A stretch of DNA of 64,000 bases from Gluconobacter sp. P1C6_b (lineage in GTDB: Bacteria; Pseudomonadota; Alphaproteobacteria; Acetobacterales; Acetobacteraceae). Location of the stretch: NCBI RefSeq assembly GCF_018811945.1, contig NZ_JACRVU010000013.1, positions 1 through 64,000 of the forward strand, written 5' to 3'. The position numbers and the translations under genes were made by a program. The notes under the pieces are model-generated. The model made no database searches. It was not told the origin of the DNA and saw nothing but the letters and a program-made list of their open reading frames with translations. Below, piece after piece: positions 1 through 64,000 of this stretch. Every line of letters starts with the position of its first letter. Position 1 is the first letter of the stretch.

Positions 1-162
1 CTCATGCATGTCTCGCCAGGGGCAACCTGTGCGCAGAACATGCAGCATACCATTGAGGAACCGGCGATTGTCTCCAGCCGGACGCGCCCAACGTCCGCGT
101 TCAGCCGGCAGAAGTGGACCAATGATCGCCCATTCCTGATCCGTCAGATCACCTCGTGCCAT
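1..162 (-). CDS. IS5-family transposase, N-terminal 54 codons
   Basis: The minus strand from the ATG at 162 encodes MARGDLTDQEWAIIGPLLPA and continues through RRFLNGMLHVLRTGCPWRDM to the window edge. This is the characteristic N-terminal domain of IS5-family (IS427/IS1031-like) transposases. The DDE catalytic residues lie outside the window. A frameshifted two-ORF arrangement, common in this group, cannot be judged. The reading is open and has no internal damage in the visible part. Confidence 0.88.
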   Translation of the reverse strand, partial: MARGDLTDQEWAIIGPLLPAERGRWARPAGDNRRFLNGMLHVLRTGCPWRDMHE

Positions 163-245
163 GCCTGCTCCACTGTACTGCCTTCATTGAAGACAACAGT
201 GAATCAGATCTCACGCAGATCGTATAGACCTTTTGTCAACGTGAC
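1..245 (-). mobile_element. IS5-family insertion sequence, one end only (runs off left edge)
   Basis: The window opens inside an IS5-family element whose transposase is read leftwards. The element appears to end just before a CTAG at 246-249, because an open reading frame with coding character starts abruptly at 250 right after it; YTAR tetramers such as CTAG are known IS5-family targets. The inverted repeat and the second copy of the target duplication are outside the window, so the exact boundary is inferred. Confidence 0.55.
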
Positions 246-249
246 CTAG

Positions 250-618
250 CTGGAAATCAAGGACATATTCCTTCGGCTGGGACTGGTCCTCGCGAAGAGG
301 CGTAATCCCCGCGCCGGGACTGAATCCTATTTGGTGACCGGGTTCGATGCGGGACGCCAGATGGCAGAGCATCGGTGGGCCTCCGAGCGTTGGGGCGATA
401 CCGTTTCGGAAGGTATTACTATACGAGAACCTAAAAAACGGTATCGCCAACAGCCCCCGCTACCATTCTCCCCGGCTGACCCTGCCAATGATAACCCGGC
501 CCTTTGGCCTGAGTTTTCTGAAAAGCCGGACGCACTCTTCCCATGGCTGGACATCAATCCGGCAGAGATCCCGGATTTCATGCGGAATGACCCCGAATTT
601 TGGGCGATGGCAGTCTGA
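250..618 (+). pseudogene. 5'-truncated hypothetical gene, interrupted by the IS
   Basis: The frame is open from 250 (immediately after a TAG at 247-249) to the stop at 616-618. The reading has coding character all the way from LEIKDIFLRLGLVLAKRRNP onward, upstream of any credible start codon; only TTG 331, GTG 334 and ATG 361 are in frame and none has a Shine-Dalgarno. I infer that the original 5' end was lost to the IS5-family insertion ending near 245. The product contains ADPANDNPA, a composition common in plasmid- and phage-borne alphaproteobacterial proteins, and ends in DPEFWAMAV. Function unknown. If the short form from 331 or 361 is expressed it would be about 85-95 residues. Confidence 0.5.
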
Positions 619-682
619 CGCAATCCATTTTGTTATTGTGATTGCAATAGTAAAATAACTAACGGAAAGAGGAGAGCATGAG

Positions 683-1066
683 ATGCCGTGGGTAAAAACT
701 GAATACGAAGACCGATATGACTTCACAGCCAAAGAATTGGTGATCTTGGACAATGCCGGTTATGTGTTCGAGAACCCGGAGGTGTGGATCAACAATCCCG
801 ATGGCGCAGAAGAGGATCTCATGAAGGCAATCCCGATCTATTATCGCTTGCTCGGGAAATCCATTGTCGAGACGACGACACGGGGTGTTACCTTCTTTTC
901 GGCGATCCGGGACTTTCTGGCCGAAACAGTTCCCCACCCGTATCGCTACCCCGGCCCCATCCCAACTGAAGAAGAGAACAGGGCCATGGCTCGGGCCGCG
1001 AAGACCATTCGCCGCCGGAAGCCCGCTGGAGCCCCGCAGGACTCCTCCCGCCCTCTGGCTCGGTAA
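683..1066 (+). CDS. hypothetical protein (127 aa)
   Basis: The ATG at 683 is preceded by GAGGAG with about 9 nt spacing, a good ribosome binding site. The 127-residue protein starts MPWVKTEYEDRYDFTAKELV, has no membrane segment, and ends in a basic, proline-rich tail (TIRRRKPAG). I do not recognise a family. It is convergent with the UDG-like gene whose stop lies at 1078, and it sits in the accessory block between the IS and tRNA-Glu. Confidence 0.6.
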   Translation: MPWVKTEYEDRYDFTAKELVILDNAGYVFENPEVWINNPDGAEEDLMKAIPIYYRLLGKSIVETTTRGVTFFSAIRDFLAETVPHPYRYPGPIPTEEENRAMARAAKTIRRRKPAGAPQDSSRPLAR

Positions 1067-1077
1067 AAGGTAGCGCC

Positions 1078-1749
1078 TTACGGGATGCATCCTTCCTGCG
1101 TCTGCTCTGTCCTCGGGGTGGCCTGTAACGCTGCGAAGTATGCCCTTAGTCGCTCCCGGTCCTCCCGGCTTATCCGTGAACCACTGAGATGAACCGTGCC
1201 TATCGCTTCGCAGCCCCATAGGGTGCCGCGCCGGGCAAGTACTCGACCTTTCTCACCGTGTAGCGACGGCTCACCTTGAGCCAGCCAAGAAAACGTTCCC
1301 AGTCCTATAACGATCAGGCACTCCGGTCGAAGTGCTCGCACGATGCGCTCCGCATTGTCTCGACTGAAGATCTCAAGATTTTCACGTAGAGATTTCGTTA
1401 TCCGGTTCCATGCTGCGACGCTTGGTGCGCGGAAGAAGATCGCATTCAACCCAGTGCATTGGGCCACTACTTCCTGTCCCCATATCATTCTCACTTGTCT
1501 GGCGAGTGGCCATTCCTCCGTCGCATAGTCGCAGGTCTCCGGCCACGTCTCATGGTGTTCGGAACAGTCAATCGCTTGCCCTCCCGGCTGATGCCCAAGA
1601 AATAGAAATGACGCATCGACTATTGGTGGGCCGTATAGGATGCGGAAACCAAGGGCATGTTCACCGAGGTCTTTTTCACACCGACGGTAGTAATCGTTCG
1701 TTGCCGCATAAACTTCCCGGCATATATTTTTGGCACTCTGGTCGTGCAT
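1078..1749 (-). CDS. uracil-DNA-glycosylase-superfamily-like protein (223 aa)
   Basis: The frame extends upstream to 1857, but the ATG at 1749 has an AAGGCGAAGTA ribosome binding site and starts MHDQSAKNICREVYAATNDY, so the shorter form is preferred. The protein has FLFLGHQPGGQ near residue 50, resembling the UDG water-activating/uracil-binding loop (G-x-x-P-G), a central LIVIGLGTF strand, and HLSGSR near the C-terminus in place of the usual HPS-type DNA-intercalation loop. Known UDG-superfamily enzymes excise uracil or other damaged bases. Activity here is inferred only from this architecture. It is isolated in a mobile-looking region, so a role in element maintenance or defence is possible but unproven. 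Confidence 0.55.
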   Translation of the reverse strand: MHDQSAKNICREVYAATNDYYRRCEKDLGEHALGFRILYGPPIVDASFLFLGHQPGGQAIDCSEHHETWPETCDYATEEWPLARQVRMIWGQEVVAQCTGLNAIFFRAPSVAAWNRITKSLRENLEIFSRDNAERIVRALRPECLIVIGLGTFSWLAQGEPSLHGEKGRVLARRGTLWGCEAIGTVHLSGSRISREDRERLRAYFAALQATPRTEQTQEGCIP

Positions 1750-2250
1750 TACTTCGCCTTTCTGTTGACGAAGGCGAGCATCTTCGGGGATGGGGGTCAA
1801 GGCAGACCGCTGGCTCGGTTGCGGGGCGAGGCCGATTAAAACCCCTCGGAAGCCCACGTGGGGCGTCCAGTGGTCCTCTGGCGTCCTCCTGCGCTGATGC
1901 GAACTAGAATAGGTAAGTAACCATTACCTTTTTATCGTGCATACTTATACTCACCCCGGTGATCTCATCCTATCCCGAGCGCACGATACCAAGAGGGGTT
2001 CGAAGAAGGGCTATGCCAACCGGGTATCAGCAAATCACTGTCAAATAACAACAGTTTCGGTGGCATTGGTCTTTACAGTGGTTTCCAAACCCAACGACAT
2101 GGGATTTGGTTTATATGAAAAATAATATTTATCAGATGGAATAATATGAAAGCCTGTTTCGATTAATTTCTAAATAATACACGCTAATTAGATAGGGGTT
2201 AGGCCCCTGTTACCATCGTGTTATGGGGCGATTATAGTGGAGGCCCTCTC
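1750..2250. other. intergenic region, AT-rich right half
   Basis: Two divergent genes start at the edges of this 501-bp gap, so promoters for both should lie here. The stretch 2100-2200 is much more AT-rich than the rest of the window. A short open frame at 1937-2125 lacks a ribosome binding site and any recognisable composition, and I do not call it a gene. TATAGT at about 2234 could be a -10 box just before the downstream gene, without a convincing -35. Confidence 0.5.
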
Positions 2251-2574
2251 ATGAGTGTAAAAAAGTTGGGTCCATACACCAAAAGCGATGAAAGACTTAT
2301 CGCTGACGGTCGTAGTGCCCCGGCTCGTCGATATCGCAAATACATGAAGATGCTTAAGCAGGATTTCGGAGAGACGCTCCAGCCGTCCCAGCTGCTTCTG
2401 GTTGAGCGGACGGCCATGATGCTTACCCGACTTTACTATCTCGACAATCGAATTCTCATGGATGATGAGTTCGGTCAACTCGACAATAATCAATACATCG
2501 CGTGGCAGAATGCTGTTCGACGTAACCTTGCGGAATTGGAAGCAACCCGCAAATCAGTATTGGAGTATTTCTAA
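2251..2574 (+). CDS. small phage-like hypothetical protein (107 aa)
   Basis: I chose the ATG at 2251, preceded by GTGGAGG, over an upstream in-frame TTG at 2218. The product is helical and highly charged, starting MSVKKLGPYTKSDERLIADG, with a basic RRYRKYMKMLK patch and a central LLVERTAMMLTRLYYLDNR helix. Size, helical content and position at the head of a packed run of small genes are reminiscent of phage small-terminase-type proteins, but no motif proves this. The stop codon overlaps the start of the next gene (TAATG). Confidence 0.6.
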   Translation: MSVKKLGPYTKSDERLIADGRSAPARRYRKYMKMLKQDFGETLQPSQLLLVERTAMMLTRLYYLDNRILMDDEFGQLDNNQYIAWQNAVRRNLAELEATRKSVLEYF

Positions 2575-2801
2575 TGAGCATCCCCGGGGATGATTACGAG
2601 CGCCAGTGTCGAGGAGAAATTTCCGGTTTGACTGGGAAAGAATCACATATTGAGTTGGCAAAATATCATCTTGAAGCTGCTCAAAGCACCCTCGATGAAG
2701 TCAACTATGACGGTGAGACTATAGCAGCCATCACTGAGGCATTGGATCTGCTCTATGACGCCAGTGTCACAAACGAATCAAGGAGTAACCGTGCCCTTTA
2801 A
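2574..2801 (+). CDS. small hypothetical protein (75 aa), translationally coupled
   Basis: The start ATG at 2574 overlaps the upstream stop, implying coupling. The 75-residue acidic product (starting MSIPGDDYERQCRGEISG) is predicted helical with no known domain. Its 3' end overlaps the next gene, which begins at 2791. I cannot assign a function; the tightly overlapped organisation supports it being real. Confidence 0.5.
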   Translation: MSIPGDDYERQCRGEISGLTGKESHIELAKYHLEAAQSTLDEVNYDGETIAAITEALDLLYDASVTNESRSNRAL

Positions 2802-3144
2802 GCCCTCACGCTTGGGCGGTAGGCACTTTGCACTGCCAGCCTCCCGGTCTCGTGCTCGCACCAAGGATAAGCCAATCCCCGGCGCATTGCTTCGGACGCA
2901 TGACGCTTCGACTGAAGCCGCGCTGAACAGTCCCAAAGACGGCTTACCGCCAGTTACGGGAAACAAGGTCACAGGCTTGGTTCTGAAAAAGCAGCAAGAT
3001 CGGGCCGAAGAGATCAGCACTCCCGTCCGGAACTACTCGGATGAAGATAGGGCCCTGAAAGAAGCTATTCGCCGCAAGGAAGAGGCTGATGCCCACAGAC
3101 TTCAGGAAATGATCAGACGTAATAAAGAATATTGGAACAAATGA
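2791..3144 (+). CDS. hypothetical basic protein (117 aa)
   Basis: A GTG at 2791 follows an AAGGAG sequence at optimal distance, so this start is preferred to an upstream in-frame ATG at 2755. The N-terminus is strongly basic (FKPSRLGGRHFALPASRSRA), and the C-terminal third is a charged helix ending in QEMIRRNKEYWNK. It resembles structural or nucleic-acid-binding proteins of phages only in composition; no family is recognised. It ends where the next coding region begins. Confidence 0.55.
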   Translation: MPFKPSRLGGRHFALPASRSRARTKDKPIPGALLRTHDASTEAALNSPKDGLPPVTGNKVTGLVLKKQQDRAEEISTPVRNYSDEDRALKEAIRRKEEADAHRLQEMIRRNKEYWNK

Positions 3145-3779
3145 TGAACAGTGCAGAAATCAATCTAGCCGTAGCCAAGAATCGGCACCGGGATGTCCTC
3201 AAGGCTCTCGATGAAGTTGCAGCTAAGCAAGTCAAAGCTGCCAAGGTTGTCTCGATGCTCCAGGCCGAAAAAGACGCCCTTGCCGACGTACAGGAGCAGG
3301 TCAATAACATCCGTCTTGATGCGATGGAGACCGGGAAAACCACCGTCTATCTCCCGGCCGAGGTATCAAAGAAATATGAGCGCTTGCGGGAGATTGACGA
3401 AGTTCTCCCGGCAGCACTTCGTCGACAGGAAGCACTTGCCGGGGAAAGAGCCGTTACTCAGGCGGCGATTGACGAGGCCGAAGAGGCTATCCGCCAGGAA
3501 GCTGGGGCCATCCTTGCAGCCGAACAGGCGGAGGTCTGGGATCGGGCTCAAGCTGTGTGGGCCGACTATATCGAGGCGATTCGGGAGGTTCTCGCTCTCG
3601 GTTCCACCGGGTATAGCCGGTATTCATGGAATACTATCGCCGAGCACCTGAATTCCCTGACGCCTTCGTGCTACCGTGAATTGAACGGGGAAGGGGTAGC
3701 CAAGACCAATGCAGGGCGGGAGAAAGTCCGCCAGCGTTATTCTGATCTCATCGCCCCGGTTGGCGTGGCTCGGTCCTGA
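3141..3779 (+). CDS. coiled-coil hypothetical protein (212 aa)
   Basis: Tandem ATGs at 3141 and 3144 overlap the preceding stop; an in-frame TTG at 3132 is a third option. Residues about 5-150 are almost uninterrupted alanine-, glutamate- and lysine-rich heptads predicting a long coiled coil, followed by a tryptophan/tyrosine-containing C-terminal region (SRYSWNTIAEHLNSL). It is last in the four-gene run and is followed by a terminator-like hairpin. Function unknown; phage scaffolding-like composition is suggestive only. Confidence 0.6.
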   Translation: MMNSAEINLAVAKNRHRDVLKALDEVAAKQVKAAKVVSMLQAEKDALADVQEQVNNIRLDAMETGKTTVYLPAEVSKKYERLREIDEVLPAALRRQEALAGERAVTQAAIDEAEEAIRQEAGAILAAEQAEVWDRAQAVWADYIEAIREVLALGSTGYSRYSWNTIAEHLNSLTPSCYRELNGEGVAKTNAGREKVRQRYSDLIAPVGVARS

Positions 3780-3788
3780 AATAAGAAA

Positions 3789-3816
3789 CCCCTCCGCCGT
3801 GGGGACTGCGGAGGGG
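3789..3816. terminator. hairpin terminator between convergent genes
   Basis: A perfect 9-bp inverted repeat (CCCCTCCGC at 3789-3797, GCGGAGGGG at 3808-3816) with a 10-nt loop sits 10 nt after the coiled-coil gene. On the minus strand it is followed by TTTCTTATT, so it may also end transcription of the opposing GIY-YIG gene. On the plus strand there is no U-run. Confidence 0.6.
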
Positions 3817-3898
3817 TATCGGCGGCGATTCAGAAAAAGCCCGACTGGAGAAAGCAGTCGTTAGCCCTTTATAGCGCGGACAGCGTCCTGCGACTAAT

Positions 3899-4318
3899 TC
3901 ATATTTCTGTCTGAATAGACAATAAATCCCCTCTTTTCTTGTTTCCATACGGCAATATCCCACAAACTTCTTCAAATTTATTTATAATTACTCGTTCGCA
4001 TTCAATGTGTTTATCGCAGAGTGCGTAATATATCTGTAATTCTTGTCCGGTTTCTAGGAGATGGATTATTGTCTCCCCACCCTTGTGTGGTCCTCGGTTA
4101 CCCGGTATGTGCCGGAAGAATTGCCTGAGCCTCTTATTTAACTGCTTTGCTCGCCCGATATAGACGATTTCTGGTTCCTCGTCCCTGTGGCTGGCTGTAA
4201 TGATGTAGATACCCGAGGCCTTTTCCTTAATTGCTTCTCGCCAAGGAAACGGGCCATGGCCTGCTAAACCAGCCCAATCAAATAGCTCTTGCGGAGATAG
4301 GGTAGATTCGGTGCTCAT
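3899..4318 (-). CDS. GIY-YIG domain protein (139 aa)
   Basis: Residues about 35-75 contain SGIYIITASH and, 13 residues later, VYIGRAKQLNKRLRQFF. This is the GIY and YIG pair followed by the conserved arginine region of GIY-YIG nucleases. A downstream HIECERVIINKFEE helix could carry the metal-binding glutamate. Family members are endonucleases in UvrC, homing enzymes, restriction systems and small stand-alone proteins; this one has no recognisable DNA-binding extension. It lies between the phage-like run and tRNA-Glu. Its AT-richer composition than the core genes nearby fits horizontal acquisition. Confidence 0.75.
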   Translation of the reverse strand: MSTESTLSPQELFDWAGLAGHGPFPWREAIKEKASGIYIITASHRDEEPEIVYIGRAKQLNKRLRQFFRHIPGNRGPHKGGETIIHLLETGQELQIYYALCDKHIECERVIINKFEEVCGILPYGNKKRGDLLSIQTEI

Positions 4319-4466
4319 TGCACATAATTTCTAATACGCCCACGTTGAAAAGAGGAGCTCTCTTTTGCCCTTCGCAGAGGCGCATCATGGTCTCTACCGA
4401 GCGTAGTTTCAAAGGCGGGCGTTAAGAGGGGCGGAGAATACTGCGCCCCATATAACGATTTGTTTT

Positions 4467-4488
4467 ATATAGGTATTTTAGCCTATAT
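4467..4488 (-). other. AT-rich hairpin abutting the tRNA 3' end
   Basis: A 7-bp inverted repeat (ATATAGG at 4467-4473, CCTATAT at 4482-4488) with an 8-nt loop touches the last base of the encoded CCA of tRNA-Glu. On the minus strand it is followed by AAAACAAAT, not a U-run, so it is a weak terminator at best. It could be a tRNA processing determinant or part of an attachment site. The rest of 4319-4466 shows no gene. Confidence 0.4.
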
Positions 4489-4564
4489 TGGTGTCCCGTA
4501 CGGGATTCGAACCCGTGTTGCCGCCGTGAAAGGGCGGTGTCCTAGGCCTCTAGACGAACGGGAC
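4489..4564 (-). tRNA. tRNA-Glu (TTC)
   Basis: The minus strand reads as a complete 76-nt tRNA. The 7-bp acceptor stem GTCCCGT pairs with ACGGGAC, the anticodon loop is CCTTTCA with anticodon TTC, and the T-loop is GGTTCGAATCC. Discriminator A and a genome-encoded CCA occupy 4489-4492. Its 3' end points into the accessory region 1-4488, the orientation expected if an integrative element used this tRNA as attB. Confidence 0.97.
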
Positions 4565-4605
4565 TGGAGGCGTGAGCGGGTGTATAGGGGCGGCTCCTGC
4601 GTCCG

Positions 4606-6405
4606 TCAAGCGGGGGCAGCGTCAGAAATGAAAAAAGACAGATTTTTTCTCTCCTGCCATGTTTCGGCCCGCAAAGTACCCGCGACATGGACCAGCGGCA
4701 TGGAGCGGTCTTCCAGCAGGGCGGCGAAGGGTTTGTCGGCTGCACGGAAGACGAGGCCGCGCAGGCGTGTGCCGCCGTCCTCGCCTTGCAGGATGACGCG
4801 CAGGGTGTTGCCGTCCTTGCCGATACGTTCGCTTTTGACACAGCGGACATTGCTGATGGCGAGGATCGGTTCCTCATTGCCGGGGCCGAAGGGTTCCAGC
4901 CGGGCGAGCTGGTCAGCGACAGCGATGGAGGCGCCGGCCAGCGTCATGATGCCGTCGAGCTTCAGGGCATCCTGTTTCGGAAGGGTGAGGGCGCCGGAGA
5001 GCTGTGTGTCGAGCCAGCTGTGGAACTCGTCAGCACGATCGGCGGCGAGGGAGAAGCCGGCGGCCATGGCATGTCCGCCGCCGCTGAGCAGCAGACCGTT
5101 CTGGCGGGCGGCGATAATGGCGGTTCCGAGATCCAGTCCGGGGACGGAGCGGGCCGAGCCTTTGATGACGCCGTCCGTGAGGGCCGCGACGAGAGCGGGA
5201 CGGTTGTAACGTTCTTTCAGGCGCCCTGCGACGATGCCGACAACGCCGGGGTGCCATGTTTCACCATGCAGGAAAATGACGGCGTGGCCCTCATCAAGCT
5301 GCTGCTGCGCCTGTTCCATGGCGGAATCGAGGATTGTGGATTCGACGGTCTGGCGCCGGCGGTTGACGCGGTCGAGCTGTTCGGCGAGGGCGCGGGCTTC
5401 CACGACGTCGTCCGACAGCAGGAGTTTCAGGCCCAGATCGGCCTGTGCGATGCGGCCACCGGCGTTGATGCGGGGGCCGAGGGCAAAGCCGCAGGCCATG
5501 GCGCTGGCTTCTTCCTTCACGCCTGCGACTGAGGAGAGCGTGGCCAGTCCGAGACGCTCACCGCGGGACATGACCCGCAGGCCCTGCATGACCAGAGCGC
5601 GGTTCAGGCCGGTCAGGGGCATGACGTCACAGATGGTGGCCAGCGCCGTGAGGTCGAGGCGCTTGAGCAGATCAGGGATGACCTGGCCCTCGTCGAACCA
5701 GTTGGTGCGGCGCAGGTGGCGGATCGTGGCGACCATGGTGAGGAAGGCGACGGCTGTGGCGCAGATGCTGCCCAGACCGGAGGTGCAGTCCAGACGGTTC
5801 GGATTGACCACGATACCTTTCGGCAGGGCGGCGCCGTCGGGTTTGTGGTGGTCGAGCACGATGATGTCGGCGCGGTCGGTCAGGCCGTTGAGGATGTCGA
5901 TCGCTGCTGTGCCGCAGTCGATACACACCAGAAGCGTGGCGCCTTGGGAAAGCAGGTTTTCAAGAGCGGCCGTGTTGGGTCCGTAGCCTTCGGCCAGGCG
6001 GTCGGGGATGTGGGTGCTGACCGTGCAGCCCAGTTCGCGCAATGTGTCGCAGACGAGGGCGGTTCCGCAGGCGCCGTCCACATCATAGTCGCCGAACAGG
6101 CCGACATGCTCACGGTTGCGCACGGCCTGTGCAAGGCGTTCCGCGGCCCGGTCCATGTCCTGCAGGCAGGATGGGTCGGGCATGGCGTCGCGCAGACGGG
6201 GATTGAGAAACGAAGAGGCGTCGTGGGGAGCGACGCCTCTTGCCGAGAGGATACGGGCCAGAAGTTCGGGAATACCGGCCTGCTGGGCCAGGGCGAGTGC
6301 GAGGCGGTTATCTGCTTCCGCCAGGCGGGGATCGCGCCAGATCCAGCGGCGGTGTCCTGCACTTCGGGTTACGCCGAGGACGGCACCCGTATCGTCTGCG
6401 AGCAT
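4606..6405 (-). CDS. recJ: single-stranded-DNA-specific exonuclease RecJ
   Basis: A 599-residue member of the DHH phosphoesterase superfamily, the 5'-3' single-strand exonuclease of recombination and mismatch repair. Metal-binding motifs are visible: GDYDVDG around 105-111, DCGT at about 163-166 and LDHHKPD at about 184-190. The C-terminal GGGHAMAAGF motif is the DHHA1 domain, and an OB-fold tail follows. Length matches the family. It is the last gene of the minus-strand run alaC-hom-glpX-recJ, 10 nt after glpX. Confidence 0.95.
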   Translation of the reverse strand: MLADDTGAVLGVTRSAGHRRWIWRDPRLAEADNRLALALAQQAGIPELLARILSARGVAPHDASSFLNPRLRDAMPDPSCLQDMDRAAERLAQAVRNREHVGLFGDYDVDGACGTALVCDTLRELGCTVSTHIPDRLAEGYGPNTAALENLLSQGATLLVCIDCGTAAIDILNGLTDRADIIVLDHHKPDGAALPKGIVVNPNRLDCTSGLGSICATAVAFLTMVATIRHLRRTNWFDEGQVIPDLLKRLDLTALATICDVMPLTGLNRALVMQGLRVMSRGERLGLATLSSVAGVKEEASAMACGFALGPRINAGGRIAQADLGLKLLLSDDVVEARALAEQLDRVNRRRQTVESTILDSAMEQAQQQLDEGHAVIFLHGETWHPGVVGIVAGRLKERYNRPALVAALTDGVIKGSARSVPGLDLGTAIIAARQNGLLLSGGGHAMAAGFSLAADRADEFHSWLDTQLSGALTLPKQDALKLDGIMTLAGASIAVADQLARLEPFGPGNEEPILAISNVRCVKSERIGKDGNTLRVILQGEDGGTRLRGLVFRAADKPFAALLEDRSMPLVHVAGTLRAETWQERKNLSFFISDAAPA

Positions 6406-6415
6406 GGTTCTCCGT

Positions 6416-7417
6416 TCAGGAAGCGGCTTTTACCTTCGGTTTGAAGGTATGGTGGCTTTCTATATAGCGCACCGTGCCGGATTTTGAACGCATGACGATG
6501 GAATGCGTGCGGGCCCGGCTCGGGCTCGGGCGTTCCACGCCCTTCAGGAGCGGGCCGGACGTGACGCCCGTTGCCGAGAACAGGACGTGGCCCGATGCCA
6601 TGTCGTGCAGGAAGAGCTTGCGGGCCGGGTCGAGGCCATTGGCCATTTCGCGTGCACGCTCGCGCTGCGTGTCATCTTCAAACAGGAGGCGGCCCTGCAT
6701 CTGGCCTTCCATACAGCGGATGGCTGCGGCGGCGAGGACACCTTCTGGAGCTCCGCCAGAACCCGCATAGAGATCCACGCCGCCGCCGTCGACGCAGGTG
6801 GCGATGGCCGCTGCCACGTCACCGTCGCTCAGGAGCATGACGCGTGCACCGGCTTCGCGGGCATGGGCGATGAGTTCTTCATGTCTTTCGCGGTCAAGTG
6901 CGCAGAGAACCATATCCGAGACATCGCGCTTCTTGGCCTTGGCCAGCGAACGGAGGTTGTTGCCGATCGAGGCATCCAGATCCACCACGCCTTCGGGCAG
7001 GTCAGGACCGACGACAATCTTTTCCATGTAGATGTCAGGTGCGTGCAGGAACTTGCCGCGCTCGGCGAGGGCCACGACCGTCAAGGCGTTGGGCAGGCTC
7101 TTGGCGCACAGATTGGTGCCTTCGAGCGGATCGACCGCGATGTCCATGGCCGGGCCACCGGAGCCGACTTTTTCGCCGATGTAGAGCATCGGGGCTTCGT
7201 CCATCTCGCCTTCACCAATGGTGACGACGCCATCGATGGCGACGGTGTCGAAAGCGGCGCGCATGGCCTGCACAGCAGCGCCATCGGCTTCGTTCTTCTG
7301 GCCGCGACCGGTCCAGTGGGCGGAAGCGATCGCGGCCGCTTCCGTTACACGGACGAGCTCGAGAGCAAGATTGCGGTCAGTGACGCGGTAGGGGAGAACA
7401 TTCTGAGGGTCGATCAC
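6416..7417 (-). CDS. glpX: class II fructose-1,6-bisphosphatase
   Basis: A 333-residue GlpX-type phosphatase that hydrolyses fructose-1,6-bisphosphate to fructose-6-phosphate in gluconeogenesis; in alphaproteobacteria it may also take sedoheptulose bisphosphate. Signature sequences are VVTIGEGEMDEAPMLYIGEK near residues 64-83 and the lithium-sensitive phosphatase metal motif DIAVDPLEGT at about 92-101. The start overlaps the hom stop by 4 nt, indicating co-transcription. The association with hom is common in alphaproteobacteria. Confidence 0.95.
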   Translation of the reverse strand: MIDPQNVLPYRVTDRNLALELVRVTEAAAIASAHWTGRGQKNEADGAAVQAMRAAFDTVAIDGVVTIGEGEMDEAPMLYIGEKVGSGGPAMDIAVDPLEGTNLCAKSLPNALTVVALAERGKFLHAPDIYMEKIVVGPDLPEGVVDLDASIGNNLRSLAKAKKRDVSDMVLCALDRERHEELIAHAREAGARVMLLSDGDVAAAIATCVDGGGVDLYAGSGGAPEGVLAAAAIRCMEGQMQGRLLFEDDTQRERAREMANGLDPARKLFLHDMASGHVLFSATGVTSGPLLKGVERPSPSRARTHSIVMRSKSGTVRYIESHHTFKPKVKAAS

Positions 7418-8703
7418 GCAAGGGGATCCTCGATTTTGAGCACCAGAGGCTTTCCTGTCACGACAGGAAGAGCTGCAAGCGCTGTGGCAGCTGCGTGGAT
7501 GGCCTTTTCCGGAACCTGATGGGTTACGATCGCCAGATCAGCACATCCTGTTGCAGCATCATGCTGGGAAACAAAGTGAACAGAGACATCATGGTCCCGA
7601 AGAACGGATGTCAGATCAGCCATTACGCCCGAACGGTCCTGAACGTTCACATGTAAATAGAATGCGCTGTTCAAATCAGCGAGATTCGCGCAGGCGACGG
7701 GGGCCGGAACGGACTGTGTGCCCCAGACGTGAATGGCGCTTCCACGGGCCAGATCGATCAGATCGGCGACCACGGCACTGGCGGTCGGGCCTTCGCCGGC
7801 CCCACGACCGGAAATGGTCATGGGGCCGCTGAACACACCCTGTGTGGAGACGGCGTTGAAGACGCCTTCGACGCTGGCGATGGGGGCGCTGGCCGGGACG
7901 AGGCACGGACGCACCCAGGCGGCGACAGTGCCGTTTTCAGCCCGTCGGGCCATGCCGAGCAGCTTGATGCGGTATCCGAGCTGGTCCGCAAATCTCAGGT
8001 CGGTCGCGGTGACGTCGCGGATGCCCTGAACGGAGAGGGTGTCGAATGCGATGGGCTGGAAGGCCAGACCGGCAAGGATGGCCAGCTTGTGGGCCGTGTC
8101 CCAGCCGTCCACGTCCGTTGAGGGTTCGGCTTCGGCATAGCCCTTGGCCTGTGCTTCGGTCAGGACGTCCGTGAAGTCCCGGCCCGTGGCGCGCATTTCG
8201 GTCAGGATGTAGTTGCAGGTGCCGTTCAGGATGCCGCCCACGCTGAGCAGACGATCAGCCGCCAGCCCTTCGCGGACGAGCTTGATGGCGGGGATGCCAC
8301 CAGCCACGGCCGCTTCGAACAGGAGGGGGGCATTCTTTTCGGAGGACAGGCGGCTGAGACGGTCGCCATGCAGGGCCACGAGTGCCTTGTTGGCGGTCAC
8401 GACCGGCAGGCCGCGTTCGAGCGCGGTGCGCACCATATCGCGCGCCGGACCTTCGGAACCGCCGATGAGTTCGACGGCGACGTCAATCTCCGGGTCCTGG
8501 GCCACGGCAGTGGCACTGTCGTGCCAGCGCATGGCGGACAGGTCCACGCCGCGGTCGCGGGTGCGGTCCCGGGCCGTGATGGCCACGACTTCGATCGGCC
8601 GGCCGGCCCGGGCGGTAATCATGTCAGCGTTCTCACGCAGGAGACGAATGACACCGATCCCGACAGTCCCGAGTCCAGCCAGTCCGATCCGCAGTGGTTT
8701 CAC
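7414..8703 (-). CDS. hom: homoserine dehydrogenase
   Basis: This 429-residue enzyme reduces aspartate-semialdehyde to homoserine with NAD(P)H, the branch point to threonine, methionine and isoleucine. The N-terminal nucleotide-binding loop is GLAGLGTVGIGV (7-18). The central region carries GGIPAIKLVREGL and NGTCNYILTEM of the catalytic domain. A C-terminal ACT domain (from about 350, beginning near YLHVNVQDRSGVMADLTSVL) is the usual site of threonine feedback. It overlaps alaC upstream and glpX downstream by 4 nt each. Confidence 0.96.
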   Translation of the reverse strand: MKPLRIGLAGLGTVGIGVIRLLRENADMITARAGRPIEVVAITARDRTRDRGVDLSAMRWHDSATAVAQDPEIDVAVELIGGSEGPARDMVRTALERGLPVVTANKALVALHGDRLSRLSSEKNAPLLFEAAVAGGIPAIKLVREGLAADRLLSVGGILNGTCNYILTEMRATGRDFTDVLTEAQAKGYAEAEPSTDVDGWDTAHKLAILAGLAFQPIAFDTLSVQGIRDVTATDLRFADQLGYRIKLLGMARRAENGTVAAWVRPCLVPASAPIASVEGVFNAVSTQGVFSGPMTISGRGAGEGPTASAVVADLIDLARGSAIHVWGTQSVPAPVACANLADLNSAFYLHVNVQDRSGVMADLTSVLRDHDVSVHFVSQHDAATGCADLAIVTHQVPEKAIHAAATALAALPVVTGKPLVLKIEDPLA

Positions 8704-9926
8704 GATGATGCAGCTCCAAGAAGATCAGCGGTTCCGGCTCCGGCGCCGTGCCGGGACATGAAGCCTTTGATGGCCCGCGTCGCCTGACGCAGCCGCTGGG
8801 TGTTTTCGACAAGTCCGATCCGGACAAAGCCCTCACCGTATTCCCCGAATCCGAGGCCGGGTGCAACCGCTACGCCAGCTTCCTTGAGAAGCAGCTTGGA
8901 GAAGGCGACGCTGCCCATTTCGGCGAAAGCGGGGGGAATGGGAGCCCAGGCGAACATCGAGCCCGCCGGTGCGGGAACGTCCCATCCTGCGCTCTGAAGA
9001 CCGCGCAGCAGCACGTCGCGGCGGTCCTTGTACATGGCGCGGATTTCGGAAACGTAGTCCTGCGGGCCGTTCAGCGCGGCGACGGACGCCACCTGGATCG
9101 GCGTGAAGGCGCCATAGTCCAGATAGGACTTGATGCGCGTCAGGGCCTGGATCAGCCTTGGGTTGCCGACCGCAAAGCCCATGCGCCAGCCCGCCATGGA
9201 ATAGGTCTTGGACATGGACGTGAACTCGACGGCCACATCCTTTGCGCCCGGAACGGCGAGAATGGACGGGGGCGGCTCGTTCTCGTTGAAATAGATTTCC
9301 GCGTAAGCCAGATCGGACAGGATCCAGATCTCTTCCCGGCGTGCGAAGGCCACGAGTTCCTTGTAGAAATCGAGGTTTGCGACAAAAGCTGTCGGGTTGG
9401 ACGGAAAGTTGACGATCAGGGCCGTCGGCTTCGGGACCGAGTGCCGGACGGCACGTTCGAGCGCGCGGAGCATGTCTTCGTCCGGCGTGGCCGGGATCGA
9501 GCGTACGGAGGCACCGGCGATGATGAAGCCGAACTGGTGGATCGGATAGGACGGGTTCGGGACCAGGATCGTGTCGCCGGGGCTTGTGATGGCGGCGGCC
9601 AGATTGGCCAGACCTTCCTTGGAGCCAAGGGTCGCGATGACCTCGGTTTCGGGATCCAGCGAAACGTTGAACCGGCGCTCGTAATAATTCGCCATGGCCT
9701 TGCGCAGGCCCGGAATGCCTCGGCTGACGGAATAGCCGTGCGCACGCGGATTGCCGACCGTCTCGATCAGCTTCTGCACGACGTGAGCCGGGGGCGCGCT
9801 GTCGGGGTTGCCCATGCCCAGATCGATGATGTCGTCACCGGCGGCTCGCGCGGCGGCCTTGGCCTTGTTCACTTCAGCGAACACGTAGGGCGGCAGGCGG
9901 CGGATGCGGTGGAACTCTTCGGTCAT
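8700..9926 (-). CDS. alaC: alanine transaminase, AlaC type (class I/II aminotransferase)
   Basis: A 408-residue PLP-dependent aminotransferase. It begins FHRIRRLPPYVFAEVNKAKA and contains IIDLGMGNPD, HGYSVSRGIPGLRKA and NPSYPIHQFG, matching the AlaC branch closely. The PLP lysine lies in SMSKTYSMAGWRMG. AlaC makes alanine from pyruvate and glutamate; relatives annotated as LL-diaminopimelate aminotransferase are the alternative. It is first of a four-gene operon with hom, so its promoter should lie in 9927-10043. Confidence 0.88.
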   Translation of the reverse strand: MTEEFHRIRRLPPYVFAEVNKAKAAARAAGDDIIDLGMGNPDSAPPAHVVQKLIETVGNPRAHGYSVSRGIPGLRKAMANYYERRFNVSLDPETEVIATLGSKEGLANLAAAITSPGDTILVPNPSYPIHQFGFIIAGASVRSIPATPDEDMLRALERAVRHSVPKPTALIVNFPSNPTAFVANLDFYKELVAFARREEIWILSDLAYAEIYFNENEPPPSILAVPGAKDVAVEFTSMSKTYSMAGWRMGFAVGNPRLIQALTRIKSYLDYGAFTPIQVASVAALNGPQDYVSEIRAMYKDRRDVLLRGLQSAGWDVPAPAGSMFAWAPIPPAFAEMGSVAFSKLLLKEAGVAVAPGLGFGEYGEGFVRIGLVENTQRLRQATRAIKGFMSRHGAGAGTADLLGAASS

Positions 9927-10043
9927 GACCAGCTCTGGGACAGGGAGTGAAAGGGAGCAGCGACGATAGACAGGTTTTTTCAGGAGTGGAACAGCCTGAC
10001 TGTTCCCGATCTCACAATGTCGTCTTCCGGCCTGTTCGCTGCG

Positions 10044-11027
10044 TCAGTCGTTGATCGTAACCCGGACGCCGTCGCCAATGGCTTCGGCCCTGAGAATGAT
10101 TGCGGATGAAGGTACGCCGCGCGCGATCAGGGCACGGGCGACCACGCGGGCGCGCAACAGGCCCAGCGCGATTTCCCGGTTCTGGTCCGCGGGTGCGAGG
10201 GCTGCATCCGCGCTCATGAAGGCCCCGAAGCCAAGGATGGTCAGGCGCCTGTTCCCCCGCAAAGAAACAATGTGCTGGTAATCGCCCTGCGGATCACCCG
10301 CGACGTGGTCTGTTGCGGGCTGGAAGCGGATCAGGGTGCCTTCGGGCGTGGACGTGTCGATATCCGGGCGAACGGGATCACTGACCATTGCATCACGCGG
10401 CAGGTCGAAGCCGGGAAACTGCGGTGGGGGCGGCGGCAGATCGCCGATGTTCGGGAACTGGCCCGGCGGGGTCGGGGGGATGGATTTCGTCACGACGGCG
10501 GGGAGTTTGGCTTCCGCTGCCGGAGCGGAGGGAGCCGTCTTTCTTGCCGGTGCGGAAGCATTGGGAGCCGATGTCGTCGCCAGATCGGGCGCCGGATTGA
10601 TGGCGGAAGGGCTTTCCGGCTCCGGCTGTCCGACTGTCGTCATGGTCATGCCACTCTGTTCCGTATTGGCTGTCGTGGCGGCCGGTGCTGGTTTGGGGGG
10701 CGGGGGAATGGTCGGCAGGGCGCCTTGGGCCGCGCTTTCGCGCTGGGCCAGGTTCCGCTGGGCTTCCAGCTGCGTCGTCAGTGACAGACGTGCCTCGGGC
10801 GTTGGAAGGTCGGGAGCCCGCGTGGGGGTACGGCCGACATGCGGATAGCGCAGGTTCTCGCCCGGCGGTGGGGCGCGCAGCTTGGCGATCTCGCCGCCTT
10901 CAAAGTTGTGCCACCAGCCGGTTACGGTATCCGTTGCGTCCTGATGCTGGCAGGCCGCCAGCAGCGGCGCGGTCATCAGCAGGAGAAACGGGATTTTCCC
11001 CGCAGTCCTGCGTGTCGCCGCTGTCAT
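10044..11027 (-). CDS. OmpA-like proline-rich lipoprotein
   Basis: The frame is open far upstream (antisense to the ClpP gene), but the ATG at 11027 gives a clear lipoprotein signal: basic TAATRRTAGK, hydrophobic LLLMTAPLL, then lipobox LAAC. The 327-residue product has a long proline/alanine-rich linker (about 100-220). Its C-terminal region (TILGFGAFMSADAALAPADQ, then RVVARALIARGV) resembles the second half of an OmpA/MotB peptidoglycan-binding domain. It is likely anchored in a membrane and touching the cell wall. Transcribed divergently from the ClpP-type gene; the shared intergenic region is 11028-11204. Confidence 0.75.
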   Translation of the reverse strand: MTAATRRTAGKIPFLLLMTAPLLAACQHQDATDTVTGWWHNFEGGEIAKLRAPPPGENLRYPHVGRTPTRAPDLPTPEARLSLTTQLEAQRNLAQRESAAQGALPTIPPPPKPAPAATTANTEQSGMTMTTVGQPEPESPSAINPAPDLATTSAPNASAPARKTAPSAPAAEAKLPAVVTKSIPPTPPGQFPNIGDLPPPPPQFPGFDLPRDAMVSDPVRPDIDTSTPEGTLIRFQPATDHVAGDPQGDYQHIVSLRGNRRLTILGFGAFMSADAALAPADQNREIALGLLRARVVARALIARGVPSSAIILRAEAIGDGVRVTIND

Positions 11028-11204
11028 GGGCTGCCTGCTGTTCCCTGGGACCACTGTGCCGTTCCTGCCGTCTGTAGAATGTCCAAATGCGGCGGAGACT
11101 AGCGGTTCATGGCAGGGATGGCGAGAGTTCCTGTCGGTCCGGATCGGAAGCCCGATCCGAAGGAGGACTTGGCACCGACGAAAACGAAGCGCAGGATAGG
11201 GGGT

Positions 11205-11882
11205 ATGAAGATGCATGCTGGATCTGGAAACGATATGGATATCACCAGAATGACCCCGACCCGCCTGGACGACGAGCCGGATGCTCCGGAACCCGAAACC
11301 CGCGAAGACGACAACAAGACGCTGAACAGCCCGATCAGCGAGCTTGAGGGCCGTCTGTTCGATCAGCGGAAAGTCCTGATCTTCGGCGGTATCAACGACA
11401 AGATCGCTCGCGATGTCACCGGCCGTCTTCTGGCGCTGGCCGGGACGTCCGACAAGCCGATCGACGTGTATGTGAACTCGCCGGGCGGCCATGTGGAGAG
11501 TGGCGACACCATCCATGACATGATCCGTTTCGTGGATTCGATTGCGCCGATCAACATGATCGGAACGGGCTGGGTCGCCTCCGCTGGTGCGCTGATCTAC
11601 GCCGCCGGCCGTCCCGAGCGCCGCGTCTGCCTGCCGAATACGCGCTTCCTGCTGCATCAGCCGATGGGCGGCGTGCGTGGTCCGGCAACGGATATCGACA
11701 TCGAAGCCCGCGAGATCATCAAGATGCGCGAGCGTCTGAACCGGATTTTCGCCAAGGAAACCGGCCAGACCTACGAAAAGGTCGCCAAGGATACGGACCG
11801 CAACTACTGGATGTCGGCCAATGAAGCCATCGCCTATGGCCTCGTGAACCGCATCGTCCACTCGGCAACCGAACTCAAGTAA
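11205..11882 (+). CDS. clpP: ClpP-type serine protease subunit
   Basis: The catalytic triad is intact: Ser in [10 protein letters not shown], His in [10 protein letters not shown] and Asp in [10 protein letters not shown], aligning with E. coli S97, H122 and D171. The oxyanion region [10 protein letters not shown] is also present. I place the start at ATG 11205 after GGATAGGGGG; ATG 11235 or 11109 are possible. This leaves an acidic, roughly 30-residue extension ([18 protein letters not shown]) before the core. No clpX is adjacent, so it may be a second ClpP isoform, with a conventional clpPX pair elsewhere. A short hairpin follows the stop. Confidence 0.88.
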
Positions 11883-11904
11883 AAACTACAAGCTCCAAGG
11901 GGCA

Positions 11905-11927
11905 CGGCGTGCCTTTCCGGCACGCCG
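11905..11927 (+). other. 9-bp hairpin between clpP and the di-iron gene
   Basis: CGGCGTGCC (11905-11913) and GGCACGCCG (11919-11927) form a perfect 9-bp stem with a TTTCC loop. There is no following U-run. A GTG in frame with the next gene (11909) is buried in the stem, which argues for the ATG at 11939. It may be a weak terminator, a processing site or a translational control element. Confidence 0.55.
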
Positions 11928-11938
11928 CGAACACAGTT

Positions 11939-12913
11939 ATGAAAAGTCTGGCCGAAATCTATTCCCATCTTCCCGACGCACCGTCGGAGAAGACGCTCGA
12001 GCGCGTTGATTACGAAGCGCGCCACTGGAGCAGCCCGATCCAGGGGCCGCTCAAGCCCGGTACGGAAGAGCACAAACGGGCCGTCGCCGCGATGTTCCGC
12101 GATACGTTCAATCCGTACAAACCGTCCGTAATCGACTGGCCGAAACTGGATCCGGAGACGCTGCATCGCATCACGTCGCTGCCGATCTGGGATATTGCGG
12201 TCCAGACCGAAGGCAAGGCCCGTCTGCGCATGGCCGCCTATGCGGACATGATTACCGATCCGGACATGAAGGATGCGCTGTCGCGCAATGCCTGGGAAGA
12301 GAACCGGCACAAGGAAGTCCTGACCAAGCTGGTCGAGGCCTACAACATTCCGATGGCGCCGGAGCCTCCATACATCACGCCGAAGGATACGGAATGGGCG
12401 TATCTGGTCACGGGTTTCTCGGAATGTGTGGATAGCTTCTTCGCGTTCGGCCTGTTCGCGCTGGCCGAGCGCGCCGGGCTGTTTCCGCAGGAACTGATCG
12501 AGACGTTCGAGCCGGTGATGCAGGAAGAGTGCCGCCATATCCTGCTGTTTGCGAACTGGTTGGCTTGGCACCGGGCGACCATGCCGTTCTGGAAGCGGCC
12601 GTGGTTTGAACTGCGTGTGATCGGGGTCTGGCTGTTCCTGGCCTATGAGCGCATGGGGCTCGCCCGCTCGATTGACGAGAACGGGGAAGAGCACACTCAG
12701 GACAACAATTTCACGGTCACGGGTGCCAAGGACATGACGACGATGGACATCAGTATTCCAGACCTGATGCAGCTCTGTCTGGATGAAGATGACCGCCGCT
12801 TCTCCGGCTATGATCCGCGTCTGCTGCGGCCGACGACAACGCCGGCAATTGCGCGCGCGATCATCAAGGGTGCAAAACTCTGGGATCGTGTCCGGAGCAA
12901 GGTCGCCGCCTGA
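11939..12913 (+). CDS. ferritin-like di-iron protein
   Basis: A 324-residue soluble protein. Two helical motifs look like carboxylate-bridged di-iron ligands: AWEENRHKEVL near residue 120 and MQEECRHILLFANW near 200 (E-x-x-H pairs). Ferritin-like proteins of this type include oxygenases and tRNA hydroxylases; the substrate cannot be inferred here. The start is the ATG at 11939, which has no strong Shine-Dalgarno. An in-frame GTG at 11909 behind AAGGGG is an alternative but lies inside a hairpin. It is followed by a strong bidirectional terminator shared with recA. Confidence 0.72.
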   Translation: MKSLAEIYSHLPDAPSEKTLERVDYEARHWSSPIQGPLKPGTEEHKRAVAAMFRDTFNPYKPSVIDWPKLDPETLHRITSLPIWDIAVQTEGKARLRMAAYADMITDPDMKDALSRNAWEENRHKEVLTKLVEAYNIPMAPEPPYITPKDTEWAYLVTGFSECVDSFFAFGLFALAERAGLFPQELIETFEPVMQEECRHILLFANWLAWHRATMPFWKRPWFELRVIGVWLFLAYERMGLARSIDENGEEHTQDNNFTVTGAKDMTTMDISIPDLMQLCLDEDDRRFSGYDPRLLRPTTTPAIARAIIKGAKLWDRVRSKVAA

Positions 12914-12943
12914 GCGACCTTCTCCACGACAGTCACACGGCAT

Positions 12944-12973
12944 AAAAAAGGGCTCCGGGAAGGAGCCCTTTTT
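12944..12973. terminator. bidirectional rho-independent terminator
   Basis: AAAAAAGGGCTCC (12944-12956) pairs with GGAGCCCTTTTT (12962-12973) around a 5-nt loop. This gives a GC stem with a T-run on each strand. It lies between the convergent di-iron gene and recA and can end both transcripts. Confidence 0.92.
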
Positions 12974-12977
12974 CGTT

Positions 12978-14015
12978 TCAGTCTTCAGGGGTGCCTTCCG
13001 CGTCGGGCTCCGGATCCGTCATCAGGGCATCGGAGAGGACGCCCGCTTCTGCGCGGATGCGACGCTCGATCTCGGAGGCCATCTCCGGATGGTCGCGCAG
13101 GAACTGCTTGGCGTTTTCACGTCCCTGTCCGATGCGCTGGCTGTCGAAGGAGAACCATGCGCCGGATTTCTCGACGATGTTGCCCTTCACGCCCAGATCG
13201 AGCAGTTCGCCCATCTTGCTGATACCTTCGCCGTACATGATGTCGAACTCGACCTGACGGAACGGAGGCGCCATCTTGTTTTTCACGACCTTGACGCGCG
13301 TCTGGTTGCCGACGACCTCGTCCTTGTCCTTGATGGACCCGATACGGCGGATGTCGAGGCGGATGGACGAGTAGAACTTCAGCGCGTTACCGCCCGTCGT
13401 CGTTTCCGGATTGCCGAACATCACGCCGATCTTCATGCGGATCTGGTTCAGGAAGATGACGAGCGTGTTGGAGCGCGAGACCGTTCCCGTCAGCTTGCGC
13501 AGAGCCTGGCTCATGAGACGCGCGTGCAGGCCAACATGGCTGTCGCCCATGTCGCCTTCAAGTTCGGCGCGGGGAACGAGGGCCGCAACAGAGTCCACGA
13601 CCAGCACGTCAACGGCGCCGGAACGGACCAGCGTGTCGGCAATTTCCAGTGCCTGTTCGCCGGCATCCGGCTGGCTCAGGAGAAGATCGTCGATGTTGAC
13701 GCCAAGCTTGCGGGCATATCCCGGATCGAGCGCATGTTCGGCATCGATGAAGGCCACGGTCCCGCCCTTCTTCTGGGCTTCAGCCAGAACGTGAAGGGCG
13801 AGGGTGGTCTTGCCGGAGCTTTCCGGTCCGTAGATTTCAACGATACGGCCGCGGGGCATGCCGCCGATCCCCAGAGCGATGTCCAGCCCGATAGACCCGG
13901 TGGAAATCACATTGGTTTCCACTTTCGGGCGCTGGCCCATGCGCATGATCGAGCCTTTGCCGAAGGCACGCTCAATCTGGCTGAGTGCGCCTTCAAGCGC
14001 CTTGGTCTTGTCCAT
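12978..14015 (-). CDS. recA: recombinase RecA
   Basis: This 345-residue protein is the canonical RecA, catalysing strand exchange and LexA cleavage in the SOS response. Walker A GPESSGKT is at 63-70; the conserved blocks [20 protein letters not shown] and [20 protein letters not shown] (loop region and C-terminal part) are intact. The acidic tail ([12 protein letters not shown]) is typical. A LexA operator lies about 100 nt upstream and a terminator just downstream. Confidence 0.98.
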
Positions 14016-14116
14016 TCAATCCTCGCAATAGGTTTGGGCTGGCGTTTCCAGGATACGATAGACCGGGCGGCCACTCTCGCAAAGAGCCGTGATTTCCACG
14101 ATTGCCGGCTTCCTGT

Positions 14117-14131
14117 GTTCGCAAAATGTTC
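14117..14131 (-). promoter_or_regulatory. LexA (SOS) box upstream of recA
   Basis: The plus strand reads GTTCGCAAAATGTTC, an exact GTTC-N7-GTTC direct repeat, the operator consensus of alphaproteobacterial LexA. It is centred about 109 nt upstream of the recA start. It is a sequence match; binding is inferred. Confidence 0.88.
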
Positions 14132-14218
14132 TTATGCAGACATATCATGCCTGACCCCCCTGTCGCCAAGGGGTATGGTCGTTTCCAGGAAAGATTTTTT
14201 CAGGAACGGCGGCTGTCT

Positions 14219-15295
14219 CTATCGCAGGGGAGCGGAACGGCTGGCAGGGCGTTTGAGTTTCCAGACATAGGCAATGATGGCCGCGACGACCTTGAAATGT
14301 TCAGCAGGGATTTCGCTGTCGAGGGGAAGGGTGAAAAGCGCACGAGCTAGGGGCGGATTGGCTACAATGGGGATGCGGTTGTCCTGTGCGATGTCCCTGA
14401 TGCGGGCTGCGACATCGTCCATGCCTTTTGCCACGATCCTGGGCGCGCCACCTCCACCTCTCTCGTAAACGAGTGCGACGGCGTAATGCGTCGGATTGGT
14501 GACGACGACAGTCGCTGTCTTGACGGCAGCCATCATGCGCTGCCTGGCCGCCTTTGCACGCAGGGCTTTCTGGCGGCCTTTGACGTGCGGATCGCCTTCG
14601 GTGTTCTTGTACTCGTCCTTGAGGTCTTCGCGGCTCATCTTCAGTTTGGAGATATGACGGAAACGCATCCAGAAAATATCAAAGCCGGCGATGACCAACT
14701 GTGCCAGAATCATGGCAGATGCGGCCTTGAAGCCGAGATCTGCCATCATTTTCAGTAGAGGGCCGGGTTCCAGCCCGACCATCCGCGGCGCGCTTGGGAT
14801 GACTCCCTTGGAGATATTCCAGAGGACCACGGCAAAAATCGCAAATTTCGCGAGCGCTTTGAACGTATCGGGAAGCGTTCCGCCACCGGCGATGCGCTTA
14901 AAACCTGCCAGAGGGGAGATCCGTTCGAATTTCGGAAGCAGGGATTCAGGATGGATGAGAAACCCTGTCTGCAGGAACCCGGCCCCAAGGCAGAGCACGG
15001 CAACGGTTGCTGCCATTGGCACTGCCAGCTTCAGTCCGGCTTCAATGGCGTGGTCCGTACTGTTGAGCAGGCCTCCCTGTGCCATGGGGACCGTACCGGC
15101 ATTGGCCATGAGGACCTGCATGACATGTACAAAGTCCGTCACCAGATACGGCAGGACCATGAAAATTCCTGCAAATCCTCCAAGAAGAGCCACGAAATTC
15201 ATGGCCTCGCGGGACATGACGATCTGCCCGTCCTCACGTGCCTTCTGGAGGCGTTGTGAGGACGGGGCTTCTGTCTTGTCGTCAGAATCAGACAT
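14219..15295 (-). CDS. flhB: flagellar export switch protein FlhB
   Basis: A 358-residue membrane component of the flagellar type III export gate that switches substrate from rod/hook to filament. Four hydrophobic segments precede the cytoplasmic domain. The autocleavage motif NPTH is at 267-270 in VVVTNPTHYAVAL. The N-terminus DKTEAPSSQRLQKAREDG is typical. It begins 3 nt after the fliR stop and ends the flgB-flgC-fliE-fliQ-fliR-flhB run. Confidence 0.95.
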   Translation of the reverse strand: MSDSDDKTEAPSSQRLQKAREDGQIVMSREAMNFVALLGGFAGIFMVLPYLVTDFVHVMQVLMANAGTVPMAQGGLLNSTDHAIEAGLKLAVPMAATVAVLCLGAGFLQTGFLIHPESLLPKFERISPLAGFKRIAGGGTLPDTFKALAKFAIFAVVLWNISKGVIPSAPRMVGLEPGPLLKMMADLGFKAASAMILAQLVIAGFDIFWMRFRHISKLKMSREDLKDEYKNTEGDPHVKGRQKALRAKAARQRMMAAVKTATVVVTNPTHYAVALVYERGGGGAPRIVAKGMDDVAARIRDIAQDNRIPIVANPPLARALFTLPLDSEIPAEHFKVVAAIIAYVWKLKRPASRSAPLR

Positions 15296-15298
15296 TCT

Positions 15299-16153
15299 TC
15301 AAAGTCCTGGAAGGGCCCGGAGGACGTCGAAGGCCTGTCCCTGCCAGATCGTGACCATGGTGCTCAGCGTGAGGCCCAGAAGAGCGATGCCACCGAGAAG
15401 CTGAAGGGGACTGGCGGCATTATAGATCTGCAGGGTGGGGAGCAGGCGCGTCATGATGCCGAGCATGCCCTGCCAGACAAGGGACAGGATCAGAAAAGGC
15501 GCACTGAGTTCCAGGCCGAGGGCGAAGCTGCGTTCCGTGAGCTGGATGATGCCTTGGGCGGAATCGCCCAGCAGGTTCCAGTGTGCGTGAGAAGCCGCGG
15601 CCAGCAGGGTTCCTCCCGGCGGAATGATGCTGTAACTGCCGAGGATTGCGCGGACGGGCAGGATATATGCGCCAGTCACGAGAAGCACGAGAGGAGCCAG
15701 CAGGTTCAGGAAGCGGGCGGGCGCGGAACTGCCGGAACCCAGATCCGGGTCTGGTTGAAGAACGCTCGAAATCCCCATGCAGACCGCGATGATCTGTCCG
15801 GCAATCGGGAGGGCCATGCAGATCAGACGCGCCATCCAGCCGATCAGGATTCCGGCGAAGAGTTCGACTGCGATCATGCCGCAGAGCCCCAGCGGGGCCA
15901 GTGCATCCAGATGGCCCTGCATCAGCAGGGGCGCGACGAGCGGAAGAAGCAGGACTGTGAGGGTGATGGCGCATCCCGCACGGATCATCATGGGCATGGA
16001 CTGTTCGCCAAGGCCGGGCATGACCATGACGACCGCCCCGGTGCGCGAGAGGACCAGAACAAAGGCGAGAGCCCAGACGCTCAGGACCGGTCCACTGAGA
16101 TCCAGCCCCTGTAGCGCGCCTGCTCCGCCCGGTCCGTCAAAGCTGGCGTTCAC
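15299..16153 (-). CDS. fliR: flagellar export gate protein FliR
   Basis: A 284-residue polytopic protein with about six hydrophobic segments, including FVLVLSRTGAVVMVMPGLGE near residue 32 and the conserved ALPIAGQIIAVCMGIS. FliR, FliP and FliQ form the export channel core. It lies between fliQ and flhB on the minus strand. Confidence 0.92.
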   Translation of the reverse strand: MNASFDGPGGAGALQGLDLSGPVLSVWALAFVLVLSRTGAVVMVMPGLGEQSMPMMIRAGCAITLTVLLLPLVAPLLMQGHLDALAPLGLCGMIAVELFAGILIGWMARLICMALPIAGQIIAVCMGISSVLQPDPDLGSGSSAPARFLNLLAPLVLLVTGAYILPVRAILGSYSIIPPGGTLLAAASHAHWNLLGDSAQGIIQLTERSFALGLELSAPFLILSLVWQGMLGIMTRLLPTLQIYNAASPLQLLGGIALLGLTLSTMVTIWQGQAFDVLRALPGL

Positions 16154-16226
16154 AGGAGAGCGTCTTTCAGGCCGGAAAATCCGGACACAGGCATGTCAGT
16201 CAACTCCGGATCCGGAAGGTGAGGGC

Positions 16227-16499
16227 TCAGGTGGTGCCGACGAGGATGAGCTGGTCGAAGAGATGTCGGGTGAAGCTGATGAGTGTTGCGGTCATGAAGG
16301 AGCCAGCCATGACCATGACGGCACCGATGGCCAGAACCTTCGGCACGAAGGACAGCGTGGCTTCATTGAGTTGGGTGACCGCCTGTACGAGCGAAACCAG
16401 AAGACCGACCCCGAGCGCGGTCAGAAGAGCGGGAGCACTCAGCTTGAGAGCGACGAGAAAGGTCTGTTCCAGAATGGCGCCGAGATCGATGGCCTGCAT
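16227..16499 (-). CDS. fliQ: flagellar export gate protein FliQ
   Basis: This 90-residue protein has two transmembrane helices (about 18-40 and 55-75), the invariant FliQ layout. Characteristic residues are seen in LVSLVQAVTQLNEATLSFVP between them. It starts 2 nt after the fliE stop and precedes fliR. Confidence 0.93.
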   Translation of the reverse strand: MQAIDLGAILEQTFLVALKLSAPALLTALGVGLLVSLVQAVTQLNEATLSFVPKVLAIGAVMVMAGSFMTATLISFTRHLFDQLILVGTT

Positions 16500-16501
16500 G
16501 C

Positions 16502-16849
16502 TCAGATCGTCATTTTCATCACGTCCTGATACGCCTGGACCATACGGTCACGGATCACGGTCGTGGTCTGGAGGGCTAGCTGCGCATTGGACACCGCAGT
16601 TACGATCTGGGTCATGTCGCCGCCGCCTGTCAGGCCCTGTGCAGCTTTGGCTTCGGCATCATGACCGCTGTCGATGACATTGCCGACAGACTGGGAAAGG
16701 ATGGATCCGAAATCCGTACCGGAACTGCTGCTGGCAGTCGTCGCGGACGATTGGATACCGTCATCGACATTGTCCGTGACACCCTGCAGGCGGCTCTGGA
16801 GACTCTGGACGGCATAGGCGTTATGGGCCTGGGTGAGAGATGTGAGCAT
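16502..16849 (-). CDS. fliE: flagellar hook-basal body protein FliE
   Basis: A 115-residue protein whose C-terminal half (SNAQLALQTTTVIRDRMVQA followed by YQDVMKM) is the FliE signature linking MS-ring and rod. The serine/threonine-rich N-terminal half is variable in the family. It is located between flgC and fliQ with gaps of only a few nucleotides. Confidence 0.92.
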   Translation of the reverse strand: MLTSLTQAHNAYAVQSLQSRLQGVTDNVDDGIQSSATTASSSSGTDFGSILSQSVGNVIDSGHDAEAKAAQGLTGGGDMTQIVTAVSNAQLALQTTTVIRDRMVQAYQDVMKMTI

Positions 16850-16854
16850 CTGGA

Positions 16855-17262
16855 TTACTTCAGCAGGTCGAGTGTGCGGGACAGCATGGTCCGGGTGCTC
16901 GACAGAGCATTGAGGTTGGCTTCGTAGGAACGTTCGGCTTCTCGCATGTCCATCATCTCGGTCATGGAATCCACGTTGGAAACCTTGACGTAGCCGCGCT
17001 CGTCAGCGGCGGGATGGGAGGGGTCGTAGCGGGTGTCGAAGTCCGACATGTCCTGCCCGACATTCTGGACATCCACGGTCGAGGCGCCCGTTTCGTTGTC
17101 TACGTGTTCGGAGAAGGTGATGGTTTTGCGGCGATAGGGATCCGCGCCCGGCTGGGAGCCGGTCGTATCCTGATTGGCGAGGTTTTCCGCGACGATGCGC
17201 AGGCGCTGGGCCTGTGCGTCCATGCCGCTTGCGGAAATGCCGATGGTGGTGGACAGGTTCAT
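16855..17262 (-). CDS. flgC: flagellar basal-body rod protein FlgC
   Basis: A 135-residue proximal-rod protein. The N-terminal rod motif includes AQRLRIVAENLANQDTTGS, and the C-terminal region RSYEANLNALSSTRTMLSRT fits the conserved terminal helix. It follows flgB by 12 nt and precedes fliE by 5 nt. Confidence 0.94.
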   Translation of the reverse strand: MNLSTTIGISASGMDAQAQRLRIVAENLANQDTTGSQPGADPYRRKTITFSEHVDNETGASTVDVQNVGQDMSDFDTRYDPSHPAADERGYVKVSNVDSMTEMMDMREAERSYEANLNALSSTRTMLSRTLDLLK

Positions 17263-17274
17263 CCGTCAGGCTCC

Positions 17275-17667
17275 TTACTTGCCGAGTGCCGTCTGGAACA
17301 TGCTCAGGTATTTCGAATAGACGTTCACGGCGAGATGCTGCTGGTCGTTTACGTCCGCGACCTGTTCCATCTGCTGGTCCAGAGAAACCTGATTACCGTC
17401 CAGGGACTGTTCGGATGTGGTCTCGATGGTGTGGGTGCCTGAAGCGTTGTAACCGATATGATCGGGCTGGGTGACGGTGGGCGTGATGTCGAATTCGCCC
17501 ATCGCGGCCTCGAACGGGGAGACGTCCTTGGCTTGGTAGTCCGGTGTATCGGAGTTGGCGATGTTGCCGGCCAGCACCTGCTGGCGCGCCTGAAGCCAGT
17601 TCATGCGGTCACGGCCCAGAGAGAAAAGGTCGGTGCCGCCTGCGCTGGTCGGGTCGATGTTACGCAT
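17275..17667 (-). CDS. flgB: flagellar basal-body rod protein FlgB
   Basis: About 130 residues with the N-terminal rod signature VLAGNIANSDTPDYQAKDV. I chose the ATG at 17667, preceded by GGAG with 9-nt spacing, rather than the ATG pair at 17685/17682 upstream. It is first in the minus-strand flagellar operon, so the promoter should lie in 17668-17793. I could not identify a sigma-54 or sigma-28 site there by eye. Confidence 0.92.
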   Translation of the reverse strand: MRNIDPTSAGGTDLFSLGRDRMNWLQARQQVLAGNIANSDTPDYQAKDVSPFEAAMGEFDITPTVTQPDHIGYNASGTHTIETTSEQSLDGNQVSLDQQMEQVADVNDQQHLAVNVYSKYLSMFQTALGK

Positions 17668-17793
17668 CGAGACAGTCTCCATCATGCAGGTGCCGGAAAA
17701 ATCCCGGCGAAGCGCATGATGGCGTGAAATCTTTAATAAATGGTTGCCTGAGCCGTCGATTCTGCTGCGAGAGAAGGGTGTGAGGGGATTTCG

Positions 17794-18627
17794 TCAGGCT
17801 TCGTAGTCGTTACCGGGCGTAGAGCGATCCATAGCCTCTTCTAAGGTCCTCCCGGTACTGTCTTTCCATTTCGTCCAGCCGTTGACTGAATGTCCCAGCA
17901 GGGCGGTGGCTGCAGGACTTGGGGCTTTGAACAGTACGTCGCGGGTGAAATAAATGCGATCGCCTTCAATGCGTAGCAGACCTTGCTCCAGCATGGCCTG
18001 TCGCTTCTGAGCATAATTAAAACTGCTAGAAACTTCAGCGCGGCCATAAGAGCCTGCCAGTACCACCAGTCCTTCTTGCGTATACTGGGCGCGTCCGTCC
18101 ACGCCGGATGCGTGACAATAAAATTCGGTTGGGAGGGACTGTTTCTGTGAATCCAGAACAGGTTCAGTCGTCTGAGTGACCGCGACAGAATTCCGGTTGC
18201 GGATGAGGGGTTCGAAAATCGGATATCCCAAGGTCGTCAGCAGGATGTCGATCGTTTCGAAGACTTCGCGGCATTCTGCCTCCAGCGCGGGAAGAGTATG
18301 GGGTCTTGTTCCACCTGTGCCGTTGTCCATTTCGAAACGCTGGGCCTGTGCGGCGCGACTGATAGCCAGCCATTCCAGATAGTGCGCGTGTGTGACGGTC
18401 AGGCTTTGGGTGAGCGAGAAGGCGACGACGGCCCGGTTCCACCAGAGGCCCTTCTTTTCGTTATGCTGCTTCAGGCGATTTCCGAAATTTCCGGTCTGCC
18501 CGACATAGGCGCGCGGCCGTTCCGTTTCGTCGTTTTCACCGAACAGGATGTAGATGCCGACCGAGTTGGCTTCGCGTCGCTCCAGAAAATCCTCCAGCCG
18601 CAGGCGGGGGATTTCTACAACCTGCAC
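17794..18627 (-). CDS. GIY-YIG nuclease-like protein with DUF4357 C-terminus
   Basis: A 277-residue protein. The N-terminal SVGIYILFGENDE and RAYVGQTGNFGNRLKQHN form the GIY-YIG core (about 22-56), and the C-terminal APSPAATALLGHSVNGWTKW is the DUF4357 signature (about 235-260). This two-domain architecture is widespread in bacteria without a settled function; relatives occur near restriction and defence genes. It separates two flagellar gene blocks transcribed in opposite directions, with no visible link to motility. Confidence 0.85.
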   Translation of the reverse strand: MQVVEIPRLRLEDFLERREANSVGIYILFGENDETERPRAYVGQTGNFGNRLKQHNEKKGLWWNRAVVAFSLTQSLTVTHAHYLEWLAISRAAQAQRFEMDNGTGGTRPHTLPALEAECREVFETIDILLTTLGYPIFEPLIRNRNSVAVTQTTEPVLDSQKQSLPTEFYCHASGVDGRAQYTQEGLVVLAGSYGRAEVSSSFNYAQKRQAMLEQGLLRIEGDRIYFTRDVLFKAPSPAATALLGHSVNGWTKWKDSTGRTLEEAMDRSTPGNDYEA

Positions 18628-18885
18628 GATCCGGGTGGTGATGGAGGCGATCCGGATTCCCTGTGGATCGCCGGAGGGAAGGAAAATCTGGATCGTCTGA
18701 GGGGTGGGCGTTCACGGTGTCTGGTCCTGCGCAGAAACATTCAGAAAAATATTTGTGGCAGGGGCAAGGCGCTCAGGACAGGGGGTTTCTGCTTTAGGGG
18801 CAGCATCTTCGGCAAAACTGACGGGCAATTAAGCGGTCGTTAACCGGTCTTGGGCATCATGCCGGGGAATGAGGATGACTGACCT

Positions 18886-19191
18886 ATGACCCTGCATGAG
18901 TGTGTGAACGCGATTGCCGCCCTGATTTTTATTATCGTGCTGATTTTCTGTGCCCGACCCCTGCTGCGTTTTCTGGAACAGAAAAAGAGCGGTGCGCGGG
19001 AGGAACAGGCGGGACTTTCGCTGGTGGGGCAGATGGCGCTGGACCGGACGCGGCGCCTTTCGGTCGTACGTTACGGCGCACGGGAGGTTCTGATTCTGAC
19101 GGGTGGAAATCAGGACATCCTGATGGACTGGACAGAGCGGGAGACGTTTGCTTCGGCGCTCGACGCTTCTGGCGCGGAGGATCTGGCATGA
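18886..19191 (+). CDS. fliO: flagellar biosynthesis protein FliO
   Basis: A short (101-residue) protein with one N-terminal transmembrane helix (AALIFIIVLIFCA), then a cytoplasmic domain containing RRLSVVRYGAREVLILTGG. This is the LxLV..-R.vLvG..-like pattern of FliO. FliO assists FliP assembly. Identification relies mainly on size, topology and the ATGA overlap with fliP. Confidence 0.82.
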   Translation: MTLHECVNAIAALIFIIVLIFCARPLLRFLEQKKSGAREEQAGLSLVGQMALDRTRRLSVVRYGAREVLILTGGNQDILMDWTERETFASALDASGAEDLA

Positions 19192-19955
19192 AGAAGGGTC
19201 TGTCCGTGCTTTGGGGAGTGGTTCCGGTGTTCGTATTGCTGGCCTGTCTGGCTTGGCCACATCTGGCGCATGCGCAGGCAGTGAGTATCGATCTGGGGCA
19301 GAATGGCGCTTCTGGTGGCGCAGGCACAACCAGCCGGCTGGTGCAGCTGACGGCGCTGATTACCGTTTTGTCGCTGGCGCCGAGCCTGCTGGTGATGATC
19401 ACGGCGTTTACGCGGATCGTGATCGTCCTGTCCCTGCTGCGCAGTGCGCTGGGTGCACAGGGGACGCCCCCCAATACGGTTCTGATCGGGCTGGCGCTCT
19501 TTCTGACACTGTTCGTGATGCAGCCGACGCTTCAGAAGTCCTGGGATGCGGGAATCGAACCGCTGATGGCCGGGCGTGTCGGTGAAATGGAAGGTCTGAC
19601 GGCCGCGGCCCAGCCGTTCCATGATTTTATGGCGGTGACGGCGCGTCCTGCGGATGTGGCGACGTTCCTGAACATCGCGCATGAGAAGCCACCCGCGAAG
19701 ATCGGGGATACGCCGTGGCGTGTGCTGGTTCCGGCCTTCATGATCGGGGAACTGCGTCGCGGTTTTGAGATGGGCTTTCTGCTCTATCTGCCGTTTCTGG
19801 TCATCGATCTGGTGGTGTCCAGCGTGTTGATGAGCCTTGGCATGATGATGCTGCCTCCCAGTACCGTATCCCTGCCGTTCAAGCTGATCTTTTTCGTTGT
19901 GGTGGACGGCTGGTCATTGGTGGCGGGAAGCCTGGTACGAAGTTTCACCGGGTAG
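19188..19955 (+). CDS. fliP: flagellar export channel protein FliP
   Basis: A 255-residue protein with a cleavable signal peptide ending in LAHA-Q, then the conserved MITAFTRIVIVLSLLRSALG and a C-terminal MLPPSTVSLPFKLIFFVVVD block. FliP forms the export pore with FliQ and FliR. The ATG at 19188 overlaps the fliO stop. A strong terminator follows. Confidence 0.96.
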   Translation: MKKGLSVLWGVVPVFVLLACLAWPHLAHAQAVSIDLGQNGASGGAGTTSRLVQLTALITVLSLAPSLLVMITAFTRIVIVLSLLRSALGAQGTPPNTVLIGLALFLTLFVMQPTLQKSWDAGIEPLMAGRVGEMEGLTAAAQPFHDFMAVTARPADVATFLNIAHEKPPAKIGDTPWRVLVPAFMIGELRRGFEMGFLLYLPFLVIDLVVSSVLMSLGMMMLPPSTVSLPFKLIFFVVVDGWSLVAGSLVRSFTG

Positions 19956-19969
19956 GAGCCCGGGTTCGG

Positions 19970-20006
19970 AAAAGCCCCGCTGGTCAGTAGACCGACGGGG
20001 CTTTTT
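19970..20006. terminator. bidirectional terminator between fliP and the GGT-like gene
   Basis: AAAAGCCCCG and CGGGGCTTTTT flank a 16-nt loop that itself contains GGTC-AGTA-GACC. The structure has T-runs on both strands and ends two convergent genes. Confidence 0.92.
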
Positions 20007-20008
20007 CG

Positions 20009-21427
20009 TCAGTTCCTGCTGTCGTTCGTCGTGCCCGCGGCGAGGCCAGCGGCACGGGGGTCCGTGGAGCCGCGGCATGAATCGTTGCCGTGGCAAAGGA
20101 TGGCGTTGATGCGGCCTGCACCTTCATGCGGGATCGGGGTTTCATGTGCGGCGGCGCGGGCAGCGTCTCCGACGGCATCGGCGGCCTCGTTCTGGCCGGA
20201 GGCCGCGATGACGGCGCGCAGGTTGCGCTGGTCACGCAGGACAGCGGCAGAGAGCAGCGGCTGGGGCGTGTGGGCGGGGGATGCGCCGAGGACGACGCCG
20301 GTGCTGCCCGCGATGCGGCCGGTTCCGAACAGGTTGTTGTCACTCAGGACGCAGGCTACGGCCATGCCGGAATGGTCGGTCACGACAAAGGACGTGGAGG
20401 CCGGAAGGGCCGGGAGAGAGCCGCCACCGGAGCGGCCGCTGTTGAGGGCCGCCTGGGCGGCGGCGAGCGATGTGTTGCCCGAGGCCCGCCACGCAGCGAC
20501 GGTACCCTGTGCGGAGGCACCGGTCGTATAGCGGACGGCGGCTCCAAGCCCACCATCTGCTGGCGGGGCCAGGAACGAGGCATCCACACCGCCCTGGCGG
20601 GTTATCAGGGCTTCTGTCTGGAGGGGAAGGGTCTGGCGCATGTCATCATCATTCAGGCCACCCCCAGCTTTCTGGGCCGCGGTCACATAAACGTCAGCCA
20701 GAGCCCCGTTATAGAGGTCGCCGACGCCAGCAACGCGGATGCGCTCCAGGAAGCCTGCGAGGCGTGGTTGCGCCAGGCTGTCACCGGCCACGAGAGTAGA
20801 GGCATCGCCGCGACCGAAGATGGCGCGGGCGCCGTCATCGGCCAGAAGGGCCGGGCGCACGGCGGCCAGATCGGCTGCCAGCGTGCGGCTGACAGTGATG
20901 CCCGTGCTGGCGAGATTGAGGGCCGGAGCGATCAGATCATTGAAATCGACCGTGCCGTAATGGAGCTGCATCAGATACAGGCCACGGAAGTCGGCCGGTG
21001 TGGCAGCCGGGCGATCGGCGCCCTTGCTGGTGCCAGCGCGGGGCTGGAACGCGATGGACTGTGCCACTTCGCCGGGCCGGCTGACGAGGCAGGCGCCACC
21101 GCCGCCGAAAGACGCACGGGACGGCAGGGTAACGCCGAGCGCCAGAGCCGTCGCGGTGGCGGCATCGGCCGCGTTGCCGCCACGCGCCAGAACATCATGG
21201 CCGACCAGGGCAGCCTGCGGTTCGTCAGCGACGACCGTGCCGATGCTGCCGCCTGCGGGAGCGGATGTTTCGCTGATGCCAACGAGATGGGAGCCCGGGA
21301 TCCACGAGCAGGCGCCCAGCAGAAGGCCTGAGGCGACCGACGCCATCAGTGAGGCGGGCAGCCGGGAAGAGACGCGACGGGCCTGTGTGGCGTCCGGGGT
21401 GGAAATCTGGTGCTGTCGATGCGCCAC
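20009..21427 (-). CDS. divergent gamma-glutamyltransferase-family lipoprotein
   Basis: The GTG at 21427 (GGAG eight nucleotides upstream) gives a 472-residue protein with a basic leader and lipobox LLLGAC. The N-terminal domain has ALVGHDVLARGGNAADAATA and SRASFGGGGACLV, typical of the GGT large subunit. The region aligning with the autocleavage site is PASTSFVVTDHSG, where Ser (about 344), not Thr, occupies the usual nucleophile position, although Thr follows directly. FGTGRIAGSTGVVLG matches the small subunit, which is short (about 128 versus some 190 residues). Exported glutathione or gamma-glutamyl hydrolysis is likely if the site works. Confidence 0.75.
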   Translation of the reverse strand: MAHRQHQISTPDATQARRVSSRLPASLMASVASGLLLGACSWIPGSHLVGISETSAPAGGSIGTVVADEPQAALVGHDVLARGGNAADAATATALALGVTLPSRASFGGGGACLVSRPGEVAQSIAFQPRAGTSKGADRPAATPADFRGLYLMQLHYGTVDFNDLIAPALNLASTGITVSRTLAADLAAVRPALLADDGARAIFGRGDASTLVAGDSLAQPRLAGFLERIRVAGVGDLYNGALADVYVTAAQKAGGGLNDDDMRQTLPLQTEALITRQGGVDASFLAPPADGGLGAAVRYTTGASAQGTVAAWRASGNTSLAAAQAALNSGRSGGGSLPALPASTSFVVTDHSGMAVACVLSDNNLFGTGRIAGSTGVVLGASPAHTPQPLLSAAVLRDQRNLRAVIAASGQNEAADAVGDAARAAAHETPIPHEGAGRINAILCHGNDSCRGSTDPRAAGLAAGTTNDSRN

Positions 21428-21659
21428 CTGGCGTTTCTCCAATGTCTGGTCACGACTGTCCGGCCTCGTGGCCTTCGCGGATGGCGGGCGCGGGCAGACG
21501 GGTCTGCGCCGTGGGTCCTGGTCCGGTTGTTGTTCCCTCATAACGGGAATCTGTTGTTTGTGGGAGAGGCGAGTTGGTGTCTTCTCTTTGCCACAGACCT
21601 TCTTTATGCCGTATGGACCTGATGTCCTGTCTTTCCTTCAGCTGATCCGGAGCTTTCCG

Positions 21660-22418
21660 TTGAGATACTCTCTGCTTGCCACAGCGTCTGCCGTTGTTGC
21701 CGGAATGGCCTTTCTTGTGGGCGGTCAGGCTCTGGCAGCTCCGGCGACATCCTTCACACCTGCCCAGCGGGCCGAGATTGTCGGCATCATGCGTGATGCG
21801 CTGCAGAACGATCCGAGCATCCTGACGGACGCCATCCGCGCGATCCGTGAAAAGGCCGAGGAGCAGAAGCAGGATTCGACGCTTGCTGCCGTGAAGGCGC
21901 ATCAGTCCGAGCTTCAGAGCGCGCCTGATTTCGCCATCCGGGGCAATCCGCATGGTAGGATCACGGTAGTGGAGTTCTATGATCCGCGCTGTTCGTACTG
22001 CCGGTCCATGATGGGCGAGGTAGACAGTTTCCTCAGCCGCCATCCGGATGTCCGGCTGGTGGAAAAGGTCGTGCCGGTCCTGGGCAACAATAGCGTTCTC
22101 GACACGCGGGCGATTTTCGCCGCCAGCGCACAGGGCAAGTATGAGGCTATGCGCCGGGCGCTGATGGCAGACACCACCAAGCCGAGCATGGAGCGGATCG
22201 TCGAACTGGCCCAGGCCAATGGCATCGACACGAAGAAGCTGACGGCCGACATGAGCTCCCCCCAGACTGTGGCGCTCATCAACACCAATCTGGATCAGGG
22301 GCGCGCCGTTGGTCTGGATGGAACGCCGACGTTCATTTTCGGTACGGCGGCCGTGGCACCCGGCGCGCTCGAAGCGGACCAGATGGATGCGTTTCTGGAG
22401 CGTGCCCGAAAGGCGTGA
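21660..22418 (+). CDS. DsbA-family thiol oxidoreductase
   Basis: A periplasmic thioredoxin-fold protein. FYDPRCSYCRSMM holds the CxxC redox site (CSYC), and GTPTFIFG provides the cis-proline loop. The signal peptide RYSLLATASAVVAGMAFLVG ends near ALA-AP. A long helical N-terminal region precedes the fold, as in Com1/BdbD-like DsbA proteins. I prefer TTG 21660 (GGAG upstream, signal peptide of normal length, 252 aa) to ATG 21606 (270 aa). Confidence 0.85.
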   Translation: MRYSLLATASAVVAGMAFLVGGQALAAPATSFTPAQRAEIVGIMRDALQNDPSILTDAIRAIREKAEEQKQDSTLAAVKAHQSELQSAPDFAIRGNPHGRITVVEFYDPRCSYCRSMMGEVDSFLSRHPDVRLVEKVVPVLGNNSVLDTRAIFAASAQGKYEAMRRALMADTTKPSMERIVELAQANGIDTKKLTADMSSPQTVALINTNLDQGRAVGLDGTPTFIFGTAAVAPGALEADQMDAFLERARKA

Positions 22419-22454
22419 GCCTTCGGACACTTTAATCAGGGCACTTTAAAGGTG

Positions 22455-22811
22455 TCAGCGTTTTTCGCTGTCTGCGCCTGAGCCATCCGCCTCTCCGTTG
22501 CCGTCAAGGATACCAGCGCGGGACGGAGCATCCGAACCGGGCTGAACCGTGCGGGTGATCGCTGCGACTTCGGCATCGGAGGCGGCAGGAGGCGTTCTGT
22601 GGTTCGGAGAGCGGCTGTCGGGACTGTCAATGTCGCGCTGCAGTACACTGGCAAGCGCTTCGGGGTCCGTGCGTTCGGCAGCGTCCAGAAGGCGTTCGGC
22701 CAGGGCGTTGTCCCCGATCTGACGGGCGCGGAGAGCAGCCTCGGCCTGTTCGGTCGCGACCTGGTATTTGCGGTCTTCGCCTTCGAAGGGAGTGTCATCG
22801 ATGATGGACAT
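22455..22811 (-). CDS. hypothetical protein (118 aa)
   Basis: ATG at 22811 with an AAGAAGGT ribosome binding site; the open frame further upstream is antisense to folP and ignored. Residues 12-50 form an alanine-rich helix pair (VATEQAEAALRARQIGDNAL), and the rest is polar and probably disordered. No known family. It is transcribed divergently from folP. Confidence 0.55.
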   Translation of the reverse strand: MSIIDDTPFEGEDRKYQVATEQAEAALRARQIGDNALAERLLDAAERTDPEALASVLQRDIDSPDSRSPNHRTPPAASDAEVAAITRTVQPGSDAPSRAGILDGNGEADGSGADSEKR

Positions 22812-22910
22812 GAAGCGTACCTTCTTTCTGGGGGCGCGATTGGGTTGGGGCAAAGCTGAAAACACGATCATGCTGCCGCAGTTCCCGAAAGCACTGTTGA
22901 GGATCCCTGT

Positions 22911-23738
22911 ATGATAACGGCGTGGATGAAGGAAAATCGGATGAAGCTGGTTGGAAACGGGCCGGTGGCCGTGATGGGGATCGTGAACGTCACGCCGGAT
23001 TCCTTTTCCGATGGTGGCCGTTTTCTGCGCCCTGAAGCGGCTCTGGCCCATGGACGGGCGTTGCTGGCGGACGGGGCGGATCTGCTGGACGTTGGGGCTG
23101 AATCCACGCGACCGGGATTTGAGCCTGTCCCGGCAGAAGAGGAATGGGCGCGGCTTTCGCCTGTTGTGGGAACGCTGGTGGCGGAAGGGGCCGTCGTTTC
23201 GGTAGATACGACCAAGGCGTTCGTCGCGAAACGGGTGCTGGAGGCTGGTGCTGCGGTTATCAATGATGTGTGGGGGCTACAGGCTGATCCGGAAATGGCA
23301 TCTGTGGTGGCGGATTCGGATGCCGTGGCCGTGCTGATGCATAACCGGCATGAGGTGGATGCGGCGCTTGACCTGCGAGCGGACTGGCGGCGGTTTTTTG
23401 ATCGCTCGCTGGCACTGGCAGAACGGGCCGGAATGGCACGGGAGCGGATCGTGCTTGATCCCGGTGTCGGGTTTGGCAAGACGCAGGCGCAGAATGTCGA
23501 GGCCGTAGCCCGTCTTGGGGACCTGAAATCCGAATATGGGCTGCCGGTTCTGCTGGGGGTGTCGCGCAAGTCGATGTTCGGGCATTTTCTGGGACGCGCG
23601 GCATCTGAACGGCTGGCTGGGACGCTGGCGACCCATCTGTACGGGGCGGATCAGGGAGCCACGATCCTGCGGGTGCATGATGTGCGCGAACATGTGGATG
23701 CGTTGAAAATGCGCCAGATTCTGAAGGATGTCCGATGA
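22911..23738 (+). CDS. folP: dihydropteroate synthase
   Basis: A 275-residue TIM-barrel enzyme condensing p-aminobenzoate with dihydropterin pyrophosphate. Signatures are GIVNVTPDSFSDGG, ESTRPG, IVLDPGVGFGKT and GVSRKSMFG. The start may be ATG 22911 (GAGGAT upstream) or ATG 22941. The stop overlaps the start of folBK by 4 nt. Confidence 0.96.
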   Translation: MITAWMKENRMKLVGNGPVAVMGIVNVTPDSFSDGGRFLRPEAALAHGRALLADGADLLDVGAESTRPGFEPVPAEEEWARLSPVVGTLVAEGAVVSVDTTKAFVAKRVLEAGAAVINDVWGLQADPEMASVVADSDAVAVLMHNRHEVDAALDLRADWRRFFDRSLALAERAGMARERIVLDPGVGFGKTQAQNVEAVARLGDLKSEYGLPVLLGVSRKSMFGHFLGRAASERLAGTLATHLYGADQGATILRVHDVREHVDALKMRQILKDVR

Positions 23739-24634
23739 TCGTTCCTGCCCTGACTTCCGTTTTTGTGCGGGATCTGTGTCTGTTTGGCTATCACGGTGTG
23801 CTGCCGGAAGAGACGCGGATCGGGCAGCGCTTTGTGGTCGATATCGAGATCCGGGCCGATCTGTCAGGCGCGATCGCGGGCGATGATTACGAGCAGGCCG
23901 TCTGTTACGGAACGTTGTGCGATATTGCTTCGGCCGTCGTGACGGGGCCGCCCCTTCAGCTTATCGAAACAGTGGCGGGGCGCATTGCTGAAGCCGTGCT
24001 GGCGCGGCTGGAACGTGTGGAATGGGTGAGGGTCGAGGTCCGCAAGCCCTCCGCGCCAGTACCCTATGCGGTATCGGGGACGGCGGTGGCCGTTGAGCAG
24101 GCCCGGGTGTCCGAGGTTGCGTTCTCGCTCGGAAGCAATCTGGGCGAGCGCGAGGCTGTTCTGGCGGCGGCGGTGGATCGGCTGTCGCTCGTGGACGGGC
24201 TTGAGATTGTGGAAGTCTCGTCTTTGTATGACAGCGCGCCCTGGGGCGGGGTGGAGCAGCCGGCATTTGTGAATATCTGCGCCACCGGGCGGACGACACT
24301 GGAGCCTCACGCGCTTCTGCGGGGCTGCAAGGCGATCGAGGCCGATCTGGGGCGTGTGCCGGGTGTGCGCTGGGGCGCGCGGGCTGTCGATATCGATATT
24401 CTTTATTATGGGGAGCGGGACGTCCGGGACCGGACCCTGACCCTGCCGCATGCCTGTCTGTTCGAGCGGGCTTTTGTGCTCGAGCCTCTTGTAGAAATTG
24501 ATCCAGATCACGTCATTGGTGGACGCCGCGTGCGGGACGCGCTAGCAGTCCTGCCGCGGAGCCCGGGGGATGTGACCCGGCGCGCCCCTGACGGCACTGG
24601 CCGTTGGGGCATCAAGGAGCCTGAACCCGCATGA
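23735..24634 (+). CDS. folBK: fused dihydroneopterin aldolase / HPPK
   Basis: One 299-residue chain carries two consecutive folate enzymes. Residues 1-115 are dihydroneopterin aldolase ([20 protein letters not shown]). Residues about 128-270 are 6-hydroxymethyl-dihydropterin pyrophosphokinase ([36 protein letters not shown]). A frameshift artefact is unlikely because the linker reads through without stop or loss of coding character. It overlaps folP and folE by 4 nt on each side. Confidence 0.93.
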
Positions 24635-25305
24635 CCAACCTGAACGCCACGATCATGACCGCCGCCTCGGCACGTCAGTCGGACAGTCAGGACAGCCTTT
24701 CTTCCGAAGAATTGCGCCCTATGGGAGCGCTGCCGCTGCCTGCGGGTGCGGAAGTGCGGATTGCGGGTGCGGTGCGGGATATCCTTGAGGCTCTGGGCGA
24801 AAACCCGGATCGCGAAGGCCTGCTCGATACGCCGCAGCGCGTGGCGAAGATGTATCTGGAAGTGTTCAGCGGCCTGCATCAGGATCCGCGCGATCATCTG
24901 AAGACGCAGTTCTCAGCGGACCGGCATCATGGTGCGGTGATCGTCAAGGATATCCGCTTCCATTCCATGTGCGAACATCATCTGCTGCCGGTTTATGGCA
25001 AGGCGCATGTCGCCTATCTGCCGGCGGGCGGCCGCCTGACGGGGCTGAGCAAGATTGCGCGGCTGGTCGAGGGGTTTGCCCGCCGTCCTCAGCTTCAGGA
25101 GCGTCTGACGGATCAGATCGCGCAGGGTATGGAAGATGTTCTGGCACCTGAAGCCGTGCTGGTCGTGATCGAAGCGGAGCACATGTGCATGAGCATGCGC
25201 GGCGTGCGCTCGCCCGGCTCCACGACCGTGACGTCCATTGCGCGTGGCACCTGGCTGCGGGATAGCGCAGCCAGAATGGAAATCATGTCGCTTCTGCGGG
25301 GCTGA
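24631..25305 (+). CDS. folE: GTP cyclohydrolase I
   Basis: This 224-residue enzyme converts GTP to 7,8-dihydroneopterin triphosphate, first step of folate synthesis and source of the queD substrate. Zinc and catalytic residues are visible in [20 protein letters not shown] and [12 protein letters not shown] roughly 30-residue polar N-terminal extension precedes the core. It is last of the folP-folBK-folE operon. Confidence 0.96.
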
Positions 25306-25321
25306 GACAGCTCTTCCGGTT

Positions 25322-26164
25322 TCAGACCGGAGTGGCAGGCTTGAGGTCGTAGGCCTTCTGGACGAGTTCGGGACGTTTGCCGAGACCGTCCGTCACCTTC
25401 TGGCCCCAGATGGCGTCCAGCTGTTCACGCTGCTGGGGGATGATCTCTTTCGGCTCCACGTTCCGGTAGGTGTCGATGGCTCCGGTCAGCACACTGATGG
25501 TCGTCTCGAAAACAGGTTCCGGATCGTACTGCTCGTGCGGAAAGGCGATCTTGCTGTAATCGAACAGGCGCCGGGAGGGATCGTCCTGCCAGCTCTTCCA
25601 GGTTTCGAACATGCGGTCGTTGAAGCCGGTGAGGAACGGCCCCGGATTGACGGTGGCCACCTCGATTCCGAATTCTTTCACTTCCTGGCTCAGCGCGGAG
25701 GCGATGGCTTCCAGGGCGTGTTTGGACGATGAATATGCTCCGGCGAACGGGTCCGTGGTCAGACCGGCGACGGAAGACATGAACACGACCCGGCCTTTCT
25801 TCTTCGCGACCATTTTCCGCAGTACGAGCTGTGTGAGCATGACGGGGCCGATGATGTTGACTTCGTACTGACGGCGAAGGTTTTCGGCTGGAATATCGGC
25901 GACGGAGCCGCCTTCGGAAATGCCGGCATTGTTGAGCAGGATGTCCACATCCCAGTCTGCGGCTTTCTGTCGGTCGCCTTCACAGGTGACGTCGAGCTTC
26001 TCGACGCGCAGGGAGACGCCGCGTTTTTTCGCGTCCTCGGTGACGGCATGGACCTGTGCTGCGATTTCCACGCCTGCGATGACGTCAAATCCTTTTGCAG
26101 CCAGTCGCAGGGCGACTTCGTGTCCGAATCCGGTGCCTGCACCTGTGATGAGGATGGTTTTCAT
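25322..26164 (-). CDS. short-chain dehydrogenase/reductase
   Basis: A 280-residue classical SDR with cofactor loop TGAGTGFG (7-14), NNAG at about 90 and catalytic YSSSK following a serine in VVFMSSVAG. The C-terminal part differs from well-known enzymes, so the substrate is unknown. It converges on folE; a weak inverted repeat (25315-25331) between them lacks a T-run. Confidence 0.85.
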   Translation of the reverse strand: MKTILITGAGTGFGHEVALRLAAKGFDVIAGVEIAAQVHAVTEDAKKRGVSLRVEKLDVTCEGDRQKAADWDVDILLNNAGISEGGSVADIPAENLRRQYEVNIIGPVMLTQLVLRKMVAKKKGRVVFMSSVAGLTTDPFAGAYSSSKHALEAIASALSQEVKEFGIEVATVNPGPFLTGFNDRMFETWKSWQDDPSRRLFDYSKIAFPHEQYDPEPVFETTISVLTGAIDTYRNVEPKEIIPQQREQLDAIWGQKVTDGLGKRPELVQKAYDLKPATPV

Positions 26165-26289
26165 GCTGTTCTTTTCCGGGCTGAGGAGGTTACCCTTATC
26201 CCAACGCGCCGCTCAGTTCCGTTGTTCCGTTTCTTTCTCCCCGGCACGCAGAGCCGCATGTCCGGCGTCAGAATGTAGGAGTGATGCCC

Positions 26290-26901
26290 GTGTCCTTTGG
26301 AAACAACGTTTTCCAGGCTCTGACGCGTTATGCGCTGGCGGCTCAGATCGACGAATGGGGCTGGGACATCGGCCCGCATACTTATGGTGCGCCCACTGTT
26401 CTGGAAGTCGAGGAAGCGGGGCTGAGCATCGGCGATTACTGCTCGATCGGGCCTGGTGTCACGATCATCCTGGGCAATCACCGCGCCGATCTGGTCAGCA
26501 CCTATCCTTTCAGAACCCTGTCGCATTTCTGGCCCTCTGCTGCAGAGGGAGAGAACGATCACTCCTCAAAAGGGGACGTCATCATTGGCAATGACGTCTG
26601 GATCGGGGCGCATGCCACGATCATGTCCGGGGTGACGATAGGTGATGGGGCTGTCATTGCCGCACAGGCTCTCGTGACGAAATCGGTGCCGCCGTATGCG
26701 ATTGTCGGGGGCAATCCGGCAAAAGTGATCCGCTACCGTTTTTCCGAAACGGTCATTGCGCGGCTGTTGGCGCTGGCATGGTGGAAATGGCCGGAAATGT
26801 TGGTGGAAGAACGCTCCGGTCGTCTGATGAGCGCCGATATTGAAGCGTTCCTGGACCTTTATGAAAATGCTCCGGACGGGTCGGGGGACGGTTCATCCTG
26901 A
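26290..26901 (+). CDS. hexapeptide-repeat acetyltransferase (CatB/XAT type)
   Basis: A left-handed beta-helix acyltransferase. SIGDYCSIGPGVTIILGNHR includes the histidine used by xenobiotic acetyltransferases, and VIIGNDVWIGAHATIMSGVT and PYAIVGGNPAKVIRYRF match the family. The start is GTG 26290, 8 nt after TAGGAG; ATG 26284 and GTG 26281 lie too close to that site. Acceptors range from chloramphenicol to sugars, so the substrate is unassigned. Confidence 0.85.
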   Translation: MSFGNNVFQALTRYALAAQIDEWGWDIGPHTYGAPTVLEVEEAGLSIGDYCSIGPGVTIILGNHRADLVSTYPFRTLSHFWPSAAEGENDHSSKGDVIIGNDVWIGAHATIMSGVTIGDGAVIAAQALVTKSVPPYAIVGGNPAKVIRYRFSETVIARLLALAWWKWPEMLVEERSGRLMSADIEAFLDLYENAPDGSGDGSS

Positions 26902-27087
26902 TTTGGTGAGTGGCGTTTCGCCTTCATGAGATGGCAGGCTTGCAGTACGGTTTCTTGAAACCGTCGTGCCGGAACTCCCCGGGTGTCCGTGCGATTGGGC
27001 TGTGTCGGGAAACGTGCCGCGACAGGGGGTGATCCGTGGGGTCCTTCGGGAGTGGTGACGGTTTTCCCTGTATCGAAGGGGATCTTG

Positions 27088-27987
27088 ATGAGTACCGCGG
27101 AAACGATGATGTCTCAGATGGCCGAAAAAGGCGGATTTATCGCGGCTCTGGATCAGAGCGGCGGATCCACTCCTGGTGCGCTGAAACAGTATGGCATCCC
27201 TGAAAGCGATTACTCGGGTGAGAGCGAGATGTTTGCGCGCATGCACGAGATGCGGGTGCGGATCATCACGGCGCCGTCTTTCACAGGAGACAAGGTGATC
27301 GGGGCCATCCTGTTCGAACGAACCATGGATGGAGACGTGAAAGGTGAACCGGTCCCGGCCTATCTCTGGCGCGAACGGGGTGTCGTTCCGTTCGTGAAGA
27401 TCGACAAGGGGTTGGAAGCGGAAGCGGACGGCGTCCAGCTCATGAAGCCGATGCCGGGGCTGGATGATCTGCTGGAGCGGGCAGTAAAGCTGGGTGTTTA
27501 CGGAACGAAGGAGCGCTCCACGATCCGCCTGCCGTCCGAGAGCGGGATTCGCGCTATCGTGCAGCAGCAGTTCGCAGTGGCGGAGCAGGTTCGCCGGCAC
27601 GGGCTGGTCCCCATCCTGGAGCCGGAAGTGCTGATCAAGAGTCCGGACAAGAAGGCCTGCGAGCAGCTTTTGCATGATTATGTTCTGGAGGAGCTTCAGA
27701 AGCTTCCCGAAGACGCGCGGATCATGCTGAAGGTGACGATCCCGGAAGTGCCTGATCTGTATGACGATATCACGCGTGATCCGCGCATGGTTCGTGTTGT
27801 TGCCCTCTCAGGGGGCTATCCGCTGGATCAGGCCTGCGAGAAGCTGCGTCATAACCATCGGATGATCGCGAGTTTCTCCCGGGCTCTGATCGGGGATCTG
27901 CGGCATCAGATGGATGATGCGCAGTTCGATGCGACGCTGGGCAAGACGATCGACGAGATCTACGACGCTTCGGTCCACAAGGTCTGA
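27088..27987 (+). CDS. fda: class I fructose-bisphosphate aldolase
   Basis: A 299-residue bacterial class I aldolase. It starts STAETMMSQMAEKGGFIAAL, followed by DQSGGSTPGALKQYG. Catalytic lysines are expected in FVKIDKGL and LKVTIPE (Schiff base). It cleaves or forms fructose-1,6-bisphosphate. AAGGGG precedes the ATG by 5 nt. The upstream gap 26902-27087 shows no other gene. Confidence 0.92.
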   Translation: MSTAETMMSQMAEKGGFIAALDQSGGSTPGALKQYGIPESDYSGESEMFARMHEMRVRIITAPSFTGDKVIGAILFERTMDGDVKGEPVPAYLWRERGVVPFVKIDKGLEAEADGVQLMKPMPGLDDLLERAVKLGVYGTKERSTIRLPSESGIRAIVQQQFAVAEQVRRHGLVPILEPEVLIKSPDKKACEQLLHDYVLEELQKLPEDARIMLKVTIPEVPDLYDDITRDPRMVRVVALSGGYPLDQACEKLRHNHRMIASFSRALIGDLRHQMDDAQFDATLGKTIDEIYDASVHKV

Positions 27988-28009
27988 GACCCGGGTTCCG
28001 GGCCGGATG

Positions 28010-28537
28010 TCAGGCGATACTGGCGTCCGGTCTGTTCCACCAGCACTGTTCCGGTGGCCGTGAAACGGCGGGCAGGTAATGCTGTGGGTTGCCGCCAAGA
28101 CGGACGGTATTGGTGGGCGTTTCTTCCAGTTCGATCTCATGGACACGCAGAATATCGCCCTGATCTGCGAGGATGGCGGTCAGTTTGGCGAGCATGAGGG
28201 CAGCCATAAGCTCGGTCGTCGGATCGCCGGGGGTAACGACGATGCGCTGGGCGCGCTCGGGCTCGTTCGCGCGGAACCATGCAAGCAGCGGATCGGTTTC
28301 CGAAAGCTGGAGCGCGTGGTCGAGGCTGTTATCCACAAAATGGTGCCAGCGCGTCTTGGCCTCGGCGAAGGGCAGGATCATGTTCGCATGGCCGTCCAGC
28401 CGGGTCTGTTTTGCCGGACGCAGCGTTACGCGAACATATTCGTTATGCCCATGCGGGATGGCGCAGCGTTCGCTGGCCCCGGTGATGAGCCGGTGCCCCA
28501 TGCAGAAGCGGCGGGTAAAGACGAGTTCAGCAGTCAT
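28010..28537 (-). CDS. queD: 6-carboxytetrahydropterin synthase QueD
   Basis: A 175-residue PTPS-family enzyme converting dihydroneopterin triphosphate to 6-carboxytetrahydropterin in queuosine synthesis. Zinc histidines and the catalytic cysteine are seen in GHRLI and [13 protein letters not shown]. It is longer than the E. coli enzyme (about 120), with an inserted central region. It overlaps queC by 4 nt as the last gene of queE-queC-queD. Confidence 0.88.
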
Positions 28538-29259
28538 GCGGCACCTCCCTCAGGGTGGCTCTGCCGGTAACGGCGCCAGCCCTCGGCACGCAGGTTGCAG
28601 GCCGGGCAGGTGCCGCAGCCATAGCCCCACTCATGCTGATGGGTCCGATCGCCCATGTAGCACGAATGGCTGTCACGATTGATGAGGTTCACGAGCTTCT
28701 GGCCGCCGAGTTCTTCGGTCAGATCCCATGTCTGGGCCTTGTCGATCCACATCAGGGGCGTGTGCAGGACGAAGCGCTGGTCCATACCGAGGTTCAGGGC
28801 AACCTGAAGCGCCTTGATCGTGTCGTCGCGGCAATCAGGATAGCCGGAATAATCGGTTTCGCAGACGCCCGTGACAATGTGCCGTGCATTGCGGCGGACG
28901 GCGAGGGCCGCTGCGAAGGTCAGGAAGATGAGGTTGCGGCCCGGCACGAAAGTATTGGGCAGGCCGTTCTCGCTCAGGCCGATCTCGGCTTCGCGGGTCA
29001 GGGCCGTTTCGGACAGGGCGCCGAGGGAGGCGAGGTCGATCGTATGATCTTCGCCAAGGCGCGTTTTCCAGTCCGGAGAGAACGCGGCCATCTCGTTGCG
29101 CAGGGTCTCGCGGCATTCGAGTTCGATGGCGTGGCGCTGTCCATAAGCATAGCCGACGGTTTCGACACGGTCGAAGCGGGAAAGGGCCCAGGCGAGGCAG
29201 GTTGCGGAATCCTGACCGCCGGAGAACAGGACAAGAGCAGTGTTGCTGCTGATGGTCAT
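28534..29259 (-). CDS. queC: 7-cyano-7-deazaguanine synthase QueC
   Basis: A 241-residue ATP-dependent enzyme making preQ0. The PP-loop is [16 protein letters not shown] near residue 11. The C-terminal zinc site is seen in [20 protein letters not shown] followed by PAC. It starts 2 nt after the queE stop. Confidence 0.96.
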
Positions 29260-29261
29260 GG

Positions 29262-29903
29262 TCAGGGGATTCCGATCAGTTTGTGGGTCTGGAGTGACAG
29301 GCGCCAGCGGGGATGGTGCAGGCAGTAGGCGACGGCGGCCTGTGTGTTGGCGATGCGGTCGGGACCGTCCATCGGCTGGAGCCAGAAATGACGGAAGGAA
29401 AGCTGTTCGAACAGTTCGGGCGACAGTTCGGGCTGGGGATAGACCAGCTTGAGTTCCGCGCCTTCGGTCTGCACCAGTGCGCCGCCCGGCTTGGGGCTGA
29501 CGCAGATCCAGTCGATTCCTGCGGATGCCGTGATGGTGCCATTGGTTTCCACGGCGATTTCAAAGCCATGGGCCTTTACAGCGGCGATCAGGGCGTCGTC
29601 GAGCTGGAGCAGGGGTTCGCCCCCCGTGAAGACGACATAGCGTCGGCCGCTGTCATCGGCCGTATCGGTCCAGCAGGCCTCGATGGTGGACGCCAGCGCT
29701 TCAGCCGTCTCGAAACGGCCACCGCCTTCACCGTCCGTGCCGATGAAATCGGTATCACAGAACGTGCAGGCAGCCGTGGCGCGATCCTGCTCGCGGCCCG
29801 ACCACAGGTTACAGCCGGCGAACCGGCAGAACACCGACGCGCGGCCTGTCTGTGCACCCTCGCCCTGGAGGGTCACGAACATTTCCTTCACAGCATATGA
29901 CAT
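29262..29903 (-). CDS. queE: 7-carboxy-7-deazaguanine synthase QueE
   Basis: A 213-residue radical-SAM enzyme forming the 7-deazaguanine skeleton. Cysteines in [12 protein letters not shown] and CTFCDTDF make the CX14CX2C cluster motif typical of QueE rather than CX3CX2[11 protein letters not shown] is the SAM-binding GGE region. It is first in the operon. I looked for a preQ1 riboswitch in 29904-30038 and could not recognise one. Confidence 0.94.
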
Positions 29904-30038
29904 GACCGCAGCATGTCGGCGAGGTTGGCGCAGGATGCAAGGGAAATCATCACGCCAGCCTGATGCGATGGTTGCAGAGGGTGGTTTCGGCCGTCAGGGG
30001 GGGATGGGCAGGACACGCTTTCATGGTAGGGAGAGCGC

Positions 30039-30878
30039 ATGGAAGACATGAATGCCCGTTCTCCTGTTCTGGTTCTTGAACCCCAGCGTGGGTGGGGGCT
30101 TCTCCGCTCTGCCGCCGCCGATCTGAGGGCAGGTCTGCGGCTGTTTCCGCTCGCCGCGGCACTCGGCTGGCTGGACATCAAGATGCGGTATCGCGGCTCC
30201 ATTCTGGGGCCGCTGTGGCTGACACTCTCCACCGCCGTGATGATCGGCGCAACGGGTGTGGTGTACGGCTACCTCTTCCACATGGACCTGAGAACCTATC
30301 TGCCCTTCCTGTCACTTTCTATCGTGCTGTGGGGGTATATCGGGACGGTCGTCAATGATGCAGGAACGGTCTTCACGCAGAACACCCCCCTGTTCCATTC
30401 GATGCGGATTCCGGCCAGCCTGCCCGTCATGCAGGTGATCGTCCGGAACCTGCTGATTCTGCTTCATAATATGGTGGTGGTCGCGGTTGTGTTTGCGGTC
30501 TTCCGGATCTGGCCGCACCAGATCTGGAGTCTGCTGCTCAGCCTTCCGGTCTGGATCGTGGACAGCTTCTGCGTCATCCTGCTGATCGGGATGCTGGGCG
30601 CGCGTTTTCGCGATATCGCACCGATCGTGGCGTCCCTGATGCAGATCTTCTTCTTTGTGACGCCAGTCATCTGGAAGCCCGAGCTGATCACGACCGGACG
30701 TCAGTATCTGCTGTTTGATCCGTTCTATTCTCTTCTTGAAATCGTGCGCGCGCCTCTTCTGGGGCGGACGGTCGATGCTGTCGTCTGGGGAGCGGCGATC
30801 GGACACAGCATGCTCCTGTGGCTTCTGGCGGCTATCCTGTTCTGCCGGATGCGGTCGCGCATTCCCTACTGGATCTGA
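30039..30878 (+). CDS. ABC-2 type polysaccharide/O-antigen export permease
   Basis: A 279-residue membrane protein with six hydrophobic segments and the family motif IKMRYRGSILGPLWLTLSTA. A second conserved region, SLMQIFFFVTPVIWKPELI, lies near residue 208. It belongs to the KpsM/RfbA/TagG group that exports capsule, O-antigen or teichoic acid chains. The partner ATPase starts 4 nt after its stop. No glycosyltransferase genes are adjacent, so the exported polymer is not indicated. Confidence 0.9.
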   Translation: MEDMNARSPVLVLEPQRGWGLLRSAAADLRAGLRLFPLAAALGWLDIKMRYRGSILGPLWLTLSTAVMIGATGVVYGYLFHMDLRTYLPFLSLSIVLWGYIGTVVNDAGTVFTQNTPLFHSMRIPASLPVMQVIVRNLLILLHNMVVVAVVFAVFRIWPHQIWSLLLSLPVWIVDSFCVILLIGMLGARFRDIAPIVASLMQIFFFVTPVIWKPELITTGRQYLLFDPFYSLLEIVRAPLLGRTVDAVVWGAAIGHSMLLWLLAAILFCRMRSRIPYWI

Positions 30879-30882
30879 TCTG

Positions 30883-31653
30883 ATGCCCGGTATCGTTGTT
30901 GACCGTCTCTGTATCGATTTTCCGCTGTATCATGGTCAGAGCCGTTCCCTGAAACGGCAGGTTGGCAAGACCCTGACCCGCTTTGCGCCGTCCTCGCCGT
31001 CGGCGCATCTGATGCATGACCAGCGGGAACGCACGATTGTCAGCGTGCTGCGGGAAATCAGTTTCACGCTGCGCTCCGGCGAGCGGCTGGGGCTGATTGG
31101 CAGTAACGGCGCTGGCAAGACTACGCTCCTGCGGGCACTTGCCGGCATCTATGAGCCTGTCGCCGGGCGGGTCCGGCTTGAGGGGACGATGCGCACCCTG
31201 CTGGATAGCAGTCTGGGCATGAATCCTGATCTGACCGGGCGTGAGAACATCCGTCTCAAAGGCCGGTATGAAGGGCTGTCACGCCAGCAGATCGACCGGA
31301 TCGAACAGGACGTACAGGACTTCGCGGAACTCGGGCCGTATATGGATATGCCGGTGAAGGCCTACAGTGCGGGAATGAGTGTCCGCCTGGCGTTCGGTCT
31401 GGCGACGGCATCTGCCCCGGAGATCCTGCTGATGGATGAATGGTTTCTGGCGGGCGACGGCATTTTCATGAACAAGGCCCGCACCCGGCTTGAGGAACTC
31501 GTCCAGAAGGCGGAGATCCTGGTGCTCTCGACCCATCAGCCCGAAATCATGCGTCAGTGGTGCACACGTGTCCTGTGGCTGGAGAATGGACATGTCCGGA
31601 TGGACGCCTCACCGGACGAGGTTCTGGACGTCTATCTGGAACACACGGGCTGA
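30883..31653 (+). CDS. polysaccharide ABC exporter ATPase
   Basis: A 256-residue KpsT/RfbB/TagH-type ATPase. Walker A is GSNGAGKTT, the signature motif is YSAGMSVRLAFG and Walker B is EILLMDEWFLAGD; the W after DE is typical of polysaccharide exporters. An N-terminal extension (LYHGQSRSLKRQVGKTL) precedes the nucleotide-binding fold, as in the family. No C-terminal carbohydrate-binding domain is present. Confidence 0.92.
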   Translation: MPGIVVDRLCIDFPLYHGQSRSLKRQVGKTLTRFAPSSPSAHLMHDQRERTIVSVLREISFTLRSGERLGLIGSNGAGKTTLLRALAGIYEPVAGRVRLEGTMRTLLDSSLGMNPDLTGRENIRLKGRYEGLSRQQIDRIEQDVQDFAELGPYMDMPVKAYSAGMSVRLAFGLATASAPEILLMDEWFLAGDGIFMNKARTRLEELVQKAEILVLSTHQPEIMRQWCTRVLWLENGHVRMDASPDEVLDVYLEHTG

Positions 31654-31659
31654 GCGTCC

Positions 31660-32010
31660 TCAACTCCCTGAACCAAACCGTGCGAGCGCCCAGGTCGTCC
31701 CGAGATACAGGACGATCGTAAGGGCACACCCTGCCATCAGCGCGATCCAGAACGGCAGTCCTGCCCGCAGCAGCCGTGGGATGAGCAGAAACATCGGCAG
31801 GGACGGAAGCACGTACCAGAATGTCGCTTCCGCATGGTAGCTCATGAGGAGGCGATCAGGCTTTTCCACCCAGAGCCAGATCATGCCCAGAACCGATACC
31901 AGCGGCAGGGATGCAATCAGGGCACCCGCGCCCGGATAACGTCGCGCGACGCCTGAAGCCGCAGCGATCAGAACACCAGAGATCAGACATTTCAGAACGA
32001 AGAAAACCAT
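31660..32010 (-). CDS. DUF3147 membrane protein
   Basis: A 116-residue protein with four hydrophobic helices. It starts at ATG 32010 after AAGGAT; the longer open frame upstream crosses tRNA-Asp and is not coding. The sequence AGALIASLPLVSVLGMIWLW is typical of DUF3147, whose function is not established. It converges on the ABC exporter ATPase with a 6-nt gap. Confidence 0.78.
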   Translation of the reverse strand: MVFFVLKCLISGVLIAAASGVARRYPGAGALIASLPLVSVLGMIWLWVEKPDRLLMSYHAEATFWYVLPSLPMFLLIPRLLRAGLPFWIALMAGCALTIVLYLGTTWALARFGSGS

Positions 32011-32083
32011 ATCCTTACCTAGGGGTAAGTAACCGTTTTCGGAATTTATTTTTTTGAGAGTGTGGCCAACTCCAGGGGAGGAG

Positions 32084-32160
<77 letters not shown>

Positions 32161-32363
32161 AAAGCTGCTTTTCAGCATCTTGGGACCTTCCGTTCGGGAA
32201 GCTGTTTGGCTTCCTCTCGGTCGGTGGCGGTGATTTATCAGCCTGCCCGGGGGGTGGCAATAGGGTTTTCTGAAAAAAAAGCTCACCCGGTCAAAAAAAC
32301 TGCCTTGCCCGGTCTGGATGGGAGGTGTCCTTTGTAACGGATCGATACAGATGTGGGGATGTC

Positions 32364-33293
32364 ATGACGTTGGGCCGACTGGGTGCGCTTTTGCTGATGG
32401 GGACTGTTCTTGCCGGGTGTGAGAGTGGTCCGCATCAGTGCAAACTGATCATAAGCGGTGACATGCCGGTTCTGAATGACTGGGGGAGTCCCATCGTCCG
32501 TGCCGCGATCAATGGGCATCCCGTCGCGCTGATTGTTGATACGGGTGCTTTTTCCACTACGATCGGGAAGAGTTTCGTGGAGCCGCTCGGTCTGGACGAT
32601 ACCGGGGGAACCGTGTTTGTCCGTGGCGTCGGGGGGGACGAGTACGCGCGTGTCATGACAATCCGCACGCTGGACATGGGAAGTTCCAGGGCCCTGAACA
32701 TCGCTGTGGCCGGGGCCGGGAAATTTACCGGAAAGATCGCCGGCCTCCCGATCGTGGGATTGTTCGGGCGTGATTTTCTGGGGCGCTACGATACGGTCGT
32801 GGACATGCCGTCTCATCGGGTGCGCCTGGTTGAAACCGAAGACTGTGAAACGCCGACGCCTGGATGGACGGGGCGTATTCATACGGTTCCCATCAGCCAT
32901 CCCTATAACGGCGGCCAGAAGACCACGCTGGATATTCGCCTGAATGGTCACGCGACCGATGCCGTGCTTGATACGGGAGCAGCCAGCAGCCTGATCAGCA
33001 TGGATGGCGCAAGGACTGCGGGTGTGACGCGTGCCATGCTGGAAAAGGATCCGGTCACGACCGGTTATGGTCTCACGCGGGATCCGGTGAAGAATTATCG
33101 CCATCATTTCGATACCCTCCAGATGGGCGATATCGTCTTTCGGGATGTCGTATTGAGGGTCGGGAGTGATCTTCCTGATACGGACGCTCTGCTGGGAGCG
33201 GATGTTCTCAGGCATTACCGGATCTGGATCCCCCGCTGGGGCAACCGGATGTTTGTCCAGCACGACGTCGATATTCCAGCATCAGCCAACTGA
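32364..33293 (+). CDS. retropepsin-like aspartyl protease lipoprotein with two DTG domains
   Basis: A 309-residue exported protein with lipobox LAGC after a hydrophobic leader; the start is ATG 32364. Two repeated aspartyl-protease domains each carry the catalytic motif: ALIVDTGAFSTTIG near residue 58 and DAVLDTGAASSLIS near 205. Each is followed by a hydrophobic strand (GLPIVGLFGRDFLG, TDALLGADVLRHY). Bacterial relatives usually have a single retropepsin domain that dimerises. A single chain with both lobes would act like eukaryotic pepsin, probably in the periplasm. Substrate unknown. Confidence 0.82.
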   Translation: MTLGRLGALLLMGTVLAGCESGPHQCKLIISGDMPVLNDWGSPIVRAAINGHPVALIVDTGAFSTTIGKSFVEPLGLDDTGGTVFVRGVGGDEYARVMTIRTLDMGSSRALNIAVAGAGKFTGKIAGLPIVGLFGRDFLGRYDTVVDMPSHRVRLVETEDCETPTPGWTGRIHTVPISHPYNGGQKTTLDIRLNGHATDAVLDTGAASSLISMDGARTAGVTRAMLEKDPVTTGYGLTRDPVKNYRHHFDTLQMGDIVFRDVVLRVGSDLPDTDALLGADVLRHYRIWIPRWGNRMFVQHDVDIPASAN

Positions 33294-33408
33294 AGAAGTC
33301 TGGAAGGCATTAACGGAGTTTCAATCAACTGTTCTCTAGGAAGGGAAGCATCTGGTCGGCTGCATGTGGCTGGCGTGGTGTTATCTGTGTTTCTGGAGGC
33401 GGTCTGGC

Positions 33409-34884
33409 ATGTCCGACATGCGCTTTGTTCCCATGCAGCGGAGTTCCCTGTTGCGCAGGCGCCTGTTTCTGGCGTTTGCTATTCCTGTCGCTGTTTCTGT
33501 CTGTCTGGTGGGATGGCACCTGAAGGCTGTGGGGGGGCATAGTGCGGGTATCTGGCAGTCCGCTTCCCCTGAACTGGCTCTTCTTGGTCTCTTTTGTGTC
33601 GCTGGAATCGTCGCTTTTTTTCAGGTCGCGGCCTACGGGGACGATCTGGCCGGAGCCATGCGGCAACTTGCGTCAGAAGGAACGCTGCCACGGAATGTCC
33701 GTGAAGCCAGTCTGATCCGCTTGCAGGTCCTGCTCGGCGAAGCTCGGACGCATGCCGAGCACAGCGAGGCTATGACCGCTCAGGCGCAGTCTGCCCTTGC
33801 CGCGGTTCGGATCGAGGCCGAAGACGAGCGTCAGTCGGCAAGAGAAGAAGCATCCGAGCATGAGCGCGTCATTGCGGTTCTCGGAAATGCAATGGCCAGT
33901 CTGCGCGATGGCGAACTGGGGTTTCGTCTCGAAGAAGCTCTGCCGGACCGGTACGACCGGCTGCGGCAGGATTTCAATGATACCGCATCCTCGCTTCAGA
34001 AGATGATGGTGTCGCTGAATGACAGCATTTCAACGATCTCCTCCGGATCGGCGGAAATCGCCTCGGCGGCCGACGATCTGGCCCGTCGTACGGAACTTCA
34101 GGTCGCCCGGCTTGAAGAAACCACAGTCTCGGTGGGGAACGTCACGGAGACTGTCCGCAAGACGGCGGCAGCGTCCGTCCATGCCAGTGAAGTCGCAAGC
34201 CAGACCCGCGACCGGGCCGAGCGGTCGGGTGAAGTGATGGCGGCGGCCACGGCGGCCATGCAGGACATCCAGCAGTCTTCCATCCATATTGCGCAGATCC
34301 TTGGCCTGATTGATGACATCGCCTTTCAGACCAATCTCCTGGCATTGAATGCCGGCGTTGAAGCCGCCCGGGCGGGAGATGCAGGCAAAGGGTTTGCCGT
34401 TGTCGCTGCTGAAGTCCGGGCCCTGGCCCAGCGCTCGGCTGATGCGGCCAAGGAAATCAAGGGGCTCATCACCTCAAGTACGCAGCAGGTCAGCCGGGGC
34501 AGTTCCCTGGTCGAAGAGACAGGGATCGCGATGAAATCCATCGTGGAAAATGTCAGTGAAATCAGCGTCCTGATAGGTGAAATCGCGACGGCTGCGCGCA
34601 GTCAGGCCAATGACCTTTCGGAAATCAGCGTTGCGGTCAGCCAGATGGATCAGAATACCCAGCAGAATGCAGCAATGGTCGAAGAAGCGACGGCCGCCAG
34701 TCATAATCTGAGCGCGGAAGCCCGGGAACTCGTCGGAAGCCTTCAACGGTTTCGTCTGAAAAGCCTGCATGATGGCGAAAAACCTCTTTTTGAGAGCGAA
34801 ACGCCAGCCTCTGATCTTCCATCGTCGCAGTGGGGAAATGAGTCCTTTCAGACATCGGATGAAGGATGGGAGGAGTTCCGCTGA
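33409..34884 (+). CDS. methyl-accepting chemotaxis protein lacking a periplasmic sensor
   Basis: 491 residues from ATG 33409 (GGAGG upstream). Two transmembrane helices ([18 protein letters not shown] and [20 protein letters not shown]) are separated by only some 20 residues, so there is no periplasmic ligand domain. A coiled cytoplasmic region leads to the signalling tip, [20 protein letters not shown], with methylation helices on both sides. The C-terminus GWEEFR fits the xWxxF pentapeptide used to tether CheR. First gene of the che operon, so likely its main dedicated receptor; it may sense a cytoplasmic or membrane signal. Confidence 0.92.
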
Positions 34885-35153
34885 TGAGCGTTCTGATGCT
34901 GCCTGAGCTACTGGATACCAGATACGCCGTTCCTTTTTCGGAACTCCTCAAAAAGGGAGAGAGGGAATTTGTTCTGGATGGAAGTCAGGTTTGCCGGGTC
35001 GGTGGCCTCTGTTTCCAGTTGCTTGTCTCCGCGTATCGAACGGCGCAGGTGCAGGGGCGCAGCTTCGAGATAAGGAATATTTCTGATGCGATGAGAGAAA
35101 ATCTGCAGCTGATGGGCGGAGATTTTCTCCTGGAGGCGCAGGGCGACGCATGA
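34884..35153 (+). CDS. STAS-domain protein of the che operon
   Basis: An 89-residue single STAS domain (FVLDGSQVCRVGGLCFQLLV is the central strand-turn-helix). The ATG overlaps the mcp stop. Anti-sigma-antagonist STAS proteins have a phosphorylatable serine in a D-S-S/G motif; here the equivalent site reads VGG, so phosphorylation at that position is unlikely. STAS proteins next to chemotaxis genes are known in several alphaproteobacteria, but their role there is not settled. Confidence 0.8.
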   Translation: MSVLMLPELLDTRYAVPFSELLKKGEREFVLDGSQVCRVGGLCFQLLVSAYRTAQVQGRSFEIRNISDAMRENLQLMGGDFLLEAQGDA

Positions 35154-35509
35154 ATATTCTGGTAGTTGATGATTCCCGAACCATGCGGGACCTTGTCAGT
35201 CGAGAGCTGCGCAAAGGCGGTTATGAGGTGGAAACATCGGAAGACGGCGTTGAAGCGCTGGAAAAAATTTCCGATTTTCTGCCGGCAGTCATCATAACAG
35301 ATCTGAACATGCCGCGTATGGATGGGCTGCAACTGACCAGAGCCCTTCGCGCGCGGTCAGAGACAAAATACGTCCCCATCATTTTTCTGACGACGGAATC
35401 CGGTGACGATCTTCGGCGTGCCGCACGTGAAGCAGGTGCGACCGGGTGGATCGTTAAACCGTTCGATGGTCCCAAGCTGCTTGCAGCGGTGAGGCGTGTC
35501 AGCGCATGA
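35150..35509 (+). CDS. cheY: chemotaxis response regulator CheY
   Basis: A 119-residue single receiver domain. The acidic pair D7/D8, phospho-acceptor D51 (IITDLNMP), the switch threonine in FLTTE and the lysine in IVKPFDG are all present. It overlaps the STAS gene and cheA by 4 nt. It is likely the regulator that binds the flagellar motor, or a phosphate sink. Confidence 0.93.
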   Translation: MNILVVDDSRTMRDLVSRELRKGGYEVETSEDGVEALEKISDFLPAVIITDLNMPRMDGLQLTRALRARSETKYVPIIFLTTESGDDLRRAAREAGATGWIVKPFDGPKLLAAVRRVSA

Positions 35510-37554
35510 GCACTGAAGATTTCACCGATGATATGGACGCGATCCGGCTGATTTTCTTTGATGAATGCGACGAGCAACTCACGCTTCTGGAAGAAGAGCT
35601 GACGGCGCTTGAGGAAGAGCCCGAGAATGGAGAGAAGATCAATACGATCTTCCGGTGTGTTCATTCCATCAAAGGTGGAGCGGCCGCCTTTGGAATGGAA
35701 GATCTGGTAAGATTCTCCCATCTTTTCGAGAGCGTGCTTGACCGTTTCCGGTCAGGAGAACTGTCCGTAAATGCTGAGAGCATCAGGGTTTTTCTAAAGT
35801 GCAAGGATGCACTGTCGGATATCGTTTCAGATTTTAAAAATGGAGCCAGCACGTATGAGGTTGCTCCGGAGATAAGCGCCGAACTGGAGCACTATCTCGG
35901 GTCTGATGCTTCAGAACCGGAGCCGGCCTCTGAAGAGGTCGGAACGGAAGATATCTTCGGCATGTCTTTCGCGCCGGTGAAAATTGAAATTGATGCGCCC
36001 AGTGAGCAGCAGTTTTCAGTTGTCCTGACCGTATCCCCGGAGTTTTATGACCGCGGAGATGACATCCGGAATATCCTGATGGCATTGGAAGATCTGGGAC
36101 AGATCAAGGTACAGGTTGATAGTGATGCTGTGCCACTTCTTGCCGACATTTCACCGAGTCAGAGTTATCTGACATGGCAAATTTTTCTGACAACAGAAAA
36201 ACCACGAGAAAACATTGATGAGATTTTTGACTGGTGTGGCGATGACCTGCATGCGGTCATTACATCCGTGCCGGAAGAACCCGAACAAACCACAATACCA
36301 TCTGCGCCGGTTGTAGAAGAGAAAACGGACCCACCGGTCCGGAAAGGAACTGAGCGCAAGGATTCTGCGACCGTTCGGGTTGATATCCAGCGGATCGACA
36401 AACTGGTCGATCTGATTGGAGAACTGGTGATCAATCAAGGGGCCATTCAGTCCCAGATGCGTCGTAACAAGGTGCCGGGAGATTCATTTCTGGGGAGTGT
36501 GGTCACAGCGCAGGAGCAGCTTATCCACGAACTGCAGGAAAACGTCATTACGATGCGCGCCTATCCGATCAAGACGGTCTTCCAGAAGCTGGGGCGTGTT
36601 GTGCGGGAGACGGCCAGACTGACAGAAAAGCAGGTTCGGCTTGTTCTGGAAGGAGAGGACACGGAGGTTGATCGGTCCATTCTTGAAAAGCTCTCCGATC
36701 CTCTGACCCACATGGTTCGCAATGCCATTGATCACGGCATTGAAAGTCCAGAGGTCAGGGCGCAGGCGGGAAAGGATCCTGAGGGTCTGCTCCGACTGCG
36801 TGCCTTTCAACGCTCTGGTCGGATCATCGTGGAAATTCAGGATGACGGGGCCGGTCTGGACCCGGACAGGATCTACGAAAAAGCTGTTGAAAAGAAGATT
36901 ATTGAAAAGGGTCAAAGGCTGGATCGGGAAGAAATCTATTCCCTGATTTTCGAGCCGGGGTTTTCGACTGTTGCGGAAGTGACCGATGTCTCAGGCCGGG
37001 GCGTGGGAATGGACGTTGTCAAACAAAGTCTTCAGCAGATTAACGGACGGATTTTCATCAGTTCATCAAAGGGAAAAGGAACAATATTTTCAATATCTCT
37101 GCCTTTTACCCTCTCGGTTATTGAGGGCATTATCTTTAAGTCGGAAGGGCAGGATTTTGTTGTCCCGATCAATAATGTTTCAGAGACGATAATATTCGAT
37201 AACAGTAAGGCATTTCATATTGGAGAAGGAAAATATGGATACCCTTATCGAGAGGGCTATCTGTCCGTAATTTATGCCTCAGACCTGCTGGGTGTTCATT
37301 CGGATGAGAAAAATCAGAAAATATGCTTCGTTATCGAGAATGAAAACGAAGAAAAAATGGCATTTATTGTGGATAAGATTATCGATCAATCGAGGTTTGT
37401 GGTGAAGAATCTGGAAGATAATTATCGAAAAATTGCCTGTTTCTCGACTGCAACCATTCTGGGAGACGGTAACGTAGCATTTATTCTGGATGTAGAATTT
37501 CTATTTGGTGAGCTTTTGAAGAAAAGAGAAAGTTCATTGGAGGAAAGAGTATGA
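35506..37554 (+). CDS. cheA: chemotaxis histidine kinase CheA
   Basis: 682 residues with the full order: HPt domain with H53 (FRCVHSIKGGAAAFG), a P2-like region (about 150-260), dimerisation helices (LVDLIGELVINQGAIQ), the ATP-binding N-box (THMVRNAIDHGIESP) and G-boxes (DDGAGLD, VSGRGVGMDVV), and the CheW-like P5 domain. The 3' third of the gene (from about 37080) is much more AT-rich than the 5' part. It overlaps cheW by 4 nt. Confidence 0.97.
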   Translation: MSTEDFTDDMDAIRLIFFDECDEQLTLLEEELTALEEEPENGEKINTIFRCVHSIKGGAAAFGMEDLVRFSHLFESVLDRFRSGELSVNAESIRVFLKCKDALSDIVSDFKNGASTYEVAPEISAELEHYLGSDASEPEPASEEVGTEDIFGMSFAPVKIEIDAPSEQQFSVVLTVSPEFYDRGDDIRNILMALEDLGQIKVQVDSDAVPLLADISPSQSYLTWQIFLTTEKPRENIDEIFDWCGDDLHAVITSVPEEPEQTTIPSAPVVEEKTDPPVRKGTERKDSATVRVDIQRIDKLVDLIGELVINQGAIQSQMRRNKVPGDSFLGSVVTAQEQLIHELQENVITMRAYPIKTVFQKLGRVVRETARLTEKQVRLVLEGEDTEVDRSILEKLSDPLTHMVRNAIDHGIESPEVRAQAGKDPEGLLRLRAFQRSGRIIVEIQDDGAGLDPDRIYEKAVEKKIIEKGQRLDREEIYSLIFEPGFSTVAEVTDVSGRGVGMDVVKQSLQQINGRIFISSSKGKGTIFSISLPFTLSVIEGIIFKSEGQDFVVPINNVSETIIFDNSKAFHIGEGKYGYPYREGYLSVIYASDLLGVHSDEKNQKICFVIENENEEKMAFIVDKIIDQSRFVVKNLEDNYRKIACFSTATILGDGNVAFILDVEFLFGELLKKRESSLEERV

Positions 37555-37979
37555 TTGGGGAAAAAGCGCTGGTCTTTTCTTTGGGAAATCAGGAGTTTTC
37601 TATCCAGATTTCGGCCGTGAAGGAAATCAAGACCTGGTCAAAAGCAACACCTTTCCCGGCGGCACCCGCATTTGTTGAAGGCGTGGTGAATGTTCGGGGG
37701 GCCGTCATTCCCCTCGTGGATATGGCCAGGATGATGGGCGTTTCTGAGAACGGCAATGAGAAAAAAGCAATTATTTTCCTGAAAAACAAAGACAAGGTTA
37801 TCGGGTTCTCGGTTTCGAATGTGACGGATATCTCGGATATGGATGAGGAGGAATTCAAGCCTCTGCCCGAATTGTCCAGCGATGATCTCAAATATTTTCT
37901 GAATGGAATTCAGCCTGTAGCAGATCGTCTGATATTTTCTGTGAATGTAGACGCGCTGTTTGAGGGGAGTCTGCAATGA
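37551..37979 (+). CDS. cheW: chemotaxis coupling protein CheW
   Basis: A 142-residue SH3-like adaptor linking receptor and CheA. EIKTWSKATPFPAAPAFVEG and NVRGAVIPLVDMARMMG are the CheW signature regions. It overlaps cheA and cheR by 4 nt and shares the lowered GC of the cheA 3' end. Confidence 0.95.
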   Translation: MIGEKALVFSLGNQEFSIQISAVKEIKTWSKATPFPAAPAFVEGVVNVRGAVIPLVDMARMMGVSENGNEKKAIIFLKNKDKVIGFSVSNVTDISDMDEEEFKPLPELSSDDLKYFLNGIQPVADRLIFSVNVDALFEGSLQ

Positions 37980-38833
37980 CAGCGATCCCTGTGCTGGAGA
38001 CAGACGGAATTTCTGATGGAAACTTCCGGATTATCGCTGGAATTGCCAAGAGTTACGCTGGGATTTCTCTGTCTGAAAAGAAAAAGAGCCTCGTCTATTC
38101 CAGAATTTCCCGCCGTGTCCGGCAGGAGGGATTTGGCTGTTTCGACGAGTATTGCGCCTTTCTGATGAGTGAAGCGGGTTCTGACGAACGTCAGCATCTT
38201 GTTTCCGCGCTAACAACAAATGTCACCAGTTTTTATCGGGAAAAACACCACTTCTCATACCTGGAATCCCTGCTTCGTCAGCAGTTATATGGCCGCCTTG
38301 AACGCGGAGAAGAACTCAGGATCTGGTCTGCGGCCTGTTCGAGTGGCGAGGAAGCATATTCGATCGCCATGACAGTCATAAAATGTCTGCCCACCATTCC
38401 GCATCTGAAAGCGAAAATTCTGGCGACAGATATAGATTCCGATGTTCTGCAGCAGGCTCGCCTGGGAAGCTATGCTTCCATAGAAGCCGAGGCTCTTTTT
38501 GAAGACGGAGTGCTGACGTCCTGTCGGCTTGAAGACGACCGGGTCGTCATGTCCGAAAAAATCCGGGAGATGATCCGTTTCCGACGTCTCAATCTGGTTG
38601 AACCCTGGCCATTTTCATCCCGTTTCCATGCCATTTTCTGCCGGAATGTCGCGATCTATTTTGATCGCGAAACGCAGGATCAACTATGGGGCAGTCTTTC
38701 GGGACGCATTTTTCCGGGGGGAGAGCTTTATCTGGGGCACTCGGAGCGTATCGCTCATCCTGAGCGGTTTGGCATGGAAAGCTTCGGGCATAATGCCTAT
38801 CGCAAGGTTTCATCTGGCAGGAGGGGCTCTTGA
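37976..38833 (+). CDS. cheR: chemotaxis methyltransferase CheR
   Basis: A 285-residue SAM-dependent enzyme that methylates receptor glutamates. The SAM-binding motif is IWSAACSSGEEAYSIAM, and ALTTNVTSFYREKHHF is the conserved N-terminal motif. IFCRNVAIYF and LYLGHSERI follow in the expected order. The upstream receptor ends in a pentapeptide-like xWxxF that could dock it. Confidence 0.95.
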   Translation: MTAIPVLETDGISDGNFRIIAGIAKSYAGISLSEKKKSLVYSRISRRVRQEGFGCFDEYCAFLMSEAGSDERQHLVSALTTNVTSFYREKHHFSYLESLLRQQLYGRLERGEELRIWSAACSSGEEAYSIAMTVIKCLPTIPHLKAKILATDIDSDVLQQARLGSYASIEAEALFEDGVLTSCRLEDDRVVMSEKIREMIRFRRLNLVEPWPFSSRFHAIFCRNVAIYFDRETQDQLWGSLSGRIFPGGELYLGHSERIAHPERFGMESFGHNAYRKVSSGRRGS

Positions 38834-39885
38834 GTGGCGCAAGACCCCTGACTGTCGTGGTCGTCGATGATTCCCTGACGACCCGCGCCCTGATTGCGGC
38901 CGCACTCCGGCGGGATCCCAGAGTAAAGATCGTGGGGACTGCCGGAACGCCGTTTGAAGCGCGTGATCTTATCGTACGACTGAATCCTGATGTGCTGACG
39001 CTCGATTTCGAAATGCCGTCCATGAATGGCCTGCAGTTTCTTGAAAAGATCATGAGGTTGCGGCCGATGCCCGTCGTGATGGTGTCGGGTCATCTTTCCA
39101 GTCACCGGGGACTGGTTGAGCAGTCGCTCCGGATGGGAGCTGCGGAATGGTATTCGAAAACGACCACGGCTAACGGTGAGGATCCGTTTGCGGGGCTGGG
39201 AGATGCGATTGTCCGGGCGGCGGCCATGAAGCGGCAGGCGCCTGTGACGGTTGATACGGATGCTGCAAGCAGGACTGCTTCGAAGATAGGAACTGTCGTG
39301 GGGATTGGTGCCTCGACAGGGGGCGTGGAAGCCCTGACGGATGTTCTGGGGCATTTCCCTGTGGCCTGTCCGCCAACGGTTATCGTGCAGCACATGCCGC
39401 GGCAGTTTTCAGAAAGCTTCGCACGTCGTCTGGACCGGATCGTGAAGCCGGAGGTCAGGCTGGCGGAAGAGGGCGATGTGCTGAAATCCGGCACGGTGTA
39501 TGTCGCGTCTGGTGGAGAACGCCATCTGCGCGTCCGCTGTGGCGTACGGCCTGGAGAATATGTCTGCCAGCTGGTTGCGGCCCCACCCGTTAACGGACAT
39601 CGCCCTTCGGTGGACGAGTTGTTCTATTCCCTCGCCACCACAGTCGGGAAAAATGCTGTGGGGGTCATTCTGACTGGGATGGAATGCGACGGGGCGCAGG
39701 GCCTGCTGGCCATGCGTCATGCCGGCGCCTCCACAATCGGTCAGGACCGGGCGAGCTCCGTCATCTATGGCATGCCCCGGGCCGCATACGAACTGGGTGC
39801 TGTCGAAACGCAGCTTCCGCTTTCCGCCATTGGCGCAGCCATTCTCAATCTTTGTGAACGTCGCTCTCTGGAGACATATCCATGA
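38830..39885 (+). CDS. cheB: chemotaxis methylesterase CheB
   Basis: 351 residues: receiver domain with phospho-acceptor D59 (LTLDFEMPSMNG), a linker, then the methylesterase domain with catalytic Ser (IGASTGGVEAL), His (VQHMPRQFSESFARRLD) and Asp (GMECDGAQGL). It reverses CheR methylation. The start is TTG 38830, overlapping the cheR stop. Confidence 0.95.
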   Translation: MSGARPLTVVVVDDSLTTRALIAAALRRDPRVKIVGTAGTPFEARDLIVRLNPDVLTLDFEMPSMNGLQFLEKIMRLRPMPVVMVSGHLSSHRGLVEQSLRMGAAEWYSKTTTANGEDPFAGLGDAIVRAAAMKRQAPVTVDTDAASRTASKIGTVVGIGASTGGVEALTDVLGHFPVACPPTVIVQHMPRQFSESFARRLDRIVKPEVRLAEEGDVLKSGTVYVASGGERHLRVRCGVRPGEYVCQLVAAPPVNGHRPSVDELFYSLATTVGKNAVGVILTGMECDGAQGLLAMRHAGASTIGQDRASSVIYGMPRAAYELGAVETQLPLSAIGAAILNLCERRSLETYP

Positions 39886-40277
39886 TTTCAGCCTCCTCCA
39901 TGTCCGTCCTTCTTGTCGACGATCAGACATCCATCCGCTCTATCCTGCGTAATACGCTGAGCCAGATCGGGTTCGTACAGATCGCTGGTGTCCGGAATGG
40001 ACTGGAAGCGCTCGAACATCTCAAAAGCAATCCGGTTCATTTGATTATTTCGGATTTCAACATGCCGGATATGGATGGGCTTGAGCTTCTGAAAGTGGTC
40101 AGAAGTAATGCGCGGACTGCGAAAACGGGCTTCATCATGCTGACCGGACAGGCCAGCAAGGATCTGGTTCAGCAGGCCATTGCGGAAGGGGTGAACAATT
40201 TCCTGGCCAAGCCCTTTACGGCCAGTTCGCTCAAATCCCGTATCGAAGCCGTTTTTGGACCGATCTGCAGTGTCTGA
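39882..40277 (+). CDS. second CheY-like receiver protein
   Basis: 131 residues, a stand-alone receiver: D13/D14, D58 (IISDFNMPDMDG), T in MLTGQ and K in FLAKPFTA. It differs enough from the first CheY to suggest a separate role such as motor binding versus phosphate sink. It overlaps cheB by 4 nt. Confidence 0.92.
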   Translation: MISASSMSVLLVDDQTSIRSILRNTLSQIGFVQIAGVRNGLEALEHLKSNPVHLIISDFNMPDMDGLELLKVVRSNARTAKTGFIMLTGQASKDLVQQAIAEGVNNFLAKPFTASSLKSRIEAVFGPICSV

Positions 40278-40608
40278 GGCGTCAGGGAAGCTGGCATTGC
40301 CGCAAGTTCTGGAAGGCGTGGGTGCGCAGCTGTCTTCCAGTCTTCAGGATCTGCGCCGGCTGGAGAACGCCTGTCTGCAGGCGTGTGTGGGCGAGAATGT
40401 CACGTACCTGCAGGATTTTGACAGGATCACACAGGTTCTGGGTCAACTGGCGCAGTGTTGTGAGCAGTTAAGTCATGAGAGCGGTGTGAGGGAGGTGCAG
40501 GTTCAGCGTTCTATAGTGGATCGTCTGACACTCTCAGAGGTTCGGCAGCGTCTGCTGGCAGGTGCCATTCAGGTTTCCCCCGAGGCGGGGGAGATAGAAT
40601 TTTTCTGA
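40270..40608 (+). CDS. small helical protein at the end of the che operon
   Basis: Starting at GTG 40270, within the 3' end of the receiver gene, it encodes about 112 residues. Predicted all helical, with a central cysteine-containing helix (NACLQACVGENVTYLQDFDR), and ends in GEIEFF. I do not recognise the family. Position suggests a CheZ-like phosphatase or CheY-interacting helper, but the CheZ catalytic signature (an acidic/glutamine pair in a D-x-x-x-Q motif) is not clearly present; that role is speculation. Confidence 0.65.
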   Translation: MSEASGKLALPQVLEGVGAQLSSSLQDLRRLENACLQACVGENVTYLQDFDRITQVLGQLAQCCEQLSHESGVREVQVQRSIVDRLTLSEVRQRLLAGAIQVSPEAGEIEFF

Positions 40609-40626
40609 AATCCCGGAAGGATTTTG

Positions 40627-41022
40627 TCAGCTCGGTTTGCTGGCGTCGTCAGGGTTGGAGCGGATCATGGTCCGTTGTTTCTGCAGGCCGCGAATGATCT
40701 GCTCGATATCCTGCGGGCCGAAGACGATCCCCACCGGACCATAAGCGGGGTGCTGGAAAGCCAGCATGGAGCCTTCGGTCAGGGCATCGATCTGCAAGGC
40801 CCAGTTCGTTGTGTAGACCGGCGTAAAGCGCGCACCGGCAATAGGGGCCAGCGGCTGCGTTTCAATGAGGCTCGCATGCGCCAGCCCGAGACTGGTGATC
40901 AACTGGGAGAGCTGCTTTTCGTCCAGGGCAATGCTGCCTGAAGCGCCGCTTCCTTCCAGGAAAGACAGGATGATGGTCTTGCCGTCCTCTGAACGTGTGA
41001 CCTGCATGCGTGGTGCTGTCAT
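40627..41022 (-). CDS. hypothetical protein (131 aa)
   Basis: A soluble protein starting MTAPRMQVTRSEDGKTIILS with alternating strands. It ends in a short basic tail. No family recognised. It converges on the che operon and lies 35 nt downstream of ispE on the same strand, so it may belong to that transcript. Confidence 0.6.
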   Translation of the reverse strand: MTAPRMQVTRSEDGKTIILSFLEGSGASGSIALDEKQLSQLITSLGLAHASLIETQPLAPIAGARFTPVYTTNWALQIDALTEGSMLAFQHPAYGPVGIVFGPQDIEQIIRGLQKQRTMIRSNPDDASKPS

Positions 41023-41057
41023 GACGTCCGTCGCCCTTCTGCCCGGTTGTGTTGTGA

Positions 41058-41987
41058 TCAGGTGGAAGCTTCAGTGTGGTGGAAGCCGCCCGCCCATGTC
41101 CACCAACCCAGACGTGCGCTCTGTGCATTCAGGATGCGGGCGGCGGCAAGGGCGCTCTCGGGGCTGGAAAAAATGCCGAAACAGGTAGCACCCGAACCGC
41201 TCATGCGGCTGAGCAGGCAGCCAGGCAGGCTCTCGATCGAGGCCAGGACCGTGCCGATGACGGGGCATTGTGACAGGGCCGGGGCCTGAAGATCGTTCGT
41301 GGTGGCGTTCAGATCGGCCACCATGTCCTGCGCCGTGTTCCAGCGGGCAGGCAGAAACGGCTCGGGACGTTCAACAATACCGCCTCCTGCCGCGAAGGCC
41401 CGGAAAACGTCCGGTGTCGAGACACCGACACCCGGATTGACCAGCAGGAGACCCGCATCTGGCAGGACCGGAGCGGGGGCAAGAATCTCCCCAATGCCCT
41501 GCATCCGGGTCGGGCGCTGGGCAACGCAGACGGGAACATCCGCCCCCAGTGTTTCGGCAATCGGAAAGAGTGCTGCCTGATCGACATTCCATTCCCGCGC
41601 CAGCAGCCGCAGCGTTGCGGCCGCATCAGCCGACCCGCCACCAATCCCGGATGAGACAGGAAGGTTCTTTTGCAACTCCAGATGAAAGGATTCAGTCAGG
41701 CCGCCAATCGTGGTGCCGGACTGGGCCTGAAGGGCGCGGGCAGCGCGGAGCACAAGATTCTGGTCGTCCGCTTCAAGACCCTGTCCGAATGGTCCGTCGA
41801 TCGTCAGCGACATGGTGTCACTGGGAGCAGTAAGGGTAACGCGGTCTGCTGCGCCTGCGAATACGGCAAGACTGTCGAGCAGGTGATAGCCATCATCGCG
41901 GCGGCCGGTGACGTGCAGGAACAGGTTGATCTTGGCGTGCGCGGTAGCCTGAGGAGCGGCGGAAGAAGTCGTGTCTGGAAAGGTCAT
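41058..41987 (-). CDS. ispE: 4-diphosphocytidyl-2-C-methylerythritol kinase
   Basis: A 309-residue GHMP kinase of the MEP isoprenoid pathway. [20 protein letters not shown] is the N-terminal signature, and [20 protein letters not shown] is the ATP-binding glycine-rich loop. [14 protein letters not shown] is the C-terminal motif. ATG 41987 was chosen over a longer frame; it overlaps the TPR gene by 4 nt. Confidence 0.95.
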
Positions 41988-43759
41988 TGTTTCTGTTCGA
42001 AGGCTGCGAGATGGGGGCCGCCGCTCTGGAGCGCCTGCATCAGAAGGGCGCGATCCTGCGGCTGGGGATTGTCGTCCAGGGACTGGTTCCACTGGTCCTG
42101 TGCTTCGGTATGCCGTCCGAGATACCAGTAGGCAACGCCGAGATGGTAGCCGATTTCAGCATCGCTGGGCGCATGCTCCGCAGCCTGCACGAGGATGGGG
42201 AGCGCGGTTTTGATATCCGCGCGATATTTGAGCAGGGCCCAGGCGTAGCTGTCCTGAATGGAGGCGTCCGTTGGCTGGAGATCGACGGCCTTTTTCAGCA
42301 TGGCGAGGGCCTGAGCCTGATCCTCGTCATGCTCGATATTGGCATAGCCCACGAAATTGAGCACTTCGGGCTGGTCTGGCGCGAGTTCCAGCGCATGCTT
42401 CATGTCATCCTGTACCATCGGCCAGTTGCCGCTCTCTTCCGCAGCCATCGCGCGGCCGAGCAGGATGGGCCACAGGATTTCCTTGCGGGGCGGGGAAGCC
42501 TTGAGGGCGCGGGTATAGAGATCAATGGCCTGCGTATGATTGCCGCGCTGGTCTTCGACTTCCGCAAGCTGAATCAGGAATTCGGGATTGTCGGGACGCA
42601 GGGCAAGGGCGCGATGCAGGGCATCTGCTTCCTGCTCGAGGTCACCCGAGCGCAGGGCCAGGTTGATGCGCTCCTGTGCCGCCAGGGCAGCGAGGGGATC
42701 GGAAGATGGGATTCCGTCCAGTTCAGCCAGCCCGCTGGAGATCTGGTTGGCTTCCCGAAAGGTGTCGGCCAGAAAGATGCGGGCAATTGTCAGGCCAGGA
42801 TCAAGAAAAATGGCCTGTTGCAGGGCAATGATGGCCGGGTCCCGCGGAATGCCGTCCTGCTGGATGACATCCGTGATCATGAGGGCGATCTGCAGGTTGA
42901 GAACCGCGCCGCCAAGGGCCGGGCTCGGGCTCTTCAGATGCGGAAGGCTCTGCTGGATCGGGCCGATGACGAGAGCGGCCAGAGGAGATGTCACGCCAAG
43001 GGCTGCAATGGCGTCACTGGCGTCCTTGTGACGGCCATGGCGTTCGAGCCAGCTCCCATAGAGCTGTGCATAGAGGATCTGGAGTGTCAGCGGGTCTCCG
43101 GAGGCATTTCCCGTCCGGTGATAAAGCTGTCCCGCCAACTGCGGAGTGGGCAGGGATTCCGCGATCATGGCCGCATGCAGAAGATATAGCCTGCGGGTCG
43201 CGGGTTGGGCTGCCGCTTCTCCCAGCAGATTCAGGGCCTTGTCGGCATGCCCTTCGGCCGCAAGGCTCCAGGCCATGAGAGTGGGGGCAGCAATGGCGAC
43301 GAGCGGACCGTGATGGGGACTGCGGGTCAGGATACGGCGCATTTCGGCCCAGTCCTGACGGGCAAAGGCATCCTGCGCGAGAATGAGGGTCCCGATATCG
43401 CTGCCGACGTCATGATCGGGCAGTGCGTTGGCGAGTCTGACAGCCTCGGCCTGCTTCCCGGCCATCGCGGCATAGCGCAGGGCATCGTGCTGCAACCGGA
43501 GATTGTGCGGGGCGAGGGGCAAGGCATGCGAAAGCGCCAGATTGGCGGCGGAAACGTCTCCGCGTTCCATCATGACGGTCGCGGCCATCATCCAGCCGGT
43601 CAGGGATTTTTCGGGATTGACGGCTGGCAGCATGGCGGGAGGAACGGCGGCCGCGGCGCCCCCCGTGAGGCAGCCACCCAGCACAAGAACGGGAAGCGCC
43701 AGACGGAGCGGACGGGAAAAATCCTCGAATGATCTGGGCCAGCCGCGTGTGATCTGCAT
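41984..43759 (-). CDS. tetratricopeptide-repeat exported protein
   Basis: A 591-residue alpha-solenoid. A hydrophobic leader ([18 protein letters not shown]) looks like a signal peptide or a lipobox-like GGC. TPR-type helices recur from about residue 60 to the end, most clearly [20 protein letters not shown] and [20 protein letters not shown]. Probably a periplasmic scaffold; partners unknown. The start at ATG 43759 is likely but an ATG at 43798 is possible. Overlaps ispE by 4 nt. Confidence 0.85.
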
Positions 43760-43858
43760 AATGGACGAAACTCTAGCCCTCTTGAGGCCTGACGCCAACC
43801 GCTCCTCCTCTCAGGAGGGCAGGGCTTCCGGCCTGGAGGTAACCAGAACGGATAGATC

Positions 43859-44704
43859 ATGACGCCCCAGCCGGTTGTGAGCCGGGCCGAACTTCTGGCC
43901 GCGCTCCAGCTTCAGTATGAATGGGGAGCCGACGAGGCTCTGTGCGAACTGCCCGTGGACCGTCTCTCCGAGGCGGCTCCCCGGCTGCCCGCTTCCATGC
44001 CGCAGCGCGCGGGAGAAGGACAGCGGATGGCTGTGCGGCCTTCGCCGGAAATGTGGGATGGCACGCGTCCGACCGGCGCAAAGGTTACCGGGACGGCAAC
44101 GGGTAGCCTCTCCCTGCAGGCGCTGGAGAAGGCGCCTGATCTTCCGACCCTGATGCGGCTGACCGAGGCCCCGGACGACCTGTTTCTGGCCCGGACCGCC
44201 ACGCACCGGCTGGAGCCGGTCTTCGTGGAGGACGCCCCCTTCATGCTGATCGGCGAGGCACCCGATGCAGACGAAGACCGGTCCGGCACACTCTTTGCGG
44301 GAGAGGCAGGCTCGCTTCTGGAGAAGATGCTGCGGTCAGCCGGGCTGGAGCGGGGGCAGATTTCCATGGCGCCGGCCCTGCCCTGGCGACCGCCGGGCGG
44401 GCGGACTCCGAGTGATACGGAGATGCAGGCCTGTCATCCGCTCCTGCTGCGGACGATTGCCCTATGTCGGCCCCGCTTTCTGGTGACGATGGGCGTGACG
44501 CCCCTGAAGATGCTGCTGGGGCCAGATGCGGCTGTCGGACGGTTGCGCGGGAAGTGGACGGAGGTTCGGGTTCCCGGGCTTGCGACTCCGGTTCCGCTCC
44601 TCCCGATGCGACACCCCCTTCAACTGCGGGCCAGTGCGGCTGCGCGGCGGAATGCGTGGCAGGATCTGCTGATTCTGATGGAGAAACTGGCTCCGGGGGG
44701 ATGA
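43859..44704 (+). CDS. family-4-like uracil-DNA glycosylase
   Basis: A 281-residue protein with UDG motif A as MLIGEAPDADEDRSGTLFAG and motif B as MRHPLQLR in place of HPSP-x-x-R. Family 4 enzymes bind a [4Fe-4S] cluster through four cysteines. Here the N-terminal CxxC is absent and the KCRPP cysteine is replaced (LPWRPPGGR); only the QACHPLLL cysteine remains. A long polar N-terminal region (about 1-90) is unlike short family members. It probably has lost the cluster; glycosylase activity is uncertain. Confidence 0.8.
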   Translation: MTPQPVVSRAELLAALQLQYEWGADEALCELPVDRLSEAAPRLPASMPQRAGEGQRMAVRPSPEMWDGTRPTGAKVTGTATGSLSLQALEKAPDLPTLMRLTEAPDDLFLARTATHRLEPVFVEDAPFMLIGEAPDADEDRSGTLFAGEAGSLLEKMLRSAGLERGQISMAPALPWRPPGGRTPSDTEMQACHPLLLRTIALCRPRFLVTMGVTPLKMLLGPDAAVGRLRGKWTEVRVPGLATPVPLLPMRHPLQLRASAAARRNAWQDLLILMEKLAPGG

Positions 44705-44886
44705 GGACCGAAGCGGTACAAATAGCATCATCAAAAAACTTCGGGAAAACGTAAAAAAACGCGCCAAGACAGGCGTTTGCCACTGGATTGTTTTGAGGTT
44801 GGGTTATATCATTGCCCAGTCCAAGGCTGCATCAAACTTAACAAGTTCTTGCCAACGGCATGCAAAGCGGGTAGCAACCCGCTGCT

Positions 44887-46851
44887 ATGCGAAGGACAAC
44901 CCCTTTCATTTCTGGCAGTAACGCACGGGCTCTGCTCGTTAGCGTGCTGATTCTGGCCGGTGGCTCACTGTCCCCGGCGCGTGCGGCAAGCACACGAGAA
45001 CTCCCCCCTCAGCCGGAGCGGGTGGGAGATGAGACCGCTTTTGCCGAAGCCCGTCCGTCTTTGGGCGGAGATGGCATTGTTTCGCTTCCTCATCCGCTCA
45101 CCGCTGCCATGGCCAGCCGCTACCGTCTGATCTTTCAGGCGCAGCGGGAAGGCAACGCCCGGATCGTTCAGGACCAGATGCGTCTGGTGACGGATCATGT
45201 CCTGCTGTCGGATGTGCTGGCGGAGCGCTATCTGGCGCCGGGCGCCCATCCGGCCGTCGAACAGCTCCGCGAATGGCTGCATGACTATGCTTCCCAGCCT
45301 GATGCCGCCAGTATTCAGGCCCTGCTTCTGAAAATCGCGCTTCCGGGAACGGTGCAGCCCCAGTCTTTCGTCCGTCCGCTCGCCGCTGATGCGCGGGCTG
45401 AGGACGTGAAGGGCACATCTGCTCCGGTTGATCCCCTGCTTCATGCCTTTGTGCGCAATCCGCTTCTGGACCGGACGGTTCAGGAACGGGTGCTCACCGG
45501 CGTGCGGGGGGCGGAAAGTGCGCTGCATCTCGTGGATATCACGCCGGGCATGACGGCGCCCTATGCCGCCCAGCTTTATGGCGAGGTGGCTCTTGGGCTG
45601 CTGTCTCAGGGCGAAACCCTGCTGGCCCTGCGGCATGGCAGCGCGGGATTTGGCCGCGGCAACAGTCAGGTCGGACTGCCCGCCTATGTTGCGGGTCTGG
45701 CAGCCTGGCGTGAAGGCCATATCGAGGCGGCCTACGACCTGTTCCAGTCTGCCGCCAACGCACCTGTCACGACGGTGGAACTCCGCGCGGCCGCTGCCTT
45801 CTGGGCAGCGCGTGCCGAAGGGCGGCGTCATGACATGGTCGGCTATGTGAAATGGCTCCATCGCGCCGCCATTCACCACGAGACGTTCTACGGTATTCTG
45901 GCGTCCCAGACGCTTGATCTCGGACGGCACGGTCATGCGCGCCTGCCGGATGGCGGCGTTGAGATCACGCTGCACGATCCGGTGCCCGTTCTTGCGGAAA
46001 TCGACGTGGAGGCGGTCGGGGCCCTTCCGCAGGGGCGTCAGCTCTTTGCTCTGCTGCAGGTCGGCGAGAGGATGCGGGCCGAGAACCTGATCCGGCGGAT
46101 GTGGGTCGATGTTGCGGATGACAGCGCGCGCTCCCGCTCGCTTCAGCTCGTGGCACAGGCAGCAGGCTACGAGGATCTGTCCGAACAGCTTGCCTCCCTC
46201 ATCATGCATCAGGAAGCCCAGGTAACGAAGCCGACGCCGCTTCCCCTGCCGTCCCTAAAGCCCAGTCATGGCTTCCGCATGAACCCAGCGCTGGTCTATG
46301 CCCTGACACGGGTTGAATCCAACTTCGATCCCTCGGCGACGTCAGGCGCCGGAGCGCATGGCCTCATGCAGATCCGTCCCGTAACGGCCAGCTTCATTAC
46401 TGCGTCGCACATGACGTATAACTCGCATGGGGTGGCGGTGATCCCGGTTGCGCCGGATATGGTCAGTCGTCTGCACAACCCGTCCTCCAATCTTGAGATC
46501 GGGCAGCTCTACGTGCTGTATCTGGCGAACCAGTCCAGCCGGGTCGCAACCGTTACGCCGCCCGAAGGCGGTGATCTGGTCCGGGTTCTGGCATCCTATA
46601 ATGCCGGCCCGGGTGCCATTGCCCGCTGGGAAGGTACGCAGAAGGCGGATATGCACGATCCGCTGTTCTTTATGGAAACGCTCCCCAATGGGGAAACGCG
46701 GGACTATGTCCATCGCGCCCTGACCTATACCTGGCTTTATGCGCACCGCATGGGCCTGCCTTCTCCGTCGCTGAAGGCGCTGACACGGTCTGAATGGCCG
46801 TCCTTCAGGGAAGAGCAGGCCATGGCGCATGAGCGAATGGCGTTGAACTAA
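44887..46851 (+). CDS. slt: soluble lytic transglycosylase (Slt type)
   Basis: A 654-residue exported murein hydrolase. A signal peptide (ALLVSVLILAGGSLSPARAA) is followed by a long helical superhelix (about 60-440), and then the catalytic SLT domain with the glutamate in ALTRVESNFDPSATSGAGAH followed by GLMQIRP. Further motifs are NLEIGQLYVLYLA and VRVLASYNAGPGAIARW. It cleaves peptidoglycan to 1,6-anhydro products in the periplasm. Upstream gap 44705-44886 has a weak 6-bp hairpin but no gene. Confidence 0.93.
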   Translation: MRRTTPFISGSNARALLVSVLILAGGSLSPARAASTRELPPQPERVGDETAFAEARPSLGGDGIVSLPHPLTAAMASRYRLIFQAQREGNARIVQDQMRLVTDHVLLSDVLAERYLAPGAHPAVEQLREWLHDYASQPDAASIQALLLKIALPGTVQPQSFVRPLAADARAEDVKGTSAPVDPLLHAFVRNPLLDRTVQERVLTGVRGAESALHLVDITPGMTAPYAAQLYGEVALGLLSQGETLLALRHGSAGFGRGNSQVGLPAYVAGLAAWREGHIEAAYDLFQSAANAPVTTVELRAAAAFWAARAEGRRHDMVGYVKWLHRAAIHHETFYGILASQTLDLGRHGHARLPDGGVEITLHDPVPVLAEIDVEAVGALPQGRQLFALLQVGERMRAENLIRRMWVDVADDSARSRSLQLVAQAAGYEDLSEQLASLIMHQEAQVTKPTPLPLPSLKPSHGFRMNPALVYALTRVESNFDPSATSGAGAHGLMQIRPVTASFITASHMTYNSHGVAVIPVAPDMVSRLHNPSSNLEIGQLYVLYLANQSSRVATVTPPEGGDLVRVLASYNAGPGAIARWEGTQKADMHDPLFFMETLPNGETRDYVHRALTYTWLYAHRMGLPSPSLKALTRSEWPSFREEQAMAHERMALN

Positions 46852-46870
46852 AAGATACGAAACAAAAAAA

Positions 46871-46897
46871 GCCCCGGCCTGGACCGGGGCTTTTTTT
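46871..46897. terminator. bidirectional rho-independent terminator
   Basis: GCCCCGG (46871-46877) and CCGGGGC (46884-46890) form a 7-bp stem with a 6-nt loop. It is preceded by seven A and followed by seven T, so it can end both slt and the opposing Hint gene. Confidence 0.94.
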
Positions 46898-46991
46898 GTT
46901 CCGCTGCTGTGGGTCCCTGTGAAAGACCGTAAATCTGCTCACGGTCATAAATGGAACCGTGAGCAGATTGAGCAATGGTTTTTCTACACCT

Positions 46992-48830
46992 TCAGGCCCG
47001 CCGGGCCGTCTGTCCCTCGGGGAGGACGGTCTCCGTAAAATAGGTGTTGGTCGCCAGGATGGTGATGGAAAGAACGCCGAAATTCAGGGGTGCGCGCTCG
47101 CCAAGCGGGATGAGACCGTTCCCGGTCGTCCAGCGGCAGCGAGCATTTTCCGGCCCTGCCCATCCGTCCAGGGGGTGATGCTCCAGATGAGCTTCGAGGT
47201 CGGTGGTGTTTCCTGAATCGAAAAACACGATATCGCCCACAAGGACCCCAAGGGCTCGGCGGTCATCGACGAAGGGGCCGGTCGTGTCACAGGGACGCGA
47301 CGCGCGGGACATGAGCCTGACCGAGCTGATTCCTGGCGGAATCATGAACAGGACCCGGTCTTTCGTCTGTCGCATCGGATAGATGATCTGGCCGTCTGAG
47401 GCGAGGAGATGCAGATCGGGATCTTCTGTGATTTGCGGGGTCTGGCCCGTGCTCGCCATTGATTTGTCCAGCTGGCAGTGAGTAAGCGCGCGGGCTTCGA
47501 TCTGGCGATAGAGGGGCTCGACGAAGGCCCGACTGACTTCCAGCGGCGCTGCGGCATCGTCCCAGCTTTTGTGCTGGCCACCGATGGCGAGGATTTTTCC
47601 GTCCTGCCGGAAGGTGTGCCGGTTGCCTGTGTCGAGATAGCTTTCGGTCAGCATGCCGTCGGCCATGATGACGGAATGCTCTCTGGTCTCGACGTGAAAG
47701 TATTCGTAAGAGGTCAGGGAGCGGTCGTAGAAGATGGAACTGCCGTTGACCAGCATGCGCGCGGGGACGAACCGGCCATCCAGGAACAGGCAGTGTTCTG
47801 CCGTGATGAGCATGTCCTTGTGGGGGACATTCTCTGCGATGGCGTTGGCGAGGATGCGGATGGGATAGCCCGCCTGGTCATCCGGAAGGGACGGGTTGGT
47901 GGTGGCCTGTCGCCGGCCGGTCCAGATGACCTTGCGGACAGCAGGTGTGCCCTCGTGCCATGCCAGGATCTCGTCACCCGTGCGGAGGTCCTGGATCGGG
48001 GTTTCGCCGGATGGCGTGCGGATCATGGAGTCAGCGAGGAAGCAGACACCAATATAGGTGTTGCCGTTGGAATAGGTGATCTTGAGCGGGTTATTGGTGG
48101 CGCTCAGGGCGTTATAGGTGCCGGCCGGGAGGGTGGCGCCACTGGCAAGAGTTACGGTGTAGGTCGCGATCTGCGTGTTGTTGTTGCCGCCAAAGAGCGT
48201 GACCGTGCGTGACGATCCCGTCCCGGAGACCGTATAGCCACTGATCGCGGTGACGGTATTCTGCAGTTCGATCGTGTCTTTGGCGGGGTTGTAGTTGGTA
48301 ATGCTTGTGCCGCTCAGGTCGATGAGCGTTCCGCCACCATTGAGGATGAGTGTTCCGCCGCCGGCACCGAAGTTGATTGTGGATCCGGTCAGAACACTGG
48401 CGAGATTGGAGCCGGAAACGTATGTTCCGCCCTCGCTGATATTGATGGTGGAGCCCTGCAGGGCACTCGCAACGAGGCCGCTGGAGAAGCTGAGCTGCCC
48501 GCCCACGACGTTCAGTGTCAGTCCCGAAATGGCGCTGACGCCCAGGGAGACCGTCGTGTCGCCGCCAATATAGAAATTAACGGCACTCAGGGCATTCAGA
48601 AGAATATTGATGTCGCCAGTCGAGCCGGGAACACTGACATAAGTCCCCCCCAGTAGACTTGCGAGGACGTTCACTGAATCTGAGCCAGTGATGATGTTTC
48701 CCGTAGGAACACCGGAAAGAGTGTAGAGGGTACTTCCTGTACTGTCTTTAATGGTCACATCGCTTGTGAGACCAAAAAGACCGGTTTGCGTGACGGTATA
48801 AGTAGCATCAGCATCGCTATACGAAGTCAT
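46992..48830 (-). CDS. beta-solenoid protein with a Hint (hedgehog/intein) domain
   Basis: 612 residues from ATG 48830 (GGGGAG, 7-nt spacing). Residues about 20-250 are serine/glycine/threonine-rich imperfect repeats of roughly 20-25 residues (GSTINISEGGTYVSGSNLAS), predicting a beta-solenoid. Residue C263 opens a Hint domain (GVCFLADSMIRTPSGETPIQ), and MLITAEHCLFLDG supplies the T-x-x-H block. Hint domains self-cleave or splice at the leading cysteine. No signal peptide is visible. Surface or type-I-secreted adhesin-like proteins with Hint_2 domains are common in acetic acid bacteria. Whether cleavage occurs is untested. Confidence 0.85.
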   Translation of the reverse strand: MTSYSDADATYTVTQTGLFGLTSDVTIKDSTGSTLYTLSGVPTGNIITGSDSVNVLASLLGGTYVSVPGSTGDINILLNALSAVNFYIGGDTTVSLGVSAISGLTLNVVGGQLSFSSGLVASALQGSTINISEGGTYVSGSNLASVLTGSTINFGAGGGTLILNGGGTLIDLSGTSITNYNPAKDTIELQNTVTAISGYTVSGTGSSRTVTLFGGNNNTQIATYTVTLASGATLPAGTYNALSATNNPLKITYSNGNTYIGVCFLADSMIRTPSGETPIQDLRTGDEILAWHEGTPAVRKVIWTGRRQATTNPSLPDDQAGYPIRILANAIAENVPHKDMLITAEHCLFLDGRFVPARMLVNGSSIFYDRSLTSYEYFHVETREHSVIMADGMLTESYLDTGNRHTFRQDGKILAIGGQHKSWDDAAAPLEVSRAFVEPLYRQIEARALTHCQLDKSMASTGQTPQITEDPDLHLLASDGQIIYPMRQTKDRVLFMIPPGISSVRLMSRASRPCDTTGPFVDDRRALGVLVGDIVFFDSGNTTDLEAHLEHHPLDGWAGPENARCRWTTGNGLIPLGERAPLNFGVLSITILATNTYFTETVLPEGQTARRA

Positions 48831-49280
48831 GCCAATTCTCCCCTGCAATTAGGATTGCACTAGCATCGGATCCGGCCTCTAAAGATGTGGTGTTCACCAT
48901 TTAGAAACAGGATGCAGTTACTTCGATCGTTTTTGCGATTCTAATCAATAAAAAATTAACTCAACTATAAGTTATTAGATAAACAATCCATGCAGAAAGA
49001 TTTTGATTACCTTTCGCAAACATATTGTTTCAACGCTATTTTGCGAGTTTTTTGTGGAATTGTGCAGATGAATTTTCAGATTAATATTGTTGTATTGTTG
49101 GTTTTAAGTATCTGATTTACGGCAATTTTTTGACATATATATGTTACTTAAAATTTAACGATTTTAACGATCAAATTAACGGTGTTTGATTTTTTTTGGA
49201 TGTGAATTTCTATCGGATGACCTGAAACATCCGGCATCGACCCGGTTAATGGGTCAAAAAATACAAACATTAAAATTTTT
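48831..49280. other. 450-bp AT-rich intergenic region
   Basis: No gene is supported here. The stretch 48930-49200 is far lower in GC than its neighbours and has many A/T runs, plus TTGACATATATATGTTAC around 49131. A short inverted repeat GACCC/GGGTC (49239-49243, 49251-49255) and GGATG/CATCC (49215-49232) lie near the end of the YqaA gene. It should contain the Hint gene promoter. The composition suggests a silenced or horizontally acquired regulatory region. Confidence 0.55.
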
Positions 49281-49859
49281 TTATAAAAGCTCGATCAGGG
49301 CGATACCGCCTGCAATGAGAATCAGGGCGGCCAGAAGAACAAGGGCCAGACGCTTTTCGATGAAGTCGCGGATGGGTTCGCCGAACGTGCGGAGCAGGGC
49401 CGCTTCAAGGAAGAAGCGGGCGCCGCGGGTGACGATACTGGCCGCAATGAAAGGCAGCAGGGAGAAATGGGCGGCCCCGGCGGCCAGCGTGACGAACTTG
49501 TAGGGAAGCGGGGTCAGGCCCTTGGCGAGGATGATCCACACGCCGTAATGGCGGAACATGGCCTCAAGGTTCAGGATGCGCTGATCGGCATGATAGAAAT
49601 GCGCGATCGGCATGCCGATATGCTCCATGAGGAACGCGCCCAGAATCCAGCCGATCAAGCCGCCTCCGACACTGGCCAAGGTGCAGACGAAGGCCAGAAA
49701 CCAGGCGCGTTTACGGTTCGCGAGCAGCATGGGTACGAGCATCAGGTCCACCGGCAGCGGAAAGACCGAGGCTTCCGCCATCGCGACAATGACCAGCCAC
49801 CATACGGCGCGCGGAGACGCGGCGAGTTCGGTAATGCGCGTGTACAGCAATGTCAGCAT
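49281..49859 (-). CDS. YqaA/DedA-family membrane protein
   Basis: A 192-residue polytopic protein of the SNARE-associated (DedA) superfamily. AMAEASVFPLPVDLMLVPML and MFRHYGVWIILAKGLTPLPY carry the conserved acidic and G-x-T-P-x-P features. DedA proteins act in membrane lipid and undecaprenyl-phosphate transport; YqaA-branch members are less defined. ATG 49859 was chosen; the frame extends upstream without credible sequence. Confidence 0.82.
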   Translation of the reverse strand: MLTLLYTRITELAASPRAVWWLVIVAMAEASVFPLPVDLMLVPMLLANRKRAWFLAFVCTLASVGGGLIGWILGAFLMEHIGMPIAHFYHADQRILNLEAMFRHYGVWIILAKGLTPLPYKFVTLAAGAAHFSLLPFIAASIVTRGARFFLEAALLRTFGEPIRDFIEKRLALVLLAALILIAGGIALIELL

Positions 49860-50004
49860 GGCGGTCGGGTATTCCTGTGAGGGCGTAGAGGCTGTCCTAG
49901 CCGTCCTGCTCACGCTTGAAAATCCGTAGCCTCGCGCAACGTGTGTTCCGGCACGGGAACGGGTGATAGAAAGCGGAATCGTTCTTCCGGAGTGTTGCCG
50001 TTTC

Positions 50005-50553
50005 ATGGACAAGACCCTTCCGCCGTTCCAGCGTTATTCCCTTGTGGCCAGGATGTTTCACTGGAGCATGGCGGCGATCATCATTCCACTGTGGCTGCTC
50101 GGATTTTATGTGGGACGGATCATGCCGCATGCGGCGACGTCGCAGAAGGCACTCCTGCTGTTGATCCATAAAGAAATCGGACCGTTCATTATTATTCTGA
50201 CTGTTCTGCGGCTTGTCTGGCGCGCGACGCATCGGCCGCCAGCAATGTCAGCGGATATCCCCGAGGAAGAGCGTCTGGCGGTTCAGGTCGGGCATTTCGG
50301 GCTGTATGCGATGATGCTGGTCGTGCCGCTGACGGGATGGGTGCGGAGTTCGGTTCACGGCCTGCCGATCCCGATGATGTGGGTCGTCAATCTGCCACCC
50401 CTGACGCACAAGGCGCCGGTTTTCGTGCCGCTGGTGAATGTGCTGCACCAGTTCTCGTCATGGGTTCTGGGAGTTCTGATCGCCGGGCATGTGATCGCAG
50501 CACTGCTTCATCGCTATGGCCGCAAGGATAGGGTCATGGACCGGATGCTCTGA
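50005..50553 (+). CDS. cytochrome b561
   Basis: A 182-residue four-helix membrane cytochrome. Haem-ligand histidines are expected in RMFHWSMAAIIIPLW, LLIHKEIGPFIII, VLHQFSSWVLG and IAGHVIAALL. It passes electrons between the quinone pool and periplasmic partners. The ATG at 50005 matches the family N-terminus (RYSLVARMFHW). Confidence 0.9.
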   Translation: MDKTLPPFQRYSLVARMFHWSMAAIIIPLWLLGFYVGRIMPHAATSQKALLLLIHKEIGPFIIILTVLRLVWRATHRPPAMSADIPEEERLAVQVGHFGLYAMMLVVPLTGWVRSSVHGLPIPMMWVVNLPPLTHKAPVFVPLVNVLHQFSSWVLGVLIAGHVIAALLHRYGRKDRVMDRML

Positions 50554-50590
50554 AGCCTGATCCATAGAGTGTACTGTTACTGATTGTGCT

Positions 50591-50788
50591 CTATTGGATT
50601 GTGGAAACAAACAAGTAAATTATATAAAAAGCAAAAAATATCATTAAAAATAGAAGAATCATAAATAATAAAAGAACCATATTCCCTAATACATTTTTAT
50701 ATATAAAGATATTTCTGTAGTTTAATATAATATACACAAACAGAATAACTGAAGCGGCAGCCAGAACCGCTAACGAAAATTCCATCAT
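50591..50788 (-). CDS. small two-helix membrane protein (65 aa)
   Basis: ATG 50788 follows AGGA at about 9 nt. The product is two hydrophobic helices (LAVLAAASVILFVYIILNY and MVLLLFMILLFLMIFFAFYI) joined by a short polar loop with one lysine. The DNA (50600-50750) is exceptionally AT-rich for this genome. No family recognised. It could be an uncharacterised small membrane protein or a fortuitous hydrophobic frame in AT-rich DNA. Confidence 0.5.
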   Translation of the reverse strand: MMEFSLAVLAAASVILFVYIILNYRNIFIYKNVLGNMVLLLFMILLFLMIFFAFYIIYLFVSTIQ

Positions 50789-50904
50789 CGGGTCTGTCCT
50801 GATCTCATTGAGCCCGTGCCAGATCTGATGACTTCTTTAACAGCCGGCATGTCGTCGTATCCTGAAGGATCAGCAGTCCGCCGATCCATCAGAACCTTTC
50901 AGGA

Positions 50905-53900
50905 TTAACGAGGGGCAGCGGGCTGCTGCACCGGGAAGGCTTCGGGCTTGAGAACCGGACGCGGATGGTCGGCCATGTCCCTGCGGAGCCAGGCGATGGC
51001 GGCTTCAAGCTGTTGGTCCTCCCCGTTGAAGGTGGCGACCGGCATGTTCTCGACTTCGATGTCCGGGGAAACGCCCCTGTTCTCGACCAGCCAGTGTCCG
51101 TTCAGGTCGAAATAGGGGTTCTCGGCCGTGCGGGCATTGCCGTTGTCGATCAGACGATCTCCATCCGACAGCCAGACACCGGCGCCTGCCGTACGTTCGC
51201 CAAGCAGCGGGGCGATATGCAGGGACTTGATGCCTTGGGAGAAAGTCTCGCCGTCCGAATAGGTCATCTCATCGGACAGGACGATCAGGCGGCCCTGAAA
51301 GGACTGCTGCATGTCCACCGAAGGCGCATTGCCGTAGCGGCCCCAGAACATCCACGGGCGACGCATGAGCTGGGTCAGAACCCAGCTGTCGATATTGCCG
51401 CCCGTATTGCCGCGGACGTCAACGATCAGGCCGTCCTTGTCGATATTGGCATAGAACTCGCGGGCGAAGGCTTCCATGTCGTCACCGACCATGGACTGCA
51501 GATGCAGATAGCCGATGCGTCCGTGGCTGGCGCGATCGACGACATCCGCCCGGCCGACTTCCCAGTCCCGCGCCCGCAGGTCACGCTCCTTCATATAAGG
51601 AACGGGAGTTACGATGACCTTGTGCTCCTTTCCGGCGCGCGAGAGCGTCAGGAGAACCTGCTTTCCGGCCTGATCGGCAAGGAGCGAACCCAGATCGGGC
51701 TGTCCGGCCGTGGGCTGTCCGTTGACGGCAGTGATGAGATCTCCGTTTCGGGCATCCACACCCGGAGCTGCCAGCGGGGACTGCTGGTCCGGGAGGTCAC
51801 GGTCGCCCTGATAGATGTGATCGATGCGAAAGCCGTTGTCTTCATGCGTCAGATGCGCGCCAAGGCCCGCAATGAGGCTGGACGCGGGCTGATCGACCGT
51901 CGTGGGCGCATGGAGCTGCGAGTGCATGGCGCCGATTTCCGCGACCATTTGGCCGAGCAGATCGTCGAGATCCGCGCGGTCTCCGAGGCGGTCCACGAAG
52001 GGGGCGAAATGGGCACGGACGGCCTTCCAGTCCACACCGTGCAGGTCACGGTCATAGTAGTGGTCGCGATGCAGGCGCCAGGCATCCACAAATTCGTCCG
52101 ACCACTCCTGCCCGGGATCAATCCGCAGACGCAGATGGTCGAGCTCGATCTTCTTGCCGGCCAGTTCCTTGGGCTGTTTTTCGCCCGCAGGCGTAAGGAG
52201 CAGGTCGGGAGCATTCTTCCCCTTGCGGCTGAGGGTCAGCAGGGTCTTGCCGTCAGGCGTGATGTCGAAATCCGAGATCTTGGCAGCATAGGTTTCGATC
52301 TTGTGTTCGTTATTGTCGATATGGATCGACTTCAGATCGCCCGGACCATCGCCTGAGCCGGAATTGTCGATGGTGAACAGATACTCGTCAGAGACGCCCA
52401 GCCCTTCGTAATCACCGGCCGGGACGGGAGCCTGATACAGACGTGTCGCAAGGCCAGCCCATTCAATGGCGGGGAGTGCCTTTTTCTTGTCGGAGTCTTT
52501 CTTTTTGGCATCCTTCTTGTCGGCATCAGGCTTCTTGTCCGCCGGGTCCAGTTCGGTGGCGGGCTGGAACGGAAAGCGTTCGCCGGACTGAAGAGCCAGA
52601 GCGTAAATGCCGGTCCGTTTCGGGAAAGCCGGGCCGATATTTCGGTCACCCCAGGGCGAACCATTGGACAGCGAGAAGGTGCGGTCCGAAAGGAACCACA
52701 GCCATTTCCCGTCTGGCGAGAAGCTCGGCGTATAGGATTCGTAGCGTCCGTCCGTGACCCAGTTCGTCTGGCCGGTAGCTGGAACATAGAGCGCGATCTG
52801 ACGACGCAGGTTCGCACCACGGGTGCGCACGAAAGCCAGAACATGACCATCCGACGACCATGACAGGGAGTCGAAAACGTTGGTGCCGTCCTGCGTGGCG
52901 TTATCGACAAGCTTGTCGGCCTTCGTGGACAGGTCCGTCAGCCACAGCCGGCCCAGAAGATCGGTATGGGCGGCGTATTTTCCATCCGGCGAAAGCGACA
53001 GAATGACGGGTTCGGTCGGGGAGGGCTGGGTGATGGCCTCGCCCTTGCCACTGCCGTCTGCTGCAAAGCGCCACAGGGCGGAATCGCCGTTGACGTCGCT
53101 GAAGGCGATGACGGATTTGCCGTCCGGCGTGATCTGGGCGAGGCGCAGGCGCACATTGTCAGGCGTGGCGAGGACGACGACGCGTCGCGGCGAAGCCCCT
53201 GCGACGACGACATGTCCGCGCATGGTGAAGGCTGCGGTTTCACCTTTGGGAGAAAGAGCCGATGCGGTCAGGAAGCGCGTGGGCTTCTCCAGCCAGTACG
53301 GGCTGCGGGGCAGGTTGTCGGAGGTCAGGTCCACCTTGATGGGTGTGGTCTCGTCGCTCGCCAGATTGAAATCGAATAGGTCCGCGCCTTTGCGCATCAC
53401 GATATGATCGCCGGAAATGGAGGCTTCGAGGACACTGTAATCCGTGAAATGGGTAAGCTGTTTCGCGTCCGTGCCGTCCGTGGCGAGGCTCCACAGATTG
53501 TAACGGCCGTTCTCGTCGGAAATGACGATCAGTCGGTCGCGCCAGGGCATCGGGCGGATGAGGTTGGCGTCATGCGTGCCAATGCGCTCGGCTTCCTTGC
53601 CGTTCTGAAGATCGAAGCGCCAGAGCTGGGACAATGCACCGCCGCGATAGGCGCGCATGTGGTCGCCGGTCGTGGCGAGGCCGAAGCGGACGGCATAGAG
53701 CCAGCGTCCGTCCGGGCTGAGGGCAGCATCATTGACGCCCGACAGCGGAAAGACGTGTTTTGCGCTGGTTTTCGGATCAATGGCGGTGACGGTCTGGGTG
53801 TAATACGGCCCTGTGGCGGCGGGGGCGGCGTAGAGGATGCCTGCATGAGCGTCCCAGCCGATGATCTTCAGGCGGGCGACGTTCTCGAATGTCAGGCGCC

Positions 53901-54225
53901 GGGGCGTTCCGCCGCTGCGGGGCATGACATAGATTTCGGTCGGGCCATCGAAATTGGCGGCAAAGGCGATCTGGGTGCCGTCCGGGGACATGACGGGGTG
54001 CGGATCAATGGCGTTCGCACCCTGCGGTACGGTCGTCAGACGCTGGGCCTGCCCGCCAGCGAGGGGCACGCTCCAGACGGACTGTTCGGCATTGAACAGG
54101 ACGGTCTGGTCGGAAATCGAGGGTTCACGCAGATAGCCCGGCTCGGCCTGAGCAGCGCCAAGACTGAAGCCCATCAGGGCTGCGCAGGATAAAAGGGAGC
54201 TTCTGAGCGAAGGGCGTTTGGGCAT
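50905..54225 (-). CDS. tricorn-like exported S41 protease (1106 aa)
   Basis: Signal peptide MPKRPSLRSSLLSCAALMGF with cleavage near AQA-EP. Residues about 30-560 are WD40/TolB-type beta-propeller repeats (HPVMSPDGTQIAFAANFDGP; YTPSFSPDGKWLWFLSDRTF). A lysine/aspartate-rich linker near 575 is followed by a second domain, a PDZ region (about 830-900) and the C-terminal S41 protease with catalytic Ser about 990 in SDEMTYSDGETFSQGI. Archaeal tricorn has this order; bacterial homologues are exported. It probably degrades peptides in the periplasm. Confidence 0.92.
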   Translation of the reverse strand: MPKRPSLRSSLLSCAALMGFSLGAAQAEPGYLREPSISDQTVLFNAEQSVWSVPLAGGQAQRLTTVPQGANAIDPHPVMSPDGTQIAFAANFDGPTEIYVMPRSGGTPRRLTFENVARLKIIGWDAHAGILYAAPAATGPYYTQTVTAIDPKTSAKHVFPLSGVNDAALSPDGRWLYAVRFGLATTGDHMRAYRGGALSQLWRFDLQNGKEAERIGTHDANLIRPMPWRDRLIVISDENGRYNLWSLATDGTDAKQLTHFTDYSVLEASISGDHIVMRKGADLFDFNLASDETTPIKVDLTSDNLPRSPYWLEKPTRFLTASALSPKGETAAFTMRGHVVVAGASPRRVVVLATPDNVRLRLAQITPDGKSVIAFSDVNGDSALWRFAADGSGKGEAITQPSPTEPVILSLSPDGKYAAHTDLLGRLWLTDLSTKADKLVDNATQDGTNVFDSLSWSSDGHVLAFVRTRGANLRRQIALYVPATGQTNWVTDGRYESYTPSFSPDGKWLWFLSDRTFSLSNGSPWGDRNIGPAFPKRTGIYALALQSGERFPFQPATELDPADKKPDADKKDAKKKDSDKKKALPAIEWAGLATRLYQAPVPAGDYEGLGVSDEYLFTIDNSGSGDGPGDLKSIHIDNNEHKIETYAAKISDFDITPDGKTLLTLSRKGKNAPDLLLTPAGEKQPKELAGKKIELDHLRLRIDPGQEWSDEFVDAWRLHRDHYYDRDLHGVDWKAVRAHFAPFVDRLGDRADLDDLLGQMVAEIGAMHSQLHAPTTVDQPASSLIAGLGAHLTHEDNGFRIDHIYQGDRDLPDQQSPLAAPGVDARNGDLITAVNGQPTAGQPDLGSLLADQAGKQVLLTLSRAGKEHKVIVTPVPYMKERDLRARDWEVGRADVVDRASHGRIGYLHLQSMVGDDMEAFAREFYANIDKDGLIVDVRGNTGGNIDSWVLTQLMRRPWMFWGRYGNAPSVDMQQSFQGRLIVLSDEMTYSDGETFSQGIKSLHIAPLLGERTAGAGVWLSDGDRLIDNGNARTAENPYFDLNGHWLVENRGVSPDIEVENMPVATFNGEDQQLEAAIAWLRRDMADHPRPVLKPEAFPVQQPAAPR

Positions 54226-54328
54226 GACGATGATCTCGATATGAAACGAATATGCTCCAGTCGTTTCACAAAGGAGTCATGTCGTCAAAGGCCTGCGGAT
54301 GACATCCTGTTAAGGTATGACAGCTCCT

Positions 54329-54994
54329 TCAGCCCACGGCGGCCTTCAGGCCCTGTCCGGCGGCGAGGGGGCACAGCGGCAGGCAGGCGAAGAGGCACGC
54401 TCCCAGCAGATCCAGACTGGCGGCAGGTGACGTCGCAAGCTGTCCCGCATAGGACGAGGCTGCGCCGAAGATCAGCACAGGCGTTGCGAGCGGCAGGACC
54501 AGTAGCGGCAGCAGCACGCCGCCGCGCCGCGCGCCAAGCACGATCGAGGCTGCCATACCGCCGAGGAGCGAGAGGGACATCGTGCCCATCGCAAGGCCGA
54601 GCAGCAGGAGCGGCAGTTCCGAGCCTCTGACGCCCAGCATGATGCCGAGCGGAATACTGGCGATCAGGAGCGGCAGGCCGGTCGTCAGCCAGTGGGCGGC
54701 CATTTTGGCGAAGGCCACGGCGGCCGGAGTCGGGCCGGTCAGCATCAGCAGGTCGAGGGAGCCGTCCTCGAGTTCGGCTCCGAACAGACGGTCCAGCGGC
54801 AGCAGACAGGCAAGCAGGGCACAGACCCAGATGATGCCCGGCCCCATGTGTCGCAGCAGATCCGGCGATGGGCCGAGCGCGAGCGGGAACAGGCTGCCAC
54901 ATAAGATAAAGAACAGCAGCGAGGCCAGCGTGTCGGCACCGAAGCGGAACGCCAGACGAAGGTCACGGTCGATCAGGGCAAGAAAAGCGGTCAT
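54329..54994 (-). CDS. ccmB: haem exporter permease CcmB
   Basis: A 221-residue six-helix membrane protein of cytochrome c maturation. It has IDRDLRLAFRFGADTLASLL at the N-terminus and SIPLGIMLGVRGSELPLLLL in the centre. CcmAB releases haem-CcmE using ATP. It overlaps ccmA by 4 nt. ccmC and ccmD do not follow, so the rest of the system is elsewhere. Confidence 0.93.
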   Translation of the reverse strand: MTAFLALIDRDLRLAFRFGADTLASLLFFILCGSLFPLALGPSPDLLRHMGPGIIWVCALLACLLPLDRLFGAELEDGSLDLLMLTGPTPAAVAFAKMAAHWLTTGLPLLIASIPLGIMLGVRGSELPLLLLGLAMGTMSLSLLGGMAASIVLGARRGGVLLPLLVLPLATPVLIFGAASSYAGQLATSPAASLDLLGACLFACLPLCPLAAGQGLKAAVG

Positions 54995-55626
54995 GACAGC
55001 CAGAAGGACTCTACATGTGCGAGCGATGGCAGCTCGTGCGAACGGGTGTTGTCGAGGGGAAGCGGGACATGCGTTGTGACGATCATGGCACCGCCTTTGG
55101 CGCGATGGGCGGCCATGACGGCACCGAGGCGTTCGATACTGGCGACATCCAGCCCGACGGTTGGTTCGTCGAGCAGCCAGAGCGGAGCGCCGGACAGCAT
55201 GACGCGGGCGAAAGCGGCGCGGCGCTTCTGTCCCGAAGAGAGCAGACGCGCCGGAAGATCAGTCAGGTGGGTCAGGTCCAGGGCTTCAAGTGCGTCTGGC
55301 AGGCTGTTCGTACCGAGCTTTTCAGCCAAAGCAAGGTTCTGCGCCAGCGTCAGGCCGGGCTTGAGGGCGTCCTGATGGCCGAGCCAGGCAAGATCGCCAT
55401 AACGGATGACCTCGCCTGAATCGGGGCGGCGCAGACCGGAAATCGTCCGTAGAAGCGTGGATTTCCCGGCGCCGTTCGGACCTGTCAGGATCATGGCATC
55501 CCCGGCATCCAGCGTCAGGGACACGCCGTCGAGAACCAGCCGGTCCCCGCGGAACACCGTGACGTCCTCAACGTCGAGCAGGCGTCCGGGAACGGGGGGG
55601 ATGGGGAAGTCAGACGGGCTGGTCAT
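54991..55626 (-). CDS. ccmA: cytochrome c maturation ATPase CcmA
   Basis: A 211-residue ABC ATPase. Walker A is LTGPNGAGKSTLLRTISGL, the signature region is LSSGQKRRAAFARVML (the CcmA-type signature) and Walker B is LWLLDEPTVGLD. It is first of the two-gene ccmAB unit, with its promoter in the 200-bp gap 55627-55827, which also contains the start region of the opposing ABC gene. Confidence 0.94.
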   Translation of the reverse strand: MTSPSDFPIPPVPGRLLDVEDVTVFRGDRLVLDGVSLTLDAGDAMILTGPNGAGKSTLLRTISGLRRPDSGEVIRYGDLAWLGHQDALKPGLTLAQNLALAEKLGTNSLPDALEALDLTHLTDLPARLLSSGQKRRAAFARVMLSGAPLWLLDEPTVGLDVASIERLGAVMAAHRAKGGAMIVTTHVPLPLDNTRSHELPSLAHVESFWLS

Positions 55627-55827
55627 CGAAGGGTCTCATGCGCGGGTTTGGTTCTGTCCCGGTGTGTGTCTTTCTGTTTTAGAGACCCTGCGGACCTGCT
55701 TCGCAAGGGCTGGCGTGAAAGCTGCGGTCTGGAGGACGCGAATATGATGATCGTATGAATTGTGCCGCGTGCTGTATTAAGGTCTCGATACGCTGGCGCA
55801 GGTCCGTTATGAGGGCTGCGCGGTCAT

Positions 55828-56622
55828 GTGATCGTGCGTCTCTTTTTTCGAGGGTTTCCGGAACTGGCTGATCTGGTGCTGCAGGCGAGTGGTATCGCCA
55901 AGTCCTTTGGTGGGAACGAGGTTCTGAAGGGTCTGTCGCTCGACGTGGAGCGCGGCGAGCTGATCTCGATGATCGGTCCTTCGGGATGTGGCAAGTCCAC
56001 GTTCCTGCGCTGCCTCAATTTTCTGGAACATCCGGATGCGGGCTCAGTCCGGATCGAGGATGTGACGGTCGCATGCACGGGCAGGCACTGGAGCCGCGCC
56101 AATGAGGCCGAGGCCCATAAGCTGCGCTCGCATGTCGGCATGGTGTTTCAGGCCTTCAATCTGTTTCCTCACCGCACGGTGCTGGACAACGTCATGATGG
56201 CGCCGATTCAGGTCAAGAAAATGTCCCGCGACGCGGCGCAGTCCGTCGCCTGCGAACTTCTGGCGAAAGTCGGACTGGCAGCCGTCAAGGACCGCTATCC
56301 GGATAGTCTTTCGGGTGGCCAGAAACAGCGCGCGGCCATTGCGCGCGCGCTCGCAATGAAGCCGTCCGTCATGTTGTATGACGAGCCGACATCGGCGCTG
56401 GACCCTGAACTTTCCGAGGAAGTCCTGTCCGTCATGCGGGCGCTGGATGATGAGGGCATGACGCAGCTTGTGGTGACGCATGACATGCGTTTCGCGCGCG
56501 CGGCTTCGGACCGTGTTCTGTTTGTCGAGGGCGGGGAAATCGTCGAGAGCGGTGATCCGGACCTGATGTTCGCCAACCCCAGGGAGGGACGAACACGCCG
56601 GTTCCTGCGGACGTTGCTGTGA
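55828..56622 (+). CDS. polar amino-acid ABC transporter ATPase
   Basis: A GlnQ/HisP-type ATPase of about 264 residues. Walker A is GPSGCGKSTFLRCLN, the signature is LSGGQKQRAAIARALAM and Walker B is VMLYDEPTSALDPEL. The GTG at 55828 is the longest start; the conserved part begins near ELADLVLQASGIAKSFGG, so the true start could be up to 15 codons later. The stop overlaps the binding protein-permease start by 1 nt. Confidence 0.92.
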   Translation: MIVRLFFRGFPELADLVLQASGIAKSFGGNEVLKGLSLDVERGELISMIGPSGCGKSTFLRCLNFLEHPDAGSVRIEDVTVACTGRHWSRANEAEAHKLRSHVGMVFQAFNLFPHRTVLDNVMMAPIQVKKMSRDAAQSVACELLAKVGLAAVKDRYPDSLSGGQKQRAAIARALAMKPSVMLYDEPTSALDPELSEEVLSVMRALDDEGMTQLVVTHDMRFARAASDRVLFVEGGEIVESGDPDLMFANPREGRTRRFLRTLL

Positions 56623-58148
56623 TGAAGAAACTTTTTGCGCTTTTGCTGGCGCTTGCCATCAGTCCTGTTTCTGTTGCGCTGGCTGATGCTCCCGCTTCGT
56701 CGCAGGAGCTGCTCTGGGCGTCAGACGGCGAGGCAAATGTGCCTTACGTCTTTCACGACCCGGCCCATGAATCCCGAATGACCGGTTTTGAGTACGAACT
56801 GGTCAATGAAATCGCTGGGCGGATGCACCGCAAGGCGCAATTCATCCAGAATGACTGGGACGGCCTGATCCCCGGGCTGTCGCGCGGGCTGTACGGGATG
56901 GTGCTCGACGGCATCGAGATGACGCCGGAGCACAAGGCGGCCGTGCTGTTCTCGCGTCCCTATTATGTGACGAGCGAGCGCATCATCGTCCGGCACGACC
57001 AGAACGGTCTGGATACGATGGATGCCCTGAAGGGCCATACCATCGGGACGATCAAGGACACCACGGCCGAGCGGATGCTGCGTCGGCAGGGTGGCTCGAA
57101 CGTACGGTCCTATGAAGAAGAGACGAATGCGTTTTCGGATCTGCGGAACGGGCGGCTGGATGCGATCCTGCTCGATGCGCCGATTGCGCTTTATTATGGC
57201 AGCATCTCCCCGGACATGAAGCTCGTGGGCGAGCCGATCGGCAGCATGGAATACGGGATCGCATTCTCACCCGAGAACCGCGCGCTGCGTGATCAGGTGG
57301 ATGCGGCGCTAGGCGAGATCATTCAGGACGGGACGCTGCATCGTATTCTGGCGCGCTGGAACCTGTGGACGCCGCTGATGGCGAACTACACGGGCGATAA
57401 CAGCCAGCCCGATATTGCGCCCACGGAATGGGACCATTACCGGCAGGCCATGGCGAACACGACCGGCAGCGGCTGGCATGTTCTGGTCCGGCGTTATGTG
57501 AGTTTCCTGCCGCTGATCGGGCAGGCGGCGCTTATGACGCTGGCAGTGTCGGCGCTGGCCATGGTTCTGGCTGTGGCGCTCGGGCTTCTGCTGGCGCTGT
57601 CCCGGCATTACGGCGCGGCTCCGCTTCGCTTTGTGGCGGGGATCTATGTTGAGGTCGTGCGCGGAACGCCGCTGCTGATCCAGGTGCTGTTCATTTTCTA
57701 TGGCCTTCCGGCTTTCGGCATCCGTCTGTCACCGTTCATGGCAGGTGTGCTGTCTCTGGGGCTGAACTATGCGGCCTATGAGGCGGAGAACTATCGCGCC
57801 GGTCTGCTCTCCGTCCCGCGTGGGCAGATGGAAGCGGCGATTGCGCTGAACATGACCCACTGGCAGGCGCTGCGCCTCGTGATCGTGCCGCAGGCTTTCC
57901 GGACGGTCGTACCCGTCATGACCAACGACTTTATTTCGCTGCTCAAGGACAGCTCGCTCGTCTCCGTCATCACGCTGACGGAACTGAGTCAGACCTATGT
58001 GCGGCTGTCCTCCACCTATTACGATTATTTCGGAACGGGGATCATGGTCGGTCTGGCCTATCTGCTGCTCGGACTGCCCTTCGTGCGGCTGGCGCGGATG
58101 GCGGAGCGGCGTCTGGGGCGCGGATTTTCAGGAACCGGGCACCATTGA
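56622..58148 (+). CDS. fused amino-acid-binding protein / ABC permease
   Basis: A 508-residue single chain. The signal peptide (KKLFALLLALAISPVSVALA) is followed by a periplasmic substrate-binding domain (about 25-250, with TGFEYELVNEIAGRM and LRNGRLDAILLDAPIALYYG). A HisM-type permease follows (about 290-500), with EVVRGTPLLIQVLFIFYGLP and the EAA loop QMEAAIALNMTHWQALRLVI. Such fusions tether the receptor to the channel. It works with the ATPase encoded immediately upstream. ATG 56622 overlaps the ATPase stop. Confidence 0.92.
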   Translation: MKKLFALLLALAISPVSVALADAPASSQELLWASDGEANVPYVFHDPAHESRMTGFEYELVNEIAGRMHRKAQFIQNDWDGLIPGLSRGLYGMVLDGIEMTPEHKAAVLFSRPYYVTSERIIVRHDQNGLDTMDALKGHTIGTIKDTTAERMLRRQGGSNVRSYEEETNAFSDLRNGRLDAILLDAPIALYYGSISPDMKLVGEPIGSMEYGIAFSPENRALRDQVDAALGEIIQDGTLHRILARWNLWTPLMANYTGDNSQPDIAPTEWDHYRQAMANTTGSGWHVLVRRYVSFLPLIGQAALMTLAVSALAMVLAVALGLLLALSRHYGAAPLRFVAGIYVEVVRGTPLLIQVLFIFYGLPAFGIRLSPFMAGVLSLGLNYAAYEAENYRAGLLSVPRGQMEAAIALNMTHWQALRLVIVPQAFRTVVPVMTNDFISLLKDSSLVSVITLTELSQTYVRLSSTYYDYFGTGIMVGLAYLLLGLPFVRLARMAERRLGRGFSGTGHH

Positions 58149-58175
58149 AATCTTGGGTGCACCGGTCTGTCCTGT

Positions 58176-59120
58176 TCAGGCTGGCCGAGGTGCGGATGGA
58201 TCGTTGATGAGGGGCGGCACGAGCGTGGCCGTGTCCAGCGTTCCGTCAAATCCCTGACGCAGCACGCGGGACCAGCCGATCATCCAGCGATCCAGGGCAT
58301 CGATGAACTGGGCGGCGTCCGGATTCTTGTGAACCGAGGCCTTGTTCCAGTACTGCGGGGGGGCCAGAAGCTGGCGTGATCCGTGTTCGATCGGGGCGAC
58401 GAGCGTCTCTACCGTTTCGATATGAGCGGTGCCCTTGCCGGCCGCCGCCGCATAATACCAGCCGACATTGATCATCAGGCTCGGGATCGGGAAACCCAGG
58501 GTGCGCATCCGCGAAAACGCCGCCGTGATGAACGGGTCCGTGCTGACACTCTGGTTTTCGAGCACGGCATTGCTGGTGTAGCTGCATTCCTGCGACACGC
58601 CGGCCCTGTCGGAAATATGGGCCGCATAGTCGCGGTCGTCATGGCATGGCGTTTCGAGCTGCTCTGCCAGATCGGCGGGGACGGGCTGCTGCGTGGCGCG
58701 GACCACGATGACGCCGGAGACGACACCGCGATCCGTGCGGGCCAGAACCTGCTGGGACAGCTCACCATGCGCCCCGCTCCGGGCCGTCAGGATCGGATGC
58801 CAGTCACCCGCCGGAAGCGGCAGGGTGCGTCCGGCGATGGTGATGCTGCCATGCTGGGCAATGCCGGGATCGGGCACGCCGATCTGGTCCCCAAGACCTG
58901 GAGCGCCGCCGGGCTGGCCGCCCTGTTGCCCATCCGGCTGTGACGCGCCTGACCCCGCATTATAGGGTGCCGCCCCGGGCAGGTGCCCCGGAAGCCACGG
59001 CATGGCCTTCTTGAGCGCCGGGGTGGGATAGAAGGCGGCCATGCCGAGCGCGCCTACCGTTACGATCACGCTCGTGCGCCAGAGCGGCGCGCGTCGCCAG
59101 AGCCGTCCGAATGCCGTCAT
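58176..59120 (-). CDS. membrane-anchored hypothetical protein of the unfoldase trio (314 aa)
   Basis: A single N-terminal transmembrane helix (SVIVTVGALGMAAFYP, about 17-33) is followed by a glycine/proline/glutamine-rich linker (50-85) and a mixed alpha/beta domain that is probably periplasmic. It has two cysteines (ETPCHDDRDY and SQECSYTS) that could form a disulfide. No family recognised. It begins 3 nt after the AAA+ gene stop, so it is clearly co-transcribed. Confidence 0.75.
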   Translation of the reverse strand: MTAFGRLWRRAPLWRTSVIVTVGALGMAAFYPTPALKKAMPWLPGHLPGAAPYNAGSGASQPDGQQGGQPGGAPGLGDQIGVPDPGIAQHGSITIAGRTLPLPAGDWHPILTARSGAHGELSQQVLARTDRGVVSGVIVVRATQQPVPADLAEQLETPCHDDRDYAAHISDRAGVSQECSYTSNAVLENQSVSTDPFITAAFSRMRTLGFPIPSLMINVGWYYAAAAGKGTAHIETVETLVAPIEHGSRQLLAPPQYWNKASVHKNPDAAQFIDALDRWMIGWSRVLRQGFDGTLDTATLVPPLINDPSAPRPA

Positions 59121-59123
59121 GGA

Positions 59124-60398
59124 TCAGTGGCTCACCCGACCAAGCTGGGTTTCGGTGTCGCTGGCGATCTCGGTGACGACGGTACCGTCCTCCTGCGTGA
59201 CGAGACGGACGCGCTTGGCACCCTGCTGACGGGCCACGATGAGGCTTTCACTGACCATGTCCTCGATGGAACGGACAAGATCGCGCGCGCTGGCACCGGT
59301 GCCGAGGTTCTTCTGCTTGACCATGACCTGGAACAGAACGCCGGCATCAATGCCGCCGGTTTCCACATGCAGGCCGTAACCTTCGATCATGGCTTCGATT
59401 TCGAGTGCCGCCACGCGGGCCAGATCCAGTCCGCGCAGGGCACGGAAAATGAAAATACGGTCCAGACGGTTGAGGACCTCGGGGGCGAAGCCGGACTTGC
59501 GCAGGGCCTCCACCGACTCGGCGCGCATCTTCTCAGGCTCGTTGGCGAGACGGTCGGCGATTTCGGTGAGAGCCTCTGTCGCGACGTTGGACGTCAGCAT
59601 GAAGATCGCGCGGGTGGTCGAAACCTGTTCACCCGTGGAGGCTTCCGTGACATGGCCGTCGTTCCAGGCCGTGAGGAACTTCTTGAAGACGTCCGGATGG
59701 GCCTTTTCGATTTCGTCGAGCAGCACCACGGCATCCGGATGATCCTTGAGGCCGCCGGTCAGCTTGCCGAAGGTGTCGGACCCGACATAACCCTTGGGCG
59801 AGCCGAAAAGCTGGGTTGCGGCATGGGCGCTCGACATCTGCGTCATGTCGAAATGCAGCAGGGGGCGTTCCATCTGTTTGGCCATCTGCTTGGCCAGATA
59901 GGTCTTGCCGGTGCCCGGAGGGCCAGCGAGCAGGAAGATGCCGACTGGCTTGCCACGGACCTGAAGCGCCAGGCGGCGGCGCATCTGCTGGGCGATGTCC
60001 TCGCAGACCTGATCCTGTCCGATGACGCGGGCGCGCAGGGAAGCGGCCAGTTCGTCGGCGTCAATGACGGTTTCGCGCTGTTCGCGGGCCATGAGCTCTT
60101 CAAGGGCTCCGCGGTTTGTCAGACGGCTGAGAACATCCATGATGAGACCTTTCCTGCGGCGCAGTCCGCGACGCGCCAGTTTTTCGGCTGACGTTTCATA
60201 CGCCAGTCCCGTGACTGCCAGAAGGGCACTGATGCCTGCCAGCGGAAGATAGAAACGCCGCCCCCATTCGATGGCGGCCCACAGCCCGTTCAGCGACAGG
60301 TGTAGCATGACCGCGACCTGAATCACTGCCAGAATGAGGAAGGCCGCCATCATCAGCGGCATGGCCCGGTTGAGCATGGGAACGAGGGACTTGAACAC
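59124..60398 (-). CDS. membrane-anchored Clp/Hsp100-type AAA+ ATPase (424 aa)
   Basis: Two transmembrane helices (about 13-34 and 49-66) precede one AAA+ module of the ClpA/ClpB second-domain type. Walker A is GPPGTGKT at 159-166, the pore loop GYVG is at about 203-206, Walker B is VVLLDEIEK at about 224-232, sensor-1 asparagine follows LTS at 271, and an arginine-finger region lies in EVLNRLDR. A D2-type small domain follows. The pore-loop tyrosine is that used to thread polypeptides. No ClpP-docking IGF/IGL loop and no protease domain are seen, so it looks like an unfoldase or remodeller facing the cytosol. Partners are the flanking genes. Confidence 0.88.
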   Translation of the reverse strand: MFKSLVPMLNRAMPLMMAAFLILAVIQVAVMLHLSLNGLWAAIEWGRRFYLPLAGISALLAVTGLAYETSAEKLARRGLRRRKGLIMDVLSRLTNRGALEELMAREQRETVIDADELAASLRARVIGQDQVCEDIAQQMRRRLALQVRGKPVGIFLLAGPPGTGKTYLAKQMAKQMERPLLHFDMTQMSSAHAATQLFGSPKGYVGSDTFGKLTGGLKDHPDAVVLLDEIEKAHPDVFKKFLTAWNDGHVTEASTGEQVSTTRAIFMLTSNVATEALTEIADRLANEPEKMRAESVEALRKSGFAPEVLNRLDRIFIFRALRGLDLARVAALEIEAMIEGYGLHVETGGIDAGVLFQVMVKQKNLGTGASARDLVRSIEDMVSESLIVARQQGAKRVRLVTQEDGTVVTEIASDTETQLGRVSH

Positions 60399-60410
60399 CG
60401 GGGCGGTTCC

Positions 60411-61022
60411 TTACTGGACGATCACGTTGAGCAGGACGCGCTGGTCGAGCGTCATCAGGGCGGGCAGGGCTTCGGGACCGAGGGCTGTCAGCGCTCCGAT
60501 GGTCAGGGCCGGGGCGTGCGGCATGCTGACGGGTGCGATGAGGATCTGTCCGGCTTCGACAATGGGAATGACCAGATGCTGGAACTTGCCCGTCAGGACG
60601 ACGCGCTGTGTCAGACCCGAGACCGTGACGTCAATGGTCTGGCCAACCGCGCCAGACGCATCAAGCACCGGCATTTCCACGAGCCGCATCTTGCCATCCT
60701 TCACTGCCGCGAGGATGCGGGCACGGTCGGCAGGGCTGAAGCCGCTTTTTGCGAGGGCGGCTGACGCCTTTGCGGGAGGAAGCATGGAAAGCTGGACCGC
60801 GGCGGTCTGGGCAGCAGGTACGGCCGGCGTGCTTTGGGACGGCGGCGCGGCCGCAGGCACGGTCGGCGCCGCTGTATTATGCGTGTAGAAAAAGGCCCCG
60901 GCCCCGACCGTCAGGGCTGCGATCAGCCCGCCTCCGCCCCACAGCGCCCGACTGCGGGATGCCGGTTCGGAGGGTAGCGGCTGGGCGCGCGGTTCTGGAC
61001 GGGGCTCGTACTGGGAAGTCAT
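60411..61022 (-). CDS. single-pass membrane hypothetical protein of the unfoldase trio (203 aa)
   Basis: A proline-rich N-terminus (about 1-25), one transmembrane helix (ALWGGGGLIAALTVGAGAFF, about 27-46), a proline/alanine linker and a C-terminal domain of about 125 residues (GQTIDVTVSGLTQRVVLTGK). It is predicted to be exported to the periplasm. No family recognised. First gene of a three-gene unit: the AAA+ start is 12 nt after its stop. It is transcribed divergently from rimP. Confidence 0.72.
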   Translation of the reverse strand: MTSQYEPRPEPRAQPLPSEPASRSRALWGGGGLIAALTVGAGAFFYTHNTAAPTVPAAAPPSQSTPAVPAAQTAAVQLSMLPPAKASAALAKSGFSPADRARILAAVKDGKMRLVEMPVLDASGAVGQTIDVTVSGLTQRVVLTGKFQHLVIPIVEAGQILIAPVSMPHAPALTIGALTALGPEALPALMTLDQRVLLNVIVQ

Positions 61023-61146
61023 TTCACAACCATCTCACTCCCGACAGCGTCCGAAGACAAGGGCTTTCGAGATATGGGAATGTAAACAAATCTTTCGACT
61101 CGCCCAATGGATAAGAGCTTCAGGAACAACGGGATTTGCGTTCCTC

Positions 61147-61175
61147 TTGCGTCCTGCGGGGAGGTGACTTACATA
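61147..61175 (+). promoter_or_regulatory. candidate sigma-70 promoter of the rimP-nusA operon
   Basis: TTGCGT (61147-61152) and TACATA (61170-61175) are separated by exactly 17 bp, close to the sigma-70 consensus. Transcription would start near 61182, giving a leader of about 57 nt before the rimP start that includes the terminator-like hairpin. Confidence 0.6.
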
Positions 61176-61209
61176 AGGCACATTCCATTCATCTTCCGCT
61201 CATTTGGGG

Positions 61210-61235
61210 GGTGGCCCTGACGGGCCGCCTTTTTT
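61210..61235 (+). terminator. terminator-like hairpin in the rimP leader (possible attenuator)
   Basis: GGTGGCCC (61210-61217) pairs with GGGCCGCC (61222-61229), an 8-bp stem with one G-T pair and a TGAC loop, followed by six T (61230-61235). It lies between the candidate promoter and the rimP start 3 nt later, so it cannot be serving an upstream plus-strand gene in this window. Confidence 0.7.
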
Positions 61236-61238
61236 GTC

Positions 61239-61850
61239 TTGTCTCAGCAGAACGCCTCTTCCGACATCGAACTGCCCCACCTCACGGGGCTGGAAGCCCG
61301 CATCGCGGAGCGGATCGCGCCGACGCTTGCCGATCTGGGCTATGAGCTCGTGCGTCTTTCGGTGCTGGGACGCGACACCCCGACGATCCAGATCATGGCG
61401 GACCGTGCGAACGGTTCCCTGATCTCGGTGGAAGACTGCGAGCAGATCAGCCACGCCGCCGGCGCCATTCTGGACGTTGACGATCCGATCCCGGGTGCGT
61501 GGATGCTGGAAGTGTCGTCCGCAGGGATCGACCGTCCGCTGACACGCGCCAAGGACTGGGAGCGATTCGCGGGCCATCTGGCGAAGGCCGAGCTGGACGT
61601 GCCGCTCAACGGCCGTCGCCGTTTCTCCGGCACCGTCATGGGTGCACGGGACGGCAATGCCATCATCCGTCTGGATGACGGGACCGAGGCTGTCCTGCCG
61701 CTGGTGGACATCCGCAAGGCCCGTCTGGTCCTGACCGATGCGCTGATCGAAGCGAGCGCTGCCCTTGCAGGGGTCGCCTCCGAAGGGGAAGATGGCGGGG
61801 AAGCGCGCCAGGCGCCCAAACTGAATCCGAAGAAGCCGGGGAAAAAGTGA
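61239..61850 (+). CDS. rimP: ribosome maturation factor RimP
   Basis: 203 residues. [20 protein letters not shown] and [20 protein letters not shown] are RimP signatures. RimP helps 30S subunit assembly. The only in-frame start near the family N-terminus is TTG 61239, directly behind the T-run of a terminator-like hairpin and without a Shine-Dalgarno. A lysine/proline-rich tail ([10 protein letters not shown]) extends the C-terminus. It is followed by nusA after 34 nt. Confidence 0.92.
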
Positions 61851-61884
61851 TGACCCGTCTCATGCTGGCTGGAGGTCCGATCTG

Positions 61885-63438
61885 ATGGACACGTCTGTTA
61901 CACGTCCCGAACTGCTGCTGGTTGCCGATGCAGTATCCCGCGAGAAGAACATCGACCGCGAGGAAGTGCTCGAAGCCATGGAGCAGGCCATCCAGAAGGC
62001 TGGCCGCGCGAAGTACGGGCATGAAAAGGACATCCGTGCGACGATCGACCGCAAGACGGGCGAAGTCCGACTGAGCCGCTGGACCGAAGCGGTCGAGCAT
62101 GTGGAGAACGAGGACACCCAGATCCCGCTGCACATCGCCCGCAAGTTCCAGCCGGAAATCCAGGCCGGCGAGCATCTGGTCGATCCGCTGCCCCCGATCG
62201 ATTTCGGCCGCATCGCAGCGCAGACGGCCAAGCAGGTCATCGTGCAGCGCGTGCGCGAATACGAGCGCAAGCGCCAGTACAACGAGTTCAAGGACCGCGT
62301 GGGCGAGATCGTCAACGGCACTGTCAAGCGCACCGAGTATGGCAACCTCATGGTCGAGATCGGCCATACGGAAGCCCTGCTGCGTCGTGACGAGCTGATC
62401 CCCCGCGAGTCCTTCCGCAATTCCGATCGCGTCCGCGCTTACATCTATGATGTGCGTGACGAGCCGCGCGGCCCGCAGATCTTCCTGTCCCGCACGCATC
62501 CGGCCTTCCTGGCCAAGCTGTTCGCGCAGGAAGTTCCGGAAATCTACGATGGCATCATCGAGATCAAGGCCGTGTCCCGTGATCCGGGATCGCGCGCCAA
62601 GATGGCCGTGATTTCCCGTGATGCAGCGATCGACCCGGTCGGCGCATGCGTCGGTATGCGCGGCTCCCGTGTTCAGGCCGTTGTGGCCGAGCTGCAGGGC
62701 GAAAAGATCGACATCATCCCCTGGAGCCCTCAGGCTGCGACATTCGTCGTCAATGCGCTGGCTCCGGCTGAAGTCAGCAAGGTGGTGATGGATGAGGAAG
62801 CGGGCCGCGTCGAGGTCGTGGTGCCGGATGAGCAGCTTTCGCTTGCCATCGGTCGCCGTGGACAGAACGTGCGTCTGGCCAGCCAGCTGACGCGCTGGGA
62901 CATCGACATCCTGACGGAGGCCGAGGAATCGGAGCGTCGTCAGGAAGAGTTCCGCAAGCGCTCCTCGCAGTTCGTCGAGGCGCTGGACGTCGATGACGTG
63001 ATCGCGGGCCTGCTGGTGACGGAAGGCTTCCACACGATCGAGGAACTGGCTTACACCGACCCGGGCGAGCTGAACGATATCGAAGGTTTTGACGAGAGCG
63101 TGGCTGAAGAGCTCATGCATCGCGCCAATGACTATCTTGCCAGCAAGGAACAGGCCCTGGATGACCAGCGCAAGGCGCTGGGTGTCACGGATGACGTGGC
63201 CGGGCTGGGAACGTTTACGAACCAGATGCTGGTGACGCTGGGTGAGAAGGGCGTGAAGACGCTCGACGATCTGGCGGATCTGGCTGGCGACGAGCTTGTG
63301 GAGATCCTCGGTGAGGAGGCTATCGACGAAGATGCCGCCAACGAGATCATCATGGCAGCGCGTGCGCACTGGTTCGATGGTGAAGAAGCCGACTCGGCAA
63401 AGCCCGAAAACGGTGACGGGGAGTCGACCGACGTCTGA
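61885..63438 (+). CDS. nusA: transcription termination/antitermination factor NusA
   Basis: A 517-residue protein with N-terminal RNA-polymerase-binding domain (1-130), S1 domain, two KH domains ([20 protein letters not shown] and [20 protein letters not shown]) and two C-terminal helical/acidic repeats. It modulates pausing and termination. It is the second gene of rimP-nusA-ylxR. Confidence 0.97.
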
Positions 63439-64000
63439 TATTTCTGATACTGATAATGGTCCCGTTCGTGGTGCTCTAGGGCGTCGCGGCTCGGAGCGGC
63501 GATGCATCGTTACGCGAGAGCAGAAGCCGCCTGAAGGCATGATCCGTTTCGTGGTCAGCCCGGATAACCGGGTTGTTCCCGACCTCGCCGGAAAACTTCC
63601 GGGTCGGGGAATGTGGTTGAGTGCCAGCCGGGATGTGTTAGATAGCGCCCGCACACGACAGGCTTTTGCCAGAGCGGCCAAAGCCCAGGTGATCGTACCG
63701 GATGGCTTGGCCGATCTGGTCGAGGCCGCGCTGGTGCAGCGGATGCTGGACGCAGTCAGCCTGGCTCGCAGGGCGGGTCAGACGGTCTGCGGGTTTCAGA
63801 AATGCCGGGAGTGGCTCACTTCAGGCAGGGTAGGGGTGGTGATCCGTTCGGAAAGTGCAAGCCCGGACGAGTTCTCCAGACTGGTGTCGGGCCGGCGTTC
63901 TCTGCCGGTGGTGACAGTTCCCGATCGGGTCCTGGAATCGGCGTTCAGCCGGGACCGGGCGGTCTATGCGGTGATGGCGCCAGGAGCGCTGGCACAGCGC
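63377..64000 (+). CDS. YlxR (DUF448) - ribosomal L7Ae-like RNA-binding protein, partial
   Basis: The reading continues past the window edge (at least 195 codons). An N-terminal YlxR domain (SERRCIVTREQKPPEGMIRF, then LPGRGMWLSASRDV) is followed by an L7Ae/L30e-like RNA-binding domain (VSLARRAGQTVCGFQKCREW). This fusion is common in alphaproteobacteria. The start is uncertain: ATG 63377 or GTG 63413, both inside the end of nusA and without a clear ribosome binding site. Confidence 0.85.
   Translation, partial: MVKKPTRQSPKTVTGSRPTSDISDTDNGPVRGALGRRGSERRCIVTREQKPPEGMIRFVVSPDNRVVPDLAGKLPGRGMWLSASRDVLDSARTRQAFARAAKAQVIVPDGLADLVEAALVQRMLDAVSLARRAGQTVCGFQKCREWLTSGRVGVVIRSESASPDEFSRLVSGRRSLPVVTVPDRVLESAFSRDRAVYAVMAPGALAQR

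Follow-up and report, generated by a model that had tools for sequence, protein, structure and literature searches.

A three-gene unit in the 64,000-nucleotide stretch of Gluconobacter sp. DNA analysed here (the window) encodes a membrane-anchored Clp-type AAA+ ATPase, B, between two single-pass membrane proteins, A and C, and in several lineages of Acetobacteraceae the loss of A and the loss of the catalytic motifs of B go together. In our estimate there is about an even chance that the three proteins form one envelope machine, in which B is a non-proteolytic, membrane-anchored, single-ring remodelling motor, C its standing partner and A its client or adaptor. The superfamily of B, the Clp-type AAA+ proteins, is already known, whereas this architecture, the families of A and C and the repeated conversion of B to a pseudo-ATPase appear to be undescribed within the literature searched.

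The genes are encoded on the reverse strand in the order A (60411..61022, 203 aa, one transmembrane segment), B (59124..60398, 424 aa, GTG start, two transmembrane segments and one AAA+ domain) and C (58176..59120, 314 aa, one transmembrane segment). A gap of 12 nt separates A from B and one of 3 nt separates B from C. The coordinates, strand and gaps given in a first-pass annotation of this DNA were exact on recheck. All three genes are conserved across genera, so the three open reading frames are not due to chance. The unit is flanked by a convergent amino-acid-type ABC transporter pair on one side and by divergent rimP-nusA on the other. Just upstream of rimP and on its strand, a strong terminator-like hairpin followed by a T-run was observed (61206-61233, +), for which no Rfam match was found. 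Since a similar-looking translated leader occurs in other genera, the hairpin may belong to a conserved attenuator or leader of rimP-nusA. Elsewhere in the window, 50905-54225 (-) codes for a tricorn-type protease of 1106 aa (PD40, Tricorn_C1, PDZ, and peptidase S41) with a likely signal peptide. The segment 54329-55626 (-) holds a CcmB gene, recognised by Pfam, and beside it an ABC ATPase that should be CcmA by position. An ORF of about 900 aa, an aconitase by eye, lies near CcmB in many other acetic acid bacteria and is missing here in Gluconobacter.

B consists of an N-terminal transmembrane hairpin (hydropathy segments at residues ~14-32 and ~49-67), a linker, one AAA+ domain of the ClpB/ClpA-D2 type and a lid domain. 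It matched PF07724 (AAA_2) with an E value of 3e-37 and 128.5 bits. The closest NCBIfam model was ClpB, at 170.6 bits vs a cut-off of 1232, and the match covered model positions 533-844 of 853, that is, the D2 part only. Walker A GPPGTGKT (residues 159-166, 59901..59924), the pore-1 loop KGYV (residues 202-205, 59784..59795) and Walker B LLDE (residues 226-229, 59712..59723) all lie on the reverse strand, with coordinates computed from the start of B, and the protein also carries sensor 1 TSN, Arg finger NR and sensor 2 AR. No protease family was found in B by Pfam or NCBIfam, and the ClpP tripeptide [LIVM]G[FL] was found between sensor 1 and the Arg finger in none of 95 orthologues. These results bear out the initial description of B as a two-TM AAA+ protein with a ClpB/ClpA-D2-like module, no protease domain and no ClpP-docking loop. 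Judged by its motifs, B is equipped to thread a polypeptide, not to cut it. Since D1, the N-domain, the middle domain, a protease domain and the ClpP loop are all missing, B would pull or remodel its substrate without degrading it by itself. Positive residues flank the transmembrane hairpin on both the N-terminal side and the AAA side; according to the positive-inside rule, B should be N-in/C-in with its AAA ring in the cytoplasm. With a cytoplasmic ring, A and C should in turn have short cytoplasmic tails and periplasmic domains.

A and C had been called single-pass proteins of no recognised family, and this agrees with our results, which gave one hydropathy segment for each and negative Pfam and NCBIfam scans. 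A is predicted to have a short Pro-rich cytoplasmic tail (residues ~1-28), followed by a transmembrane segment (~29-46), a flexible linker and a periplasmic domain (71-203). AlphaFold2, run from the family alignment, modelled residues 71-203 as an Ig-like beta-sandwich with pLDDT above 90 over most of its length. The nearest structures were generic Ig-like or CBM domains with Z at most 5.7; no more specific fold relative was found, which does not make the fold new. No Pfam or NCBIfam family reached its cut-off for A or C, and the same was true when 51-52 relatives were scanned one by one against Pfam. Matches of A to FliG_M (0.03) and SoxY_para (0.07), as well as to the phrog_1018 scaffold (0.0019, over the Pro-rich low-complexity part), were rejected as below cut-off or probably compositional. 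The cytoplasmic tail contains an acidic-Pro motif, [ED]P, in 42 of 52 sequences, vs 18.9 expected after shuffling and 1 of 52 in the periplasmic linker; the motif is weakly defined, and the 52 sequences share kinship. This tail motif is a candidate handle for B.

C has an N-terminal RLWxRAPxWR motif predicted to be cytoplasmic, followed by a transmembrane segment (residues 12-30), a disordered linker and a predicted periplasmic domain (79-294); the AlphaFold2 model from the family alignment comprises the transmembrane helix and this domain. The top VIA-align rows for C agree on the Mog1/PsbP/DcrB superfamily, at a level (Z near 8) that can be noise: Mog1 gave Z 8.3 with an rmsd of 4.1 over 151 residues, CyanoP 7.8, DcrB 6.7 and Tsi3 6.3. 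These values make a Mog1/PsbP/DcrB-like fold a weak match for the periplasmic domain. Cys159 and Cys179 are invariant in 51 sequences, which suggests that they form a disulfide in the periplasm. No Pfam family was found for C of the window and no NCBIfam family either, none was consistent among its 51 relatives, and no PDB sequence match was obtained.

The A-B-C order was conserved in all 80 loci of acetic acid bacteria. C followed B in 80/80, and A preceded B in 80/80 with a family profile vs 75/80 with plain tblastn. Within this group the rimP-nusA-infB neighbourhood is fixed. In seven other Acetobacteraceae loci (L207-L211, L218, and L219) the trio lies beside different genes, and no constant neighbour was found among the seven except between one related pair. 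Conserved order across Acetobacteraceae had been proposed as a check on the trio, and it held both in the 80 loci and at these unrelated sites, so that A-B-C behaves as a self-contained unit. The genes are on the same strand in every locus, and A and B overlap by 4 bases (ATGA-type) in 59 of 90. The occurrence of B was surveyed with its profile, scoring the top few AAA candidates per genome. Full-type matches came from 60 of the 249 Acetobacteraceae genomes sampled, spread over 26 of 102 genera. Among 289 genomes sampled across the class, the window's own was the sole match, and among 398 sampled across the phylum there were only two matches, both Acetobacteraceae. The genus g36 (2.0-2.5 Mb) and a few others are without B, and without C too where it was sought. 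Both were absent from five Acetobacteraceae genomes of 1.7-2.5 Mb (G061, G193, G291, G481, and G517), indicating that the whole unit can be lost even inside the family. On plasmids, a full-length B was found in Microvirga sp. VF16 alone (NZ_CP069357.1, L045; 42.6% identity over 92%). Directly after this B, an unannotated ORF of 64 aa (L045 21220-21414, +) resembles only the N-terminal motif and transmembrane segment of C (profile E 1.2e-5), suggesting that it is through these that C is linked to B. No A was found on the Microvirga plasmid, although its B keeps the catalytic residues.

The states of A and B were scored at 106 loci. The B motifs were intact and A was detected at 100 of them, a count that includes Saccharibacter sp. 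17.LH.SD with its probably broken A, while the motifs were lost and A was not detected at six (L213, L214, L215, L216, L224, and L225); discordant loci numbered zero. A was not found elsewhere in the six genomes. The spacing between rimP and the B match was only ~280-330 bp in these A-less loci, with no A-like frame in the one that was translated. Walker A of the six decayed copies reads GPAGNGKK, GPKGTGKK, GPTGTGKN, GPAHTGKG or GPPSTGKT. All six have an altered Walker B and some an altered Arg finger, and the pore loop has been replaced by another sequence or is missing. Because the lineage-specific B changes differ and sister genomes are intact, five changes are needed on the NusA-InfB-RimP tree, and well-supported branches compel four of these; the C tree also needs four. 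The loss of A together with the catalytic loss of B arose in at least four lineages, probably five. Across the four independent pairs with branch support, A and the B motifs always change together (sign test p 0.125), and four to five independent events are too few for significance on their own.

The decayed B genes are not mere relics. The B frame is open in all six, and in the one close pair compared, L213 vs L224, dN/dS was 0.053 for B, 0.058 for C and 0.034 for NusA. The decayed B of this pair is under purifying selection, i.e. it is a conserved pseudo-ATPase. In intact pairs the catalytic block is one of the best preserved stretches of B (86-98% identity), but dead copies retain just 27-50% there, whereas the N-part of the AAA domain (residues 114-158) stays at 64-82% in four of five and the lid is also better kept than the catalytic block. 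C is kept in every B-bearing locus, including all six with a decayed B. All decayed copies come from reduced genomes of 1.9-2.4 Mb, so general gene decay could contribute. In Saccharibacter sp. 17.LH.SD (L074, also sampled as L223), sister to L213/L224, B is intact and the frame of A (L074 7416-7883 and following bases) is apparently disrupted after about residue 150, with the C-terminal half in another frame and an aberrant N-terminal part; this is one genome, in which an assembly error is possible. If the disruption is real, A was possibly lost before the B motifs. The intact B without A in Microvirga and the broken A of 17.LH.SD indicate that A is not strictly required for the B motifs to persist. 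What has been observed directly is the order of the genes, the translational overlap of A and B, the states of the motifs, their loss together with A and the open frame kept by B.

The simplest reading of these motif states would be two layers of function, an ATP-free B-C scaffold and a motor that requires A. The first-pass annotation proposed a membrane-bound remodelling machine with two periplasm-facing partners. That is still the best-supported reading, and the joint loss of A and of the B motifs in several lineages makes it stronger than before; it needs amending in that B is a pseudo-ATPase in some lineages and thus not always a motor. Ring assembly, topology, complex formation, the direction of force and the client are predicted in the following scheme. 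B would assemble into a Clp/Hsp100 D2-type ring on the cytoplasmic side of the inner membrane, anchored by its transmembrane hairpin. C would be the constitutive partner, docking through its RLWxRAPxWR motif and transmembrane segment, with its putatively Mog1/PsbP/DcrB-like domain working in the periplasm. A would take part in the step that depends on ATP and the pore by way of its short cytoplasmic tail, which B most probably engages, and B might pull A itself or use it as an adaptor. Constitutive docking of C and an ATP-dependent client or adaptor role for A are favoured because B appears able to thread and not to cut and because the A tail carries the acidic-Pro motif. Hydrolysis of ATP in the cytoplasm would in this way pull on the A tail and change a periplasmic assembly. 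Once A was lost, the motor function would no longer be needed, and B might decay to a pseudo-ATPase scaffold that still serves C. In its most specific form, this would be a family-specific transmembrane force machine, in which the Clp-type ring pulls the A tail and acts on periplasmic structures held by C, and in which evolution disabled the motor in four or more lineages, A being lost and the B-C scaffold retained every time. We put this form forward tentatively, as possible and short of probable.

The joint loss of A and of B catalysis would fit an obligatory activator equally well. A might activate B, as LAP1 and LULL1 do with Torsin, switching on the ATPase through the membrane while the client is another envelope protein, and B and Torsin both fall into the broad ClpB-D2-like group, B giving a weak Pfam Torsin match. 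However, the domain of A is an Ig-like sandwich rather than an AAA-like activator fold and, if the predicted topology is right, lies across the membrane from the AAA domain of B. We regard this explanation as unlikely.

Msp1-like extraction and quality control was also considered, in which B would remove unwanted inner-membrane proteins, A and C would be client receptors and a separate protease would follow. B is indeed a membrane-anchored threading AAA+ protein without its own protease, the unit is widely conserved in acetic acid bacteria, and these bacteria are rich in membrane-bound, periplasm-facing enzymes, all of which speak for such a role. However, it is not obvious why a general function should be dropped with one partner while C and a dead B stay, and the unit is absent from the other bacteria sampled. 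We consider general extraction rather improbable.

A role dedicated to assembling a respiratory or periplasmic oxidising complex, in which C would act like CyanoP/PsbP and A like a carrier or scaffold, seems quite improbable to us. It draws on PsbP and CyanoP among the top structural neighbours of C (Z 7-7.8) and on the weak SoxY/SoxZ-like resemblance of A. The fold matches are at noise-prone levels (Foldseek E 2.5e-3 at best), and no gene recognisable as a dehydrogenase or oxidase accompanied the unit consistently. That A, B and C merely share an operon without forming a common complex is hardly credible, given an order kept at unrelated chromosomal sites, the translational overlap of A and B and the linked loss of A and the B motifs.

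Several other identities were rejected. A link to type VI secretion was considered because B is a ClpV-like ATPase and the predicted fold of C resembles TplEi/Tsi3; B scored 146 bits for TssH/ClpV vs a cut-off of 885, and between the amino-acid ABC transporter and rimP-nusA no T6SS neighbours were recognised. For anti-phage defence, PADLOC models matched only the AAA region of B (best PDC-M37B, 1.8e-24) and neither A nor C, and the locus is fixed in acetic acid bacteria. A phage or plasmid origin was also rejected, as the best matches in viral collections were ordinary Clp-type ATPases aligning to the AAA part only and Microvirga VF16 alone carried a full-length B on a plasmid.

In a partial literature search, no published description of the architecture, the two partner families or the recurrent pseudo-ATPase conversion was found. 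The main text of the G. oxydans B58 knockout and rare-earth screens names no Clp or AAA gene, and no tie of A, B or C to the 2007 list of Acetobacteraceae signature proteins was established. Acetic acid bacteria are used industrially as vinegar, cellulose and vitamin C strains, and a unit conserved in them is accessible to ordinary genetics. If the proposed machine is real, a membrane-anchored single-ring Clp type with dedicated periplasmic partners would widen the range of architectures known for bacterial protein remodelling and would offer a possible way of carrying ATP-derived force through the inner membrane. The repeated loss of A with conversion of B to a pseudo-ATPase offers a direct handle on which functions require ATP and which need only the scaffold, and under the force-machine reading it would supply a ready-made set of active and pseudo-ATPase forms of a single AAA+ machine.

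Among known systems, the unit resembles FtsH with HflK/HflC in combining an inner-membrane AAA+ protein that has an N-terminal transmembrane hairpin with periplasm-facing membrane partners. However, B has no metalloprotease domain and no sizeable periplasmic domain between its transmembrane segments, it is of the ClpB-D2 rather than the classic AAA type, and A and C are not SPFH proteins. The FtsH identity was rejected, as FtsH_fam gave 18 bits vs a cut-off of 600 over the P-loop only and no peptidase family matched. Msp1/ATAD1 is likewise a membrane-anchored AAA ring without a protease, but it has one transmembrane segment, belongs to the meiotic clade and acts in eukaryotic membranes; two transmembrane segments and a score of 128.5 bits for AAA_2 vs 44.3 for AAA (PF00004) speak against this identity for B. 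Torsin with LAP1/LULL1 is similar as a ClpB-D2-like single ring with membrane partners, but it is lumenal, lacks a transmembrane-hairpin anchor and has partners of different folds, and the Pfam Torsin score of B (25.6 bits) is under the 27-bit cut-off. C resembles the DcrB/PsbP/Mog1 superfamily in its mixed alpha-beta domain (Z 6.3-8.3 over 107-152 residues, a noise-prone level), but it differs in its invariant Cys pair and transmembrane anchor and in having no sequence match, the family-level DcrB/DUF1795 and PsbP models included. The closest likeness of B is to the second ring of the Hsp100 proteins ClpB, ClpA, ClpC and ClpE, with which it shares the AAA_2 core, Walker motifs, GYVG pore loop, Arg finger and D2-small lid; the AAA_2 core, pore loop and catalytic residues that define the D2 type are all present. 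Membership in the two-ring class I (ClpB/ClpA/ClpC/ClpV) was rejected since the ClpB, ClpA and TssH models align through their D2 part alone, and a ClpP-partner unfoldase such as ClpA, ClpC or ClpX was rejected since the docking loop is absent in 95/95 orthologues. Clp/Hsp100 unfoldases are usually thought of as soluble. Unlike them, B is a single ring without N-domain, D1, middle domain or ClpP loop, and it carries a transmembrane-hairpin anchor and is accompanied by two membrane partners.
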